Positions 1 to 41,198 of a stretch of DNA of 41,198 bases are shown one piece after another. Positions within the stretch are counted from its first letter, which is position 1, and every line of letters starts with the position of its first letter. The notes below the pieces were generated by a model. That model was given only the letters and a program-made list of their open reading frames with translations. It was not told the DNA's origin and made no database searches. Location of the stretch: assembly GCA_944326055.1 (NCBI GenBank), contig CALVCT010000007.1, positions 1-41,198 of the forward strand, read 5' to 3'. The stretch comes from an uncultured Erysipelotrichaceae bacterium. GTDB lineage: Bacteria; Bacillota_I; Bacilli_A; Erysipelotrichales; Erysipelotrichaceae. A program made the position numbers and the translations under genes.

Positions 1-721
1 GGTCTTGGCACTTATGCTTTGTGTGGCAAAGAGCTTCACGGTGCGATAGGTCATGCACTAAGTAGTGGCTATCGGCTGATCGATACAGCATCCTTTTATG
101 GCAATGAAAAAGAAATTGGAGACGCGATCAGGTCATCGTTGATCAGAAGAGAAGATCTCTTTATCATAACTAAACTCTATCCCAGTGAGTATAAGGATGC
201 ACGATATAAAGTAAAAGAAGCTATCGAACGCCTTGACATCGCCTATCTTGATATGATGATGTTGCATCATCCATCACATGATGACATCGATGCCTATAGA
301 GCGATCGAAGAGGCGATCGATAAAGGCTATGTACGCTATGGTGGTGTATCTTGATATTGCGAAAAAGAGATCGATCGCTTCTTGTCACAAGTAAGGATCA
401 GACCCCAAAGATGCAAAAGTCTTAGAACATTTAAAAGTACTTGGTCTGCATGCACAAAGCTAGTATCCTCTAGCAGGTAGAGGCTATACAAAGCAGCTAT
501 TAGAAGATGAAGTGATCAAAGATATCGCTAAAAGATACCATAAGACCAGTGCTCAGGTGGTGCTCAGATGGAACATTGAACGCGATGTTATCGTCATACC
601 TAGTTCAAGTGATAAGAAGCACATCGAAGAGAATATCGATATCTTTGATTTCAAGCTCGATCAAGATGATATGCAAGCTATCGCCCTCTTAGAAAGACAT
701 GAGAAGCATGATTGGTATTAG
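1..721 (+). pseudogene. aldo/keto reductase, broken and 5'-truncated by the window edge
   Basis: Frame 1 from the first base reads as an NADPH-dependent aldo/keto reductase: GLGTY, then the DTASFYGNE segment (Asp and catalytic Tyr), a Lys in FIITKLYP, and a catalytic-type His in MMLHHPS. The family's GVSN motif is interrupted by TGA at 352-354 (GVS-stop-YCEKEIDRFL). The middle is then out of frame and seems shortened. The C-terminal part resumes in frame 2 after another stop at 461-463 (PLAGRGY, then RWNIERDVIVIPSS, the cofactor-binding end) and stops at 719-721. At least two nonsense codons plus a frame change make this a pseudogene. Sequencing error is a less likely alternative because the lesions are multiple. 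Confidence 0.85.
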
Positions 722-800
722 AAGTCTCGTCCTCTTTTATAGTTGACTTTTCTTGTAGAGACCCAAGTATCATCAAACGATATCTAAATAAGCATCTTTC

Positions 801-829
801 TTGCATCTTTAATCACACTTTAATATTCT
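801..829 (+). promoter_or_regulatory. probable sigma-A-type promoter of the PepSY lipoprotein gene
   Basis: TTGCAT (801-806) and TATTCT (824-829) are separated by 17 bp, giving a leader of about 28 nt before the SD and ATG 864. Both hexamers are imperfect matches, so this is a position-based inference. Confidence 0.4.
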
Positions 830-863
830 TCATCTAGGATATGATCATACAGGAGGAGAATGT

Positions 864-1604
864 ATGAAAAAGTTATTCGTTATATTAGCTGTATCAGCAC
901 TTATCTTAAGCGGTTGTGCTGATGATGATATCACTCTAGATGAAGCGATCGCGATCGCTAAAGAAGATGCTGGTTTTAGTATCGATGCGTCGATCGTCAG
1001 TAGCGATAAGACAGATGATGGTTATGTCATCATCTTAAGTGAAGGTGAACTTTCAAAGCAGATAACACTCGATGATGATGGTGTCCTTATCGGCCTTAAA
1101 GATCTCGATAGTACCACTCCAGATCTTTTGGGTACGACAAAAGATCAAATGACGAGTACAGAATCAGTGATAGATGAGATGCAAGAAGCATTAGATATAG
1201 CACTAGCTGATCAAGGACTTAGTGAAGATGCTGTTTATGACATCCATATCTCACAAGAATATCGTCATGGATCTTTAGTCTATGATGTCGATTTCAAGAC
1301 AAGTGAAAGTGAATATGAAGCGACAGTCGATCTAAACAGTATGACGATCGTCGAGAAGAGTTTAGAAAGTAATGATGATCCTGTCACTACTTTCGATAAC
1401 AGTATCTCAAGACTTGAAGCATTAGAAGCTGCCCTAAAAGCTAATGATCTAGATGTCAGTGATGTTAGTGGCATCAAGATTGATGAATCACATCTAAGGG
1501 GCGTGAGTGTCTATGACATCGATTATGAAGTCGGTTATGATGAATATGAAGTCATGATCGATGCGACTACAGCAGAAGTCATCTTTAATAATATCGATCA
1601 CTAG
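864..1604 (+). CDS. PepSY-domain lipoprotein
   Basis: A 246-residue secreted lipoprotein. MKKLFVILAVSALILSGC is a type II signal peptide with lipobox LSGC, so Cys18 should be lipidated and the protein anchored outside the membrane. The mature part is very acidic and reads as about three PepSY-like units, each with an 'EAL/EAI..A' helix followed by a Y-D-V/I-D-F/Y strand pair (near residues 27-80, 105-165 and 175-245). PepSY domains are often linked to protease inhibition or to modulating cell-surface enzymes; the specific partner cannot be read here. A strong SD (AGGAGG at 851-856) precedes ATG 864. The gene is monocistronic between two pseudogenes, with codon use like its housekeeping neighbours. 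Confidence 0.85.
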   Translation: MKKLFVILAVSALILSGCADDDITLDEAIAIAKEDAGFSIDASIVSSDKTDDGYVIILSEGELSKQITLDDDGVLIGLKDLDSTTPDLLGTTKDQMTSTESVIDEMQEALDIALADQGLSEDAVYDIHISQEYRHGSLVYDVDFKTSESEYEATVDLNSMTIVEKSLESNDDPVTTFDNSISRLEALEAALKANDLDVSDVSGIKIDESHLRGVSVYDIDYEVGYDEYEVMIDATTAEVIFNNIDH

Positions 1605-1610
1605 AGAGCA

Positions 1611-2093
1611 TTAACCTTTGATCGCAAAACGTTCTTTCAAAGATCTTAAGAGTCTTAAGTAATGCGGCAGTTCCTCTTTTAAGACTGATACATAATAGAT
1701 CGCATAAGCAAAGTCGTCATCAAGTGGGATGACGACACTTTCTTTTACTTCATCTTGAACATAGGCATTAGTCGTAAATGATGGGAAAGATGATAATCCC
1801 ACGACGTCCATGAATGCATTCCTTTAATCCATATAGCGGAAGTGGACATTATGAAGACGCTCTTTAGCTAATTCGTACCAAAAGCCGATCTCAGTAAGCA
1901 AGAGGATGTTCATATCATCAAGATCTTTAAGCTCTAGCACTGGATGTTTGGCTAGAGGGTGATCTTTGGGAACTAATAAAGAAAGTCTTTCATCACGATA
2001 GGGGAAGGTGTAAAGTTCGTCATCTTTAGGATCTTCGTGAGTAACGATGATGTCATAGTGTCTTTTTTTAGACCATCGATCATAATGATCCAA
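1611..2093 (-). pseudogene. LysR-type regulator remnant (effector-binding domain only)
   Basis: Read on the minus strand from about 2093 this is the C-terminal half of a LysR-family substrate-binding domain: HYDIIVTHED, then RLSLLVPKDHPLAKH, then LLTEIGFWYELAKERL. A TAA at 1824-1826 interrupts it, after which the same frame continues (RNAFMDVVGLSSFPSF...) to the stop at 1611. The N-terminal winged-helix DNA-binding half is absent: upstream in frame there is a stop within about 6 bases of the TTG at 2093 and no HTH-like coding sequence before the helicase gene. An N-terminal deletion plus a nonsense codon makes it non-functional as a regulator. Confidence 0.75.
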
Positions 2094-2155
2094 ATTTCAT
2101 CAAGATGTTGCACAACGTCAAGATCCACGAGTAATATACATCAATGATGAGCTGA

Positions 2156-2182
2156 CTAAAAAGCCTGATGACAGCCTTTTTT
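2156..2182 (-). terminator. Rho-independent terminator of the SNF2 helicase gene
   Basis: On the minus strand AAAAAGGCTG and CAGGCTTTTT flank a TCAT loop, with one mismatch in the stem and a T-run, about 20 nt after the helicase stop codon. Confidence 0.6.
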
Positions 2183-2202
2183 GATGATAAGAATGTTTAG
2201 AG

Positions 2203-5200
2203 CTATCTTTGAAATAGCTCGATGATCTCTTCTTTTGACATTTTTGCTAGTGAGCCATCATTACCTTCGATGAAGCTATCAGCTAAGTCTTTTTTGTGCT
2301 CTTGCATCTTGACGATCTTTTCTTCGATCGAATCTTTCATGATCATCCTATATACTTGCACATTAGCGTTCTGGCCAATACGATGAGCACGGTCGGTGGC
2401 TTGATTTTGTGCAGAGACGTTCCACCATGGGTCGACATGGATGACTGCTTCAGCAGCCGTAAGATTTAGTCCTGTACCTCCGGCTTTAAGCGAGATAAGG
2501 AAGACGGCAGTATCATCGGTTTGAAAGGCATCGACGAGCCTTTGACGTTCTTCTTTTGACGTGCTACCGGTCAAGATGCAATAGCTTATCTTATTCTTAT
2601 CGAGTTCATCTTTTATAAGATCGATGAGGGACGTGAAAGATGAGAAGACAAGAGTCTTTTTCTTGTTTTCATGTAAGATGGATAGAAGATCGACACAAGC
2701 TTCGATCTTACTTGAAGGATGATCGATCCCATCATAGACGAGTCTTTGATCGCAACAGAGCTGTCTAAGCCTTGTCAACATCGCTAATATAGCTATGTGA
2801 TCGATCCTTGGCTCTCTGATCTTGATCCGCATCTCTTTTGAGACTTGAGCAAGATTAGCGAGGTAGATGTCTTTTTCTTCATCGGTGAATTCGATGAGAT
2901 ACTTATGATCGACCTTATCTGGCAGTTCTTTGAGAACTTCTTTTTTGGTACGGCGTAAGATGAAAGGTGAGACCATCTCTTTAAGCTTATTAGCACTATC
3001 TTTGTCATTGCCCATGATGATAGGGGTCTCAAACTCCCTTTTAAAGTGGGCATAGCTGAAAAGATAAGAAGGCATGAGGAAATCAAAGATCGACCAAAGC
3101 TCAGCTAAAGAGTTCTCGATCGGTGTACCACTCAAAGCTAAGCGATGAGCACATCTAAGTGCTTTGACGCTCGTCGCATTCTTTGTTTTTTGGTTCTTGA
3201 TATTCTGCGCTTCATCCAAGATGACATATTCAAAGTTCTTGCCTTCATATAGTTCGATATCACGTCTAAGGTAGTCGTAGGATGTGATGAGAAGATCATG
3301 ATCTTCATGATCATCGATAAGTCTCTTACGAGTACTTTTTGATCCTAAGATGAGAGTATAGGATAGATCGACATCAAAGCGCTTGATCTCATTTTCCCAA
3401 TTGTAGATCAAAGAAGATGGGCAGATGACGATAGAATGACGACCTTTTGCTTTTATCGTTTCTAATAGGGCGATGACTTGGATCGTCTTGCCAAGCCCCA
3501 TCTCATCAGCTAAGATACCATTCATGCCATATCGATAGAGTGTAAGCAACCAGTTTACGCCATAGATCTGATAATCACGCAAGATATCGTTATAGCGTGT
3601 TGATACTCGCTTTTTTGATTTCATCTTTTTGAAGCCGTCGATATATTCTTTGAGCGATCCATCTTTATCTATTTCAAAACCATATAAGCGATCTAAGTCC
3701 TTCTCTATACTTAAAGCGCGATAGTTTTCTAATTCGATCCTTCCTTTTTTGATCTTCTTTGGATCGATGTCTAAGTCAAATAGTAGTTCGTCAAGTTCTT
3801 TGAGTTCATCGCTATCAAGAGAGATCGTCTCACCGTTTTTCAGTTTGTGATAGCGTTTCTTCTTTCGATAAGAGCTAAGGATATTTGAGATCTCAGAGAT
3901 ATCGAAATCTAAAGTATCAAGGTCGATCTCTAAAAGACCGCTGCGCATCCTTACACCTGCTTGGATCTTGTAGTGAGCTTTCTTTTTCAGTTTACGGATG
4001 TCATCAGAGATATAGACTGTCGCGTACTTTTGTAGTCTTTCAAGCTTGTCTTTTATGAAAGAAAAGGTCTTATCACTATCAGCATCCATGTAGTAATAAA
4101 GCTCATCTTCATCGACACTGATGGCATCTTCTTTAAGAAGATAGTCGATGATCTTGATCCTTCTATCTTCTTTGTCGATATCTTTTGTATTTATGGTCTG
4201 ATCTTCGATATCTTTCGCTGATACCTTGAATAAAAGCGTATCATTATCATAGATATCGCCATAGACTTCGATCTTGTTGGGACTCTTTTTGGCTATGCTT
4301 TTTAAGATGCCAGATGGATCATCGATCTTTAGATTCTCTTTATCGTCAGCTAAGATCAGGCGATATAAAGCGGACATATCATCTTTAGCGATGAAGATCT
4401 CTTGATCAGTCTTTTGTTCTTGAAGAAGCCTTTGCAGAGCTTTTGATGCCTTGAGATGTTTGATAGAAGGGACTTGAGTGATCTTGAAGATATCAGTATC
4501 CGTAAAACGAAGATCTGAAAGATCTGTGTCGATCTTCAAGATAAAGACATCATGATCTTCACGGAGCGTCATAGTCAACTTCAATTCATCTTCCAAGATC
4601 AAAGAAGTAGCTTCATTTTTAAAGAGCTCATAATAGTGTTCCAATACCTCATCATCGATCTCGATATAGCTATACGGATAATAGTAAATGTAGCTACTTG
4701 TCTGATAGTACCAACGAATGAAGTCGATATATTTTTTTGATGTAGGTGAAAAACTATCGTAACTGTGAAAGAAAGACATCTTCTTACCATAAGAATGGAA
4801 TCTTACATTATCTATATCTTCTAAGAATTTTGGTAAGTTACGTATAAGATAGTGTGCATCGTCTTTGTCGTAGATCTCAAAGTGCATCGTCAAACTGTCA
4901 TCTATCCACCTGAGTGAAGGAATGATGAAATAAGCCCCCGATTGTAACTCCTTTCTGATCTCAAAGAGTTCTTCATCACCTATCTTTTTAAGTAAGATCT
5001 TGGTCTTGATGATGCCGTTTTTGATCTCTTGACTTCTTTTTTCTTCTAATAAACGTCTTTGCAGATCAGCATGATATCCTTCTCTGTCATATCTAAATGG
5101 CACACTATCTATCTCATGCATCAAGAGCCAATAGATGACAGCACCTATATGTGCACAAAGTCTACCTTTTTTACCCCATGGACAATCACAAGAAAAACTC

Positions 5201-5406
5201 TCGATGTCTACTAGTGCTTCATCATAGATGAAATGGAGATCGTAGTGTTTGATGTCGATGATCAAGGAAGCGCTTATAAGGTATCTTTGGCCACCTAGTT
5301 CAATGATATCGATCTTTGATATATAGTCTTTTTTGACATACATCAAAGCTACTGAACGATCATCTTCAGAGAGTTTATCAAATATATCATAGGGCAACTT
5401 GAACAT
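2203..5406 (-). CDS. SWIM zinc-finger SNF2-family helicase/ATPase
   Basis: A 1067-residue double-stranded-DNA translocase of the bacterial SNF2 group. A SWIM zinc finger lies near residues 68-86 (C-D-C ... C-A-H ligands). A long middle region without an obvious motif (a helicase-associated domain in this family) is followed by the ATPase core: Walker A in ADEMGLGKTIQ (about 630), DEAQ box (VILDEAQ, about 730), motif III LSGTPIENSLAELWS, motif V ISLKAGGTGLNL and motif VI DRAHRIGQ (about 1005). The family is usually assigned to remodelling of DNA-protein complexes or to transcription/repair; the cellular role is not evident here. There is no SD. A TAGAAT hexamer ends 6 nt before ATG 5406, suggesting a leaderless transcript. 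It follows htpG and the CmpB-like gene by 47 nt. Confidence 0.95.
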   Translation of the reverse strand: MFKLPYDIFDKLSEDDRSVALMYVKKDYISKIDIIELGGQRYLISASLIIDIKHYDLHFIYDEALVDIESFSCDCPWGKKGRLCAHIGAVIYWLLMHEIDSVPFRYDREGYHADLQRRLLEEKRSQEIKNGIIKTKILLKKIGDEELFEIRKELQSGAYFIIPSLRWIDDSLTMHFEIYDKDDAHYLIRNLPKFLEDIDNVRFHSYGKKMSFFHSYDSFSPTSKKYIDFIRWYYQTSSYIYYYPYSYIEIDDEVLEHYYELFKNEATSLILEDELKLTMTLREDHDVFILKIDTDLSDLRFTDTDIFKITQVPSIKHLKASKALQRLLQEQKTDQEIFIAKDDMSALYRLILADDKENLKIDDPSGILKSIAKKSPNKIEVYGDIYDNDTLLFKVSAKDIEDQTINTKDIDKEDRRIKIIDYLLKEDAISVDEDELYYYMDADSDKTFSFIKDKLERLQKYATVYISDDIRKLKKKAHYKIQAGVRMRSGLLEIDLDTLDFDISEISNILSSYRKKKRYHKLKNGETISLDSDELKELDELLFDLDIDPKKIKKGRIELENYRALSIEKDLDRLYGFEIDKDGSLKEYIDGFKKMKSKKRVSTRYNDILRDYQIYGVNWLLTLYRYGMNGILADEMGLGKTIQVIALLETIKAKGRHSIVICPSSLIYNWENEIKRFDVDLSYTLILGSKSTRKRLIDDHEDHDLLITSYDYLRRDIELYEGKNFEYVILDEAQNIKNQKTKNATSVKALRCAHRLALSGTPIENSLAELWSIFDFLMPSYLFSYAHFKREFETPIIMGNDKDSANKLKEMVSPFILRRTKKEVLKELPDKVDHKYLIEFTDEEKDIYLANLAQVSKEMRIKIREPRIDHIAILAMLTRLRQLCCDQRLVYDGIDHPSSKIEACVDLLSILHENKKKTLVFSSFTSLIDLIKDELDKNKISYCILTGSTSKEERQRLVDAFQTDDTAVFLISLKAGGTGLNLTAAEAVIHVDPWWNVSAQNQATDRAHRIGQNANVQVYRMIMKDSIEEKIVKMQEHKKDLADSFIEGNDGSLAKMSKEEIIELFQR

Positions 5407-5412
5407 AAGTAG

Positions 5413-5421
5413 ATTCTAACA
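5413..5421 (-). promoter_or_regulatory. extended -10 element of the SNF2 gene (leaderless)
   Basis: Read on the minus strand: TGT-TAGAAT, a TGn-type extended -10, followed by 6 nt and then ATG 5406. No convincing -35 (TTTATT at 17 bp). The predicted start site coincides with the start codon. Confidence 0.5.
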
Positions 5422-5453
5422 GATTGAATATAGTAAATAAAGAAAAGACAGAT

Positions 5454-6167
5454 CTAGCGATCATTGCGGTCTCTAGTTCTGTCTTTGAGCTCTTCGATGT
5501 AAGAGCGGATGTCCTTTCTGTCAGGAAGCATGAAGAAACTTCGCTTATCAAAAGCTTTTTGAGCTTCTGATTTGAGGTCTTTGAAGGCTATGACGAGTTC
5601 TGACTCCTTAGCGAGTTTTCTGATCTTTGATAAGATCTTCATCGTCTCAAAGAGATCGATAAGGATAAAACCATAGAAGACACCGACTATGAAGGAGAAC
5701 TCGATGTGTGATGTATATAAGCCCACTGCCCTTGTAAGGGAGGGATTGATAAGGAAATAATAGAGTATCGAGATAGCACCCCAGAGCAAAGAGAAGCGAA
5801 GACAAATGATACCTTTATAGTTGAACTTCTCATTTGAATAATCCCAAAGTTTGATATGCATGACGTTTTTAAAGAAAAGGCCACCTACAAGTTCTAAAAG
5901 CGTCATAAGTAAGGATGCGACGATGAAGATAAAGGCTATATCGATGATGATATTCTTAAATGTGAAAGTATTAAGGATATAGCTCAAGATGTAGAGTATC
6001 ACTGTTCCGAAACCGTAGATCGGAAGGTATGGTCCTTGAAGAAAGCCAGGGTTGATCCATTTGCGTTTTTTGCCGATGAAACGATTGAAGAAAAGTTCCA
6101 TGAGCCAACCAGTGATACAACCGACCATAAATAGGAACAATAAGACTAAGATATCGAAGCGTGTCAT
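5454..6167 (-). CDS. CmpB-type (ABC-transporter permease-like, PF06541) membrane protein
   Basis: A 237-residue multi-span membrane protein. It opens with a hydrophobic helix and the conserved GWLMELFFNR segment, then NPGFLQGPYLPIYGFG, which is the hallmark of the family annotated 'putative ABC transporter permease' (CmpB, formerly DUF1113). Several further helices follow, then a basic, charged cytoplasmic tail from about residue 185. The family's function is unproven and no ATPase partner gene is nearby. The ATG at 6167 overlaps the htpG stop (ATGA), so it is translationally coupled to htpG and probably induced with it. Confidence 0.8.
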   Translation of the reverse strand: MTRFDILVLLFLFMVGCITGWLMELFFNRFIGKKRKWINPGFLQGPYLPIYGFGTVILYILSYILNTFTFKNIIIDIAFIFIVASLLMTLLELVGGLFFKNVMHIKLWDYSNEKFNYKGIICLRFSLLWGAISILYYFLINPSLTRAVGLYTSHIEFSFIVGVFYGFILIDLFETMKILSKIRKLAKESELVIAFKDLKSEAQKAFDKRSFFMLPDRKDIRSYIEELKDRTRDRNDR

Positions 6168-8050
6168 CTCTTATCTAGTGATCTGACCATGATCTTAGAG
6201 ATCATCGTACTGTAAGCTACTGGGTCTTCAATTGGTAATCCAGCGATCAGTAGTGCTTGATCATAGAGTGCTCTAGCATAATCAGTGATATCTTCTTTGT
6301 CTTCATATGCATTCTTGATCGCTTTGAAGAGCTCGTGATCTGGATTGATCTCAAGGATCTTGTCAGCTTTGAGTCCTAGACCTTGGCGTGACTCGACGAG
6401 ATATTTCTCCATCTCGATCGATAGGCCTTCACTTGAGACAAGACAGACCGGATGGCTTTTGAGACGATTTGAGAGACGGACGTCTTTAACTTCGTCTTTA
6501 AGCGCCTCTTTGAAGTCTTCAAGGATGTCTTTATTAGCTTCATTTTCCTTTTTGAGTTCTTCTTTTTCTTCTTCGCTTTCCAAATCCAAAGAGCTGTCAT
6601 TGATCGATCTGAATTCGTGTCCGTCATAAGAGCGCACGACTGTCGTCATGAACTCATCGACATCTTCTAAAAAGTAGAGGACCTCATAACCTTTATCTAA
6701 GACTTTCTCGATCTGTGGCATAGTCTTGATCTTATCGATAGAATCTCCGACTGCATAATAGATCTCTTTTTGATCTTCTTTCATCCTTGTGACATAGTCT
6801 TTAAGCGACGTATAACTATCATCATGTGATGATCTAAAGATCACAAGATCGATCAAGACATCTTTATTGATACCATAGTTTTCATATGCACCATATTTGA
6901 TCTGTCGCCCGAATTCTTTAAAGAATGCTTCATAGCTTTCAAAGTCATCTTGCATCATCTTTTCAAGAGTCGACTTGATACGTTTGTCGACGCTCTTCTT
7001 TATCGTCTCCATCTGGTGATCTTTTTGTAATAGTTCACGTGAGATATTGAGCGAAAGATCATCGGAATCGATGAGTCCTCTTATAAATTTGAAGTAGTCA
7101 GAAATGAGTTCATCAGCTTCATCCTTGATGAAGACACCACGGCTATAAAGTTTAAGTCCTGATTTATAGTCTGAAGAATAATAGTTGTAAGGCGCTTTTG
7201 ATGGGATGTACAGCAAAGCTGTATATGATGTGTTTCCTTCAACAGAATAGTGGATAGTCTTGAGTGGCTTATTGAAGTCATAGAAGTTCTGCATATAGAA
7301 GTCATCATATTCTTCATCTTTGATATCTTTTTTATTTTTCTTCCATAGTGGCGTCATAGAGTTGATGGTCGTTTCTTCTGTGACTGTTTGCATCTTACCT
7401 TCTTCATCTGTAGGCTTCTTGACTTCTTTAGCCATTATGATCGGATAGCGGATGTAGTCAGAGTATTTCTTGATCAATAGTTCGATATCATTTTGATCGA
7501 GATATTTGCTGTATTTGACTTCATCGGTATCCTTTTTGATATGTAGAGTGATCACTGTGCCAAAATCATCTTTTTTAGCAGCTTTGATCTCATAACCTTC
7601 CTCACCAGAAGAAGTCCAAAGATAAGCTTTATCAGTATTGACTTTTTTTGATAGGACCTCGATACGATCAGCGACCATGAAAGCACTATAGAAGCCAACA
7701 CCGAATTGACCAATGATATCGACGTCTTTTTTGTCTTCTAATTCTTTTATGAACTCATATGAACCGCTCTTAGCGATCGTTCCAAGATCATCTTCCATAT
7801 CAGCTCTATCCATACCGACACCGTTATCTTCGATCGTCAAAGTACGCGCTGTCTTATCTAAAGTTATCTTGATATGTGGATCATCTTCATTTATATCTTC
7901 ACTTGTTAAGCTTAGATAATGTCTTTTATCCAAAGCATCTGAAGCATTAGAGATGAGCTCTCTAACAAAGATGTCTTTGTTGGTGTAGATGGAATTTGCC
8001 ATCAGGTCTAATAAGCGTTTTGATTCCGTCTTGAATTCTTTTATTGCCAT
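6164..8050 (-). CDS. htpG: molecular chaperone HtpG (bacterial Hsp90)
   Basis: A 628-residue Hsp90-family chaperone: ATP-dependent dimer that binds partly folded client proteins in the cytosol. The start is placed at ATG 8050 (MAIKEFKTESKRLL), which has an AGGAGG SD and matches the family N terminus; an upstream in-frame extension lacks support. The GHKL nucleotide-binding motifs are all visible: ELISNASDA (catalytic Glu/Asn), DNGVGM, GQFGVGFYSAFMVAD with the glycine-rich lid, and a conserved Arg in SRELLQ of the middle domain. The C-terminal dimerisation domain follows. Transcription starts at a good promoter overlaid by CIRCE, implying HrcA control; in Bacillus subtilis htpG is not a CIRCE gene, so this wiring is worth noting. 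Confidence 0.97.
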   Translation of the reverse strand: MAIKEFKTESKRLLDLMANSIYTNKDIFVRELISNASDALDKRHYLSLTSEDINEDDPHIKITLDKTARTLTIEDNGVGMDRADMEDDLGTIAKSGSYEFIKELEDKKDVDIIGQFGVGFYSAFMVADRIEVLSKKVNTDKAYLWTSSGEEGYEIKAAKKDDFGTVITLHIKKDTDEVKYSKYLDQNDIELLIKKYSDYIRYPIIMAKEVKKPTDEEGKMQTVTEETTINSMTPLWKKNKKDIKDEEYDDFYMQNFYDFNKPLKTIHYSVEGNTSYTALLYIPSKAPYNYYSSDYKSGLKLYSRGVFIKDEADELISDYFKFIRGLIDSDDLSLNISRELLQKDHQMETIKKSVDKRIKSTLEKMMQDDFESYEAFFKEFGRQIKYGAYENYGINKDVLIDLVIFRSSHDDSYTSLKDYVTRMKEDQKEIYYAVGDSIDKIKTMPQIEKVLDKGYEVLYFLEDVDEFMTTVVRSYDGHEFRSINDSSLDLESEEEKEELKKENEANKDILEDFKEALKDEVKDVRLSNRLKSHPVCLVSSEGLSIEMEKYLVESRQGLGLKADKILEINPDHELFKAIKNAYEDKEDITDYARALYDQALLIAGLPIEDPVAYSTMISKIMVRSLDKR

Positions 8051-8067
8051 GTGGATACCTCCTATTT

Positions 8068-8094
8068 TTAGCACTCTAAAAGATAGACTGCTAA
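8068..8094 (-). promoter_or_regulatory. CIRCE operator (HrcA site) upstream of htpG
   Basis: Minus strand: TTAGCAGTC, a 9-nt spacer, then GAGTGCTAA, matching the CIRCE consensus TTAGCACTC-N9-GAGTGCTAA except for one base in the left arm. It lies between the -10 box and the SD of htpG, in the predicted 5' untranslated region, where HrcA would block transcription. Confidence 0.9.
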
Positions 8095-8097
8095 TAT

Positions 8098-8126
8098 ATG
8101 ATAACACTCTTGATTAGAGGTTGCAA
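8098..8126 (-). promoter_or_regulatory. htpG promoter
   Basis: Minus strand TTGCAA, 17-bp spacer, TATCAT; CIRCE begins 3 nt downstream of the -10. It overlaps the divergent NUDIX promoter. Confidence 0.75.
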
Positions 8127-8137
8127 TGGCTTATAAT
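8110..8137 (+). promoter_or_regulatory. divergent promoter of the NUDIX operon
   Basis: TTGATT (8110-8115), 16-bp spacer, TATAAT (8132-8137). The predicted start site falls at about the GTG at 8145, implying a leaderless message. It shares bases 8110-8126 with the htpG promoter on the other strand. Confidence 0.65.
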
Positions 8138-8144
8138 AAACAAC

Positions 8145-8534
8145 GTGAAAGATATCGTCCTCACCAATATGTGTCTTATAAAAGATGCAGAAAAGATCCT
8201 TGTCCAAGAGCGGACCAAGAAAGACTGGCCTGGTCTTACTTTACCTGGTGGGAAAGTAAAGGACGATGAGACGATCTTTGAATCAGTCAAAAGAGAGATC
8301 AAAGAAGAGACAGGACTTGATATAAGCGATGTGAAGGAGCGCGGCTATATCGAGTGGAACATCAAAGATAGACGTCATCTGTGCATCTTGTTTGAAAGCT
8401 CGAAGTTCAAAGGTGATCTGAGATCATCAAGTGAGGGGGAAGTGTGGTTCTTAGATAAGAGTAAGATCAAAGAATATCGGCTTTCGGAAGATCTAGATAA
8501 GATACTTGATATATATGGTATCGAATGGAGGTAG
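8145..8534 (+). CDS. NUDIX hydrolase (MutT/8-oxo-dGTPase-like)
   Basis: A 129-residue NUDIX protein that would hydrolyse a nucleoside-diphosphate-X substrate. The NUDIX box is complete: GGKVKDDE, seven residues, then REIKEETGL (G-x5-E-x7-REUxEExGU). The DWPGLTLPGG segment before it is typical of the YjhB/MutT-like 8-oxo-dGTP diphosphatase group; the substrate is not provable from sequence. The start is set at GTG 8145 (VKDIVLTNMCLI), matching family N termini. A TTG 24 nt upstream is also in frame, but it lies inside the promoter. No SD precedes the GTG, and TATAAT ends 7 nt before it. First gene of an operon with the cyclophilin and YitT genes. Confidence 0.88.
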   Translation: MKDIVLTNMCLIKDAEKILVQERTKKDWPGLTLPGGKVKDDETIFESVKREIKEETGLDISDVKERGYIEWNIKDRRHLCILFESSKFKGDLRSSSEGEVWFLDKSKIKEYRLSEDLDKILDIYGIEWR

Positions 8535-8536
8535 TG

Positions 8537-8968
8537 ATGATACATGGCAAGATCGTAATGGAAGATGGGGCGGTCATCCCTTTTGTCTTATATCCAGAAT
8601 ATGCGCCTAATACAGTCGCTAATTTTGTAAGGCTCGCAAAAGAGCATTTCTATGATGGATTGACTTTCCATCGCGTCATCAAAGGCTTTGTTTCACAAGG
8701 TGGCGATCCTAAGGGTGATGGAACTGGCGAGTTAGACTATCTCATCAAAAACGAGAATGAAGGAAATCCCCTAAAGCATAAAGCAGGAGCGATAGCGATG
8801 GCTCACCGTGGTCGTGATACCGCTAGTTGCCAATTTTATATCACTCATGCACCACAACCACATTTGGACCAAGACTATACGGTGTTTGGCGAAGTAGTCG
8901 AGAATCTGGATGCCGTTATAGAAATGGTGCCCGGCGCTAGGATGAAGAGTGTGATCATCGATGACTAA
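8537..8968 (+). CDS. cyclophilin-type peptidyl-prolyl cis-trans isomerase
   Basis: A 143-residue cytosolic PPIase that accelerates proline isomerisation during folding. Cyclophilin core motifs are clear: APNTVANFVRLA, FYDGLTFHRVIKGF (active-site Arg in FHR), QGGDPKGDGTG, and the AMAHRGRDTASCQFYI block replacing the classical MANAGPNTNGSQFFI. An in-frame ATG at 8525 exists, but ATG 8537 has a proper GGAGG SD at 8528-8532 and starts 2 nt after the NUDIX stop. There is no signal peptide. The intracellular, short bacterial form fits the length. Confidence 0.93.
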   Translation: MIHGKIVMEDGAVIPFVLYPEYAPNTVANFVRLAKEHFYDGLTFHRVIKGFVSQGGDPKGDGTGELDYLIKNENEGNPLKHKAGAIAMAHRGRDTASCQFYITHAPQPHLDQDYTVFGEVVENLDAVIEMVPGARMKSVIIDD

Positions 8969-9824
8969 AGACATCAAAAAAAGAGAGCTCTTATATGTAA
9001 TAGCAGGCTCGATCATCTTTTCTCTTGGTTGCAATCTCTTTGTCGTGCCAGCTGGGGTCTATAATGGCGGTATCGTCGGTACTTCGCAAGTCCTCAGATC
9101 CGTCTTAGTCGACCAAATGCATCTGACGATCGGATTTGATATTGCTGGTATCATCAATATGCTTATTAATGTGCCATTATTACTCATAGCTTTTAAAGTC
9201 TTACGTGGTCCATTTGTCTATAAGACGATCATGTCAGTCGCGATCCAGACGGTCGCTTTCTCACTGATACCGACAGATCCTATCATCGAAGATCAACTGG
9301 CATCTTTGATCATCGGAGCCCTTATCTCGGGCTTTGGGGCTGGACTAGTCCTAACAGCGCGAGCTAGTGCAGGCGGCAATGATGTGACAGGAATGTTGAT
9401 GATGACAAGAAATCCGAACGCTAGTGTGGGTAAGGTCAATCTTATCTACAATGTCGTCCTTTATGTCATCTGTGCGCTTTTGTTCGATATCGAGACAGCG
9501 ATCTATTCAGTCTTACAAGCGATCATCTTCTCGATCGCCGTTGATCGTACACATCTTCAAAATATTGAAGTCTCACTCATGATCTTTACTAAAAACAAAG
9601 ATGTCAAACAAATGATCATCAAAGATCAACATCGTGGTGTCACCTATTGGCGTGGTAAGGGCGCTTATACCGATGAGGATACAGATGTCCTTGTGACCAT
9701 CGTCTCTAAATATGAAGTAAATGATATCAGAAAGAAGGTCAAAGAGATGGATGCTCATGCCTTTGTGATCTGTTATGAGAATCTAGGCGGTGTCGATGGC
9801 AACGTAGAAAAGAGGCTCATATGA
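8961..9824 (+). CDS. YitT family membrane protein (DUF161 + DUF2179)
   Basis: A 287-residue integral membrane protein. The N-terminal half has about five to six hydrophobic segments with the family signatures SLGCNLFVVPAGVYNGGIVGTSQV and GFGAGLVLTARASAGGNDV. The C-terminal soluble part (about residues 205-287) matches the DUF2179 domain (RGVTYWRGKGAYTDEDTDVLVTIVSKYE). The molecular function is not established; transport is a common guess. ATG 8961 lies inside the cyclophilin end (8-nt overlap), so the genes are coupled. Its stop overlaps the start of a 28-codon ORF. Confidence 0.92.
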   Translation: MTKDIKKRELLYVIAGSIIFSLGCNLFVVPAGVYNGGIVGTSQVLRSVLVDQMHLTIGFDIAGIINMLINVPLLLIAFKVLRGPFVYKTIMSVAIQTVAFSLIPTDPIIEDQLASLIIGALISGFGAGLVLTARASAGGNDVTGMLMMTRNPNASVGKVNLIYNVVLYVICALLFDIETAIYSVLQAIIFSIAVDRTHLQNIEVSLMIFTKNKDVKQMIIKDQHRGVTYWRGKGAYTDEDTDVLVTIVSKYEVNDIRKKVKEMDAHAFVICYENLGGVDGNVEKRLI

Positions 9825-9907
9825 AAGACATCTTAACTATCGTGTCGATCATAGTCGTCTTTGCGATCTTAGCTTTTTTGATAGGCGCTCTGATCATGAT
9901 CATCTGA
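9821..9907 (+). CDS. 28-residue single-span membrane peptide, coupled to yitT
   Basis: An ATG overlaps the yitT stop as ATGA (9821-9824). It opens a 28-codon frame beginning MKDILTIVSI, which is almost entirely hydrophobic from residue 4 to the end and stops at TGA 9905-9907. The codon choice (ATC for Ile, GTC for Val) is like the neighbours, and the stop lies in the terminator hairpin. The stop-start overlap, composition and position at the operon end favour a real small membrane protein. A chance ORF cannot be excluded, and no function can be named. Confidence 0.5.
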   Translation: MKDILTIVSIIVVFAILAFLIGALIMII

Positions 9908-9920
9908 TCATGATCTTTTT
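9892..9920 (+). terminator. palindromic terminator shared by convergent genes
   Basis: GATCATGATCA and its exact complement TGATCATGATC flank TC (9892-9915), followed by five T on the plus strand. It ends the NUDIX-yitT operon. The stop codons of the plus-strand peptide (9905-9907) and of the minus-strand exporter gene (9900-9902) both lie in the dyad. Confidence 0.7.
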
Positions 9921-10334
9921 ATATAATCTAGAGATAAGTAGCTCAAGCCCTGAAGCAAAGACGATACCAATAACGATAGCTATGACATCATAGATCGTCC
10001 TTAGGGCAAAAGACAGCGCCAGCATCATATCGTTATCGATAAGGGCTAAGACAGTCTCATACATGAGGCCGCCTGGTACAAGTGGTACTAATGCACTTAT
10101 CAATAGTATCGTCGTTGGACAGCGTATGATACGAGCCATGATCGCTGCAAAGGCCAAGATCGAAAAGCTAGCGATGAATAGAGCCATCATCTCACCTTGA
10201 CTTGTAAGTAGTAGATTATAGATGATGCCACCAAGCATGCCATTTAAAGCTGCGACGAGTAGTTTTAAGCCTTTGAGATCAAAGATGATCCCAAAACCAA
10301 GCGATGCAAGGAAGGTCATGAGTGCAATGATCAT
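9900..10334 (-). CDS. threonine/serine exporter, small subunit (ThrE_2/DUF3815-type)
   Basis: A 144-residue protein with four to five hydrophobic helices. It corresponds to the C-terminal membrane domain of ThrE-type exporters, here as a separate polypeptide (PF12821-like). Recognisable segments are SLGFGIIFDLKGLKLLVAALNGMLGG and LVPGGLMYETV. It should work with the upstream protein as a split exporter that moves threonine/serine out of the cell. Its ATG at 10334 overlaps the upstream stop by 4 nt, so expression is coupled. Substrate assignment rests on family knowledge only. Confidence 0.85.
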   Translation of the reverse strand: MIIALMTFLASLGFGIIFDLKGLKLLVAALNGMLGGIIYNLLLTSQGEMMALFIASFSILAFAAIMARIIRCPTTILLISALVPLVPGGLMYETVLALIDNDMMLALSFALRTIYDVIAIVIGIVFASGLELLISRLYKKIMIR

Positions 10335-11098
10335 AAAAGACCTCCAAAAATGATGAGGACAGAAGCACTGCCCAGTGAAACAGCCAAAGCGATAAAGATC
10401 GCTTCGATCGCTCTTGTGATGCCAGAGATAAGATCACCATTGACACTATCTCTAACGGCATTGGTGATGATCAGACCTGGTACCAAAAGCATGATGGTCG
10501 CCATCGTCACTATATCGCCATCGATAGTAAAGATAGAAGTAGCGAGCAGACTAAAAAATGTCAAGATAGCACCTAAGATGATATTCTTGATGAAACTAGC
10601 AAGTTCGATCTTCGCTAATAACTTATCGAAGACCATCACGATCGCTCCAACAAAAAGTGCACATAACGCATCATAGATATCTCCACCAAAGATGATCGTA
10701 AAACTGAAGGAAGCCAAAGCAGCAGCTGCTATGAGGATGTATGAAGGATAGCCACTTTCCTTATCGATAGATTCAAGTCTTGCTTCAAGTTCATCGATAT
10801 CTAAAGGTGATGTACATATCTCTCGTGATAGAGAATTGATCTTATCGATCTTTGAGAGATCATACGCTGATCCATAGATACGTTTGATATTGTGAAAAAG
10901 CTCTTTTTGATCGTCAAAAGAGAAGGAGATGATCAAAAGTGATGGTGTCACATAAGCATCGATAACACTGGCACCATATGCTCGACATACTCTTTGCATC
11001 GTATCTTCGACCCTATGTACATCAGCTCCACTTTTAGTAAGGATCGTCCCAATATGTGTCAGAGCCTTAGCCAATCTATTGCCACTTTCTTTATCCAT
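10331..11098 (-). CDS. threonine/serine exporter, large subunit (ThrE/DUF1212-type)
   Basis: A 255-residue PF06738-type protein. The N-terminal cytoplasmic domain (about 1-115) carries the family pattern LTKSGADVHRVEDTMQRVCRAYG. It is followed by five hydrophobic segments, including MLLVPGLIITNAVRDSVNGDLISG, which is strongly conserved in the family. Together with the downstream small subunit it makes a split ThrE exporter. ATG 11098 is the only plausible start. There is no SD, and TATAAT ends 7 nt before it, so the mRNA is probably leaderless. Confidence 0.9.
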   Translation of the reverse strand: MDKESGNRLAKALTHIGTILTKSGADVHRVEDTMQRVCRAYGASVIDAYVTPSLLIISFSFDDQKELFHNIKRIYGSAYDLSKIDKINSLSREICTSPLDIDELEARLESIDKESGYPSYILIAAAALASFSFTIIFGGDIYDALCALFVGAIVMVFDKLLAKIELASFIKNIILGAILTFFSLLATSIFTIDGDIVTMATIMLLVPGLIITNAVRDSVNGDLISGITRAIEAIFIALAVSLGSASVLIIFGGLL

Positions 11099-11105
11099 GA
11101 CATCA

Positions 11106-11111
11106 ATTATA
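11106..11111 (-). promoter_or_regulatory. -10 element of the exporter operon (leaderless)
   Basis: TATAAT on the minus strand, 7 nt before ATG 11098. No good -35 is visible at 16-18 bp. Confidence 0.5.
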
Positions 11112-11202
11112 CAAGATATAAAGCATTTATGAGCATCTCATCCTTTGATCTTTCAAGTTCGTCCTCTTCATATGTCATAAGATGAGTCATATATAGTTCG
11201 TA

Positions 11203-11231
11203 TTGTAAATGCTTACATTTAATGTTAGACT
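11203..11231 (+). promoter_or_regulatory. promoter of a candidate small RNA
   Basis: TTGTAA (11203-11208), 17-bp spacer, TAGACT (11226-11231), with four matches to consensus in each hexamer. A terminator lies about 70-90 nt downstream with no ORF between. Confidence 0.4.
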
Positions 11232-11237
11232 AGGGTC

Positions 11238-11323
11238 GGAGAAAAGGTGACCGTATGCTACGTTATGATTCTCAGAGGTATAAAAACGGAGATGTAAGAT
11301 AGACCTATCGAGGTCTATTTTCT
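11238..11323 (+). ncRNA. candidate small structured RNA (about 86 nt)
   Basis: Downstream of a promoter-like pair the sequence can fold into a GGTC/GACC stem (11234-11252), a perfect CGTA-TGC-TACG hairpin (11252-11262), and a terminator ATAGACCT-ATCG-AGGTCTAT followed by TTTCT (11299-11323). No SD or ORF is seen, and the following 170 nt carry no gene, so a leader/riboswitch role is unlikely unless the target has decayed. It does not match an RNA family I can name with confidence. Confidence 0.35.
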
Positions 11324-11498
11324 AATGTCTATATCCATCAACTGTATAGTGTGTTAAAACGATGCGAAAGGAATTATCAAGCACTATAGTGAAAGAAGCA
11401 TGATCTGAGCGAACATGAGCGATACTATGGATGATGAAAGATGATCATCTACTTTATGATCGATTGAAGTTTTATGCCATTCGGTAAGGTATCTAGTG

Positions 11499-11762
11499 AT
11501 GAAAAAGAAACTGATGAAATATATGATCATAGTCATAGTTATATTATGTGCTTTATTTTTTGACGTGGTCAGTCTTATGAGATTTGCACCAGCAGTAGCG
11601 ATCGAGCATAACAGGGAAGCAATGACCATAAGCAATATATATGAAAGCTTCATAGCAGGCGATCAGTATGCAGTTAACTTCGTGATCATAAATCTGATTG
11701 TCGTTTTGTTCATCATTTTTTCTTCAATACACTGGATATTGAAAATGATCAAATACAAGTAA
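11499..11762 (+). CDS. doubtful small two-helix membrane protein
   Basis: An 87-residue frame beginning MKKKLMKYMIIVIV. It has a basic start, one hydrophobic helix (about 7-25), a polar middle and a second helix (about 60-80) ending in KMIKYK. The topology is sensible for a small membrane protein, and a GTG one codon earlier is an alternative start. The SD is weak (AAGG about 8-11 nt upstream). Codon use is richer in ATA than that of the surrounding genes, and the flanks are decayed DNA. It may be a recent arrival or a remnant. The overlapping minus-strand frame (11384-11653) is less convincing. Confidence 0.35.
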   Translation: MKKKLMKYMIIVIVILCALFFDVVSLMRFAPAVAIEHNREAMTISNIYESFIAGDQYAVNFVIINLIVVLFIIFSSIHWILKMIKYK

Positions 11763-11905
11763 GATAAAGAGATGATAAATACTTTAAATATGTAATGAAA
11801 AGGTTATTGGCGTGATCATTGATCATATTTACCATTAACGTCTTGCGATAGTAACAGTTTATCTTCTATTGAGATCTAAACATTAGAGTATGATGGCGAT
11901 CATAA

Positions 11906-12215
11906 AGCTTTCAAGACTATAACTACTTTTTAGAGAAACATGGCTATCTTGATGAAGGTTTTGATCTAAAGAAAGTAAACGAACTAAATGTGGGATCTTT
12001 ACTAATAGTTTTATACTGACTGATGATCGATGTCATCATTTAATAAAGTTCAATACGACTTGAAGACCATACCGGTAAAAGTGAGCATAGATCAGAAATG
12101 AGTATGTGATGAAGATATCTGTATTTTCGATCTCTTCGATATCTATATTCAAGTCGATAATGTGCTGTTTAGTAAGGAATATAGAGATGATGCTGAAAGG
12201 ATATTGAATGATTAG
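11906..12215 (+). pseudogene. decayed coding sequence, unidentified
   Basis: The stretch 11763-12260 has no intact gene but contains protein-like fragments. One frame at 11906-12019 reads FLEKHGYLDEGFDLKKVNE and onward to a TGA. A second at 12057-12215 reads DLKTIPVKVSIDQK, a TGA at 12099, then a stretch including SKEYRDDAERILND and a TAG. The amino-acid composition looks coding, while the stops and frame changes show decay. I do not recognise the family. Confidence 0.4.
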
Positions 12216-12259
12216 AAGGACGATCTTACGGAGCTGATGCTCTATTTTGTTGTGACAAT

Positions 12260-12283
12260 AAAAAACTGTCTATAAAGACAGTT
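12260..12283 (-). terminator. terminator of tRNA-Leu
   Basis: Minus strand AACTGTC-TTTATA-GACAGTT followed by TTTT, 12 nt downstream of the tRNA CCA end. Confidence 0.8.
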
Positions 12284-12294
12284 ATGGACATATA

Positions 12295-12377
12295 TGGTGC
12301 ACCAGACAAGATTTGAACTTGCACGATTACTCACACGCCCCTCAAGCGTGCGCGTCTACCAATTCCGCCACTGGTGC
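12295..12377 (-). tRNA. tRNA-Leu (anticodon GAG)
   Basis: An 83-nt tRNA on the minus strand. The acceptor stem GCACCAG pairs with CTGGTGC, followed by discriminator A and encoded CCA (12295-12297 on the plus strand). The D-arm region has TGGCGGAATTGGTAGACGC, as in leucine tRNAs. The anticodon stem CACGC/GCGTG encloses loop TTGAGGG, giving GAG, which reads CUU/CUC. A short class II variable arm and a T-arm GCAAG-TTCAAAT-CTTGT follow. It has its own promoter and terminator. Confidence 0.95.
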
Positions 12378-12386
12378 GCAAACGAT

Positions 12387-12415
12387 ATTGTAAAAGTTCT
12401 TGTTGAAAATGTCAA
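12387..12415 (-). promoter_or_regulatory. tRNA-Leu promoter
   Basis: Minus strand TTGACA (perfect), 17-bp spacer, TACAAT, ending about 9 nt before the tRNA 5' end. Its spacer contains the -35 of the divergent typA promoter. Confidence 0.85.
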
Positions 12416-12431
12416 TCAAGAAATCTATAAT
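12403..12431 (+). promoter_or_regulatory. typA promoter
   Basis: TTGAAA (12403-12408), 17-bp spacer, TATAAT (12426-12431). The start site is predicted about 3 nt before ATG 12441, leaving no room for an SD. Confidence 0.75.
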
Positions 12432-12440
12432 ATCGTCCGT

Positions 12441-14270
12441 ATGGAATTCAGGAAGATTATAAATGTGGCTGTTATTGCCCATGTAGATGCTGGAAAGAGC
12501 ACGTTAGTCGATGCTTTTTTGAAGCAGTCTCATGTATTTTCAGAGCACGAAGAAGTCGTTGATTGCGTCATGGATTCAAATGATCTTGAAAGAGAAAGAG
12601 GCATCACGATCTATTCGAAGAACTGTAGTGTGAACTATAAAGACTATAAGATCAATATCGTCGATACACCAGGACACGCTGATTTCTCAAGCGAAGTAGA
12701 GCGCATCATCAAGACGGTCGATACGGTCATCTTACTGGTCGATTCAAGTGAAGGTCCGATGCCTCAGACGCGCTTTGTCCTAAAAAAGTCTTTAGAAGCA
12801 GATCTTAAGCCTATCCTTCTCATCAATAAAGTTGATAAGAAGGATCAAAGAGCCAAAGAAGTCATTGATGAAGTATATGATCTATTCATCGAACTCGGTG
12901 CTAGTGATGAACAATTAGACTTCCCTATACTGTATGGTGTGGCAAAAGAAGGCGTCGTACGTTATGAGATCGATGATACTAATGAAGATATCACACCACT
13001 CTTTGAGACTATCGTTTTAAGGACGGCTTATTATCCTGATCTTTTAGATAAAGATCTCAAGATGCAAGTCAGTGCACTAGCCTATGATGATTATATCGGA
13101 CGCATCGGTATCGGTAGAGTCTATAGTGGTATCATCAAAGCCAATGAAAATATCACGCTTTGCAACGAAAATGGTCTAAGTAAAAGTGCCAAGATCGCCA
13201 ACCTTTATAACTATCAGGGATTAAAGCGAGTAGCGATCAAAGAAGCACAGGCTGGCGATATCGTACTCATCAGTGGTATTGCTGATATCGAGATCGGTGA
13301 CACGGTCTGTACACTCAATCGTCCAGATCCGATGCCAGCTATCGCTATCGAGGAGCCAACGTTGTCGATGAATTTCATGGTCAATACTTCTCCATTTCAA
13401 GGCCAAAGTGGTAAATATGTCACATCACGCAATATCAAAGAGCGTTTGGAAAGAGAACTTGAAGTAAATGTCGGGCTCAAAGTCGAGGCAACAGAAACAA
13501 CAGATACTTTCAAAGTTTCAGGTCGTGGAGAACTGCATCTTTCGATCTTGCTTGAGAACATGCGTCGAGAAGGCTATGAAGTAGCAGTCTCAAAGCCAGA
13601 AGTCATCCTTAAAGTCGAAGATGGTAAGACACTAGAACCTATTGAAGAGGTCGTCTGCAGTGTTCCAAATGAATACAGTGGCACTGTCATCAATAAACTC
13701 AATCTTAGGAAGGGATCGATGATCGATATCCAGGATGAAGGTACTTATACACGTATCATCTATCATGTTCCTACACGTGGTCTTCTTGGCTATCGCAGTG
13801 AGTTCATCAATGATACGAAGGGTGAAGGAGTCATGGTCCGCAAGTTCATCGATTATGAGGCGTATCGTGGAGATGTCCCAGGCAGACAAAATGGTGTCCT
13901 CATCTCTTGTGATAGCGGTAAAGCAATGACTTATGCTCTATGGAACATCCAAGAGCGAGGACAACTCTTCATTGGTCCACAGACTGAAGTCTATGAAGGG
14001 ATGATCATCGGTGTCGCTTCAAAAAACATGGATATGGAAGTCAATCCAATCAAAAACAAGAAGATGACTGCTGTGAGATCAACGGGAAACGATGAAGCGA
14101 TGAAGCTTGTTCCACCTAGACAATTATCACTTGAAGAAGCTTTGGAATTCATCAATGAAGATGAGTTGGTCGAGATCACGCCGGATGCGATCAGACTGCG
14201 CAAGAAGTATCTCACCGAGCTTGATCGTAGGCGTCATTATCGCGAAATGAAAAAAGAAGAAAATAATTAG
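12441..14270 (+). CDS. typA: translational GTPase TypA/BipA
   Basis: A 609-residue ribosome-associated GTPase of the EF-G-like family, linked to ribosome assembly and stress adaptation. The G-domain motifs are [10 protein letters not shown] (G1), RERGITI (switch), DTPGHADF (G3) and NKVDKKD (G4). Domains II, III, V and the TypA-specific C-terminal domain follow ([26 protein letters not shown]). The frame is open back to 12294, but that extension runs antisense through tRNA-Leu; [14 protein letters not shown] at 12441 matches family N termini. No SD; the promoter -10 ends 9 nt before the ATG. The stop codon (14268-14270) lies inside the groESL CIRCE element. Confidence 0.96.
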
Positions 14271-14293
14271 CACTCTTATTGACAGAGTGCTAT
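14267..14293 (+). promoter_or_regulatory. CIRCE operator (HrcA site) of groES-groEL
   Basis: TTAGCACTC (14267-14275), 9-nt spacer, GAGTGCTAT (14285-14293); one mismatch at the last base. It overlaps both the typA stop codon and the groES -35 box. Confidence 0.95.
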
Positions 14294-14307
14294 TTTGTGC
14301 TTATAAT
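14279..14307 (+). promoter_or_regulatory. groES-groEL promoter (perfect consensus)
   Basis: TTGACA (14279-14284), 17-bp spacer, TATAAT (14302-14307): a full consensus match. The -35 lies in the CIRCE spacer, so HrcA binding should exclude RNA polymerase. Confidence 0.92.
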
Positions 14308-14340
14308 ACCTCTCGTAATGAAAGGAGATGAGAGTAGAAC

Positions 14341-14619
14341 ATGATAAAACCTCTCTACAACAACGTCCTTTTAAAAAAGGAAAAAGCTTCTAATACAACA
14401 AGTTCAGGTATCATCCTCTCACAAAAAGAAAAGAATGAGGACTACGCTAGAGTCGTAGCTGTCGGTACAGGAAAAGTAGTCGATGGTAAGATGCATGAGA
14501 TCCCACTGCATGAAGGTGACAAGGTCATGTACAAGAAGTACAGTGGTACTGACGTCAAGTATGAAGAAGAAGAATATATCTTGATCGACGCTGAGGATAT
14601 CTTAGCGATCGTAGAATAG
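14341..14619 (+). CDS. groES: co-chaperonin GroES
   Basis: A 92-residue Hsp10 forming the heptameric lid of the GroEL folding chamber. MIKPLYNNVLLKK is the family N terminus, the mobile loop is around residues 17-33 (TTSSGIILSQKEK), and EEYILIDAEDILAIVE is the conserved end. AAAGGAG at about 14321-14327 is the SD for ATG 14341. It heads the groESL operon under CIRCE, with 9 nt to groEL. Confidence 0.98.
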   Translation: MIKPLYNNVLLKKEKASNTTSSGIILSQKEKNEDYARVVAVGTGKVVDGKMHEIPLHEGDKVMYKKYSGTDVKYEEEEYILIDAEDILAIVE

Positions 14620-14625
14620 GAGTAA

Positions 14626-16248
<1,623 letters not shown>

Positions 16249-16252
16249 TCAT

Positions 16253-16280
16253 AAAGCAGGGAAAAATTCCTGCTTTTTTT
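16253..16280 (+). terminator. groESL terminator
   Basis: AAAGCAGG (16253-16260), 8-nt loop, CCTGCTTT (16269-16276), then four more T. Confidence 0.9.
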
Positions 16281-16369
16281 AATAAATCGAGGACATTTCA
16301 CTCAGCTATCACAATTCTTTGGTTTAATATGATCAGCTAGTAGTTAAAATTTCTTAAGTTCCTCAGGCA

Positions 16370-16395
16370 AACTTGGATCGATTCCAAGTTTTTCT
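16370..16395 (+). terminator. terminator-like hairpin before the 16428 gene
   Basis: AACTTGGA-TCGAT-TCCAAGTT followed by TTTCTTTTT. It lies after 90 nt with no ORF and just upstream of the next gene's TATAAT, so it may end groESL read-through or an unseen short transcript. Confidence 0.55.
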
Positions 16396-16405
16396 TTTTC
16401 TATGG

Positions 16406-16411
16406 TATAAT
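16406..16411 (+). promoter_or_regulatory. -10 element of the 16428 gene
   Basis: TATAAT, 16 nt before ATG 16428. The -35 region (about 16382-16388) is a poor match and overlaps the preceding hairpin. Confidence 0.4.
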
Positions 16412-16427
16412 GAAAGGTGGAGAGTAT

Positions 16428-17810
16428 ATGAGAAAAGAATTATTAAATGCTGATGTCCAGACATTAAAAAGATTCGCTAACATCGTCGTAGCCAACCTTC
16501 TTGGAAATATCGATGTTTTTTATAATGTCACTAGGTCAGCAGGGCTTCCGCTTGCCTTTGAAGGGGCTTATCGAGAGATGGAGCTTGATGAAAGTTTCTT
16601 AGATAAAGATAAGGCTGAGCGCTTGCTAGGAGCTATTGATGAAACGAAGACGGAATCGAAGGAATTCTATATCGATGTGATAAAGATGATCTTTGAAGAC
16701 AAGACCCTCTTTGAAGCCTTCTGCATCGCTTATTTCGATAGCGATGAGCATTTAGCGGAATTCTTGGAAGTCTTGGGTTATGAAGACAAACTCATTAGAT
16801 TAGAGAAGAACGTTGTTTATCAGATGCGTCGAGACTATATCAGTTCACTGATCGCTATCATCAAAGCGACGATGAAGCTCTATGGTGTGATCTCGATAGA
16901 AGAGATCTATGAAGTCATCATGTATTATATGAAAGATTCCTTTGCACAAACTAGACACGAGGAATTCACACGTAAAAGAGGTAACTATAAGGTCACGGTC
17001 TTTGCTGATCCAATGTTCTTTAGTATCGAATTCTTATATATCTATCTACAGACTTGTGGCGCTGAGCTTCTCGTCACGCCAGATGGCCTAGTGATGGATG
17101 GATGTTTTGCGGATGAGTATCAAAGAGAAATCAATGATGTAATGAAAGCTGCAGATGAAGGAAAAAGTGCAGAGGAGATCTTTGATGTGATCGATGACGA
17201 TCAATACGCATATCGCAAATTCTATATCGAGAATATCGATAAACCACTATATTTGCCTGATGATATCTTTTATCATGCTGATGAAGAACAGGGCTATGAG
17301 AACGTAGACAGTGAAGAAGAGCTCTTTGATTATCTACTAGAGCTATCAATACGCTTCAAAGATAAAGTATCGAACTATGAAGATGATGATGCTAGGATGT
17401 ATGAGATCATTAGACTCATCGATATCGCTGTTCAAGGACTAAACGATCATAACGTCTGGCTTGAAGGAAGTGTAACTAAAGCACATGACATGTTGTGTCA
17501 TGAGCTCAATGATCTTGGTGTCAAACTAAAAAAGGATGAAAAGATCAAACTCATGGTCTTATTGAGTGATTATAGCGAAGATATCCGCTTGTGGAGGGAA
17601 CGTGGCTATACCGCAAGAGAGGTCAAAGAGGGCAAAGTCGTCGATCATCTGACTAAGATCGATGACTTATTCAGTGAAATGTTCGCTAATGATGGCTCTA
17701 TAAAGATGATCGCACCTAAAGATGAGCACTATACAGATATCGACCCGAAGACGGGCGAAAAGATCATCAAGATCAAACGTTCGATATATGAAGATGGAGG
17801 ACCGAAGTAA
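16428..17810 (+). CDS. uncharacterised cytosolic protein, 460 residues
   Basis: No family recognised. The start MRKELLNADVQTLKRF at ATG 16428 has an SD-like GGTGGAG at 16416-16422; an in-frame codon at 16410 is less likely. There is no signal peptide or membrane span. The sequence is acidic and mostly helical by appearance, rich in Glu/Asp/Tyr, with a short beta-like segment around residues 180-215 (GNYKVTVFADPMFF, then AELLVTPDGLVMDGCF). The C-terminal part is charged (residues 395-460). It stands alone between groESL and gap; codon use is normal for the window. Conservation of a long, intact frame with proper signals makes it a real gene of unknown role, probably lineage-restricted. Confidence 0.85.
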   Translation: MRKELLNADVQTLKRFANIVVANLLGNIDVFYNVTRSAGLPLAFEGAYREMELDESFLDKDKAERLLGAIDETKTESKEFYIDVIKMIFEDKTLFEAFCIAYFDSDEHLAEFLEVLGYEDKLIRLEKNVVYQMRRDYISSLIAIIKATMKLYGVISIEEIYEVIMYYMKDSFAQTRHEEFTRKRGNYKVTVFADPMFFSIEFLYIYLQTCGAELLVTPDGLVMDGCFADEYQREINDVMKAADEGKSAEEIFDVIDDDQYAYRKFYIENIDKPLYLPDDIFYHADEEQGYENVDSEEELFDYLLELSIRFKDKVSNYEDDDARMYEIIRLIDIAVQGLNDHNVWLEGSVTKAHDMLCHELNDLGVKLKKDEKIKLMVLLSDYSEDIRLWRERGYTAREVKEGKVVDHLTKIDDLFSEMFANDGSIKMIAPKDEHYTDIDPKTGEKIIKIKRSIYEDGGPK

Positions 17811-17834
17811 AGCATTTAGTCAAGAATTTCACAA

Positions 17835-17863
17835 TTGACTATTAGTGTGCTTGGCCCTATAAT
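17835..17863 (+). promoter_or_regulatory. gap promoter
   Basis: TTGACT (17835-17840), 17-bp spacer, TATAAT (17858-17863), giving a leader of about 28 nt with a strong SD. Confidence 0.9.
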
Positions 17864-17897
17864 AAAAAAGAGTCATAAAGGAGGAAATTATAGGATT

Positions 17898-18908
17898 ATG
17901 ACAGTAAAAGTTGCGATTAACGGATTTGGTAGGATCGGACGTTTGGCTTTCCGTCAGATGTGGGCTGACCCTGATTACGAGATCGTTGCGATCAACGACC
18001 TAACAAAGCCTGAGATGCTTGCTCATCTATTAAAGTATGATTCAAGCCAAGGCAAGTATGATCATCCGATCTCATCATCAGAAGATTCGATCACAGTCGA
18101 TGGAAAAGAGATCCACATCTATAAAGAACCAGATGCAAATAATCTACCTTGGGGCGAACTCGGTGTCGATGTCGTCTTAGAGTGCACAGGTTTCTATACA
18201 AAGAAAGAGAAAGCAATGGCACACATCAACGCTGGTGCTAGAAAGGTCGTCATCTCTGCTCCTGCTGGCAACGATCTTCCAACTATCGTTTACGGTGTCA
18301 ATGAAGGAACACTTACAAAAGATGATCACATCATCTCAGCTGCTTCATGTACGACAAACTGCTTAGCTCCTATGGCAAAGGCACTCAATGATTATGCACC
18401 TATCGTCAGTGGTATCATGACAACTGTTCACGCTTATACAGGTGATCAGATGGTCCTCGATGGTCCACATCGTAAAGGTGACTTAAGAAGAGCTCGTGCT
18501 GCTGCTTGCAACATCGTTCCTAACTCAACAGGTGCTGCTAAAGCTATTGGTCTTGTTATTCCTGAGCTAGCTGGTAAGCTTATCGGTTCTGCTCAACGTG
18601 TTCCTGTTCCTACAGGTTCAACAACGATCTTAGTAGCTGTCGTTAAGAGTGATAAGGAAGTCACAAAAGAGGGTATCAACGAATACATGAAGTCAGTCGA
18701 GAGCCCATCATATGGCTACAACGATGAACCTATCGTTTCAAGCGATATCATCGGTGAGACTCACGGTTCGATCTTCGATGCTACACAGACGATGGTCTCA
18801 AAAGTAGCTGAAGGCGAATATCAAGTACAGGTCGTAGCTTGGTACGATAACGAGAATTCTTACACAACTCAGATGGTAAGAACGATCAAATACCTCAGCA
18901 ACCTTTAA
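17898..18908 (+). CDS. gap: glyceraldehyde-3-phosphate dehydrogenase
   Basis: A 336-residue glycolytic enzyme that oxidises glyceraldehyde-3-phosphate to 1,3-bisphosphoglycerate with NAD. The Rossmann motif INGFGRIGR is at residues 8-16. The NDLT at the end of strand 2 is typical of NAD-specific GapA. The catalytic Cys151 sits in [12 protein letters not shown], and the HAYTGDQ and [12 protein letters not shown] blocks follow. ATG 17898 is chosen because [12 protein letters not shown] is canonical; the frame is open 21 codons upstream through the promoter. The SD AAAGGAGG (17877-17884) is unusually far (13 nt) from the ATG. Monocistronic, with a terminator. Confidence 0.98.
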
Positions 18909-18930
18909 TCGTTACACGCAATAATGATCA

Positions 18931-18963
18931 AAAAAGTCATACGTAAGACGTATGGCTTTTTTT
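18931..18963 (+). terminator. gap terminator
   Basis: AAGTCATACG-TAAGA-CGTATGGCTT (one T-G pair) inside A and T runs. The T-run borders the promoter region of the next gene. Confidence 0.88.
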
Positions 18964-18979
18964 ATGCTAATAAAATCTT

Positions 18980-18985
18980 TATAAT
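18980..18985 (+). promoter_or_regulatory. -10 element of the XRE/RCC1-cysS operon (leaderless)
   Basis: TATAAT ends 6 nt before ATG 18992, so transcription should start at or next to the A of the ATG. The -35 position falls in the T-run of the gap terminator and matches poorly. Confidence 0.5.
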
Positions 18986-18991
18986 ATAGGT

Positions 18992-20791
18992 ATGTTACGT
19001 TTGCCTGAAAAGTTAGCAGCTCTACGTAAGCACTACTCATATTCACAAAGCTATATTGCTGATCTTTTGGACGTCGATGTGCTTGTCTATATGAATTATG
19101 AGAATGGTAGCGATGTGCCAAGTTTTGACAGTCTTAAGATATTGGCGAAGTTCTATAAGATACCAGTTGAGACCTTGTTTATCGAAGATGAAAAGCTAGA
19201 TCTGACTGATGATGCTTACGATATCGATAAAGAGAATTACACTTATCTAAAAAGACAGGCTAAAAAAGAGAAGTATCTACACTTTTTGAAAAGGCACCAT
19301 AAGACCATCATCTTAACAATGGTTATCATACTTCTTCTTAGCGTTGCCTTGATCTTATTGCCCAAAGGGAGCGATGGTCTAACATTGGTACATAGTTCAC
19401 ATCCTAATGATCTCTTGGATGCTTCAGATCGATCCGTCGTCTATATCGATAGTACGGGTACTGCTCATGGCCGAGGCGATAATACTAATTCACAATTAGA
19501 TCTAGACTTTAGCGATGTGATCGAGATCAAAGAAGGTAATAATTTCACTGTTGCTTTAAAAAGTGATGGAACGATAGTCAGCGCTGGACTCATTACACGT
19601 ATCGCTGATGAGTTAGCTCTACTCACTGATATCGTCAAAGTCGAAGCTGGCAATGATCATATCGTGACTTTAGATACAAAAGGCGATGTCACATGTCACA
19701 GCACTTATGGCGCAGAAGCTTGTGCGATCGCTGGTAGTCACCATGTGATCGATATCTTTGCGGATGATGATGTCGTCATCGCCGTATATGAAGATGGTTC
19801 AGTTGAAAGTTTCGGCGATTTCTTAGGACAAGATTGTCTTGCGGATATCGGTAGGATCACTGATATGGCGATCTCTGATACTATCAGTGCTTTTATCGTC
19901 GATGAAAAGCTCGTATATTATTCAGACGGCCAAGATTTTGATGAATTAAGGGAACTTACTGGTCTAAGACAAGTCGCAGTCGGTGATGACTTCATCGCCG
20001 TCTTAGATGTCGAGGGCAAAGTCCATATCGCGATCGCTGAAAACTTCATCTTAGAGGAGGAGGTCGCTTCATGGAGCGATGTGAAAGCTATCGCATCAGG
20101 CAAAGACTATCTAGTTGCCCTGATCGGTGATGAGATCGTTGGCGTTGGTAATAATGACTATGATCAATTTGATGTCGAAAGCTCACAGAAGATCACTTTA
20201 GCTAGTGTCAGCAATGTCCGTATCAGTTACACGGAGACAGACCTTGTAATAGAATTCGACCCTGTAAGTAACGCAAGTGCTTATAATCTGCGTATCGATG
20301 TCGGAACTGGTATCGCAATGACGACGACTAGTACTTCATTTTCGATCCCACTTGGACGGTTTACAGATGGTAGCGACTATACGATAGAGATCATTGCCAA
20401 GGGCGATCAAATGTATGATGATAGTGTACCGACGATCGTAAATCTGCGCTTTCGTGATCAAAACTCTTTGCCAGAAGATACCGAGAATCCAGAAGACCAA
20501 GAGCTCATCACGCTTACACAGATGACTTCGATGAGTGAAGAAGAGTTCCTCAACTATCTCGATAGTCTTGAAGTCGATATGACAAAAGTCGGTCGTTATA
20601 CAACGGATATCGTTTGTGCAGGAGATGAGATCACGATCACATCGATCTCGGGCATCAGTGATTTTGAGACACTGACACGTGAAGAACTCATGAGTCGTGA
20701 TATAGTATACTATGTTTGTAGGGTGACAGAAGATGACGGAAACGAAGATATGGCAGATCAAGGGACGACCGAACAGCCTGAAGCTTTCTGA
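18992..20791 (+). CDS. membrane-spanning XRE-type HTH protein with RCC1-like extracytoplasmic domain
   Basis: A 599-residue protein with an unusual domain order. Residues 1-66 are an XRE/Cro helix-turn-helix (LAALRKHYSYSQSYIADLL, then NYENGSDVPSFDSLKILAKFY). A charged linker leads to one membrane helix at about 104-124. Residues 137-405 form some six or seven RCC1-like repeats (VIEIKEGNNFTVALKSDG, then IVKVEAGNDHIVTL), expected to fold as a beta-propeller outside the cell. Residues 410-485 look like a fibronectin type III module, and the end (about 505-580) may be PASTA-like. Inference: a one-component transmembrane regulator sensing wall or surface ligands. No SD; leaderless start. It heads an operon with cysS. 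Confidence 0.85.
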   Translation: MLRLPEKLAALRKHYSYSQSYIADLLDVDVLVYMNYENGSDVPSFDSLKILAKFYKIPVETLFIEDEKLDLTDDAYDIDKENYTYLKRQAKKEKYLHFLKRHHKTIILTMVIILLLSVALILLPKGSDGLTLVHSSHPNDLLDASDRSVVYIDSTGTAHGRGDNTNSQLDLDFSDVIEIKEGNNFTVALKSDGTIVSAGLITRIADELALLTDIVKVEAGNDHIVTLDTKGDVTCHSTYGAEACAIAGSHHVIDIFADDDVVIAVYEDGSVESFGDFLGQDCLADIGRITDMAISDTISAFIVDEKLVYYSDGQDFDELRELTGLRQVAVGDDFIAVLDVEGKVHIAIAENFILEEEVASWSDVKAIASGKDYLVALIGDEIVGVGNNDYDQFDVESSQKITLASVSNVRISYTETDLVIEFDPVSNASAYNLRIDVGTGIAMTTTSTSFSIPLGRFTDGSDYTIEIIAKGDQMYDDSVPTIVNLRFRDQNSLPEDTENPEDQELITLTQMTSMSEEEFLNYLDSLEVDMTKVGRYTTDIVCAGDEITITSISGISDFETLTREELMSRDIVYYVCRVTEDDGNEDMADQGTTEQPEAF

Positions 20792-20939
20792 AGAAGAATT
20801 GATCGAAGCGCTCAAAAACGATCTTATAGAGGCTGATGATGTCCTTGTATCAAATGAATTAGACAGAGAAGTGATGGTCAAAGATACGATCTACACTTTT
20901 TATCTGAAAGGGATAAATGATGAAGAAGACAAAATTTGA
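20733..20939 (+). CDS. small uncharacterised protein, 68 residues
   Basis: The frame MTETKIWQIKGRPNSLKL starts inside the 3' end of the XRE/RCC1 gene (59-nt overlap) and ends inside the start of the next gene. It is acidic, without a signal peptide or membrane span. The pattern 'W-x-I-K-G-R ... SEEELIEALKNDLIEADDVLVSNE' loosely recalls GYF_2-like modules (W near the start, 'L..al..g.i..dd.v' helix) but this is weak. An AGGGTG sequence about 9 nt upstream may serve as SD. Tight overlap on both sides supports a real, translationally coupled gene. Confidence 0.65.
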   Translation: MTETKIWQIKGRPNSLKLSEEELIEALKNDLIEADDVLVSNELDREVMVKDTIYTFYLKGINDEEDKI

Positions 20940-21633
20940 GAAAATCTTGTATTATGTAACTTTAATAACGCTGATCTTATCGATCATCTTCGTTATTGCA
21001 CGTATCATCACAGCACCAAGCAGTAGCGAAGATCCAACGATCCGTGTCAAGAGTAGTTATACACTTATGTTGGTGCAGTGTATCTTGGGCGTTTTAGCTT
21101 TGCACCTTCCTGACATCATTGAAAGGCGTATCAAAAGAGACGTTCCATCACCAATGGTCATCATCTACATCATCTTCTTGTATTGTGCTATCTATCTTGG
21201 TGAAGTTAGGAACTTCTACTACACAGTAGCTAATTGGGATGATATCCTGCATACGATATCAGGCGCGATGCTTGGAAGCTTAGGCTTCAGCGTTATCACG
21301 CTCCTCAATAATACAGAGAAGATACCTTTAGATCTTTCACCGCTCTTTGTAGCTCTGTTTGCTTTTTGTTTCGCGGTGACGATGGGTGTCTTTTGGGAGT
21401 TCTATGAATATAGTTTCGATGGACTTTTAGGACTCAATATGCAAAAGTTCATGTTGGAAGATGGAACTGAGCTCGTCGGTAGGATGGCTCTTAATGATAC
21501 GATGACAGACCTTTTTGTTGATAGCGTCGGTGCATTCATTATCAGTGTCTTAGGTGGTCTATCACTCAAATATAAGACGAAACTTATCAATATGTTCCAC
21601 TTCAGGAGATTTAAGAAAGGGGAAGAGAAATGA
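20917..21633 (+). CDS. multi-span membrane protein, DUF2238/YjdF-like
   Basis: A 238-residue protein with about six hydrophobic helices (first at residues 12-32) and a basic C-terminal tail. The central VANWDDILHTISGAMLGSLGF and GVFWEFYEYSFD segments resemble the DUF2238/YjdF group, where Asp/His and Glu in membrane helices are conserved; no function is established. ATG 20917 (or the adjacent ATG 20920) follows AAAGGG by 4 nt. It overlaps the preceding small gene by 23 nt and cysS by 4 nt. Confidence 0.75.
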   Translation: MMKKTKFEKILYYVTLITLILSIIFVIARIITAPSSSEDPTIRVKSSYTLMLVQCILGVLALHLPDIIERRIKRDVPSPMVIIYIIFLYCAIYLGEVRNFYYTVANWDDILHTISGAMLGSLGFSVITLLNNTEKIPLDLSPLFVALFAFCFAVTMGVFWEFYEYSFDGLLGLNMQKFMLEDGTELVGRMALNDTMTDLFVDSVGAFIISVLGGLSLKYKTKLINMFHFRRFKKGEEK

Positions 21634-22958
21634 AGATATATAATACCAAGACTTTACGTCTAGAAGAATTTAGACCGATCAAAGAAGGAGAGGTCAAGAT
21701 GTATGTCTGTGGACCGACCGTCTATAGCGATATCCATATCGGTAATACTAGACCAATGATCGTTTTTGATACACTTAGAAGGCTATTTGAGGAACTTGGT
21801 TATGATGTGAAGTATGTTTCTAACTATACTGATGTCGATGACAAGATCATCAATGAAGCTAAGAAGCGCGATATCAGTGAATTAGAGCTTACTGATGAGA
21901 TGATCTTGCGTGTCGAAAAGATCAGAAAGCTTCTCAATACAGAAAAGTTATATAAGACACCACGTGTCACCGAGACGATGGAAGATATCATCTCTTTTAT
22001 CGATGAGCTAGTGATGGGTGGCTATGCTTATGAAGTTGACGGTGATGTTTTCTTTAGAACGAATAGTATCGATGATTATGGCTCTTTGTCTAATCAGATC
22101 TTAGATGATCTGAAGGCAGGAGCGCGTATCGAAGAGAACTCGAAAAAAGAGTCGCCATTAGATTTCGTACTTTGGAAGAAGACAGAAGAGGGTATCAAGT
22201 GGAAAAGCCGCTATTCTATCGGAAGACCTGGTTGGCATACTGAATGTGTCGTCATGATCCATAAAGAGCTCGGTGATGTGATCGATATCCATGGCGGTGG
22301 CAAAGACCTACGCTTCCCACACCACGAAAACGAACGCGCTCAAGCTAAAGCATTATATAAGACTGGACTTGCGAACTATTGGATGCACAACGGAATGATC
22401 GATCTTGATGGGGTCAAGATGTCTAAGTCTTTAGGCAACATCATGAAAGCGAAAGATGCTTTAGAGAATTATGACGCGATGGTCATTAGATGGCTATTAC
22501 TCAGTGCACATTATCGTCAAGATCTCAATGTCTCAGATGAGATCATCAAAAGTAGTGAGACAGAGCTCAATAAGGTCCTCAATTCTTTAAGACAAGCACA
22601 ATTGAAATTAGCACTGAACGATCAAGAGATCAAAGATCATGAGTCTGAATACTATGGACGCTTTATGGAAGCGATGGAAGATGATATGAATACACCAAAT
22701 GCCTATAGTGTGATCTTTGATATCGTCAAAGTCATCAACCAAACTGTTAGGTCTAAAGATGTCGATATGCAAAGATTATCTAAACTAACAGCTTCTTTGA
22801 TGAAGATGCTCGATGTCTTAGGTATAAGTTATCACCACCTGACGCTCACTGTTGAAGATCGTTCTATATATGAAAAGTGGCAAGAAGCTAAGAGTCAAAA
22901 AGATTTTGAAAGTGCCGACAAGTATCGTGAGATACTTCAAGAAAGAGGCATCCTTTGA
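21630..22958 (+). CDS. cysS: cysteinyl-tRNA synthetase
   Basis: A 442-residue class I synthetase that charges tRNA-Cys. The zinc-binding Cys in YVCGPTVY, the HIGH-type motif DIHIGNTRP, GWHTECVVM and HHENERAQ (zinc ligands) and KMSKSLGN are all present. It is slightly shorter than the 460-470 typical of the family, the loss being at the C-terminal anticodon-binding end. ATGA overlap with the preceding membrane gene indicates coupling. Same operon order cysS-mrnC-rlmB as in other Bacillota. Confidence 0.98.
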   Translation: MKIYNTKTLRLEEFRPIKEGEVKMYVCGPTVYSDIHIGNTRPMIVFDTLRRLFEELGYDVKYVSNYTDVDDKIINEAKKRDISELELTDEMILRVEKIRKLLNTEKLYKTPRVTETMEDIISFIDELVMGGYAYEVDGDVFFRTNSIDDYGSLSNQILDDLKAGARIEENSKKESPLDFVLWKKTEEGIKWKSRYSIGRPGWHTECVVMIHKELGDVIDIHGGGKDLRFPHHENERAQAKALYKTGLANYWMHNGMIDLDGVKMSKSLGNIMKAKDALENYDAMVIRWLLLSAHYRQDLNVSDEIIKSSETELNKVLNSLRQAQLKLALNDQEIKDHESEYYGRFMEAMEDDMNTPNAYSVIFDIVKVINQTVRSKDVDMQRLSKLTASLMKMLDVLGISYHHLTLTVEDRSIYEKWQEAKSQKDFESADKYREILQERGIL

Positions 22959-23320
22959 TCGATGCAGATCTACTAAACGGAACAGCCTTGAGCTTTATTG
23001 GTGATGCGATCTATAGCCTTAAGGTCCGCGAGTATCTTGTTTCTCAGGGCTATCATCGATCAAACGACCTACAAAGACTCACCATTACTTATGTAAGTGC
23101 TAAGGGGCAAACTCTTGCGTATGAAAAACTCAAAGATTCTGACTTCTTAAGTGACAAAGAAGAAGAGATCTTCAAAAGAGGACGTAATGCGATAGGTCAT
23201 ATTCCCAAAAATGGCAACTTACACGATTACAGTATCGCTAGTGGTCTTGAAGCGGTCTGTGGCTATCTCTATCTAAAAGATCTAGAGAGATTAGAAAGAT
23301 TATTTGAGGTGATATTATGA
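22955..23320 (+). CDS. mrnC: mini-ribonuclease III
   Basis: A 121-residue RNase III-like nuclease without the double-stranded-RNA-binding domain; the family trims 23S rRNA precursor. The conserved FIGDAIYSLKVREYL (catalytic Asp) and RGRNA motifs are present, as is the LEAVCGYLYL end. The start is TTG at 22955, overlapping the cysS stop as TTGA, with AGAGG 5-8 nt upstream. No ATG in frame could give a complete domain. Confidence 0.95.
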   Translation: MIDADLLNGTALSFIGDAIYSLKVREYLVSQGYHRSNDLQRLTITYVSAKGQTLAYEKLKDSDFLSDKEEEIFKRGRNAIGHIPKNGNLHDYSIASGLEAVCGYLYLKDLERLERLFEVIL

Positions 23321-24009
23321 GTTATATCTGGGGCAAGAACAGTGTCAATGAGGCTATCAAAGCTAAAAGAGTGAATGAGCTACTAATTTCTGACAAGACT
23401 TATATCTCGATAGCTAAAAAAGAACGTTTAAGATATACGCTAGTCACAAAAAAAGAACTCGACAAGATCGCCGGTGGCAATCATCAAGGCATCGTGGCGG
23501 AAGTCTTTGAGTATGAGACTTATGATCTAGAAGATATCATAAGGGATCACGATGGTCTTATCGTCATGTTGGATGGACTAGAAGACCCAAGGAATCTAGG
23601 TGCGATGATCAGGACAGCAGATTGTGCAGCTGTTGATGGCATCATCTATCGTAAAGATCGTAGTGTCCATGTCACTCCGACTGTCGCTAAGGTAGCTAGT
23701 GGAGCTTTGGAATATGTCAAGATCGTTGAAGTCACAAACTTAGTCGAGACAGTCAAAAGGCTCAAAGAGCGAGGTTATTGGATCGTCGGTACTGATGGTA
23801 GTGCTGAGATCGATTATACAAGTTTAGATTACGATATGAATACGGTCATCATCATCGGTTCAGAGGGCAAGGGTATATCTAGACTATTACTAAAAGAATG
23901 TGACTATGTCGTCAAGATGCCATTGCTTGGACATGTGAACTCCCTCAATGCTTCGGTAGCTTGCGGTATAATGCTTTATGAAGTATTGGAGAAAAGAAGC
24001 AATAGATGA
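23317..24009 (+). CDS. rlmB: 23S rRNA (guanosine-2'-O-)-methyltransferase, SpoU family
   Basis: A 230-residue TrmH/SpoU methyltransferase. The N-terminal substrate-binding domain (IWGKNSVNEAIKAKRVNELL) precedes the knotted SAM-binding domain with motifs DGLEDPRNLGAMIRTAD, IIGSEGKGISRL and LNASVACGIMLYE. RlmB methylates G2251 of 23S rRNA in Escherichia coli; the exact target here is inferred. ATGA overlap with mrnC. Confidence 0.93.
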   Translation: MSYIWGKNSVNEAIKAKRVNELLISDKTYISIAKKERLRYTLVTKKELDKIAGGNHQGIVAEVFEYETYDLEDIIRDHDGLIVMLDGLEDPRNLGAMIRTADCAAVDGIIYRKDRSVHVTPTVAKVASGALEYVKIVEVTNLVETVKRLKERGYWIVGTDGSAEIDYTSLDYDMNTVIIIGSEGKGISRLLLKECDYVVKMPLLGHVNSLNASVACGIMLYEVLEKRSNR

Positions 24010-24446
24010 ATCGCAAAGATGCGATAGTCCTACTTATCATCTCTATTTTGATGATCTCTATCGGTGTCATCTTAGGTCTGATCTATAATGAAGTGCCATA
24101 TGATCTCGATCACGCTTTTATAGGGTCAGCTGTCATTGCGCTTGGAGCATCTATCGGAGCGCTCATGAATGTCGATCTTAGGACTTATACTGATGAAGCG
24201 AAAGAAAAAGAGATGCGAGAACTCAATGCTAGGATGAAAGAAGTACCAATGGTCCGCATCGTCATGTGGATAATACAGATCGGATTTATAGTAGTGACGT
24301 TCATTATCAATCTAAAAGGCGTGACGATCGAATCTTCGATAGTGCTAGTTATTTTATGGATCATCATTACTATCGCAGCTATAATGAAGACAAGTGGTAT
24401 CAGAAAAGAGTTAAAGAAAGAGATCCAAAATAAAACTGAAGCTTGA
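24006..24446 (+). CDS. uncharacterised membrane protein, 146 residues
   Basis: Four hydrophobic helices (about 8-26, 36-54, 84-102 and 108-127) with a charged cytoplasmic loop in the middle (TDEAKEKEMRELNARMKE) and a Lys/Glu-rich tail. No family recognised. The ATG overlaps the rlmB stop (ATGA), so it is the last gene of the cysS operon; its stop lies in the terminator hairpin. Confidence 0.75.
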   Translation: MNRKDAIVLLIISILMISIGVILGLIYNEVPYDLDHAFIGSAVIALGASIGALMNVDLRTYTDEAKEKEMRELNARMKEVPMVRIVMWIIQIGFIVVTFIINLKGVTIESSIVLVILWIIITIAAIMKTSGIRKELKKEIQNKTEA

Positions 24447-24458
24447 AACTTCAGTTTT
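24432..24458. terminator. bidirectional terminator between the cysS operon and trxB
   Basis: AAAACTGAAG, 7-nt loop, CTTCAGTTTT, with T-runs on both strands. It lies between convergent stop codons. Confidence 0.9.
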
Positions 24459-24464
24459 TTGATA

Positions 24465-25319
24465 TCAGTCTTTAAAGAATTTGATGACATCGGTAGCAGC
24501 TTTAGCACCTTCATACACGGCTTTGGCTACTTGAAGCATGCCCTTAGTGTCATCACCAGCTGCATAGATACCAGGGATGTTCGTGCGCATGTCTTCATCA
24601 GTGATGATCTTATTAGACTCATCAAGCAAGATGCCTATCTTGCGTGCAAGATCAGCGCTGCCAGCACTGCCTAATGCTACAAAGATACCATCGATATCTA
24701 AGCTTGTATCGTCTTCAAACAGCACTTTTTCAAGCTTTTCTTCTCCAGTTAAGTCCTTGATCTTTTTATCGATGATCTGATACTCTTGGAGCGCTTCATC
24801 TTCGATAGGCTTGCCATTTGTGAGGATATAGATATCTTTGCTTAAGGCTTTGAGATATTCAGCTTCATGTAAGGCGTAGGTGCCATTGCCCAAGACAGCG
24901 AGCTTTTTTTGACGATAGAAGAAACCATCACAGACCGCACAATAAGAGACTCCTTTGCCTTCGTATTCTTTAATCTTTTTTATCGGTGGTACATTTCGAT
25001 ATGCTCCAAGCGCTAGGATGAGCGCATCTGCTTCATATGTTGCCTTTTTTCCTATGACCTTGAAGCGTTCTTCATAGCTCAGACCTAAGACTTCATCTTC
25101 GATGAGAGGTATCTCCAGTCTTTTAGCTTGTTTGAGTCCTGTTTCGTATAAGTCTTTACCACTGATCGATTCGATACCATAGTAGTTTTCGATCTCATGA
25201 GCCATATTCAAAGAAGATCTTTCCATGTATATGACTTTGACATCGATATTTGCACGTTTGGCGTATAATGCCGCACTGATCCCAGCTGGACCAGCGCCAA
25301 TGATCACTAATTCTTTCAT
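24465..25319 (-). CDS. trxB: thioredoxin reductase-like flavoprotein
   Basis: A 284-residue FAD/NAD(P)H-dependent disulfide reductase that would reduce thioredoxin. The FAD motif VIIGAGPAGISAA is at the N terminus, the redox CxxC is in YCAVCDGFF, LGNGTYA marks the second nucleotide-binding fold, and GIYAAGDD the C-terminal FAD site. It is about 25 residues shorter than typical TrxB. The NADPH-binding stretch lacks the usual GGGxSA motif (GNGTYA instead), so the electron donor or partner may differ. Start ATG 25319 (MKELVIIG); an in-frame extension to 25346 runs through the promoter. No SD; TATAAT ends 6 nt upstream, suggesting a leaderless message. Confidence 0.9.
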   Translation of the reverse strand: MKELVIIGAGPAGISAALYAKRANIDVKVIYMERSSLNMAHEIENYYGIESISGKDLYETGLKQAKRLEIPLIEDEVLGLSYEERFKVIGKKATYEADALILALGAYRNVPPIKKIKEYEGKGVSYCAVCDGFFYRQKKLAVLGNGTYALHEAEYLKALSKDIYILTNGKPIEDEALQEYQIIDKKIKDLTGEEKLEKVLFEDDTSLDIDGIFVALGSAGSADLARKIGILLDESNKIITDEDMRTNIPGIYAAGDDTKGMLQVAKAVYEGAKAATDVIKFFKD

Positions 25320-25325
25320 GAGGTC

Positions 25326-25331
25326 ATTATA
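25326..25331 (-). promoter_or_regulatory. -10 element of trxB (leaderless)
   Basis: TATAAT on the minus strand, 6 nt before ATG 25319. No clear -35. Confidence 0.5.
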
Positions 25332-25353
25332 CACAAATAGCTGCAAGATGTGT

Positions 25354-25359
25354 TATTAT
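25354..25359 (+). promoter_or_regulatory. -10 element of the 25366 gene (leaderless)
   Basis: TATTAT, 6 nt before GTG 25366, back to back with the trxB -10 (22 bp apart). Confidence 0.4.
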
Positions 25360-25365
25360 TTGACC

Positions 25366-25644
25366 GTGAAGTTGACTAGTAGATTAGCTTATCTTTTATG
25401 TGTTATAGCCTCTTATCTAATATCTGCTTTTTTAGGCCTATGGTGCATAGATATCTTGATAGCAGCATTTACGGTCGACAATCTAGTCAAAGTGATCATC
25501 ACACTTCTATATCTCATCTTTATCTTGCCGATCTTGATCTATCTTTTAGTAGCAAGGTTACCACTCAAGATCAATAAAGAAGAAGTCGATGATCTAGATG
25601 AGGATAGGAGCGATTATGAAGATAGTGATAGCGACAGGGGGTAG
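25366..25644 (+). CDS. small two-helix membrane protein upstream of murG
   Basis: A 92-residue frame from GTG 25366 (VKLTSRLAYLLCVI). Two hydrophobic helices (about 5-30 and 40-62) and a highly acidic C-terminal tail (DDLDEDRSDYEDSDSD). The open frame extends upstream to 25225, but that part is antisense to trxB. No SD; a -10-like hexamer sits 6 nt before the GTG. It overlaps the murG start by 29 nt, suggesting coupling. Family not recognised; position hints at an envelope role. Confidence 0.6.
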   Translation: MKLTSRLAYLLCVIASYLISAFLGLWCIDILIAAFTVDNLVKVIITLLYLIFILPILIYLLVARLPLKINKEEVDDLDEDRSDYEDSDSDRG

Positions 25645-26683
25645 TGGAGGTCATATCTACCCAGCCCTGTCTTTAGCGAGAGCACTTAAAGAAAGAGGAC
25701 ACGAGCTGACTTTCATCGGTTCACTTGATAGGATGGAAAAGGATGTAGTGCCAGATGCTGGATTCAAGTTCATTGGTCTTGATATCAAGACGACAAGAGG
25801 TGGACTCCTTCAAAAAGTCAAGAGTTTGATCTCGATATACAGTGCTTATAGACGATGTTTAAGATTATTGAATGGCCAAGATCTAGTGATCGGCTTTGGT
25901 AATTACATCAGTGTTCCAGTTGTCTTAGCAGCGAAAAAACTTAAGATCAAGACGATGATCCACGAACAGAATTCTTTTGTTGGAAGAGCTAATAGAATGT
26001 TGGACAAAAAAGTCGATCTTATCATCGTCTCATATGAAGAGAGTCTCAAGCAATTCAAGAATCCTAATATCGTCGTATTAGGTAATCCTCAAAGTTCTGT
26101 TGCGCTAAGCGTCAAAGAAGATAGATCCATCTTGCGAGATCTAGGTCTTGATCTAGACAAGAAGACAGTGCTCATGTTTTTGGGGTCTTTAGGCTCCGAG
26201 TCTGTGCAGAAAGTCTTTTTAGAGTATTTCGATATGCTAGATGGAAATGAAGATTATCAGATCGTCTATGCCACAGGTGATAAACATTATGAAGCAGCTA
26301 AAGACTATGATAGTAAGATGATAAAGATCGTCAAACGCGTCGACGGTGCCAAGATGATGAAAGTCTCAGATCTACTGATCTCAAGGGCAGGAGCGACGAC
26401 TTTAGCAGAGATCACAGCTTTAGGTACTCCAAGTATCCTTATTCCTTCACCATATGTGCCAAACGATCATCAATACTATAACGCAATGGCACTTGCAGAT
26501 CATGATGCAGCGATCGTCATCAAAGAGAAGGATCTGGATGCTAGAAGATTGAAGGATATGATAGAGAAGACTTTAGTCGATAAAAACAAGCTCGATAGCC
26601 TTCATAACAATGCGAGGGCGCTCAGTAATGATCATTGCTTAGAGGATATCGTAGAGAGGATAGAAGAATTATGGAAACGATAG
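25616..26683 (+). CDS. murG: UDP-GlcNAc:lipid-I N-acetylglucosaminyltransferase MurG
   Basis: A 355-residue GT28 glycosyltransferase. It transfers GlcNAc from UDP-GlcNAc to lipid I on the inner face of the membrane, making lipid II for peptidoglycan. Motifs: ATGGSGGHIYPALSLA (N-terminal glycine loop), HEQNSFVGRANR, FLGSLGSESVQ, and the donor-site block SRAGATTLAEITALGTPSILIPSPYVPNDHQYYNA. ATG 25616 (MKIVIATGG) has SD ATAGGAG 6 nt upstream and is preferred to an in-frame upstream start. The gene overlaps murB by 13 nt. Confidence 0.97.
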   Translation: MKIVIATGGSGGHIYPALSLARALKERGHELTFIGSLDRMEKDVVPDAGFKFIGLDIKTTRGGLLQKVKSLISIYSAYRRCLRLLNGQDLVIGFGNYISVPVVLAAKKLKIKTMIHEQNSFVGRANRMLDKKVDLIIVSYEESLKQFKNPNIVVLGNPQSSVALSVKEDRSILRDLGLDLDKKTVLMFLGSLGSESVQKVFLEYFDMLDGNEDYQIVYATGDKHYEAAKDYDSKMIKIVKRVDGAKMMKVSDLLISRAGATTLAEITALGTPSILIPSPYVPNDHQYYNAMALADHDAAIVIKEKDLDARRLKDMIEKTLVDKNKLDSLHNNARALSNDHCLEDIVERIEELWKR

Positions 26684-27564
26684 ATTTCTTGTCATCACAT
26701 GGTGACTTATCATTAGATAGATCTTTCAAAAACATCACAACGATCAAGATCGGAGGACCGATCAAATATTTAGTTGCACCTTTTGATATGAACAGGCTCA
26801 AGATGATCATGACTTATCTTAAAGAAGAGGGGATCAAGTACAAGCTCGTCGGACGTGGTTCGAATATGGTCTGTGGTGATGAAGCATATGATGGTTGTGT
26901 CATCAAACTTGAACATCTAGATCACTATTCGTTCTTGGATGATGGATCACTGTATGTCGAAGCAGGAATGGTCGTCCCACGTTTAGCGAATATGTTGGCG
27001 ACACAGGGATTGTCAGGACTAGAGTTTGCAAGTGGGATACCAGGTACACTTGGTGGCCTCATTTATATGAACGCCGGGGCTTATAAAAAAGAGATGAAAG
27101 ATGTCGTCAAGGAAGTCTTGGTCTATAAAGATGGTGAGTTCATGTGGCTTAAGAATGAAGATTGTGCTTTTTCTTATCGTCACTCGATCTTTCATGAAGA
27201 TCGTGAATTGGTGATCGTTGCTTGTAAACTTGATATCGTCAAAGGTGAAAGAAAAGAGATCCAAGCTCTGATGGCGGATCGTTTACAACGTCGCCGTAAT
27301 ACACAACCTCTCGATAAGCCAAGTGTTGGTTCGTGCTTCAAGAACCCAAGCACTGATTACGCATGGCGCTATATCGATGGAGTTGGCCTCAGGGGCTATA
27401 GATATCGTGGTATCGAAGTCTCTGAAAAACATCCAAATTGGCTCCTCAATATCGGCGATGCAAGAGCTGAAGATTTCATTGCCACAAGTAACTACATCAA
27501 AGATCGTGTCAAAGCTGCATATGATGTCGATCTACATATGGAAGTGGAGCTTTTCAATTGCTAG
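26671..27564 (+). CDS. murB: UDP-N-acetylenolpyruvoylglucosamine reductase
   Basis: A 297-residue FAD enzyme that reduces UDP-GlcNAc-enolpyruvate to UDP-MurNAc with NADPH. FAD-binding motifs are KIGGPIKYLVAP, GRGSNMV, SGIPGTLGGLIYMNAGAY and FSYRHS. GSCFKNP carries Cys in place of the Ser proton donor of E. coli MurB, as in many Gram-positive enzymes. The end FIATSNYIKDRVKAAYDVDLHMEV is conserved. ATG 26671 with GAGAGGAT upstream is chosen over the frame's earlier opening. It sits inside a murG-murB-ftsQ wall-division cluster. Confidence 0.97.
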   Translation: METIDFLSSHGDLSLDRSFKNITTIKIGGPIKYLVAPFDMNRLKMIMTYLKEEGIKYKLVGRGSNMVCGDEAYDGCVIKLEHLDHYSFLDDGSLYVEAGMVVPRLANMLATQGLSGLEFASGIPGTLGGLIYMNAGAYKKEMKDVVKEVLVYKDGEFMWLKNEDCAFSYRHSIFHEDRELVIVACKLDIVKGERKEIQALMADRLQRRRNTQPLDKPSVGSCFKNPSTDYAWRYIDGVGLRGYRYRGIEVSEKHPNWLLNIGDARAEDFIATSNYIKDRVKAAYDVDLHMEVELFNC

Positions 27565-28418
27565 AAGAAAGAGAAGATATCACTAAGTCTAACTATTTTT
27601 TACGTAAAAGAAAAAAAGCTAGACACAAGAATGAGACGCGCGGTATGAGAAACCGCCTTTTCATCGTTGGTATCGTCTTCTCACTTCTACTTATATCTAC
27701 TCTATATGCCGTCTCGCCTATATCTAAAGTCTATCGCATAGCTATCAATGGTAATATCTATCTCGATGATGATCATTATCGAGATCTAGCATCAGTCACT
27801 GATGATGATATCTATTATCTTACTTTTGATGGAACGATCGAAGATAGGATCTTAAATGAAACGCTAGTCAAAGAAGTCGATGTGCATCACGATGACCACA
27901 ATATCATAACGATCACCGTGACTGAAAAGAAGATCATTGGCTATATCTATGAAGATAAGCCCTATCTTGTCACTGATGATGGCTCTCTTATCGAGATGCG
28001 CGAAGAGCACTACGGTCTCATCAGTATGGTCCCGCTCATCATTGGTTATACAGAAGATGAGCTTATCGATCTAGCTCGTGGGTTTAAGAATATCGATGAT
28101 GAGATAATCGCTGAGATCTCAGAAGTACATAGTTATCCTTTCTCATATGATGAAAGGATGATGGAGTTCATCATGCGCAGTGGTAATTATGTCTATGTCT
28201 CTTACTATGGTCTAGCACTGCTCAATAATTATCACAGTATCGAATCATCCTTAAGTACCGAGGAAGATCATGTATGTATCTTCCTTGACGAAGTCACTAA
28301 TAGTGGGTATACATCTGCTTGTCCTTTTTGGGATGATGGAAGTGACGAAGTTCAAACGGATGCACAAGAAGAGAGTGCAGATGAGGTCACTGATGAGATG
28401 ATCGATGAAGTAGAATAA
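27558..28418 (+). CDS. ftsQ: cell division protein FtsQ/DivIB
   Basis: A 286-residue bitopic division protein. Residues 1-32 are a basic cytoplasmic tail, one membrane helix follows at about 33-51 (LFIVGIVFSLLLISTLYAV), then a POTRA-like domain (VYRIAINGNIYLDDDHYRDL, then EVDVHHDDHNIITITVTEKKIIGYIYE) and a beta domain. The C-terminal tail is acidic. FtsQ/DivIB bridges early and late divisome proteins at the septum. The start is TTG 27558, overlapping the murB stop and preceded by GTGGAG at 8 nt; ATG 27645, just before the helix, is a weaker alternative. Order murG-murB-ftsQ supports the assignment. Confidence 0.88.
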   Translation: MLEEREDITKSNYFLRKRKKARHKNETRGMRNRLFIVGIVFSLLLISTLYAVSPISKVYRIAINGNIYLDDDHYRDLASVTDDDIYYLTFDGTIEDRILNETLVKEVDVHHDDHNIITITVTEKKIIGYIYEDKPYLVTDDGSLIEMREEHYGLISMVPLIIGYTEDELIDLARGFKNIDDEIIAEISEVHSYPFSYDERMMEFIMRSGNYVYVSYYGLALLNNYHSIESSLSTEEDHVCIFLDEVTNSGYTSACPFWDDGSDEVQTDAQEESADEVTDEMIDEVE

Positions 28419-28419
28419 C

Positions 28420-28449
28420 TTGCGGATATAGAATGATATGTGTTATCAT
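28420..28449 (+). promoter_or_regulatory. rpmG promoter
   Basis: TTGCGG (28420-28425), 18-bp spacer, TATCAT (28444-28449), about 20 nt upstream of the SD of rpmG. Confidence 0.55.
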
Positions 28450-28480
28450 ATATGAGCTTTGAAAGATGGAGGTTTTATAA

Positions 28481-28630
28481 ATGAGAGAAGATATCACATT
28501 CAAGTGCTCAGTATGTGGTGAAGAAAACTACATCGGTACTCGTAATAAGAAAAAGCATCCTGAGAAGATGGAGATCAAAAAATACTGCCCAAGATGCAAT
28601 AAGATGACAGTCCATAAGGAGAAGAAATAA
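28481..28630 (+). CDS. rpmG: 50S ribosomal protein L33
   Basis: A 49-residue ribosomal protein beginning MREDITFKCSVCGEENYIG. All four zinc-ribbon cysteines are present (KCSVCGE and YCPRCNK), so this is the zinc-binding 'C+' form; C+ and C- paralogues are often swapped under zinc limitation. Strong SD GGAGG at 28468-28472. It has its own promoter and a terminator that overlaps its stop codon. Confidence 0.97.
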   Translation: MREDITFKCSVCGEENYIGTRNKKKHPEKMEIKKYCPRCNKMTVHKEKK

Positions 28631-28649
28631 GCTTTGAAAGCTTATTTTT
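28625..28649 (+). terminator. rpmG terminator
   Basis: AAATAAGCTT-TGA-AAGCTTATTT plus two further T; it includes the rpmG stop codon and ends only 6 nt before the next ATG. Confidence 0.8.
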
Positions 28650-28654
28650 AATAT

Positions 28655-29257
28655 ATGCAAGTAGAGACTATCATTACCGGTGCTTTTGAGACTAATACAT
28701 ATATCTTGACCATCGATGGTGAACATCTTATCATCGATCCCAGCGGTAAAAAAGAAAGGATCATAACACATATCGATGGCCAAGTAGATGCCATTCTTTT
28801 GACTCATGGTCACTTCGATCATATCAAGGCCGTAGATGATCTACATGAGTATTATGGTTGTCCTATCTATATGAATTCAAGTGATGCAGATCTTGTCGAT
28901 CCACTACTTTCTAAGACGACTAATACGATGGGACCATTCAGTGCTTCGATAAGCTCAAAGATCGATTTTATCAAAGAGGGCACGATGAAGATCGGACCTT
29001 TTAGTTTTGAAGTAGTCTTTACACCAGGACACACCAAGGGCTCAGTGATATATATTTTTGATGATATGGTCTTTACGGGAGACACGCTTTTTAAAGAGAG
29101 CGTTGGACGTACAGATCTTTATGGCGGTTCTGATCGAGAGCTAAAGATGTCGCTTCGTATTTTGAAAGAACTAGACGCAGACTATCTCATTTATCCTGGC
29201 CACGGTCCAAGCTCAAAGGTCGAGCACGAACTTTTATACAACCCCTTTTTGAAGTAA
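28655..29257 (+). CDS. metallo-beta-lactamase-fold hydrolase (YqgX/glyoxalase II-like)
   Basis: A 200-residue metal-dependent hydrolase. THGHFDHIKAV supplies the HxHxDH metal ligands, TPGHTKGSVIY the next His, FTGDTLF the bridging Asp and YPGHGP the last His. It is the short form lacking the glyoxalase II C-terminal domain; the natural substrate is unknown. In B. subtilis the homologous yqgX lies near comG, and here comGA follows at 117 nt. No SD before ATG 28655, which starts 6 nt after the rpmG terminator. Leaderless initiation or a promoter hidden in the hairpin is possible (TATTTT 28643-28648). Confidence 0.92.
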   Translation: MQVETIITGAFETNTYILTIDGEHLIIDPSGKKERIITHIDGQVDAILLTHGHFDHIKAVDDLHEYYGCPIYMNSSDADLVDPLLSKTTNTMGPFSASISSKIDFIKEGTMKIGPFSFEVVFTPGHTKGSVIYIFDDMVFTGDTLFKESVGRTDLYGGSDRELKMSLRILKELDADYLIYPGHGPSSKVEHELLYNPFLK

Positions 29258-29336
29258 GAGGAAGGGCCTTATGCTTAATTTAACACTTTAAACATAATTG
29301 AATCTCATCATCGATGTTTTTTAGGGATATCGAGAT

Positions 29337-29371
29337 AAGCCTCCTTATGTATAAGATGAAGGAGGCTTTTT
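29337..29371 (+). promoter_or_regulatory. hairpin that sequesters the comGA SD and resembles a terminator
   Basis: AAGCCTCCTT (29337-29346) pairs perfectly with AAGGAGGCTT (29359-29368) across a 12-nt loop, followed by T residues to 29371. The SD of comGA (AAGGAGG, 29359-29365) is the 3' arm. The structure could stop transcription, block ribosome binding, or both. No ORF or obvious promoter was found in 29258-29336. Confidence 0.65.
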
Positions 29372-29373
29372 AA

Positions 29374-30357
29374 ATGGAAGAGAGACTCAATGCCTTATTA
29401 CGTCTAGCGATCTTGCATGAAGCTTCAGATATCCATTTCACAAACTTCAAAGCAGAGACCAAAGTAGAGATGCGCATCGCCGATACGATAAAGCTTGTCA
29501 AAGGTCATCCTGACGACCGTAAGATGATACGTTACTTACAATACAAGGCTAATCTCGATGTCGGCAATCTTACAAAGCCCCAGACAGGGCAATTCGAGTG
29601 GTATTTAGATGACAGGTTCCTATCTTTGCGTTTTGCGCTGATACATAATCCAACGATGGAAAACGCAGTGCTTAGGATCCTTAATGAAGATCTTGGTTTG
29701 AAGGCAGAAAGTTTAGCGATAGCTGATGAACAGAACCGGTTCTTTAAAAGAATGATGCAACAAAGGCATGGACTTTTCATCGCATCAGGACCAACATCAA
29801 GTGGAAAGACGACAAGTCTTTATACACTACTACATGGGATCAGACATAAAAAGATCATTACGATCGAAGATCCCATCGAGATCCATTCTGAAGATTTCAT
29901 CCAGATCTCTGTCAATGAGAAAGCAGGGCTTGGTTATGATGAAGCCATCAAACAAGTCTTACGGCATGACCCTGACATCATCATGATCGGTGAGATACGT
30001 GATGAGCTCACGGCTCATATGGCGATCAGAGCAGCTAATACAGGGCATCTTGTCATAACGAGCTTACATGCTGGAAGTAGCATCTTAGCGATCGAGCGTC
30101 TGCTTGAGCTTAAGGTAGAGAAGGGTGCTCTAAAAAATGTTCTGATTGGGATATCGAATCAAAGGCTCTTTCAAAGGAAGGGCACAGAAAAGAAGATCGT
30201 CATCTATGAGACGATGGAAAGAGATGATATCTTATATTATTTTGAGAAAGGTAGGGTGAAAGATGACTTTTATAGACTTAAAGATCGGATCAAAGAAGCT
30301 CAAAGACAAGGTCTCATCGACGAAGATCTCGCTTTACAAGAACTTATTATCGCTTGA
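29374..30357 (+). CDS. comGA: competence pilus assembly ATPase ComGA
   Basis: A 327-residue GspE/PilB-type secretion ATPase that powers assembly of the DNA-uptake pilus at the inner membrane. Walker A is ASGPTSSGKTTSL (about 137-149). The Asp box is TIEDPIEI, Walker B DPDIIMIGEIRD, and the His box LVITSLHAGS. It lacks the long N-terminal domain of GspE, as usual for ComGA. ATG 29374 lies 8 nt after AAGGAGG, which is inside a hairpin. First gene of a seven-gene comG operon. No tetracysteine zinc motif is seen. Confidence 0.95.
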   Translation: MEERLNALLRLAILHEASDIHFTNFKAETKVEMRIADTIKLVKGHPDDRKMIRYLQYKANLDVGNLTKPQTGQFEWYLDDRFLSLRFALIHNPTMENAVLRILNEDLGLKAESLAIADEQNRFFKRMMQQRHGLFIASGPTSSGKTTSLYTLLHGIRHKKIITIEDPIEIHSEDFIQISVNEKAGLGYDEAIKQVLRHDPDIIMIGEIRDELTAHMAIRAANTGHLVITSLHAGSSILAIERLLELKVEKGALKNVLIGISNQRLFQRKGTEKKIVIYETMERDDILYYFEKGRVKDDFYRLKDRIKEAQRQGLIDEDLALQELIIA

Positions 30358-31321
30358 CGATCTAGAAGCGCTAAGCACGCTTCTAGTGACTGATATGTCG
30401 TTGAACGATGCCTTCTTCATCATCAAGACTAAACGTAATGAAAGTCTTTTGGAAGCAATAAAGATGCGATTGGATCGTGGTGAACTGATCGAAGTAGTGC
30501 TGAAGGATCATCTTGTAAAAGAGATAAAAGTTACTTTCAGCGCACTTATCAATCACCTATCGCTAGCTAAGACTTTAGAGTTGACCCTAGCTCTTTATAG
30601 AAAGACGAAAGTCCTTAAAGATAAAGTGCAAAAAGATCTCACTTATCCATTGCTTCTTTTGTGTTTCAGCATCGTTGGCATCTATCTTTTCAATGGCTAT
30701 TGTTTTGAACCATTACTTTTGAGCATGTCAGAGTTTAGTGGCGATGTCTCGTCACTATATATCTTCAAAAATGTCTTAGATTTACTGATCACGATCATCT
30801 TTCTGATCCTGTTATTGGGACTGAGTCTTTTCCTTTATTTCTTTAGACCAAAGCGCATCGTCTTAGCCTATGTCTTACTTGAGAAGTATCTTCCAACGTC
30901 GATCATCAAGGAATATCTTACAAGTCGCTTCGTCATCTTTTATCGCGAGTGTTATGCGATAGGTCTTAAGACAAAAGAAACGATCGATGCTATGCGCAAG
31001 ATGCATGATGAACCGCTGATCGCTTTTATTGCTTCGAATATCGACAAGACACTACTTGAAGGTGAAGAGATGGAAAAAGCTTTGACGATACCATACCTTG
31101 ATGACAAGATCGCTCGCTTCATCAAGATCGGTCAACACTCTGGAGCTCTTGAGATCATGTTAGATGGCTATATGGTGCAATTCTATAAACGTTTCAGCAA
31201 GTGGTGTAATGACCTTGCGAAAGTCACGCAGGTCGTATCTTATCTCATGATCGGACTGGTGATCATCTTCGTCTATCAGATTCTTTTTATCCCTATGGGA
31301 GTTTTAGGAGGCCAATTATGA
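30263..31321 (+). CDS. comGB: competence pilus platform protein ComGB
   Basis: A 352-residue GspF/PilC-type inner-membrane platform protein that works with ComGA. Two T2SSF domains are visible: a cytoplasmic stretch LDDLEALSTLLVTDMSLNDAF, membrane helices near residues 128-147 and 172-196, and a second domain ending in a C-terminal helix (VSYLMIGLVIIFVYQILFIPMG). The ATG at 30263 gives a 95-nt overlap with comGA, encoding a basic N-terminal tail; a later start is possible but no better SD is seen. Confidence 0.9.
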   Translation: MTFIDLKIGSKKLKDKVSSTKISLYKNLLSLDDLEALSTLLVTDMSLNDAFFIIKTKRNESLLEAIKMRLDRGELIEVVLKDHLVKEIKVTFSALINHLSLAKTLELTLALYRKTKVLKDKVQKDLTYPLLLLCFSIVGIYLFNGYCFEPLLLSMSEFSGDVSSLYIFKNVLDLLITIIFLILLLGLSLFLYFFRPKRIVLAYVLLEKYLPTSIIKEYLTSRFVIFYRECYAIGLKTKETIDAMRKMHDEPLIAFIASNIDKTLLEGEEMEKALTIPYLDDKIARFIKIGQHSGALEIMLDGYMVQFYKRFSKWCNDLAKVTQVVSYLMIGLVIIFVYQILFIPMGVLGGQL

Positions 31322-31620
31322 AAAAAAGATATGCAGGATTTACTTTACTTGAGATGATCGTTGTCGTACTCATCATCTCGATCTTATTCTTGCTTACGAT
31401 ACCCAATGTCTCTAAAGTCATGGATTCTGTAGAGAATGTGGGTTGTGATGCGCTGACGAAAGTCATTGATGCAGCTATCGTTGAATATAAGCTCGATTTC
31501 AATGAGTACCCATCATCGATCAGCGATCTCATCAATGGTGGCTATATCACTGAAGAGCAAGCAAGATGTTCAAATGGGAAAGCGATCGTCATTAGCGATG
31601 GACATGCTTATGTTGAATAA
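31318..31620 (+). CDS. comGC: major competence pseudopilin ComGC
   Basis: A 100-residue class III signal-peptide protein. MKKRYAG^FTLLEM is cleaved by a prepilin peptidase after Gly7, with Glu at +5, followed by a hydrophobic helix. The mature domain has the ComGC pattern: a Cys after the helix (VGCDAL), the YPSSISDLINGGYIT segment and a second Cys (RCSNGK), consistent with a disulfide. It is the main pilus subunit. ATGA overlap with comGB. Confidence 0.95.
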   Translation: MKKRYAGFTLLEMIVVVLIISILFLLTIPNVSKVMDSVENVGCDALTKVIDAAIVEYKLDFNEYPSSISDLINGGYITEEQARCSNGKAIVISDGHAYVE

Positions 31621-31927
31621 GAAAAAAGGTTTTTTGATGGCAGAGCTTCTCGTCGTCATAATGATCATCAGCTTTATCAGCTTACTTTATCTACCACACT
31701 ATCCCAAGATCGAACTTGACGATGAGTTATTCATCAATGAGTTTCATTTAGCTCAAGCAGAGGCGATGGCTCAAAGAAGTGATGTACAACTGAACAGTGA
31801 GATCAATACATCGTTTCCGATAACGTTCAATGAAGCAGGGAACGTCAATATGGCGCAGACGATAGTTGGTAAGAAAGGCTCTATCATCATCCATCTTGGT
31901 AATGGTTATGTGACTTATGAAAAATGA
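31610..31927 (+). CDS. comGD: minor pseudopilin, ComGD-like
   Basis: Assigned by position and prepilin motif: KKKG^FLMAELLVVIMI (Glu at +5) with a hydrophobic helix. About 105 residues from ATG 31610; ATG 31598 and 31604 in the same frame are equally possible, and none has a strong SD. It starts inside the comGC end. The mature part is short and shows little identity to a family I can name from memory. Confidence 0.75.
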   Translation: MLNKKKGFLMAELLVVIMIISFISLLYLPHYPKIELDDELFINEFHLAQAEAMAQRSDVQLNSEINTSFPITFNEAGNVNMAQTIVGKKGSIIIHLGNGYVTYEK

Positions 31928-32093
31928 AGGTTTCATCCTAGCTGATGCCTTGATCGTCGTTGTGATCGTCATCATGATGACTTTGATCTTGGATGCCACG
32001 CTACGCATCGAAAGAGGCTATGAAAGAGCATATGACGCATATATCAAAGAGCCTTATCTTGAAAGAGTCGAAGTTTGGAGGTATAGCAGTTGA
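31917..32093 (+). CDS. very small minor pseudopilin, ComGE-like
   Basis: A 58-residue frame (MKNEG^FILADALIVV) overlapping the comGD end by 11 nt and the next gene by 4 nt. It has a clear prepilin-type cleavage site and hydrophobic helix, but Asp replaces the usual Glu at +5. The mature portion ends soon after the helix (YLERVEVWRYSS), so it is shorter than usual for a minor pilin. Position in the operon corresponds to comGE. Confidence 0.75.
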   Translation: MKNEGFILADALIVVVIVIMMTLILDATLRIERGYERAYDAYIKEPYLERVEVWRYSS

Positions 32094-32473
32094 AAGGTTT
32101 TATCTTGAAAGATCTGCTACTTACATTGATCATTATCTTGATCTTGTTTCCAGTGATCGTCTATTTTGCAAAGATCGTTTCTGGCTTTGAGATCTATGAT
32201 ACACGGATCCAAGATGAGATATCGCTTTTGAATCTATCGAAGCGTTTGATCATCATCGATGATATCGAACTTTCAAATAGTGCTCTGAGTTATAGAGATA
32301 ATGATCAGCTGATGACACTTAAATTTGATGGTGAACGTGTCTATCTCTCGCCAGGCTATCAGCTCATCTTAGACGATGTGAGTGAAGTGCAGTTTTATGA
32401 AGATAGTGGTGTCATCTATATAAGCTATATAAAAGAAGATAGGTATTATGAAAGAGCACTTACGATCGCCTAA
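32090..32473 (+). CDS. comGF: minor pseudopilin, ComGF-like
   Basis: A 127-residue protein starting at TTG 32090, decided by the SD GGAGG at 32078-32082. MKG^FILKDLLLTLIIILI is a short prepilin leader with Asp at +5. The mature domain contains ISLLNLSKRLIIIDDIELS and LKFDGERVYLSPGYQLILDDVSEVQFY, resembling the ComGF pattern of a minor pilin with a beta-rich head. Its start overlaps the preceding stop (TTGA). Confidence 0.78.
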   Translation: MKGFILKDLLLTLIIILILFPVIVYFAKIVSGFEIYDTRIQDEISLLNLSKRLIIIDDIELSNSALSYRDNDQLMTLKFDGERVYLSPGYQLILDDVSEVQFYEDSGVIYISYIKEDRYYERALTIA

Positions 32474-32861
32474 AGGTTATACGACGGTCTTCGCTTTGAT
32501 CTTGTTTTTAGTGATCATCACGATAACAGTCACCTACAGTGATTCTTTACAAAAGAAATTAGTGGTCTTAGATGACCTAAAGAAAGTCAAAGAAGACATC
32601 ATAAGTGAGTATGAGATGCTGTTGACGTTTGATTATTTGCTTAAGACATATGAAGCTGAAGAGGTGATCGAATATGATGAAGAAGGAAACGAGATCATCA
32701 CGATCGAAAAAGATCCAATGATTATCATCGATGACTACTATATCAGTGCTGGCTTGGTAGATGTCATAAATAGTGGTGATAGTTTTATCATCACCCATGA
32801 CGAAATCAGTTTTGAGGTACAAGGAGACATAAATGGCATAAAAAGTTATACATATCGCTAG
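32448..32861 (+). CDS. comGG: minor pseudopilin, ComGG-like
   Basis: A 137-residue last gene of the operon. SPKG^YTTVFALILFLVII is a prepilin-type site that lacks the acidic +5 residue (Phe instead), as in ComGG/GspK tip subunits. The mature part is very acidic (YDEEGNEIITIEKD). It overlaps comGF by 26 nt. A weak stem (ATCGCTA/TAGCGAT) follows the stop but has no T-run. Confidence 0.75.
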   Translation: MKEHLRSPKGYTTVFALILFLVIITITVTYSDSLQKKLVVLDDLKKVKEDIISEYEMLLTFDYLLKTYEAEEVIEYDEEGNEIITIEKDPMIIIDDYYISAGLVDVINSGDSFIITHDEISFEVQGDINGIKSYTYR

Positions 32862-32899
32862 TTTTTTAGCGATTACTCTCTATTGACGTAATAAGAGCT

Positions 32900-32927
32900 T
32901 TAAAAAATCGCTATTTTATACTAGAAT
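32900..32927 (+). promoter_or_regulatory. possible efp promoter
   Basis: TTTAAA (32900-32905), 16-bp spacer, TAGAAT (32922-32927). TATACT at 32917-32922 is an alternative -10, so this is tentative. Confidence 0.35.
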
Positions 32928-32957
32928 ATAAAGGCGAAATTATTTAAGGAGAGTATT

Positions 32958-33515
32958 GTGATTATAGTAAACGATTTAAGGCCAGGTATAACTTTCGAGT
33001 ACGAGAACAATATTTATAGCGTCTTGGATGTCGATAGAAACAAGACAGCTATGCGCCAAATGATAGTCAAAGTAAAAGTCAAGAACTTGCGCACTGGTGT
33101 TATCAATGAGATATCTTTCACTGGTGGTGACAAAGTTGAACAAGCTCAAGTCGAAAAGAAAAAGATGCAATATCTATACGATGATGGCGATTCATTAGTC
33201 TTCATGGACAATAACACTTATGAACAGATCGCTATCCCTAAAGATAATCTAAAATGGGAGATGAACTTCTTGACTGCTAATCTTGAAGTAGAGATCTCGA
33301 TGTATGAAAACGAGATCTTAGGTCTTGTCTTGCCAGACAAGGTCGAACTAGAGCTTGTCGAATGTGAAGCTGCTGTCAAAGGCGATACAGCGACCAGTGC
33401 ATTGAAAAACGCAAAATGCGAGACTGGTCTAGAGATAAAAGTACCACTTTTCATCGAGCAGGGCGAACATGTCTTAGTCTCGACGATCGATGGTAAGTAT
33501 TCAAGTCGCGCTTGA
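32958..33515 (+). CDS. efp: elongation factor P with a non-canonical tip loop
   Basis: A 185-residue EF-P, which rescues ribosomes stalled on polyproline. All three domains are present and align without gaps to B. subtilis EF-P as I remember it: MIIVNDLRPGITFEY, VKNLRTG, KKKMQYLYDDGDSLVFMDNNTYEQI, GDTAT, and IDGKYSSRA at the end. The domain I loop that normally reads KPGKG reads KTAMR here, so Pro30, Gly31, the modified Lys32 and Gly33 are replaced, with Met at position 32. GTG 32958 is the start, with AAGGAG at 32947-32952. Confidence 0.95.
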   Translation: MIIVNDLRPGITFEYENNIYSVLDVDRNKTAMRQMIVKVKVKNLRTGVINEISFTGGDKVEQAQVEKKKMQYLYDDGDSLVFMDNNTYEQIAIPKDNLKWEMNFLTANLEVEISMYENEILGLVLPDKVELELVECEAAVKGDTATSALKNAKCETGLEIKVPLFIEQGEHVLVSTIDGKYSSRA

Positions 33516-33523
33516 TCTATGAT

Positions 33524-33550
33524 AAGGCTCTTTTCGCAGAGCCTTCTTTC
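33524..33550 (+). terminator. efp terminator
   Basis: AAGGCTC, 8-nt loop, GAGCCTT, then CTTTC; a modest T-run, so termination may be partial. Confidence 0.65.
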
Positions 33551-33573
33551 GTTATTTATATGGAGGTAAAACT

Positions 33574-34920
33574 ATGGCTCGTCTAACAAGGACACAGAAA
33601 TATGCTGAACTGAGGAATCAATTAGAGAACGGTCGTGAGACAGAACTTAAGACTGAAGAATTGTCGCCTTTTAAAGAGAGACTAGAAGAGATCAGTCCAA
33701 AAGAAGAAGTCGCTAAAGTCGAAAAAGAAACGATGGAAGTCAAAGAAGAGATCTCAGAGATCAAAGAAGTAAAACGTGAACTTGACGACTCTTTAGATGC
33801 GATCTTACGTCGTATGAATCAAGAAGTAGAGAAGCATATCGATGATCGTACAGTAGAGAAAAAAGAAGAAGAGAGCTCTATCGCCGATATTTTACATGTA
33901 GATGAGATCATCGATAATACAAAGGAAGAGGTCAAAGAGCCAGAAAGTGACACTTCTGCATCGATCAAAGAAGAAAAGGATGAAGAAGTAGAAGAAGTCA
34001 CAACTGAAAAAGAGAGCGAAGAAGCTCCTCAGGTCCAAGAAGAGATAGAAGTTGTGGAAGATGTGGCAGCAAAAGAGCCAGAAGTCGAAAAGAAGGACTT
34101 CATCTCGATCGAAGATCTCATGCAAGGAAATAACAGTAATGACTATCTTAAAAATACACTTGATGAAGTCAAGGCTTACAATAGATCATTAGGCTCAGTC
34201 ACTGTTGACGATGTTCCTAAGACGATACTCGATGAGATCAGAGGCATCAAACAAGAACCAGCCGAAGATGATCTCAGCAATACTGTGACCCTCGAGATCA
34301 AGAAGATCTTGTCAGAACTTGATGAGCCTGAAGAACCAAAAGTAGTAGAGCCAAGCGTAGCTGAGATCTCAGAGAAGAAAGAAGAGAAGGTCGAAGTTAC
34401 AGAAAAGGTCGAAACGCAACCTCTAGTTGCTGAGACTTTGAAACGCATCGAACCTGAAGCAGTATCGACTCCTGATATCGAGGAAGTCAAAAAAGCAATG
34501 GAAGGTCTACCAAAAGATGTCAGTGATCTTTTGAGACAGTATCTTGAAGCAACACAAGAAGACGTCTTTGCTGAGCCAAAGAAAGAAGAAGTCAAAGAGG
34601 AAAGACCAGTCGAGGTATTAGACGCTGATAAAGTCGAAGTTAAAAGCACTCCTGATGTAGCTGAGACGATAGTCGTTAAGCCAGCTGGCGAAGCTAGCGA
34701 ACTTGAAGCAGCTTTAATGAACGAGACGATGCCTCTTCAAGTTGAGAAGACTACAGCTAATCCAAAGATCCAAGAGGAAGAAGAATATGAGGAAGAATCT
34801 GGATCGAGTCGTGTACTCAATATCATCCTTATTATTCTTATCGTTATTCTTGTCTTAGTCCTTATTGTCGTTGCTTATCTCATTTTAGTCGCTCAAGGCA
34901 TCATTCCAAGTCTGTTCTAA
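33574..34920 (+). CDS. acidic, low-complexity protein with C-terminal membrane anchor
   Basis: A 448-residue protein. Residues 1-400 are dominated by Glu, Lys and Val in loosely repeated blocks (EEVKEP, EEKEE), with a conserved-looking stretch near 170-245 (FISIEDLMQGNNSNDYLKNTLDEVKAY). One strongly hydrophobic helix near residues 412-440 (VLNIILIILIVILVLVLIVV) precedes a 7-8-residue end. Without a signal peptide the bulk should be cytoplasmic and tail-anchored. SD GGAGG precedes ATG 33574. It is 1 nt from cmk, probably co-transcribed with it. Family not recognised; a membrane scaffold or division-related role is only a guess. Confidence 0.8.
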   Translation: MARLTRTQKYAELRNQLENGRETELKTEELSPFKERLEEISPKEEVAKVEKETMEVKEEISEIKEVKRELDDSLDAILRRMNQEVEKHIDDRTVEKKEEESSIADILHVDEIIDNTKEEVKEPESDTSASIKEEKDEEVEEVTTEKESEEAPQVQEEIEVVEDVAAKEPEVEKKDFISIEDLMQGNNSNDYLKNTLDEVKAYNRSLGSVTVDDVPKTILDEIRGIKQEPAEDDLSNTVTLEIKKILSELDEPEEPKVVEPSVAEISEKKEEKVEVTEKVETQPLVAETLKRIEPEAVSTPDIEEVKKAMEGLPKDVSDLLRQYLEATQEDVFAEPKKEEVKEERPVEVLDADKVEVKSTPDVAETIVVKPAGEASELEAALMNETMPLQVEKTTANPKIQEEEEYEEESGSSRVLNIILIILIVILVLVLIVVAYLILVAQGIIPSLF

Positions 34921-34921
34921 G

Positions 34922-35587
34922 ATGAAGATCAACATCGCTATCGATGGACCAAGCGCTGCCGGCAAGAGTTCGGTGGCTGATACTTTAGCGAAGAGATTAG
35001 GCTATATCCATCTCGATACGGGAGCGATGTATCGAATGGTCGCTTATCTATGCAAAGTCAAAGATATTTCTTTAGATGCTGAAGATGAGATCGTCAAAGC
35101 TCTTAGGAAAGCAGATGTAAGTTTTATGACTGATGGCACTATCATCCTTGATGGTGCCATCATCAATGATGATATCAGGACCGAAGAGATGAGCATGTCT
35201 GCTTCTTTAGTTTCAAAGAATCCTAAAGTCAGAGAAGCGCTTGTCTCTATTCAACAGGACATTGCCAAAGATAAAGGCTATATCTTAGATGGTCGTGATA
35301 TTGGGACCGTCGTCTTACCTGATGCAGAAATAAAGATCTATTTAGTTGCTGATCCTTTAGAACGTGCTAAAAGGAGAGTATTACAAAATAAGATCAAAGG
35401 TATCGATTCAGATCTTGAAAAGGTCTTTGAAGACATCAAGGCACGCGATTATCAAGACTCAAACCGTAAAACTTCACCACTGAAGAAAGCACAGGATGCG
35501 ATACTCATCGATACCAGCGACTTATCGCAAGATGAAGTAACTGAAAAGATCTATGAAGTCGTAAAAGAAAAGATAAAGGAGGGCTGA
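34922..35587 (+). CDS. cmk: cytidylate kinase
   Basis: A 221-residue P-loop kinase that phosphorylates CMP/dCMP with ATP. P-loop GPSAAGKSS (residues 8-16), LDTGAMYRMVA, DGRDIGTVVLPDAEIKIYLVAD and the RDYQDSNRKTSPLKKA substrate-binding segment. ATG 34922 lies 1 nt after the previous stop with no good SD, so it is likely translationally coupled. Order cmk-der-gpsA is common in Bacillota, usually with rpsA between cmk and der; rpsA is absent here. Confidence 0.97.
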   Translation: MKINIAIDGPSAAGKSSVADTLAKRLGYIHLDTGAMYRMVAYLCKVKDISLDAEDEIVKALRKADVSFMTDGTIILDGAIINDDIRTEEMSMSASLVSKNPKVREALVSIQQDIAKDKGYILDGRDIGTVVLPDAEIKIYLVADPLERAKRRVLQNKIKGIDSDLEKVFEDIKARDYQDSNRKTSPLKKAQDAILIDTSDLSQDEVTEKIYEVVKEKIKEG

Positions 35588-35588
35588 T

Positions 35589-36902
35589 ATGATCGAAGGT
35601 GTCATCGCCATCGTTGGCCGACCTAATGTCGGCAAATCAACGCTCTTTAACAGGATATTAGAAGAGAGACGCTCTATCGTCTTAGATACACCGGGCGTTA
35701 CGCGTGATCGTATCTATGGCGATTGTACATGGCTAGCTAATAATTACCGCCTTATCGATACAGGCGGTTTTGGTCTAGATGATGCACCTTTTCAAAAAGA
35801 GATCAACGCTCAAGTCGAGATCGCGATCGAACAAGCGGATGTCATCGTCTTCTTGTGCAGCGGACAAGATGGCATGACAGATGATGATCGCTATATAGCT
35901 AAACTTTTACGTAAAGCAGATAGACCAGTCGTCCTAGCTGTCAATAAGATCGATGATCATGCGATGATCAATGATATCTATGAGTTCTATGCTTTAGGAT
36001 TCGGAGATCCTATTGCAGTATCAGCCTCACATTCTATCGGTGTTGGCGATCTTTTAGATGCTTGTGTCGAAAAGATGCCAAAAAGGAAGATCGATGCACA
36101 TGAAGGTATGATACGTTTTGCGATCATTGGCCGACCTAATGTCGGCAAATCAAGTCTTACTAATGCATTGGTCGGTGAAGATCGTGTCATCGTCTCTGAT
36201 ATCGAGGGGACGACACGTGATGCGATCGACACAGTATTCAAAGTCGATGGAAAGGAATACGCTGCGATCGATACAGCAGGGATACGCAAAAGAGGTAAGA
36301 TAATCGAGAATATCGAAAAGTACTCTGTACTTAGAGCTAAAGCGGCTATCGATAGAGCAGACGTCGTCTTAGTCGTTTTAGATGGTGAAAGAGGTATCAT
36401 CGAACAAGATAAACATGTAGCTGGTCTTGCGCATGAAGCACTCAAAGGTGTCATCATCGTCTACAATAAATGGGACCTTGTAAAAAAGGATCAGAATACG
36501 ATGTCTGAGATCGAGAAAAAGATCAGGACTGAGTTTCAATATCTTGATTATGCACCTATCGCGTTTACCAGTGCTATAAATAATAAACGTGTCCATACAC
36601 TATTGCCTTTGATCGAAGAGGTCTATGAGAACGTCAATCGTCGTATCCAGACATCTGTTCTCAATGAAGTGATCATGGATGCTCAACTGTCTAACCCACC
36701 AAAGGCGATCAGTGGAAGGCGATTAAAGATCTACTATGCCTCACAGGTCGAAAGTGCACCTTGTGTCATTGCGCTTTTTGTTAATGATCCAGAGCTTTTG
36801 CATTTCTCATATAAGCGCTATATCGAGAATCGTCTAAGAGAAGCTTTCGCCTTTGAAGGCGTTCCTATCAATATAAAAGCTATCAAGAAGGAGGATCGTT
36901 AG
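35589..36902 (+). CDS. der: ribosome-assembly GTPase Der (EngA)
   Basis: A 437-residue double GTPase needed for 50S subunit maturation. The first G domain has GRPNVGKST (about 10-18), DTPGVTRDR, DTGG and NKID. The second has GRPNVGKSS (about 181-189), DIEGTTRDAIDT, DTAG and NKWD. A KH-like domain ends the protein (PPKAISGRRLKIYYASQ). The two P-loop codons are part of an exact 27-bp repeat. Starts 1 nt after the cmk stop; the end overlaps gpsA by 1 nt. Confidence 0.98.
   Translation: MIEGVIAIVGRPNVGKSTLFNRILEERRSIVLDTPGVTRDRIYGDCTWLANNYRLIDTGGFGLDDAPFQKEINAQVEIAIEQADVIVFLCSGQDGMTDDDRYIAKLLRKADRPVVLAVNKIDDHAMINDIYEFYALGFGDPIAVSASHSIGVGDLLDACVEKMPKRKIDAHEGMIRFAIIGRPNVGKSSLTNALVGEDRVIVSDIEGTTRDAIDTVFKVDGKEYAAIDTAGIRKRGKIIENIEKYSVLRAKAAIDRADVVLVVLDGERGIIEQDKHVAGLAHEALKGVIIVYNKWDLVKKDQNTMSEIEKKIRTEFQYLDYAPIAFTSAINNKRVHTLLPLIEEVYENVNRRIQTSVLNEVIMDAQLSNPPKAISGRRLKIYYASQVESAPCVIALFVNDPELLHFSYKRYIENRLREAFAFEGVPINIKAIKKEDR
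35614..35640 (+). repeat. 27-bp direct repeat in der, copy 1
   Basis: Identical over 27 bp to 36127-36153. It encodes GRPNVGKS and contains the dyad GCCGAC-CTAAT-GTCGGC (35617-35633). Confidence 0.95.
36127..36153 (+). repeat. 27-bp direct repeat in der, copy 2
   Basis: Second exact copy, 513 bp downstream and in the same reading frame, encoding the P-loop of the second G domain. Confidence 0.95.
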
Positions 36903-37897
36903 TGAAGATCAGAGTCATAGGCAGCGGCAGTTGGTCGACTGCTTTGAGTCAAGTCCTTGTCGATAATGGACACGATGTCTTGATCTATGGTATCTCTAAG
37001 GATGAGGTCGATGATATAAATATCAATCATCGAAACTCTAAATTCTTTGGTGATGTGAATATCGCAACCAACTTAAAAGCAACAGATGATATAGATCGTG
37101 TCAAAGATGCTGATATCATTTTACTTGCTGTACCGGTAAAAGCGCTAGAAGGCGTGTTGAATGAATTATATGATCTATTGGATCACCCCGTTACGATCAT
37201 TTCAGTAGCTAAAGGTTTCCACCCTGAAACAAAAAGACGCCTATCGCTTGAGATCAAAGATCTAATGCGTGATAAAGTAAGTCATGTCGTCTCACTGATC
37301 GGCCCGAGCCATGCTGAAGAGGTGATCGTCCGTAAGCTCACACTAGTCAATTCGGTGTGCGAAGATGAAGAAGCTGCTATCGTCATCCAGAAGCTCTTTG
37401 CGAACGATTATTTTAGAGTCTATACGAATACTGATGTCATAGGAGCTGAGATCGCTGCAGCACTCAAGAATGTCATGGCGATCGCTTCAGGCGCTTTAAA
37501 TGGCTTAGGACAAGGTGATAATGCAAGGGCAGCGCTCATGACTAGAGGACTTGCTGAGATCACACGTTTTGGCATTGCGATGGGTGGCAAACTCGATACT
37601 TTTTTAGGACTAAATGGTGTTGGTGATCTGATCGTCACTTGTTCGTCATTACACTCCCGTAACTATCAAGCCGGACTTCAGATAGGCAAAGCCGACGATG
37701 CTTCAGCTTTTCTTAAAGAGAATACCAAGACGACAGAGGGCATCCTGACGACAAAGACAGTCTATGAATTATCTTTGGAACTAGGGATCGATATGCCGAT
37801 CACAATGGAAGTATATAAGGTCTTATATGAAGGCAAAAAGCCATCGATCGCCATAGGCGATCTCATGCAAAGACCGCTTAAAGCCGAAGATAGATAA
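36902..37897 (+). CDS. gpsA: glycerol-3-phosphate dehydrogenase [NAD(P)+]
   Basis: A 331-residue enzyme that reduces dihydroxyacetone phosphate to sn-glycerol-3-phosphate for phospholipid synthesis. The N-terminal dinucleotide motif reads IGSGSWSTAL, with Ser where the family usually has the third Gly (GAGSWGTAL). AVPVKALEGVL, the catalytic-type Lys in IISVAKGF and AALKNVMAIASG, GPSHAEEV, and GVGDLIVTCSSLHSRN are present. GTG 36902 overlaps the der stop by 1 nt, with AAGGAGG about 10 nt upstream. Followed by a strong terminator. Confidence 0.96.
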   Translation: MKIRVIGSGSWSTALSQVLVDNGHDVLIYGISKDEVDDININHRNSKFFGDVNIATNLKATDDIDRVKDADIILLAVPVKALEGVLNELYDLLDHPVTIISVAKGFHPETKRRLSLEIKDLMRDKVSHVVSLIGPSHAEEVIVRKLTLVNSVCEDEEAAIVIQKLFANDYFRVYTNTDVIGAEIAAALKNVMAIASGALNGLGQGDNARAALMTRGLAEITRFGIAMGGKLDTFLGLNGVGDLIVTCSSLHSRNYQAGLQIGKADDASAFLKENTKTTEGILTTKTVYELSLELGIDMPITMEVYKVLYEGKKPSIAIGDLMQRPLKAEDR

Positions 37898-37918
37898 AGC
37901 CTGATATCAGGCTTTTTT
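37896..37918 (+). terminator. gpsA terminator
   Basis: AAAGCCTGAT-ATCAGGCTTT palindrome with three further T; it begins within the gpsA stop codon. Confidence 0.9.
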
Positions 37919-37938
37919 AGTATGTATGAGGTATAAGA

Positions 37939-37960
37939 AAAGCTGACGATCGTCAGCTTT
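37939..37960 (-). terminator. terminator of the penicillin-binding protein gene
   Basis: A 22-bp perfect palindrome (AAAGCTGACGA and its complement) at the stop codon of the minus-strand gene, followed on that strand by TTCTT. Confidence 0.75.
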
Positions 37961-40900
37961 AATCGAAGAATCCGCTTGGTGGGAAGTCTTCGGCAGTATC
38001 ACTATCGAATTCACTGATATCGATGACCTTACAGAACTGTTCACTTGATGAGCTTGATGATCCACAGACTTCTACTTCATTAGCACCAATTAGATCGCTT
38101 CGGTAGACATCGAATGATGTTGAAGTATCGCTGGTGGAGATAGAATCGACAAGTGTACCATCGATCCTTAACTCAGCACTATAGGTAACGTCATCTGGCA
38201 TCACATAGCGTATACGTGGGTAGTACAGACGTCCATAAGCTCTTGTCACTTTACCACTAAGACTTGTCGCTGTGAGATCTTGGATACCTTCACCAGCTCC
38301 TTCGCCTAAGATGACAAAGTCGACATTGATCGTATCATCGTTAGAGACACTGACATCGATATCGGATAGTGTGCCTGTCCGGATCTCATATTCGATCTCG
38401 CTCTCTGGCAGTAGTCGGTTATACTTTTTGAGGATGAGCCCTGTTACTGGTTCGCCAACTGTTGGTTCGATGTAAGGGAAGAGACCCTTTACATGAGTTA
38501 TCTCAGTAACATCACTCGGTCTTTCGATGGCTTTAGCTTCATAGCCGAAGTGGGCTATTCCTTCATCTAATAGGATGTTACCGATCTGGCCCTTGATATT
38601 GATGTTGTCGTCGCGACTAGTTATATAAGTTCCTTCTGCAGCTCTATCGAAGCCGAGCCAGATGACATTGGTATATTGGTTGGTCGAGCAGACGAGCCAA
38701 GAGTCTTTTGCACTACCAACAGGTATGCCATAAGCAGTTCCACTATCGCCCCAATCGGTCGTACCAGTCTTAGCGTAGACAGGATAGCTATCTTTGAGGA
38801 TCTGCGTATAGTTGTACCAGTTGCCACTAACGACATCTTCTTCGAGATAGGCTGCAAGATAAGCAGCACCTTCAGAAACGACACGCTCGCCCTCGGTATC
38901 TGCTGTATAGGTCGTACCATCAGGCAACTCGATATAGCGGACTGTATGTGGTTCGATATATTTACCGCCATTGAATAAGACGGCATGAGCACCAGCTAAT
39001 TGCTTAGGTGATACTTGTAATGTATTACCACCGATCGCATATTGCAGATCGAAAGTATCTAGATCGGCATCGATACCTATACTGTTAAGGAAATCGACGC
39101 AATACTGTTCACCTTTCTCATCGATGATCGCTTGTAGAGTTTGGATAGCTGGTGTGTTGAGCGATCTATCGACCGCCTCTGTCACTAACATATCGCCATC
39201 ATAAGTACCAGTAGCGTTACCTATGAGATGATCTGAACCATAGAGGTAGATCGGACGGTCAGTTACTGTATGAGCTGTTGACCAGCCCAGATCTTCGAAG
39301 GCAAGTAAGTATTCAAAGACTGGTTTGATCGTCGATCCAGGTTGGATCTTCGACATCGTCGCTCTATTCCAATTAAGAGCACCGCTTTGATTACGCCCTC
39401 CGCCTATAGCTACGATCGCTCCGGTCTGATTGTTCATAGAGATTATGGCATTTTGCATATCATCACGATACCAATCGATTATGTCGTTACTATTTTGGAT
39501 ATCATAGACTAGCTGTTGCATATATGTATCCATGTTCGTATAGATCTTCATCGAATTTGTCGTTGGATCTAGACCAGTTACTTCAGTGACCTCGTCGATG
39601 ACAGCGTCGATATAACTTTGATAATAAGGAATGACATCATTGAAGACACTACTTTCACCTACTAGTCGATCTTCTAGTTTTACCGCTTTGGCAAGAGCAC
39701 ACTCTTCTTCGGTGATATAACCATGATAGACCATCATATCCAAGACTTCATTGCGTCTTTGAGTACCATTCTCAAGATAATCGACATCGGCACTGACATA
39801 GATATTTCCTTCATCATATTTGATGAGATTATTATAAGGGTTACAAGCGTTTGGTGAATTGATGAGACCAGCTAAAAAAGCACTGTCTGATAGATCAAGT
39901 TCACTGACATCCTTGCCAAAATAATATTGGGATGCCTTTTGGATACCACGGATATTGTTACCAAAGTTGATGCGATTGAGATAACTAGCGAAGATGTCAC
40001 GTTTATCCAGTTTGGCATCAGCTTCGATCGCTAAGATGATCTCTTGTGCTTTTCTTTGGATCGATCTTTCAGCTAGTGTTGAATTAGCACCATCATCGAT
40101 CTGGAAGTAAGTATTCTTGATGAGTTGCATCGTAAAAGTGCTACCACCTTGATCAAAGGAACCGGATTTGATGTTTTCAAGGAAGGCTTTGGTAAAACGT
40201 GGAATATCGAAACCAAAGTGTTCGAAGAATCGTGAATCCTCGATCGACAAGAAAGCATCGACTAAGACATTAGGCATCTCTTCATATCCGACATTCTCTC
40301 GCTTATATTCTCCAAGTTCAGCAACTACTTGATCATTGGCGTCATAGATGACGCTTGATTCTTCGGCGACAAGGTCCGTGAGGACAAGCTCAGGCATACC
40401 TTCAAGGAGTTTAAAGCCGATGATGCCACAGATGATGACACCAATGATGCCAATACCGATGATAGTCCAAACGACCACAGCCGAAATAAAGATGCCACGG
40501 CTTCCTTTCGGACCTGAGGATCCATCATTAGGACGGCCTTTTTGTATCTCGTTATAACGTCTTTCTTCTTCTTTCTTAGCTTTATTTGCTTGACGTTTCT
40601 TTTTGAGACTCTCAAAGAAGCTTCCTTTTTCTTGTGGTGCTACTTTGATGACCTTTGATGAGGTAGTCTTAGCTGTCGTCTTCTTTTTGTTTGCCTGTGC
40701 CTTATTTGGTGCGATATAGACTTTTGTCGCTTCTAGATCATCAGATGAGTTGGAGACCTTTTTCTCAGTCATGACTTTTGTCTTTGGTCGCGCTATTTTT
40801 TGGCTTGCCTGCTTGTTAGTTTCTTTTTGTTGTGTCGCTGTCTTAGCAGTATTTTCAGTTTTTGATCCCGTCGTTACTTTTTTAGCGACATCATTTGAAG

Positions 40901-41051
40901 TCTTGCTTTCTTTGCTTTGATTTGGGATCTCTGACTTGACCGTTTCTTTATTTGCGTATCCTTCTTGATGGATCTGGCGGTTTTTGACACGACGGCTCGC
41001 TAAAGAGCGATCGCGTACCGCTTTCTGATTTAGTTCTTCTTCTCTTTTCAT
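37959..41051 (-). CDS. class A penicillin-binding protein (PBP1a-type)
   Basis: A 1030-residue bifunctional peptidoglycan synthase. Residues 1-185 are a long Lys/Thr/Gln-rich cytoplasmic tail. One membrane helix (about 187-215) leads to the GT51 glycosyltransferase domain (catalytic Glu271 in IEDSRFFEHFG, then GGSTFTMQLIKN). The transpeptidase domain has SxxK at Ser573 (PGSTIKP), SLN at 630-632 and KTGT at 761-764. The last 170 residues are an acidic extension with a Cys-Gly-Ser6-Glu-Gln-Phe-Cys segment near residue 1000. It polymerises and cross-links lipid II, the product of MurG. No SD before ATG 41051; TATGAT ends 9 nt upstream. The length exceeds typical PBP1a because of both extensions. 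Confidence 0.95.
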   Translation of the reverse strand: MKREEELNQKAVRDRSLASRRVKNRQIHQEGYANKETVKSEIPNQSKESKTSNDVAKKVTTGSKTENTAKTATQQKETNKQASQKIARPKTKVMTEKKVSNSSDDLEATKVYIAPNKAQANKKKTTAKTTSSKVIKVAPQEKGSFFESLKKKRQANKAKKEEERRYNEIQKGRPNDGSSGPKGSRGIFISAVVVWTIIGIGIIGVIICGIIGFKLLEGMPELVLTDLVAEESSVIYDANDQVVAELGEYKRENVGYEEMPNVLVDAFLSIEDSRFFEHFGFDIPRFTKAFLENIKSGSFDQGGSTFTMQLIKNTYFQIDDGANSTLAERSIQRKAQEIILAIEADAKLDKRDIFASYLNRINFGNNIRGIQKASQYYFGKDVSELDLSDSAFLAGLINSPNACNPYNNLIKYDEGNIYVSADVDYLENGTQRRNEVLDMMVYHGYITEEECALAKAVKLEDRLVGESSVFNDVIPYYQSYIDAVIDEVTEVTGLDPTTNSMKIYTNMDTYMQQLVYDIQNSNDIIDWYRDDMQNAIISMNNQTGAIVAIGGGRNQSGALNWNRATMSKIQPGSTIKPVFEYLLAFEDLGWSTAHTVTDRPIYLYGSDHLIGNATGTYDGDMLVTEAVDRSLNTPAIQTLQAIIDEKGEQYCVDFLNSIGIDADLDTFDLQYAIGGNTLQVSPKQLAGAHAVLFNGGKYIEPHTVRYIELPDGTTYTADTEGERVVSEGAAYLAAYLEEDVVSGNWYNYTQILKDSYPVYAKTGTTDWGDSGTAYGIPVGSAKDSWLVCSTNQYTNVIWLGFDRAAEGTYITSRDDNINIKGQIGNILLDEGIAHFGYEAKAIERPSDVTEITHVKGLFPYIEPTVGEPVTGLILKKYNRLLPESEIEYEIRTGTLSDIDVSVSNDDTINVDFVILGEGAGEGIQDLTATSLSGKVTRAYGRLYYPRIRYVMPDDVTYSAELRIDGTLVDSISTSDTSTSFDVYRSDLIGANEVEVCGSSSSSSEQFCKVIDISEFDSDTAEDFPPSGFFD

Positions 41052-41060
41052 AACCTATAT

Positions 41061-41066
41061 ATCATA
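41061..41066 (-). promoter_or_regulatory. possible -10 of the penicillin-binding protein gene
   Basis: TATGAT on the minus strand, 9 nt before ATG 41051, overlapping the stop codon of the upstream gene. Co-transcription with that gene is an alternative. Confidence 0.35.
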
Positions 41067-41198
41067 CCATAAAATCAAAGCTTCCTAACTCTTTGAAGTA
41101 TTGGATAGCGATACATCCAAGTCCAGTATGGATAGCTACAGGATTGTATAATGGGATGATCTCGATCCGACAGTTTGGTAAGGCACTCTTCACATCAT
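41062..41198 (-). CDS. DegV-family protein, C-terminal end only
   Basis: The window ends inside a minus-strand gene. The visible last 44 codons include IEIIPLYNPVAIHTGLGCIA, which matches the C-terminal lipid-binding region of DegV-family (fatty-acid-binding) proteins, where a conserved His-Thr-Gly follows the Pro-Val. It stops at TGA 41062-41064, 10 nt upstream of the penicillin-binding protein start, so the two may be co-transcribed. Confidence 0.7.
   Translation of the reverse strand, partial: DVKSALPNCRIEIIPLYNPVAIHTGLGCIAIQYFKELGSFDFMV

Follow-up and report, generated by a model that had tools for sequence, protein, structure and literature searches.

The window analysed here is a stretch of 41,198 nt from an uncultured Erysipelotrichaceae bacterium (contig CALVCT010000007.1 of assembly GCA_944326055.1), and the gene under study encodes a protein, referred to below as protein X, that combines an XRE-type helix-turn-helix (HTH) domain, a membrane helix (TM), a propeller and an FN3 domain in one chain. 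The features of the locus are as follows:

18927..18965, no strand assigned: terminator-like hairpin in the gapA–protein X gap, 18-nt arms, 89% complementary, followed by a T run (inverted repeat)
18980..18985, + strand: TATAAT resembling a −10 box, 6 nt upstream of the ATG; Shine-Dalgarno absent (sequence)
18992..20791, + strand: protein X, HTH-TM-propeller-FN3 (599-aa open reading frame, ATG start)
19001..19189, + strand: XRE-fold HTH, residues 4–66, with an atypical recognition helix at residues 29–36 (Pfam, column comparison)
19301..19363, + strand: single membrane helix, residues 104–124, basic residues on its N-terminal side (hydrophobicity, structure prediction)
19400..20179, + strand: predicted RCC1/BLIP-II-type propeller, seven blades of three strands, residues 137–396 (AlphaFold2, Foldseek, VIA)
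20198..20461, + strand: FN3 domain, residues 403–490 (fold comparison)
20504..20725, + strand: possible PASTA-like C-terminal domain, residues 505–578, weak (weak PF03793 matches)
20733..20939, + strand: small GYF_2-like gene, 68 aa (family profile; the window copy is below Pfam detection)
20917..21633, + strand: 238-aa polytopic membrane protein (no Pfam family over cut-off)
21630..22958, + strand: cysS, cysteinyl-tRNA synthetase (family profile matches)
22955..23320, + strand: mrnC-like RNase III domain protein (Pfam)
23317..24009, + strand: rlmB, 23S rRNA methyltransferase (family profile matches)
24006..24446, + strand: 146-aa membrane protein (open reading frame, Pfam search)

Architecture of protein X and its gene neighbourhood

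The first-pass annotation had read an HTH, one membrane helix, RCC1-like repeats and an FN3 module in the 599-aa frame, and Pfam, hydrophobicity and fold comparison bear out all four. Residues 8–61 match HTH_3 (PF01381) at 30.1 bits against a cut-off of 23, the RCC1_2 match reaches 35.9 bits against a cut-off of 22, and all 11 aligned orthologues carry both HTH and RCC1 family matches, each of them matching HTH_3 as well as HTH_19. The PF00415 (RCC1) profile, run on the organism's own genome, gave no match there, and its controls were equally without a match, which leaves the run uninformative. Protein X has one hydrophobic segment, peaking at residues 105–123; the 24 residues that precede the helix contain 8 K/R and 2 D/E, and 2 K/R and 4 D/E follow it. 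Exactly one such segment lies between HTH and propeller in 50 of 50 relatives, and the N-terminal side of the helix is the more positive one in 42 of these. From charge and composition, protein X is predicted to be bitopic with its N-terminus inside. A place outside the cell for the ectodomain is consistent both with its acidity (27 K+R versus 95 D+E across 475 residues) and with its conserved cysteines: the pairs 235/244 (19694–19723) and 542/576 (20615–20719) are each kept together in 10 of the 11 aligned orthologues, and are possible disulphides on the outer side of the membrane.

AlphaFold2, run on three sequences, predicted seven blades of three strands at residues 142–386, then a seven-strand sandwich at 410–486 and a small alpha/beta tail; by our own cutting of the sequence the blades are 36–39 aa long. 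The model has a mean pLDDT of 62.5, with about 80–90 across most of the propeller; the propeller is predicted with good confidence, the HTH and the tail with low confidence. The top Foldseek matches are to BLIP-II (3qhy_B, E 1.2e-14), followed by RCC1 proteins, and the propeller superposes in VIA with Z scores of 20.0–20.4 on BLIP-II and 21–22 on RCC1, UVR8 and CR4, which sustains the earlier assignment of a propeller. The sandwich compares well with FN3 domains (VIA Z 11–12, rmsd about 2 over 80–90 residues), with a Pfam fn3 match in one of 11 family members (E 0.0082), and the number of FN3-like copies per ectodomain ranges from 1 to 3 among relatives. The PASTA-like end is suggestive only: PF03793 gave weak matches in 4 of 10 family members (the best at E 0.018 and none listed above cut-off; the first member tested scored 11.9 bits against a cut-off of 23.2), and fold searches with the C-terminal fragment listed FN3-type matches only.

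Upstream of the gene, the position of the −10-like box suggests that the protein X mRNA is probably leaderless. A simple rule applied to the 50 relatives classed 28 starts as leaderless-like, 20 as Shine-Dalgarno and 2 as neither. Leaderless starts may be general in the source organism, since the pattern TATAATN{5,8}ATG occurs 176 times in the whole genome versus 56 for the reversed pattern; at N{25,28} spacing the counts are 133 and 51. In the window, exact TATAAT stands 6–7 nt before the ATG at three starts, 18980–18994, 25317–25331 (−) and 11096–11111 (−). An alignment of the upstream regions of six relatives showed little conservation apart from the −10 box, and no conserved operator was seen in it. 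The long inverted repeat upstream is the terminator-like hairpin of gapA. The idea of an operator at 18960–18992 was rejected as unsupported: the −10 box and the hairpin's T run lie in this region.

Downstream, neighbouring genes from protein X through the 146-aa membrane protein share 4 to 59 nt with each other, suggesting that they form a single coupled operon. The place of protein X upstream of cysS recurs in relatives, cysS lying within 2 kb downstream in 13 of 20 regions sampled across genera (one of which stops 372 nt past the protein X gene), and gapA lies within 1 kb upstream in 8 of the 20. The small downstream genes had been read as membrane proteins; this holds for the 238-aa and 146-aa products, and the one at 20733–20939 is instead GYF_2-like. 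The 238-aa protein is found in genus g1 and patchily elsewhere, and is far less constant than the GYF_2-like gene. It carries WDxxLHxxSG and WEFYEY-like motifs, and copies 59–60% identical to it adjoin protein X in genera g46 and g21. On the other side of gapA, a 466-aa protein in the groEL–gapA interval (16410–17810) has no Pfam or NCBIfam match over cut-off.

A conserved family and its GYF_2-like partner gene

A search for other proteins of this architecture yielded 50 distinct HTH-TM-RCC1 proteins from 114 loci, which establishes a conserved family spread over 14 genera of one Erysipelotrichaceae-like family; near-identical species pairs are included in these counts, and genus labels were taken from the family genome searches. 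At E <= 1e-10, a profile built from 11 orthologues matched 159 of 272 family genomes, which fall into 28 of 59 genera, the weak end of these matches being HTH-only or RCC1-only. Genomes were counted as protein X-bearing where the best E was about 4e-26 or lower; this gave 135, with G277 and G288 set aside because they looked odd. Among the matches listed, one of the 135 (G102) is covered over the HTH only. Outside the Erysipelotrichaceae-like family, no match spanning both HTH and propeller was found in 392 genomes across the phylum, and a search of viral contigs gave 78 pattern stretches, none of which was confirmed as a relative. The sole named relatives belong to an uncultured Erysipelotrichaceae bacterium and an uncultured Firmicutes bacterium.

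In 47 of the 50 relatives a GYF_2-like gene starts between −50 and +23 nt from the protein X stop, encoding about 58–101 aa where measured; L079 and two species of genus g21 do not follow this pattern. Seven of the relatives' copies were compared with Pfam GYF_2: five scored over 25.8 bits, one scored 21.8 and one had no match. The window copy has no Pfam match, and PF14237 (GYF_2) likewise found nothing in the organism's own genome, where the controls also went without a match; this copy is too diverged for the Pfam profile and matches the family profile at E 4.9e-26, having itself been part of that profile. From this arrangement we infer that the GYF_2-like protein is a co-translated cytosolic partner of protein X. 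A literature search on GYF domains returned nothing relevant to bacterial HTH partners.

Two proteins form a second, rarer type of the same layout, L079:7666-8853 (genome G277) and L115:3-1496 (−) (G288), with a canonical SRQTISKWE helix and very regular RCC1 repeats. Both host genomes carry MreB, and L079 has no downstream GYF_2-like gene. The second type shows that this layout is compatible with a DNA reader of ordinary appearance. Elsewhere in the class there are XRE-TM proteins with other large ectodomains (L101, L110, L111), which indicates a widely used chassis, of which the propeller form is one variant.

The recognition helix and the MreB context

Apart from L079, which is counted among the 50 and omitted wherever n=49, the family shares an unusual recognition helix. 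It reads roughly [DS]-V-[LIM]-[ED]-Y-M-x-[YW]-E-N-G in 49 of 50 members, where 39 comparison XRE proteins drawn from the sampled loci read S-R-Q-[ATS]-[IV]-S-K-W-E, so the usual S-R-Q-x-x-S-K recognition residues are gone in 49 of the 50. The comparison set has R30 in 30 of 39, Q31 in 26 and K35 in 26, at columns that presumably read bases, as they do in phage repressor structures; in the protein X family V/T/L prevail at column 30 and L/I/M at column 31, and 43 of 50 members have E/D at column 32. The family thus lacks the residues typical of a base-reading helix. Polar residues in columns 29–36 average 1.31 in the family (n=49) versus 4.87 in the other XREs (n=39) and 3.26 in a RodZ-like control (n=19, from MreB-bearing relatives), which by this measure places protein X further from a DNA reader than RodZ; all compared sequences are mutually related, and p-values on them are thus not independent evidence. 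Other positions point the opposite way. The glutamine of the 'SQ' motif in helix 2, Q19, presumably a DNA-backbone contact as in phage repressors, is present in all 49 family proteins and lost in all 19 RodZ proteins, R12, E37 and N38 are conserved in 49 of 49, and the HTH as a whole shows no extra acidity (mean net charge +0.46 versus −0.95 in other XREs).

No MreB-grade match was found in the organism's own genome, which is 98.5% complete: the best reaches 69 bits in a 609-aa frame, presumably Hsp70, and most relatives' MreB proteins score about 460–485 bits. The genome has two HTH_25 matches, one a 70-aa HTH protein and the other below cut-off in a 407-aa frame, which do not look like RodZ; 19 of 20 MreB-bearing relatives have one HTH_25 protein of about 300 aa. 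The identification of protein X itself as RodZ was rejected, there being no HTH_25 among its matches up to E 1 and no MreB-grade match in the genome. Among the protein X-bearing genomes, 126 of 135 have no MreB match and 9 are MreB-positive, and a further 86 genomes are MreB-positive and lack protein X (Fisher p 1e-25 at genome level, ignoring relatedness; 272 genomes were searched for protein X and 266 for MreB, and a few protein X genomes may fall outside the MreB sample). By genus, with hand-entered values, MreB is present in 4 of 13 protein X-bearing genera versus 33 of 46 others (p 0.010), or in 5 of 13 if g48 is counted for its single MreB-positive, protein X-negative genome (p 0.047). 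As four genera carry both, protein X does not exclude MreB, and we treat the anticorrelation, a trend confounded by relatedness, as a lead only.

Candidate functions and known systems of similar design

Protein X resembles several characterised systems in part. With RodZ it shares an N-terminal cytoplasmic XRE fold, a basic juxtamembrane stretch, one membrane helix and an extracytoplasmic domain, and the XRE domain of RodZ is reported to bind MreB and itself and not DNA (PMC6946637); protein X differs in matching HTH_3/HTH_19 rather than HTH_25, in keeping Q19, in its propeller-FN3 ectodomain, in its GYF_2 partner and in the lack of MreB in its own genome. SweD, a cofactor of FtsEX-CwlO in B. 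subtilis, is likewise a membrane protein with a cytosolic HTH that seemingly does not bind DNA; according to PMC6705773 the HTH matters for function, yet ChIP-seq gave no DNA sites. SweD lacks a large ectodomain and has another domain order. Like CadC and ToxR, protein X combines a cytoplasmic DNA-binding-type fold, one span and an external sensor, but it has an XRE fold, an atypical recognition helix and a BLIP-II-type ectodomain. BLIP-II (1jtd, 3qhy) shares the seven three-strand blades and the extracellular location (VIA Z 20), but is a free secreted inhibitor, whereas protein X appears to be membrane-anchored with HTH and FN3, and identity is only 21–24%; likeness of fold alone would not argue for beta-lactamase inhibition by protein X. 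The plant membrane receptor kinases ACR4/CR4 (7a0j, 7a0k) also carry an RCC1-type propeller as their ectodomain (VIA Z 21.5), but inside they have a eukaryotic kinase, an unrelated output. A literature search for HTH, RCC1 and transmembrane together, covering little of the subscription literature and hence weak evidence of absence, did not find the architecture. The modules are known, and bitopic XRE proteins and propeller receptors are known separately; the literature searched held no example of the two joined and accompanied by a GYF_2 partner.

The reading that we favour, with a confidence just short of even, is that protein X is a bitopic envelope receptor or scaffold, built like RodZ without being one, in which the XRE-fold domain acts chiefly through contacts with other proteins. 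Outside, the propeller, carried on an FN3 spacer that in the window's branch ends in a PASTA-like tip, would bind a cell-envelope ligand, most likely a protein or wall component, and ligand binding or the state of the wall would alter the clustering or orientation of protein X in the membrane. Inside, the XRE-fold domain would relay the signal mainly by protein–protein contacts through its hydrophobic and acidic recognition helix, acting together with the GYF_2-like protein; their pairing is conserved, and the two would share an mRNA and be in physical contact. Such a protein would work without MreB in the source genome. Domain order and fold, the altered recognition helix, the GYF_2 pairing in 47 of 50, the lack of an MreB-grade match and the RodZ and SweD precedents argue for this, while the retention of Q19 and N38, an HTH that is no more acidic than others and the canonical helix of the second type argue against it. 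The stronger version, in which protein X and its partner are an undescribed, MreB-independent envelope-signalling scaffold with the XRE fold turned from DNA to proteins and the propeller sensing wall enzymes or wall state, in lineages that have shed both MreB and RodZ, is in our view rather unlikely.

The first-pass annotation had instead proposed direct transfer of a signal from the surface to DNA, and of this the domain layout and the position ahead of cysS stand; direct transfer itself is put in doubt by the atypical helix and by the absence of a conserved operator in the six relatives. A transmembrane transcription regulator in the logic of CadC and ToxR, with a propeller that senses an extracellular ligand and a membrane-tethered HTH that recognises DNA with novel specificity, is still a serious candidate, if a less probable one, and the protein-output and membrane-regulator readings are close. 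Protein X has the layout of such regulators, a DNA-binding-type domain and a membrane helix in one chain; its HTH_3 match is over cut-off, R12, E37 and N38 are invariant, the Y33-M34-x-[YW]-E-N-G signature shows the strong conservation to be expected if its target, DNA or protein, is fixed, and the class also has XRE-TM proteins whose large ectodomains are of other kinds. DNA binding stays plausible in particular because the 'SQ' glutamine is kept throughout and a sister type with a canonical helix exists. Set against this are the loss of most R, Q and K at columns 30, 31 and 35, the acidic column 32 and a near-constant GYF_2 partner that has no obvious role in DNA reading. Membrane-bound regulators are reported to be widespread in PMC10269533, the main text of which does not contain the words Xre, HTH_3, RodZ or propeller. 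That protein X is mainly a surface binder (an adhesin, a wall anchor or a BLIP-II-like enzyme inhibitor) with a vestigial HTH or one kept as a structural dimerisation domain would suit BLIP-II as the closest solved propeller in Foldseek and the free duplication of ectodomain modules, but HTH and GYF_2 partner, both predicted to be cytosolic, are kept across genera, and we consider it improbable.

The two genes make up a conserved, previously unnamed putative receptor-adaptor pair in a group of gut-type bacteria, and protein X offers a clean test of whether an XRE fold can turn from DNA reader to membrane protein-contact module outside the RodZ family, with the canonical-helix second type as a natural control.

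Propellers of this type also occur in another setting in the same Erysipelotrichaceae-like family. In other genera, proteins resembling oligopeptide permeases (OppC_N plus BPD_transp_1) have their first membrane helix followed by an inserted RCC1-type propeller (L114:5783-7606, L097:1336-2949, L014 and L030), with OppC_N over cut-off in L114, below cut-off in L097, and L014 and L030 assigned by eye.

Follow-up and report, generated by a model that had tools for sequence, protein, structure and literature searches.

A predicted competence promoter lies across a hairpin that covers the comGA Shine-Dalgarno sequence in an uncultured Erysipelotrichaceae bacterium

Introduction

Why does a competence operon surrounded by housekeeping genes carry, directly before its first start codon, a perfect hairpin that takes in the Shine-Dalgarno (SD) sequence? 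We addressed this question for comGA in an uncultured Erysipelotrichaceae bacterium. The window is the whole stretch of 41,198 nucleotides that was analyzed, and it belongs to a genome of 1.38 Mb. The nearest named relatives of its genus are uncultured Erysipelotrichaceae, and our comparison of the genus took in nine genomes. A brief look at the literature found no study of competence control in Erysipelotrichaceae.

Results

A perfect hairpin within a block of housekeeping genes

Two genes flank the hairpin:
28655..29257, + strand: metallo-beta-lactamase-fold hydrolase gene, just upstream and co-directional (Pfam Lactamase_B, 1.7e-27)
29374..30357, + strand: comGA, competence pilus ATPase, first gene of the comG operon (NCBIfam ATPase_ComGA)

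The match of comGA to ATPase_ComGA (1.3e-80, 270 bits) is below the 300-bit cut-off of that model; comGC scored above its NCBIfam cut-off and comGB below its own. The first-pass annotation had proposed a competence operon of seven genes. Its members comGA, comGB and comGC were recognized, and seven genes are plausible by the order of the ORFs. On the same strand upstream of comG lie murG, murB, a divIB-like ORF (named by its position; a Pfam search returned no match) and the metallo-hydrolase gene, and efp is found downstream of the competence operon. Because the operon sits inside this housekeeping block, read-through is to be expected, and the hydrolase gene is the likely source of the read-through RNA.

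The hairpin is composed of the following elements:
29337..29346, + strand: 5' arm, AAGCCTCCTT, mostly inside the predicted -35/-10 spacer
29347..29358, + strand: loop of 12 nt, ATGTATAAGATG (exact sequence)
29359..29368, + strand: 3' arm, AAGGAGGCTT (exact sequence), which holds the comGA SD AAGGAGG
29367..29371, + strand: T-run TTTTT after the stem, a possible terminator tract for read-through RNA

The 10-bp stem (29337-29346 with 29359-29368) has no mismatch, and the T-run is followed by AA and then by the ATG of comGA at 29374. The perfect hairpin described in the first-pass annotation, with the SD in its 3' arm and T residues before the ATG, is therefore exact. The predicted fold of the 101-nt region reached -27.9 kcal/mol (z -2.6), a value matched by one of 200 shuffles, and it places the SD within a stable helix of the longer RNA. 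A hidden SD and a terminator-like shape, as had been suggested, are predicted for any RNA that contains both arms. With the SD side kept constant, shuffling of the 54 nt before it (dinucleotides preserved) gave equal pairing in 1.5% of 3000 shuffles, and in 3.5% in a second run of 200 shuffles. A chance origin of the hairpin appears unlikely, though not astronomically so when the strong SD is allowed for.

With its G+C-rich 10-bp stem and TTTTT, the hairpin has the shape of an intrinsic terminator, yet its 12-nt loop is long and its tract short; it was absent from a simple terminator scan with loops of 3-8. A separate structure lies farther upstream:
29290..29319, + strand: weak hairpin resembling a terminator, 5' of the promoter, -4.1 kcal/mol

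The five members of the genus outside the four-species clade of the window (G000, which is the window's genome, G002, G004 and G008) possess clearly stronger upstream terminators (-6.7 to -10.8). Since the clade lacks the strong upstream terminator of its neighbours, a gate further downstream would be useful; this loss counts as one evolutionary event. The idea that the hairpin replaced a lost terminator was rejected family-wide (p 0.85) and fits one clade within the genus.

A sigma-H-like promoter motif recurs before competence genes

We collected sequences upstream of comGA at the level of genus, family and order, and these condensed into 136 clusters. A search for a two-block motif took a sigma-H-like consensus as its seed, with refinement on 97 sequences. 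In Erysipelotrichaceae, the motif before comGA consists of TTAGGAATT and GnnAATAA, mostly 12 nt apart, and it ends a few bases 5' of the SD. The motif is similar to the sigma-H consensus of Listeria (PMC4754846). Because the search was seeded, agreement with sigma-H is partly built in; independent support for the motif comes from other com genes, before which it recurs. Its ancestral form was found elsewhere in the genus before the comE operon (L228, L230, L231) and dprA (L119, L125), such that the motif is shared by several com operons of the genus, including the clade. In the window, the predicted promoter consists of:
29321..29329, + strand: -35 block TTAGGGATA, sigma-H-like, with position and spacing conserved in relatives; weak alone
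29343..29352, + strand: -10 block CCTTATGTAT, clade pattern, running from the end of the 5' arm into the loop
about 29356-29359, + strand: predicted transcription start, at the 3' end of the loop and the next base

The start was placed from the -10 block using the usual distances between -10 and start. The clade form of the promoter is TTAGGRWT-N14-CCTTA, in which the -10 reads CCTTA; it was derived from the clade's own comG and comE sites. Eight perfect matches were found in G008. Three of these stand before comG, the opening gene of the comE operon and a comFA-like helicase. Of the other five, two belong to small-peptide cassettes and one to a hairpin RNA, one has no clear gene, and one is seemingly coding. 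In G004, dprA presents the clade pattern with one mismatch and the comE operon a looser form. The window's genome has a single perfect copy, which is that of its own comG. Taken alone, the promoter of the window scored inside the random range and its -35 block was not significant by itself. A loose promoter pattern was uninformative in this genome, with 16 matches vs 10 for the reversed control. Overall, the distribution of the motif points to a putative sigma-H-like competence regulon in Erysipelotrichaceae. As the first-pass annotation had held, such control looks unlike the ComK scheme.

Several non-com loci under the clade promoter, all in G008, have features of their own. At L286 (1501-1590; G008:C25:6966-7055), a perfect promoter precedes an apparent small RNA with a long stem and a 22-nt C/U-rich loop, UUUCCUUCUCCCCCUCAACUUC, potentially able to base-pair with SDs (z of the fold, -4.1). 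No match to this RNA was found in the window's genome. At L274 and L278 (from 1501; G008:C6 and G008:C22), the promoter precedes two near-identical cassettes of tiny hydrophobic ORFs (MSLLLIAPRTF..., then ..DILSVIALMI..CVIIKHLTKR) with a conserved inverted repeat; these resemble type I toxin-antitoxin loci. An SD hairpin of 10 pairs, one of them U-G, is present at L278 and is almost identical to that of the window.

We also searched for the sigma factor that might act on these promoters. Every genome of the genus encodes one short, fast-evolving, sigma-H-like protein of the sigma-70 family. For the copy of G008, sigma-H was the best match among solved structures (3mzy, 1.3e-6); its score is far below the SigH equivalog cut-offs, and its assignment is to the sigma-70 family. 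In the window's genome, parts of the gene lie on two contig ends with exactly 127 nt in common, a pattern that suggests a break in the assembly rather than in the gene itself. Just before this candidate sigma gene is a small ORF recognized by eye as an IS200-like transposase (L115 712-1164; G000:C39).

Pairing between promoter spacer and SD in relatives

Across ten clade promoters with an SD, each spacer pairs with its own SD better than in permuted pairs (p 0.006), in a test that is inflated by the kinship of orthologs. The value was 0.006 without the comG site of the window and 0.018 without the two perfect stems. Several of our tests were picked after the sequences had been viewed, and the p values are therefore guides only. 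The comG stem of G004 was not significant.

A similar layout with other letters was found in about six other lineages (L013, L043, L053, L056, L129 and L202). The arms of L013 are TCACCTCCT and AGGAGGTGA, followed by seven T; seven T also follow the hairpins of L056 and L202, and those of L129, L043 and L053 have no T-run. Across lineages, T-runs of at least five before the ATG are associated with strong hairpins (p 0.01). Most relatives of comGA are without such a hairpin. Family-wide, 19 of the 136 clusters present SD hairpins at p<=0.05 (6.8 expected), but, set against 302 control genes, this excess is only borderline (14% vs 7.6%, Fisher p 0.052). A family-wide claim, clear against shuffles and swaps, was downgraded because control genes show an excess as well.

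Related arrangements were seen at other loci. At the comE operon promoters of L228 (379-450) and L231 (399-470), a stem starts where the -10 ends, closes around or beside the SD and is followed by a T-rich tract (in L228, ACAGG...CCTGTTTTTTT-ATG), a variant of the layout in which transcription would start in the loop. Upstream of comGA in L076, an inverted repeat GCGAATTAT / ATAATTCGC has the -10 as one arm and the SD in its loop. Outside competence, a hairpin AAAACCTTCTTAT / ATAAGGAGGTTTT at L098 (9820-9868), and in a like place in L100, precedes a gene without assigned function and has the same start-in-loop layout, its loop containing the sigma-A -10 TTATAAT.

Discussion

A read-through gate and its alternatives

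We consider a read-through gate with the promoter in the loop to be the best explanation for the hairpin of the window, and a probable one, though far from certain. Under this model, a competence sigma factor similar to sigma-H/ComX would direct transcription of comG from the end of the loop. The mRNA made from this promoter would begin near GATGAAGGAGG; because the predicted promoter lies across the hairpin, this mRNA should omit the 5' arm, leaving the hairpin unformed and the SD free. The fold of an RNA beginning at the predicted start reaches only -5.8 kcal/mol, compared with -15 for the stretch with both arms. Polymerase arriving from the upstream housekeeping genes would copy both arms, and the resulting RNA would fold, hide the SD and possibly terminate at TTTTT. 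The competence genes would then be translated only while their own sigma factor is active.

The main rival to this gate is that the hairpin is a by-product of the promoter without a role of its own: the clade -10 CCTTATA happens to complement the standard SD TAAGGAGG, and the other pairs are due to chance. This reading is unlikely but carries real weight. CCTT/AAGG is common to nearly all clade sites, some excess pairing is also observed in control genes, and the hairpin is missing from most relatives; however, the pairing beyond the shared core is site-specific, and unrelated lineages whose -10 is not CCTTA also have the hairpin (L013, L056, L202). It is less probable that the structure simply terminates the upstream gene and lies so near comGA that it overlaps the SD, hiding it incidentally. 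A stem followed by a T-run would suit such a terminator, as would the lack of a strong separate one in the window, L002, L003 and L202, but the T-run is missing from several hairpins (L043, L129 and comE of G008) and, family-wide, absence of the upstream terminator does not go with stronger hairpins (p 0.85).

The first-pass annotation had instead proposed a leader-RNA switch, opened by an anti-terminator, an RNA helper, a protein or a temperature change. The comG mRNA would then start well upstream with both arms, and a signal, protein or RNA would open the SD or prevent termination. Although the hairpin would form in such a long RNA, a conserved predicted competence promoter lies across it, and we regard the switch as highly improbable. 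Using both gathering and relaxed thresholds, the Rfam search returned no RNA family above its own threshold; the best relaxed match was PyrR, with 22 bits vs 54 needed. The covariation of the arms, which the annotation had offered as a check, was uninformative: one change on both sides was found among five sequences, and 256 of 500 shuffles reached as much. An inverted repeat that acts as DNA, as the operator of a repressor or activator overlapping the promoter, is the least probable of these readings. CIRCE-like repeats of a similar kind do occur among the control genes. However, the arms differ between the co-regulated promoters of G008 (comG, comE and a peptide cassette) and so, by appearance, do not form the site of one regulator; moreover, one arm coincides with the SD every time.

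Implications of the read-through gate

It is conceivable, if on balance doubtful, that hairpins with the start in the loop have repeatedly re-evolved to seal sigma-H/ComX-like competence regulons from the leaky transcription of their neighbours, such that the choice of promoter alone would decide translatability. If so, the position of a promoter would set a translation-level lock in a bacterial developmental program, a design so far best documented in phage T4, and accidental expression of DNA-uptake genes would be prevented. The signature to seek in other operons would be a complement of the SD within the -35/-10 spacer.

Comparison with known systems

Translational and terminator riboswitches likewise present a stem that hides the SD and a T-run after it. 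The hairpin of the window differs from these in having neither an Rfam match nor a conserved sensor leader and in the predicted promoter that lies across its stem, and the riboswitch reading is favoured by none of the present tests. In the transposase genes of IS10 and IS50, RNA entering from outside folds back and hides the SD, which transcripts from the element's own promoter leave exposed. Incoming RNA would fold and hide the SD in the window as well, but IS10 and IS50 are mobile elements of unrelated sequence without a sigma switch.

In Listeria monocytogenes, sigma-H controls comG from a comGA promoter 19 nt from the gene, and its regulon also includes comE, according to the cited passages of PMC4754846. 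These passages describe the features that the window resembles: an AGGA-type -35, a -10 containing AAT and a promoter about 20 nt before comGA. They mention no SD hairpin, and the clade -10 has, in contrast, drifted to CCTTA.

The closest parallel is found in phage T4. For gene e (lysozyme), soc, 49 and I-TevI, long read-through RNA forms a helix that conceals the SD (PMC3014915). In gene e, the DNA encoding the 5' strand of this helix also contains late promoters, which use an alternative sigma factor; the late RNA lacks that strand and is translated (PMC3014915). The case in the window concerns a chromosomal competence operon, a putative sigma-H-like factor and an added T-run. Its predicted scheme would nevertheless work like that of gene e: an SD-hiding helix in read-through RNA, and a promoter placed to omit the 5' arm.
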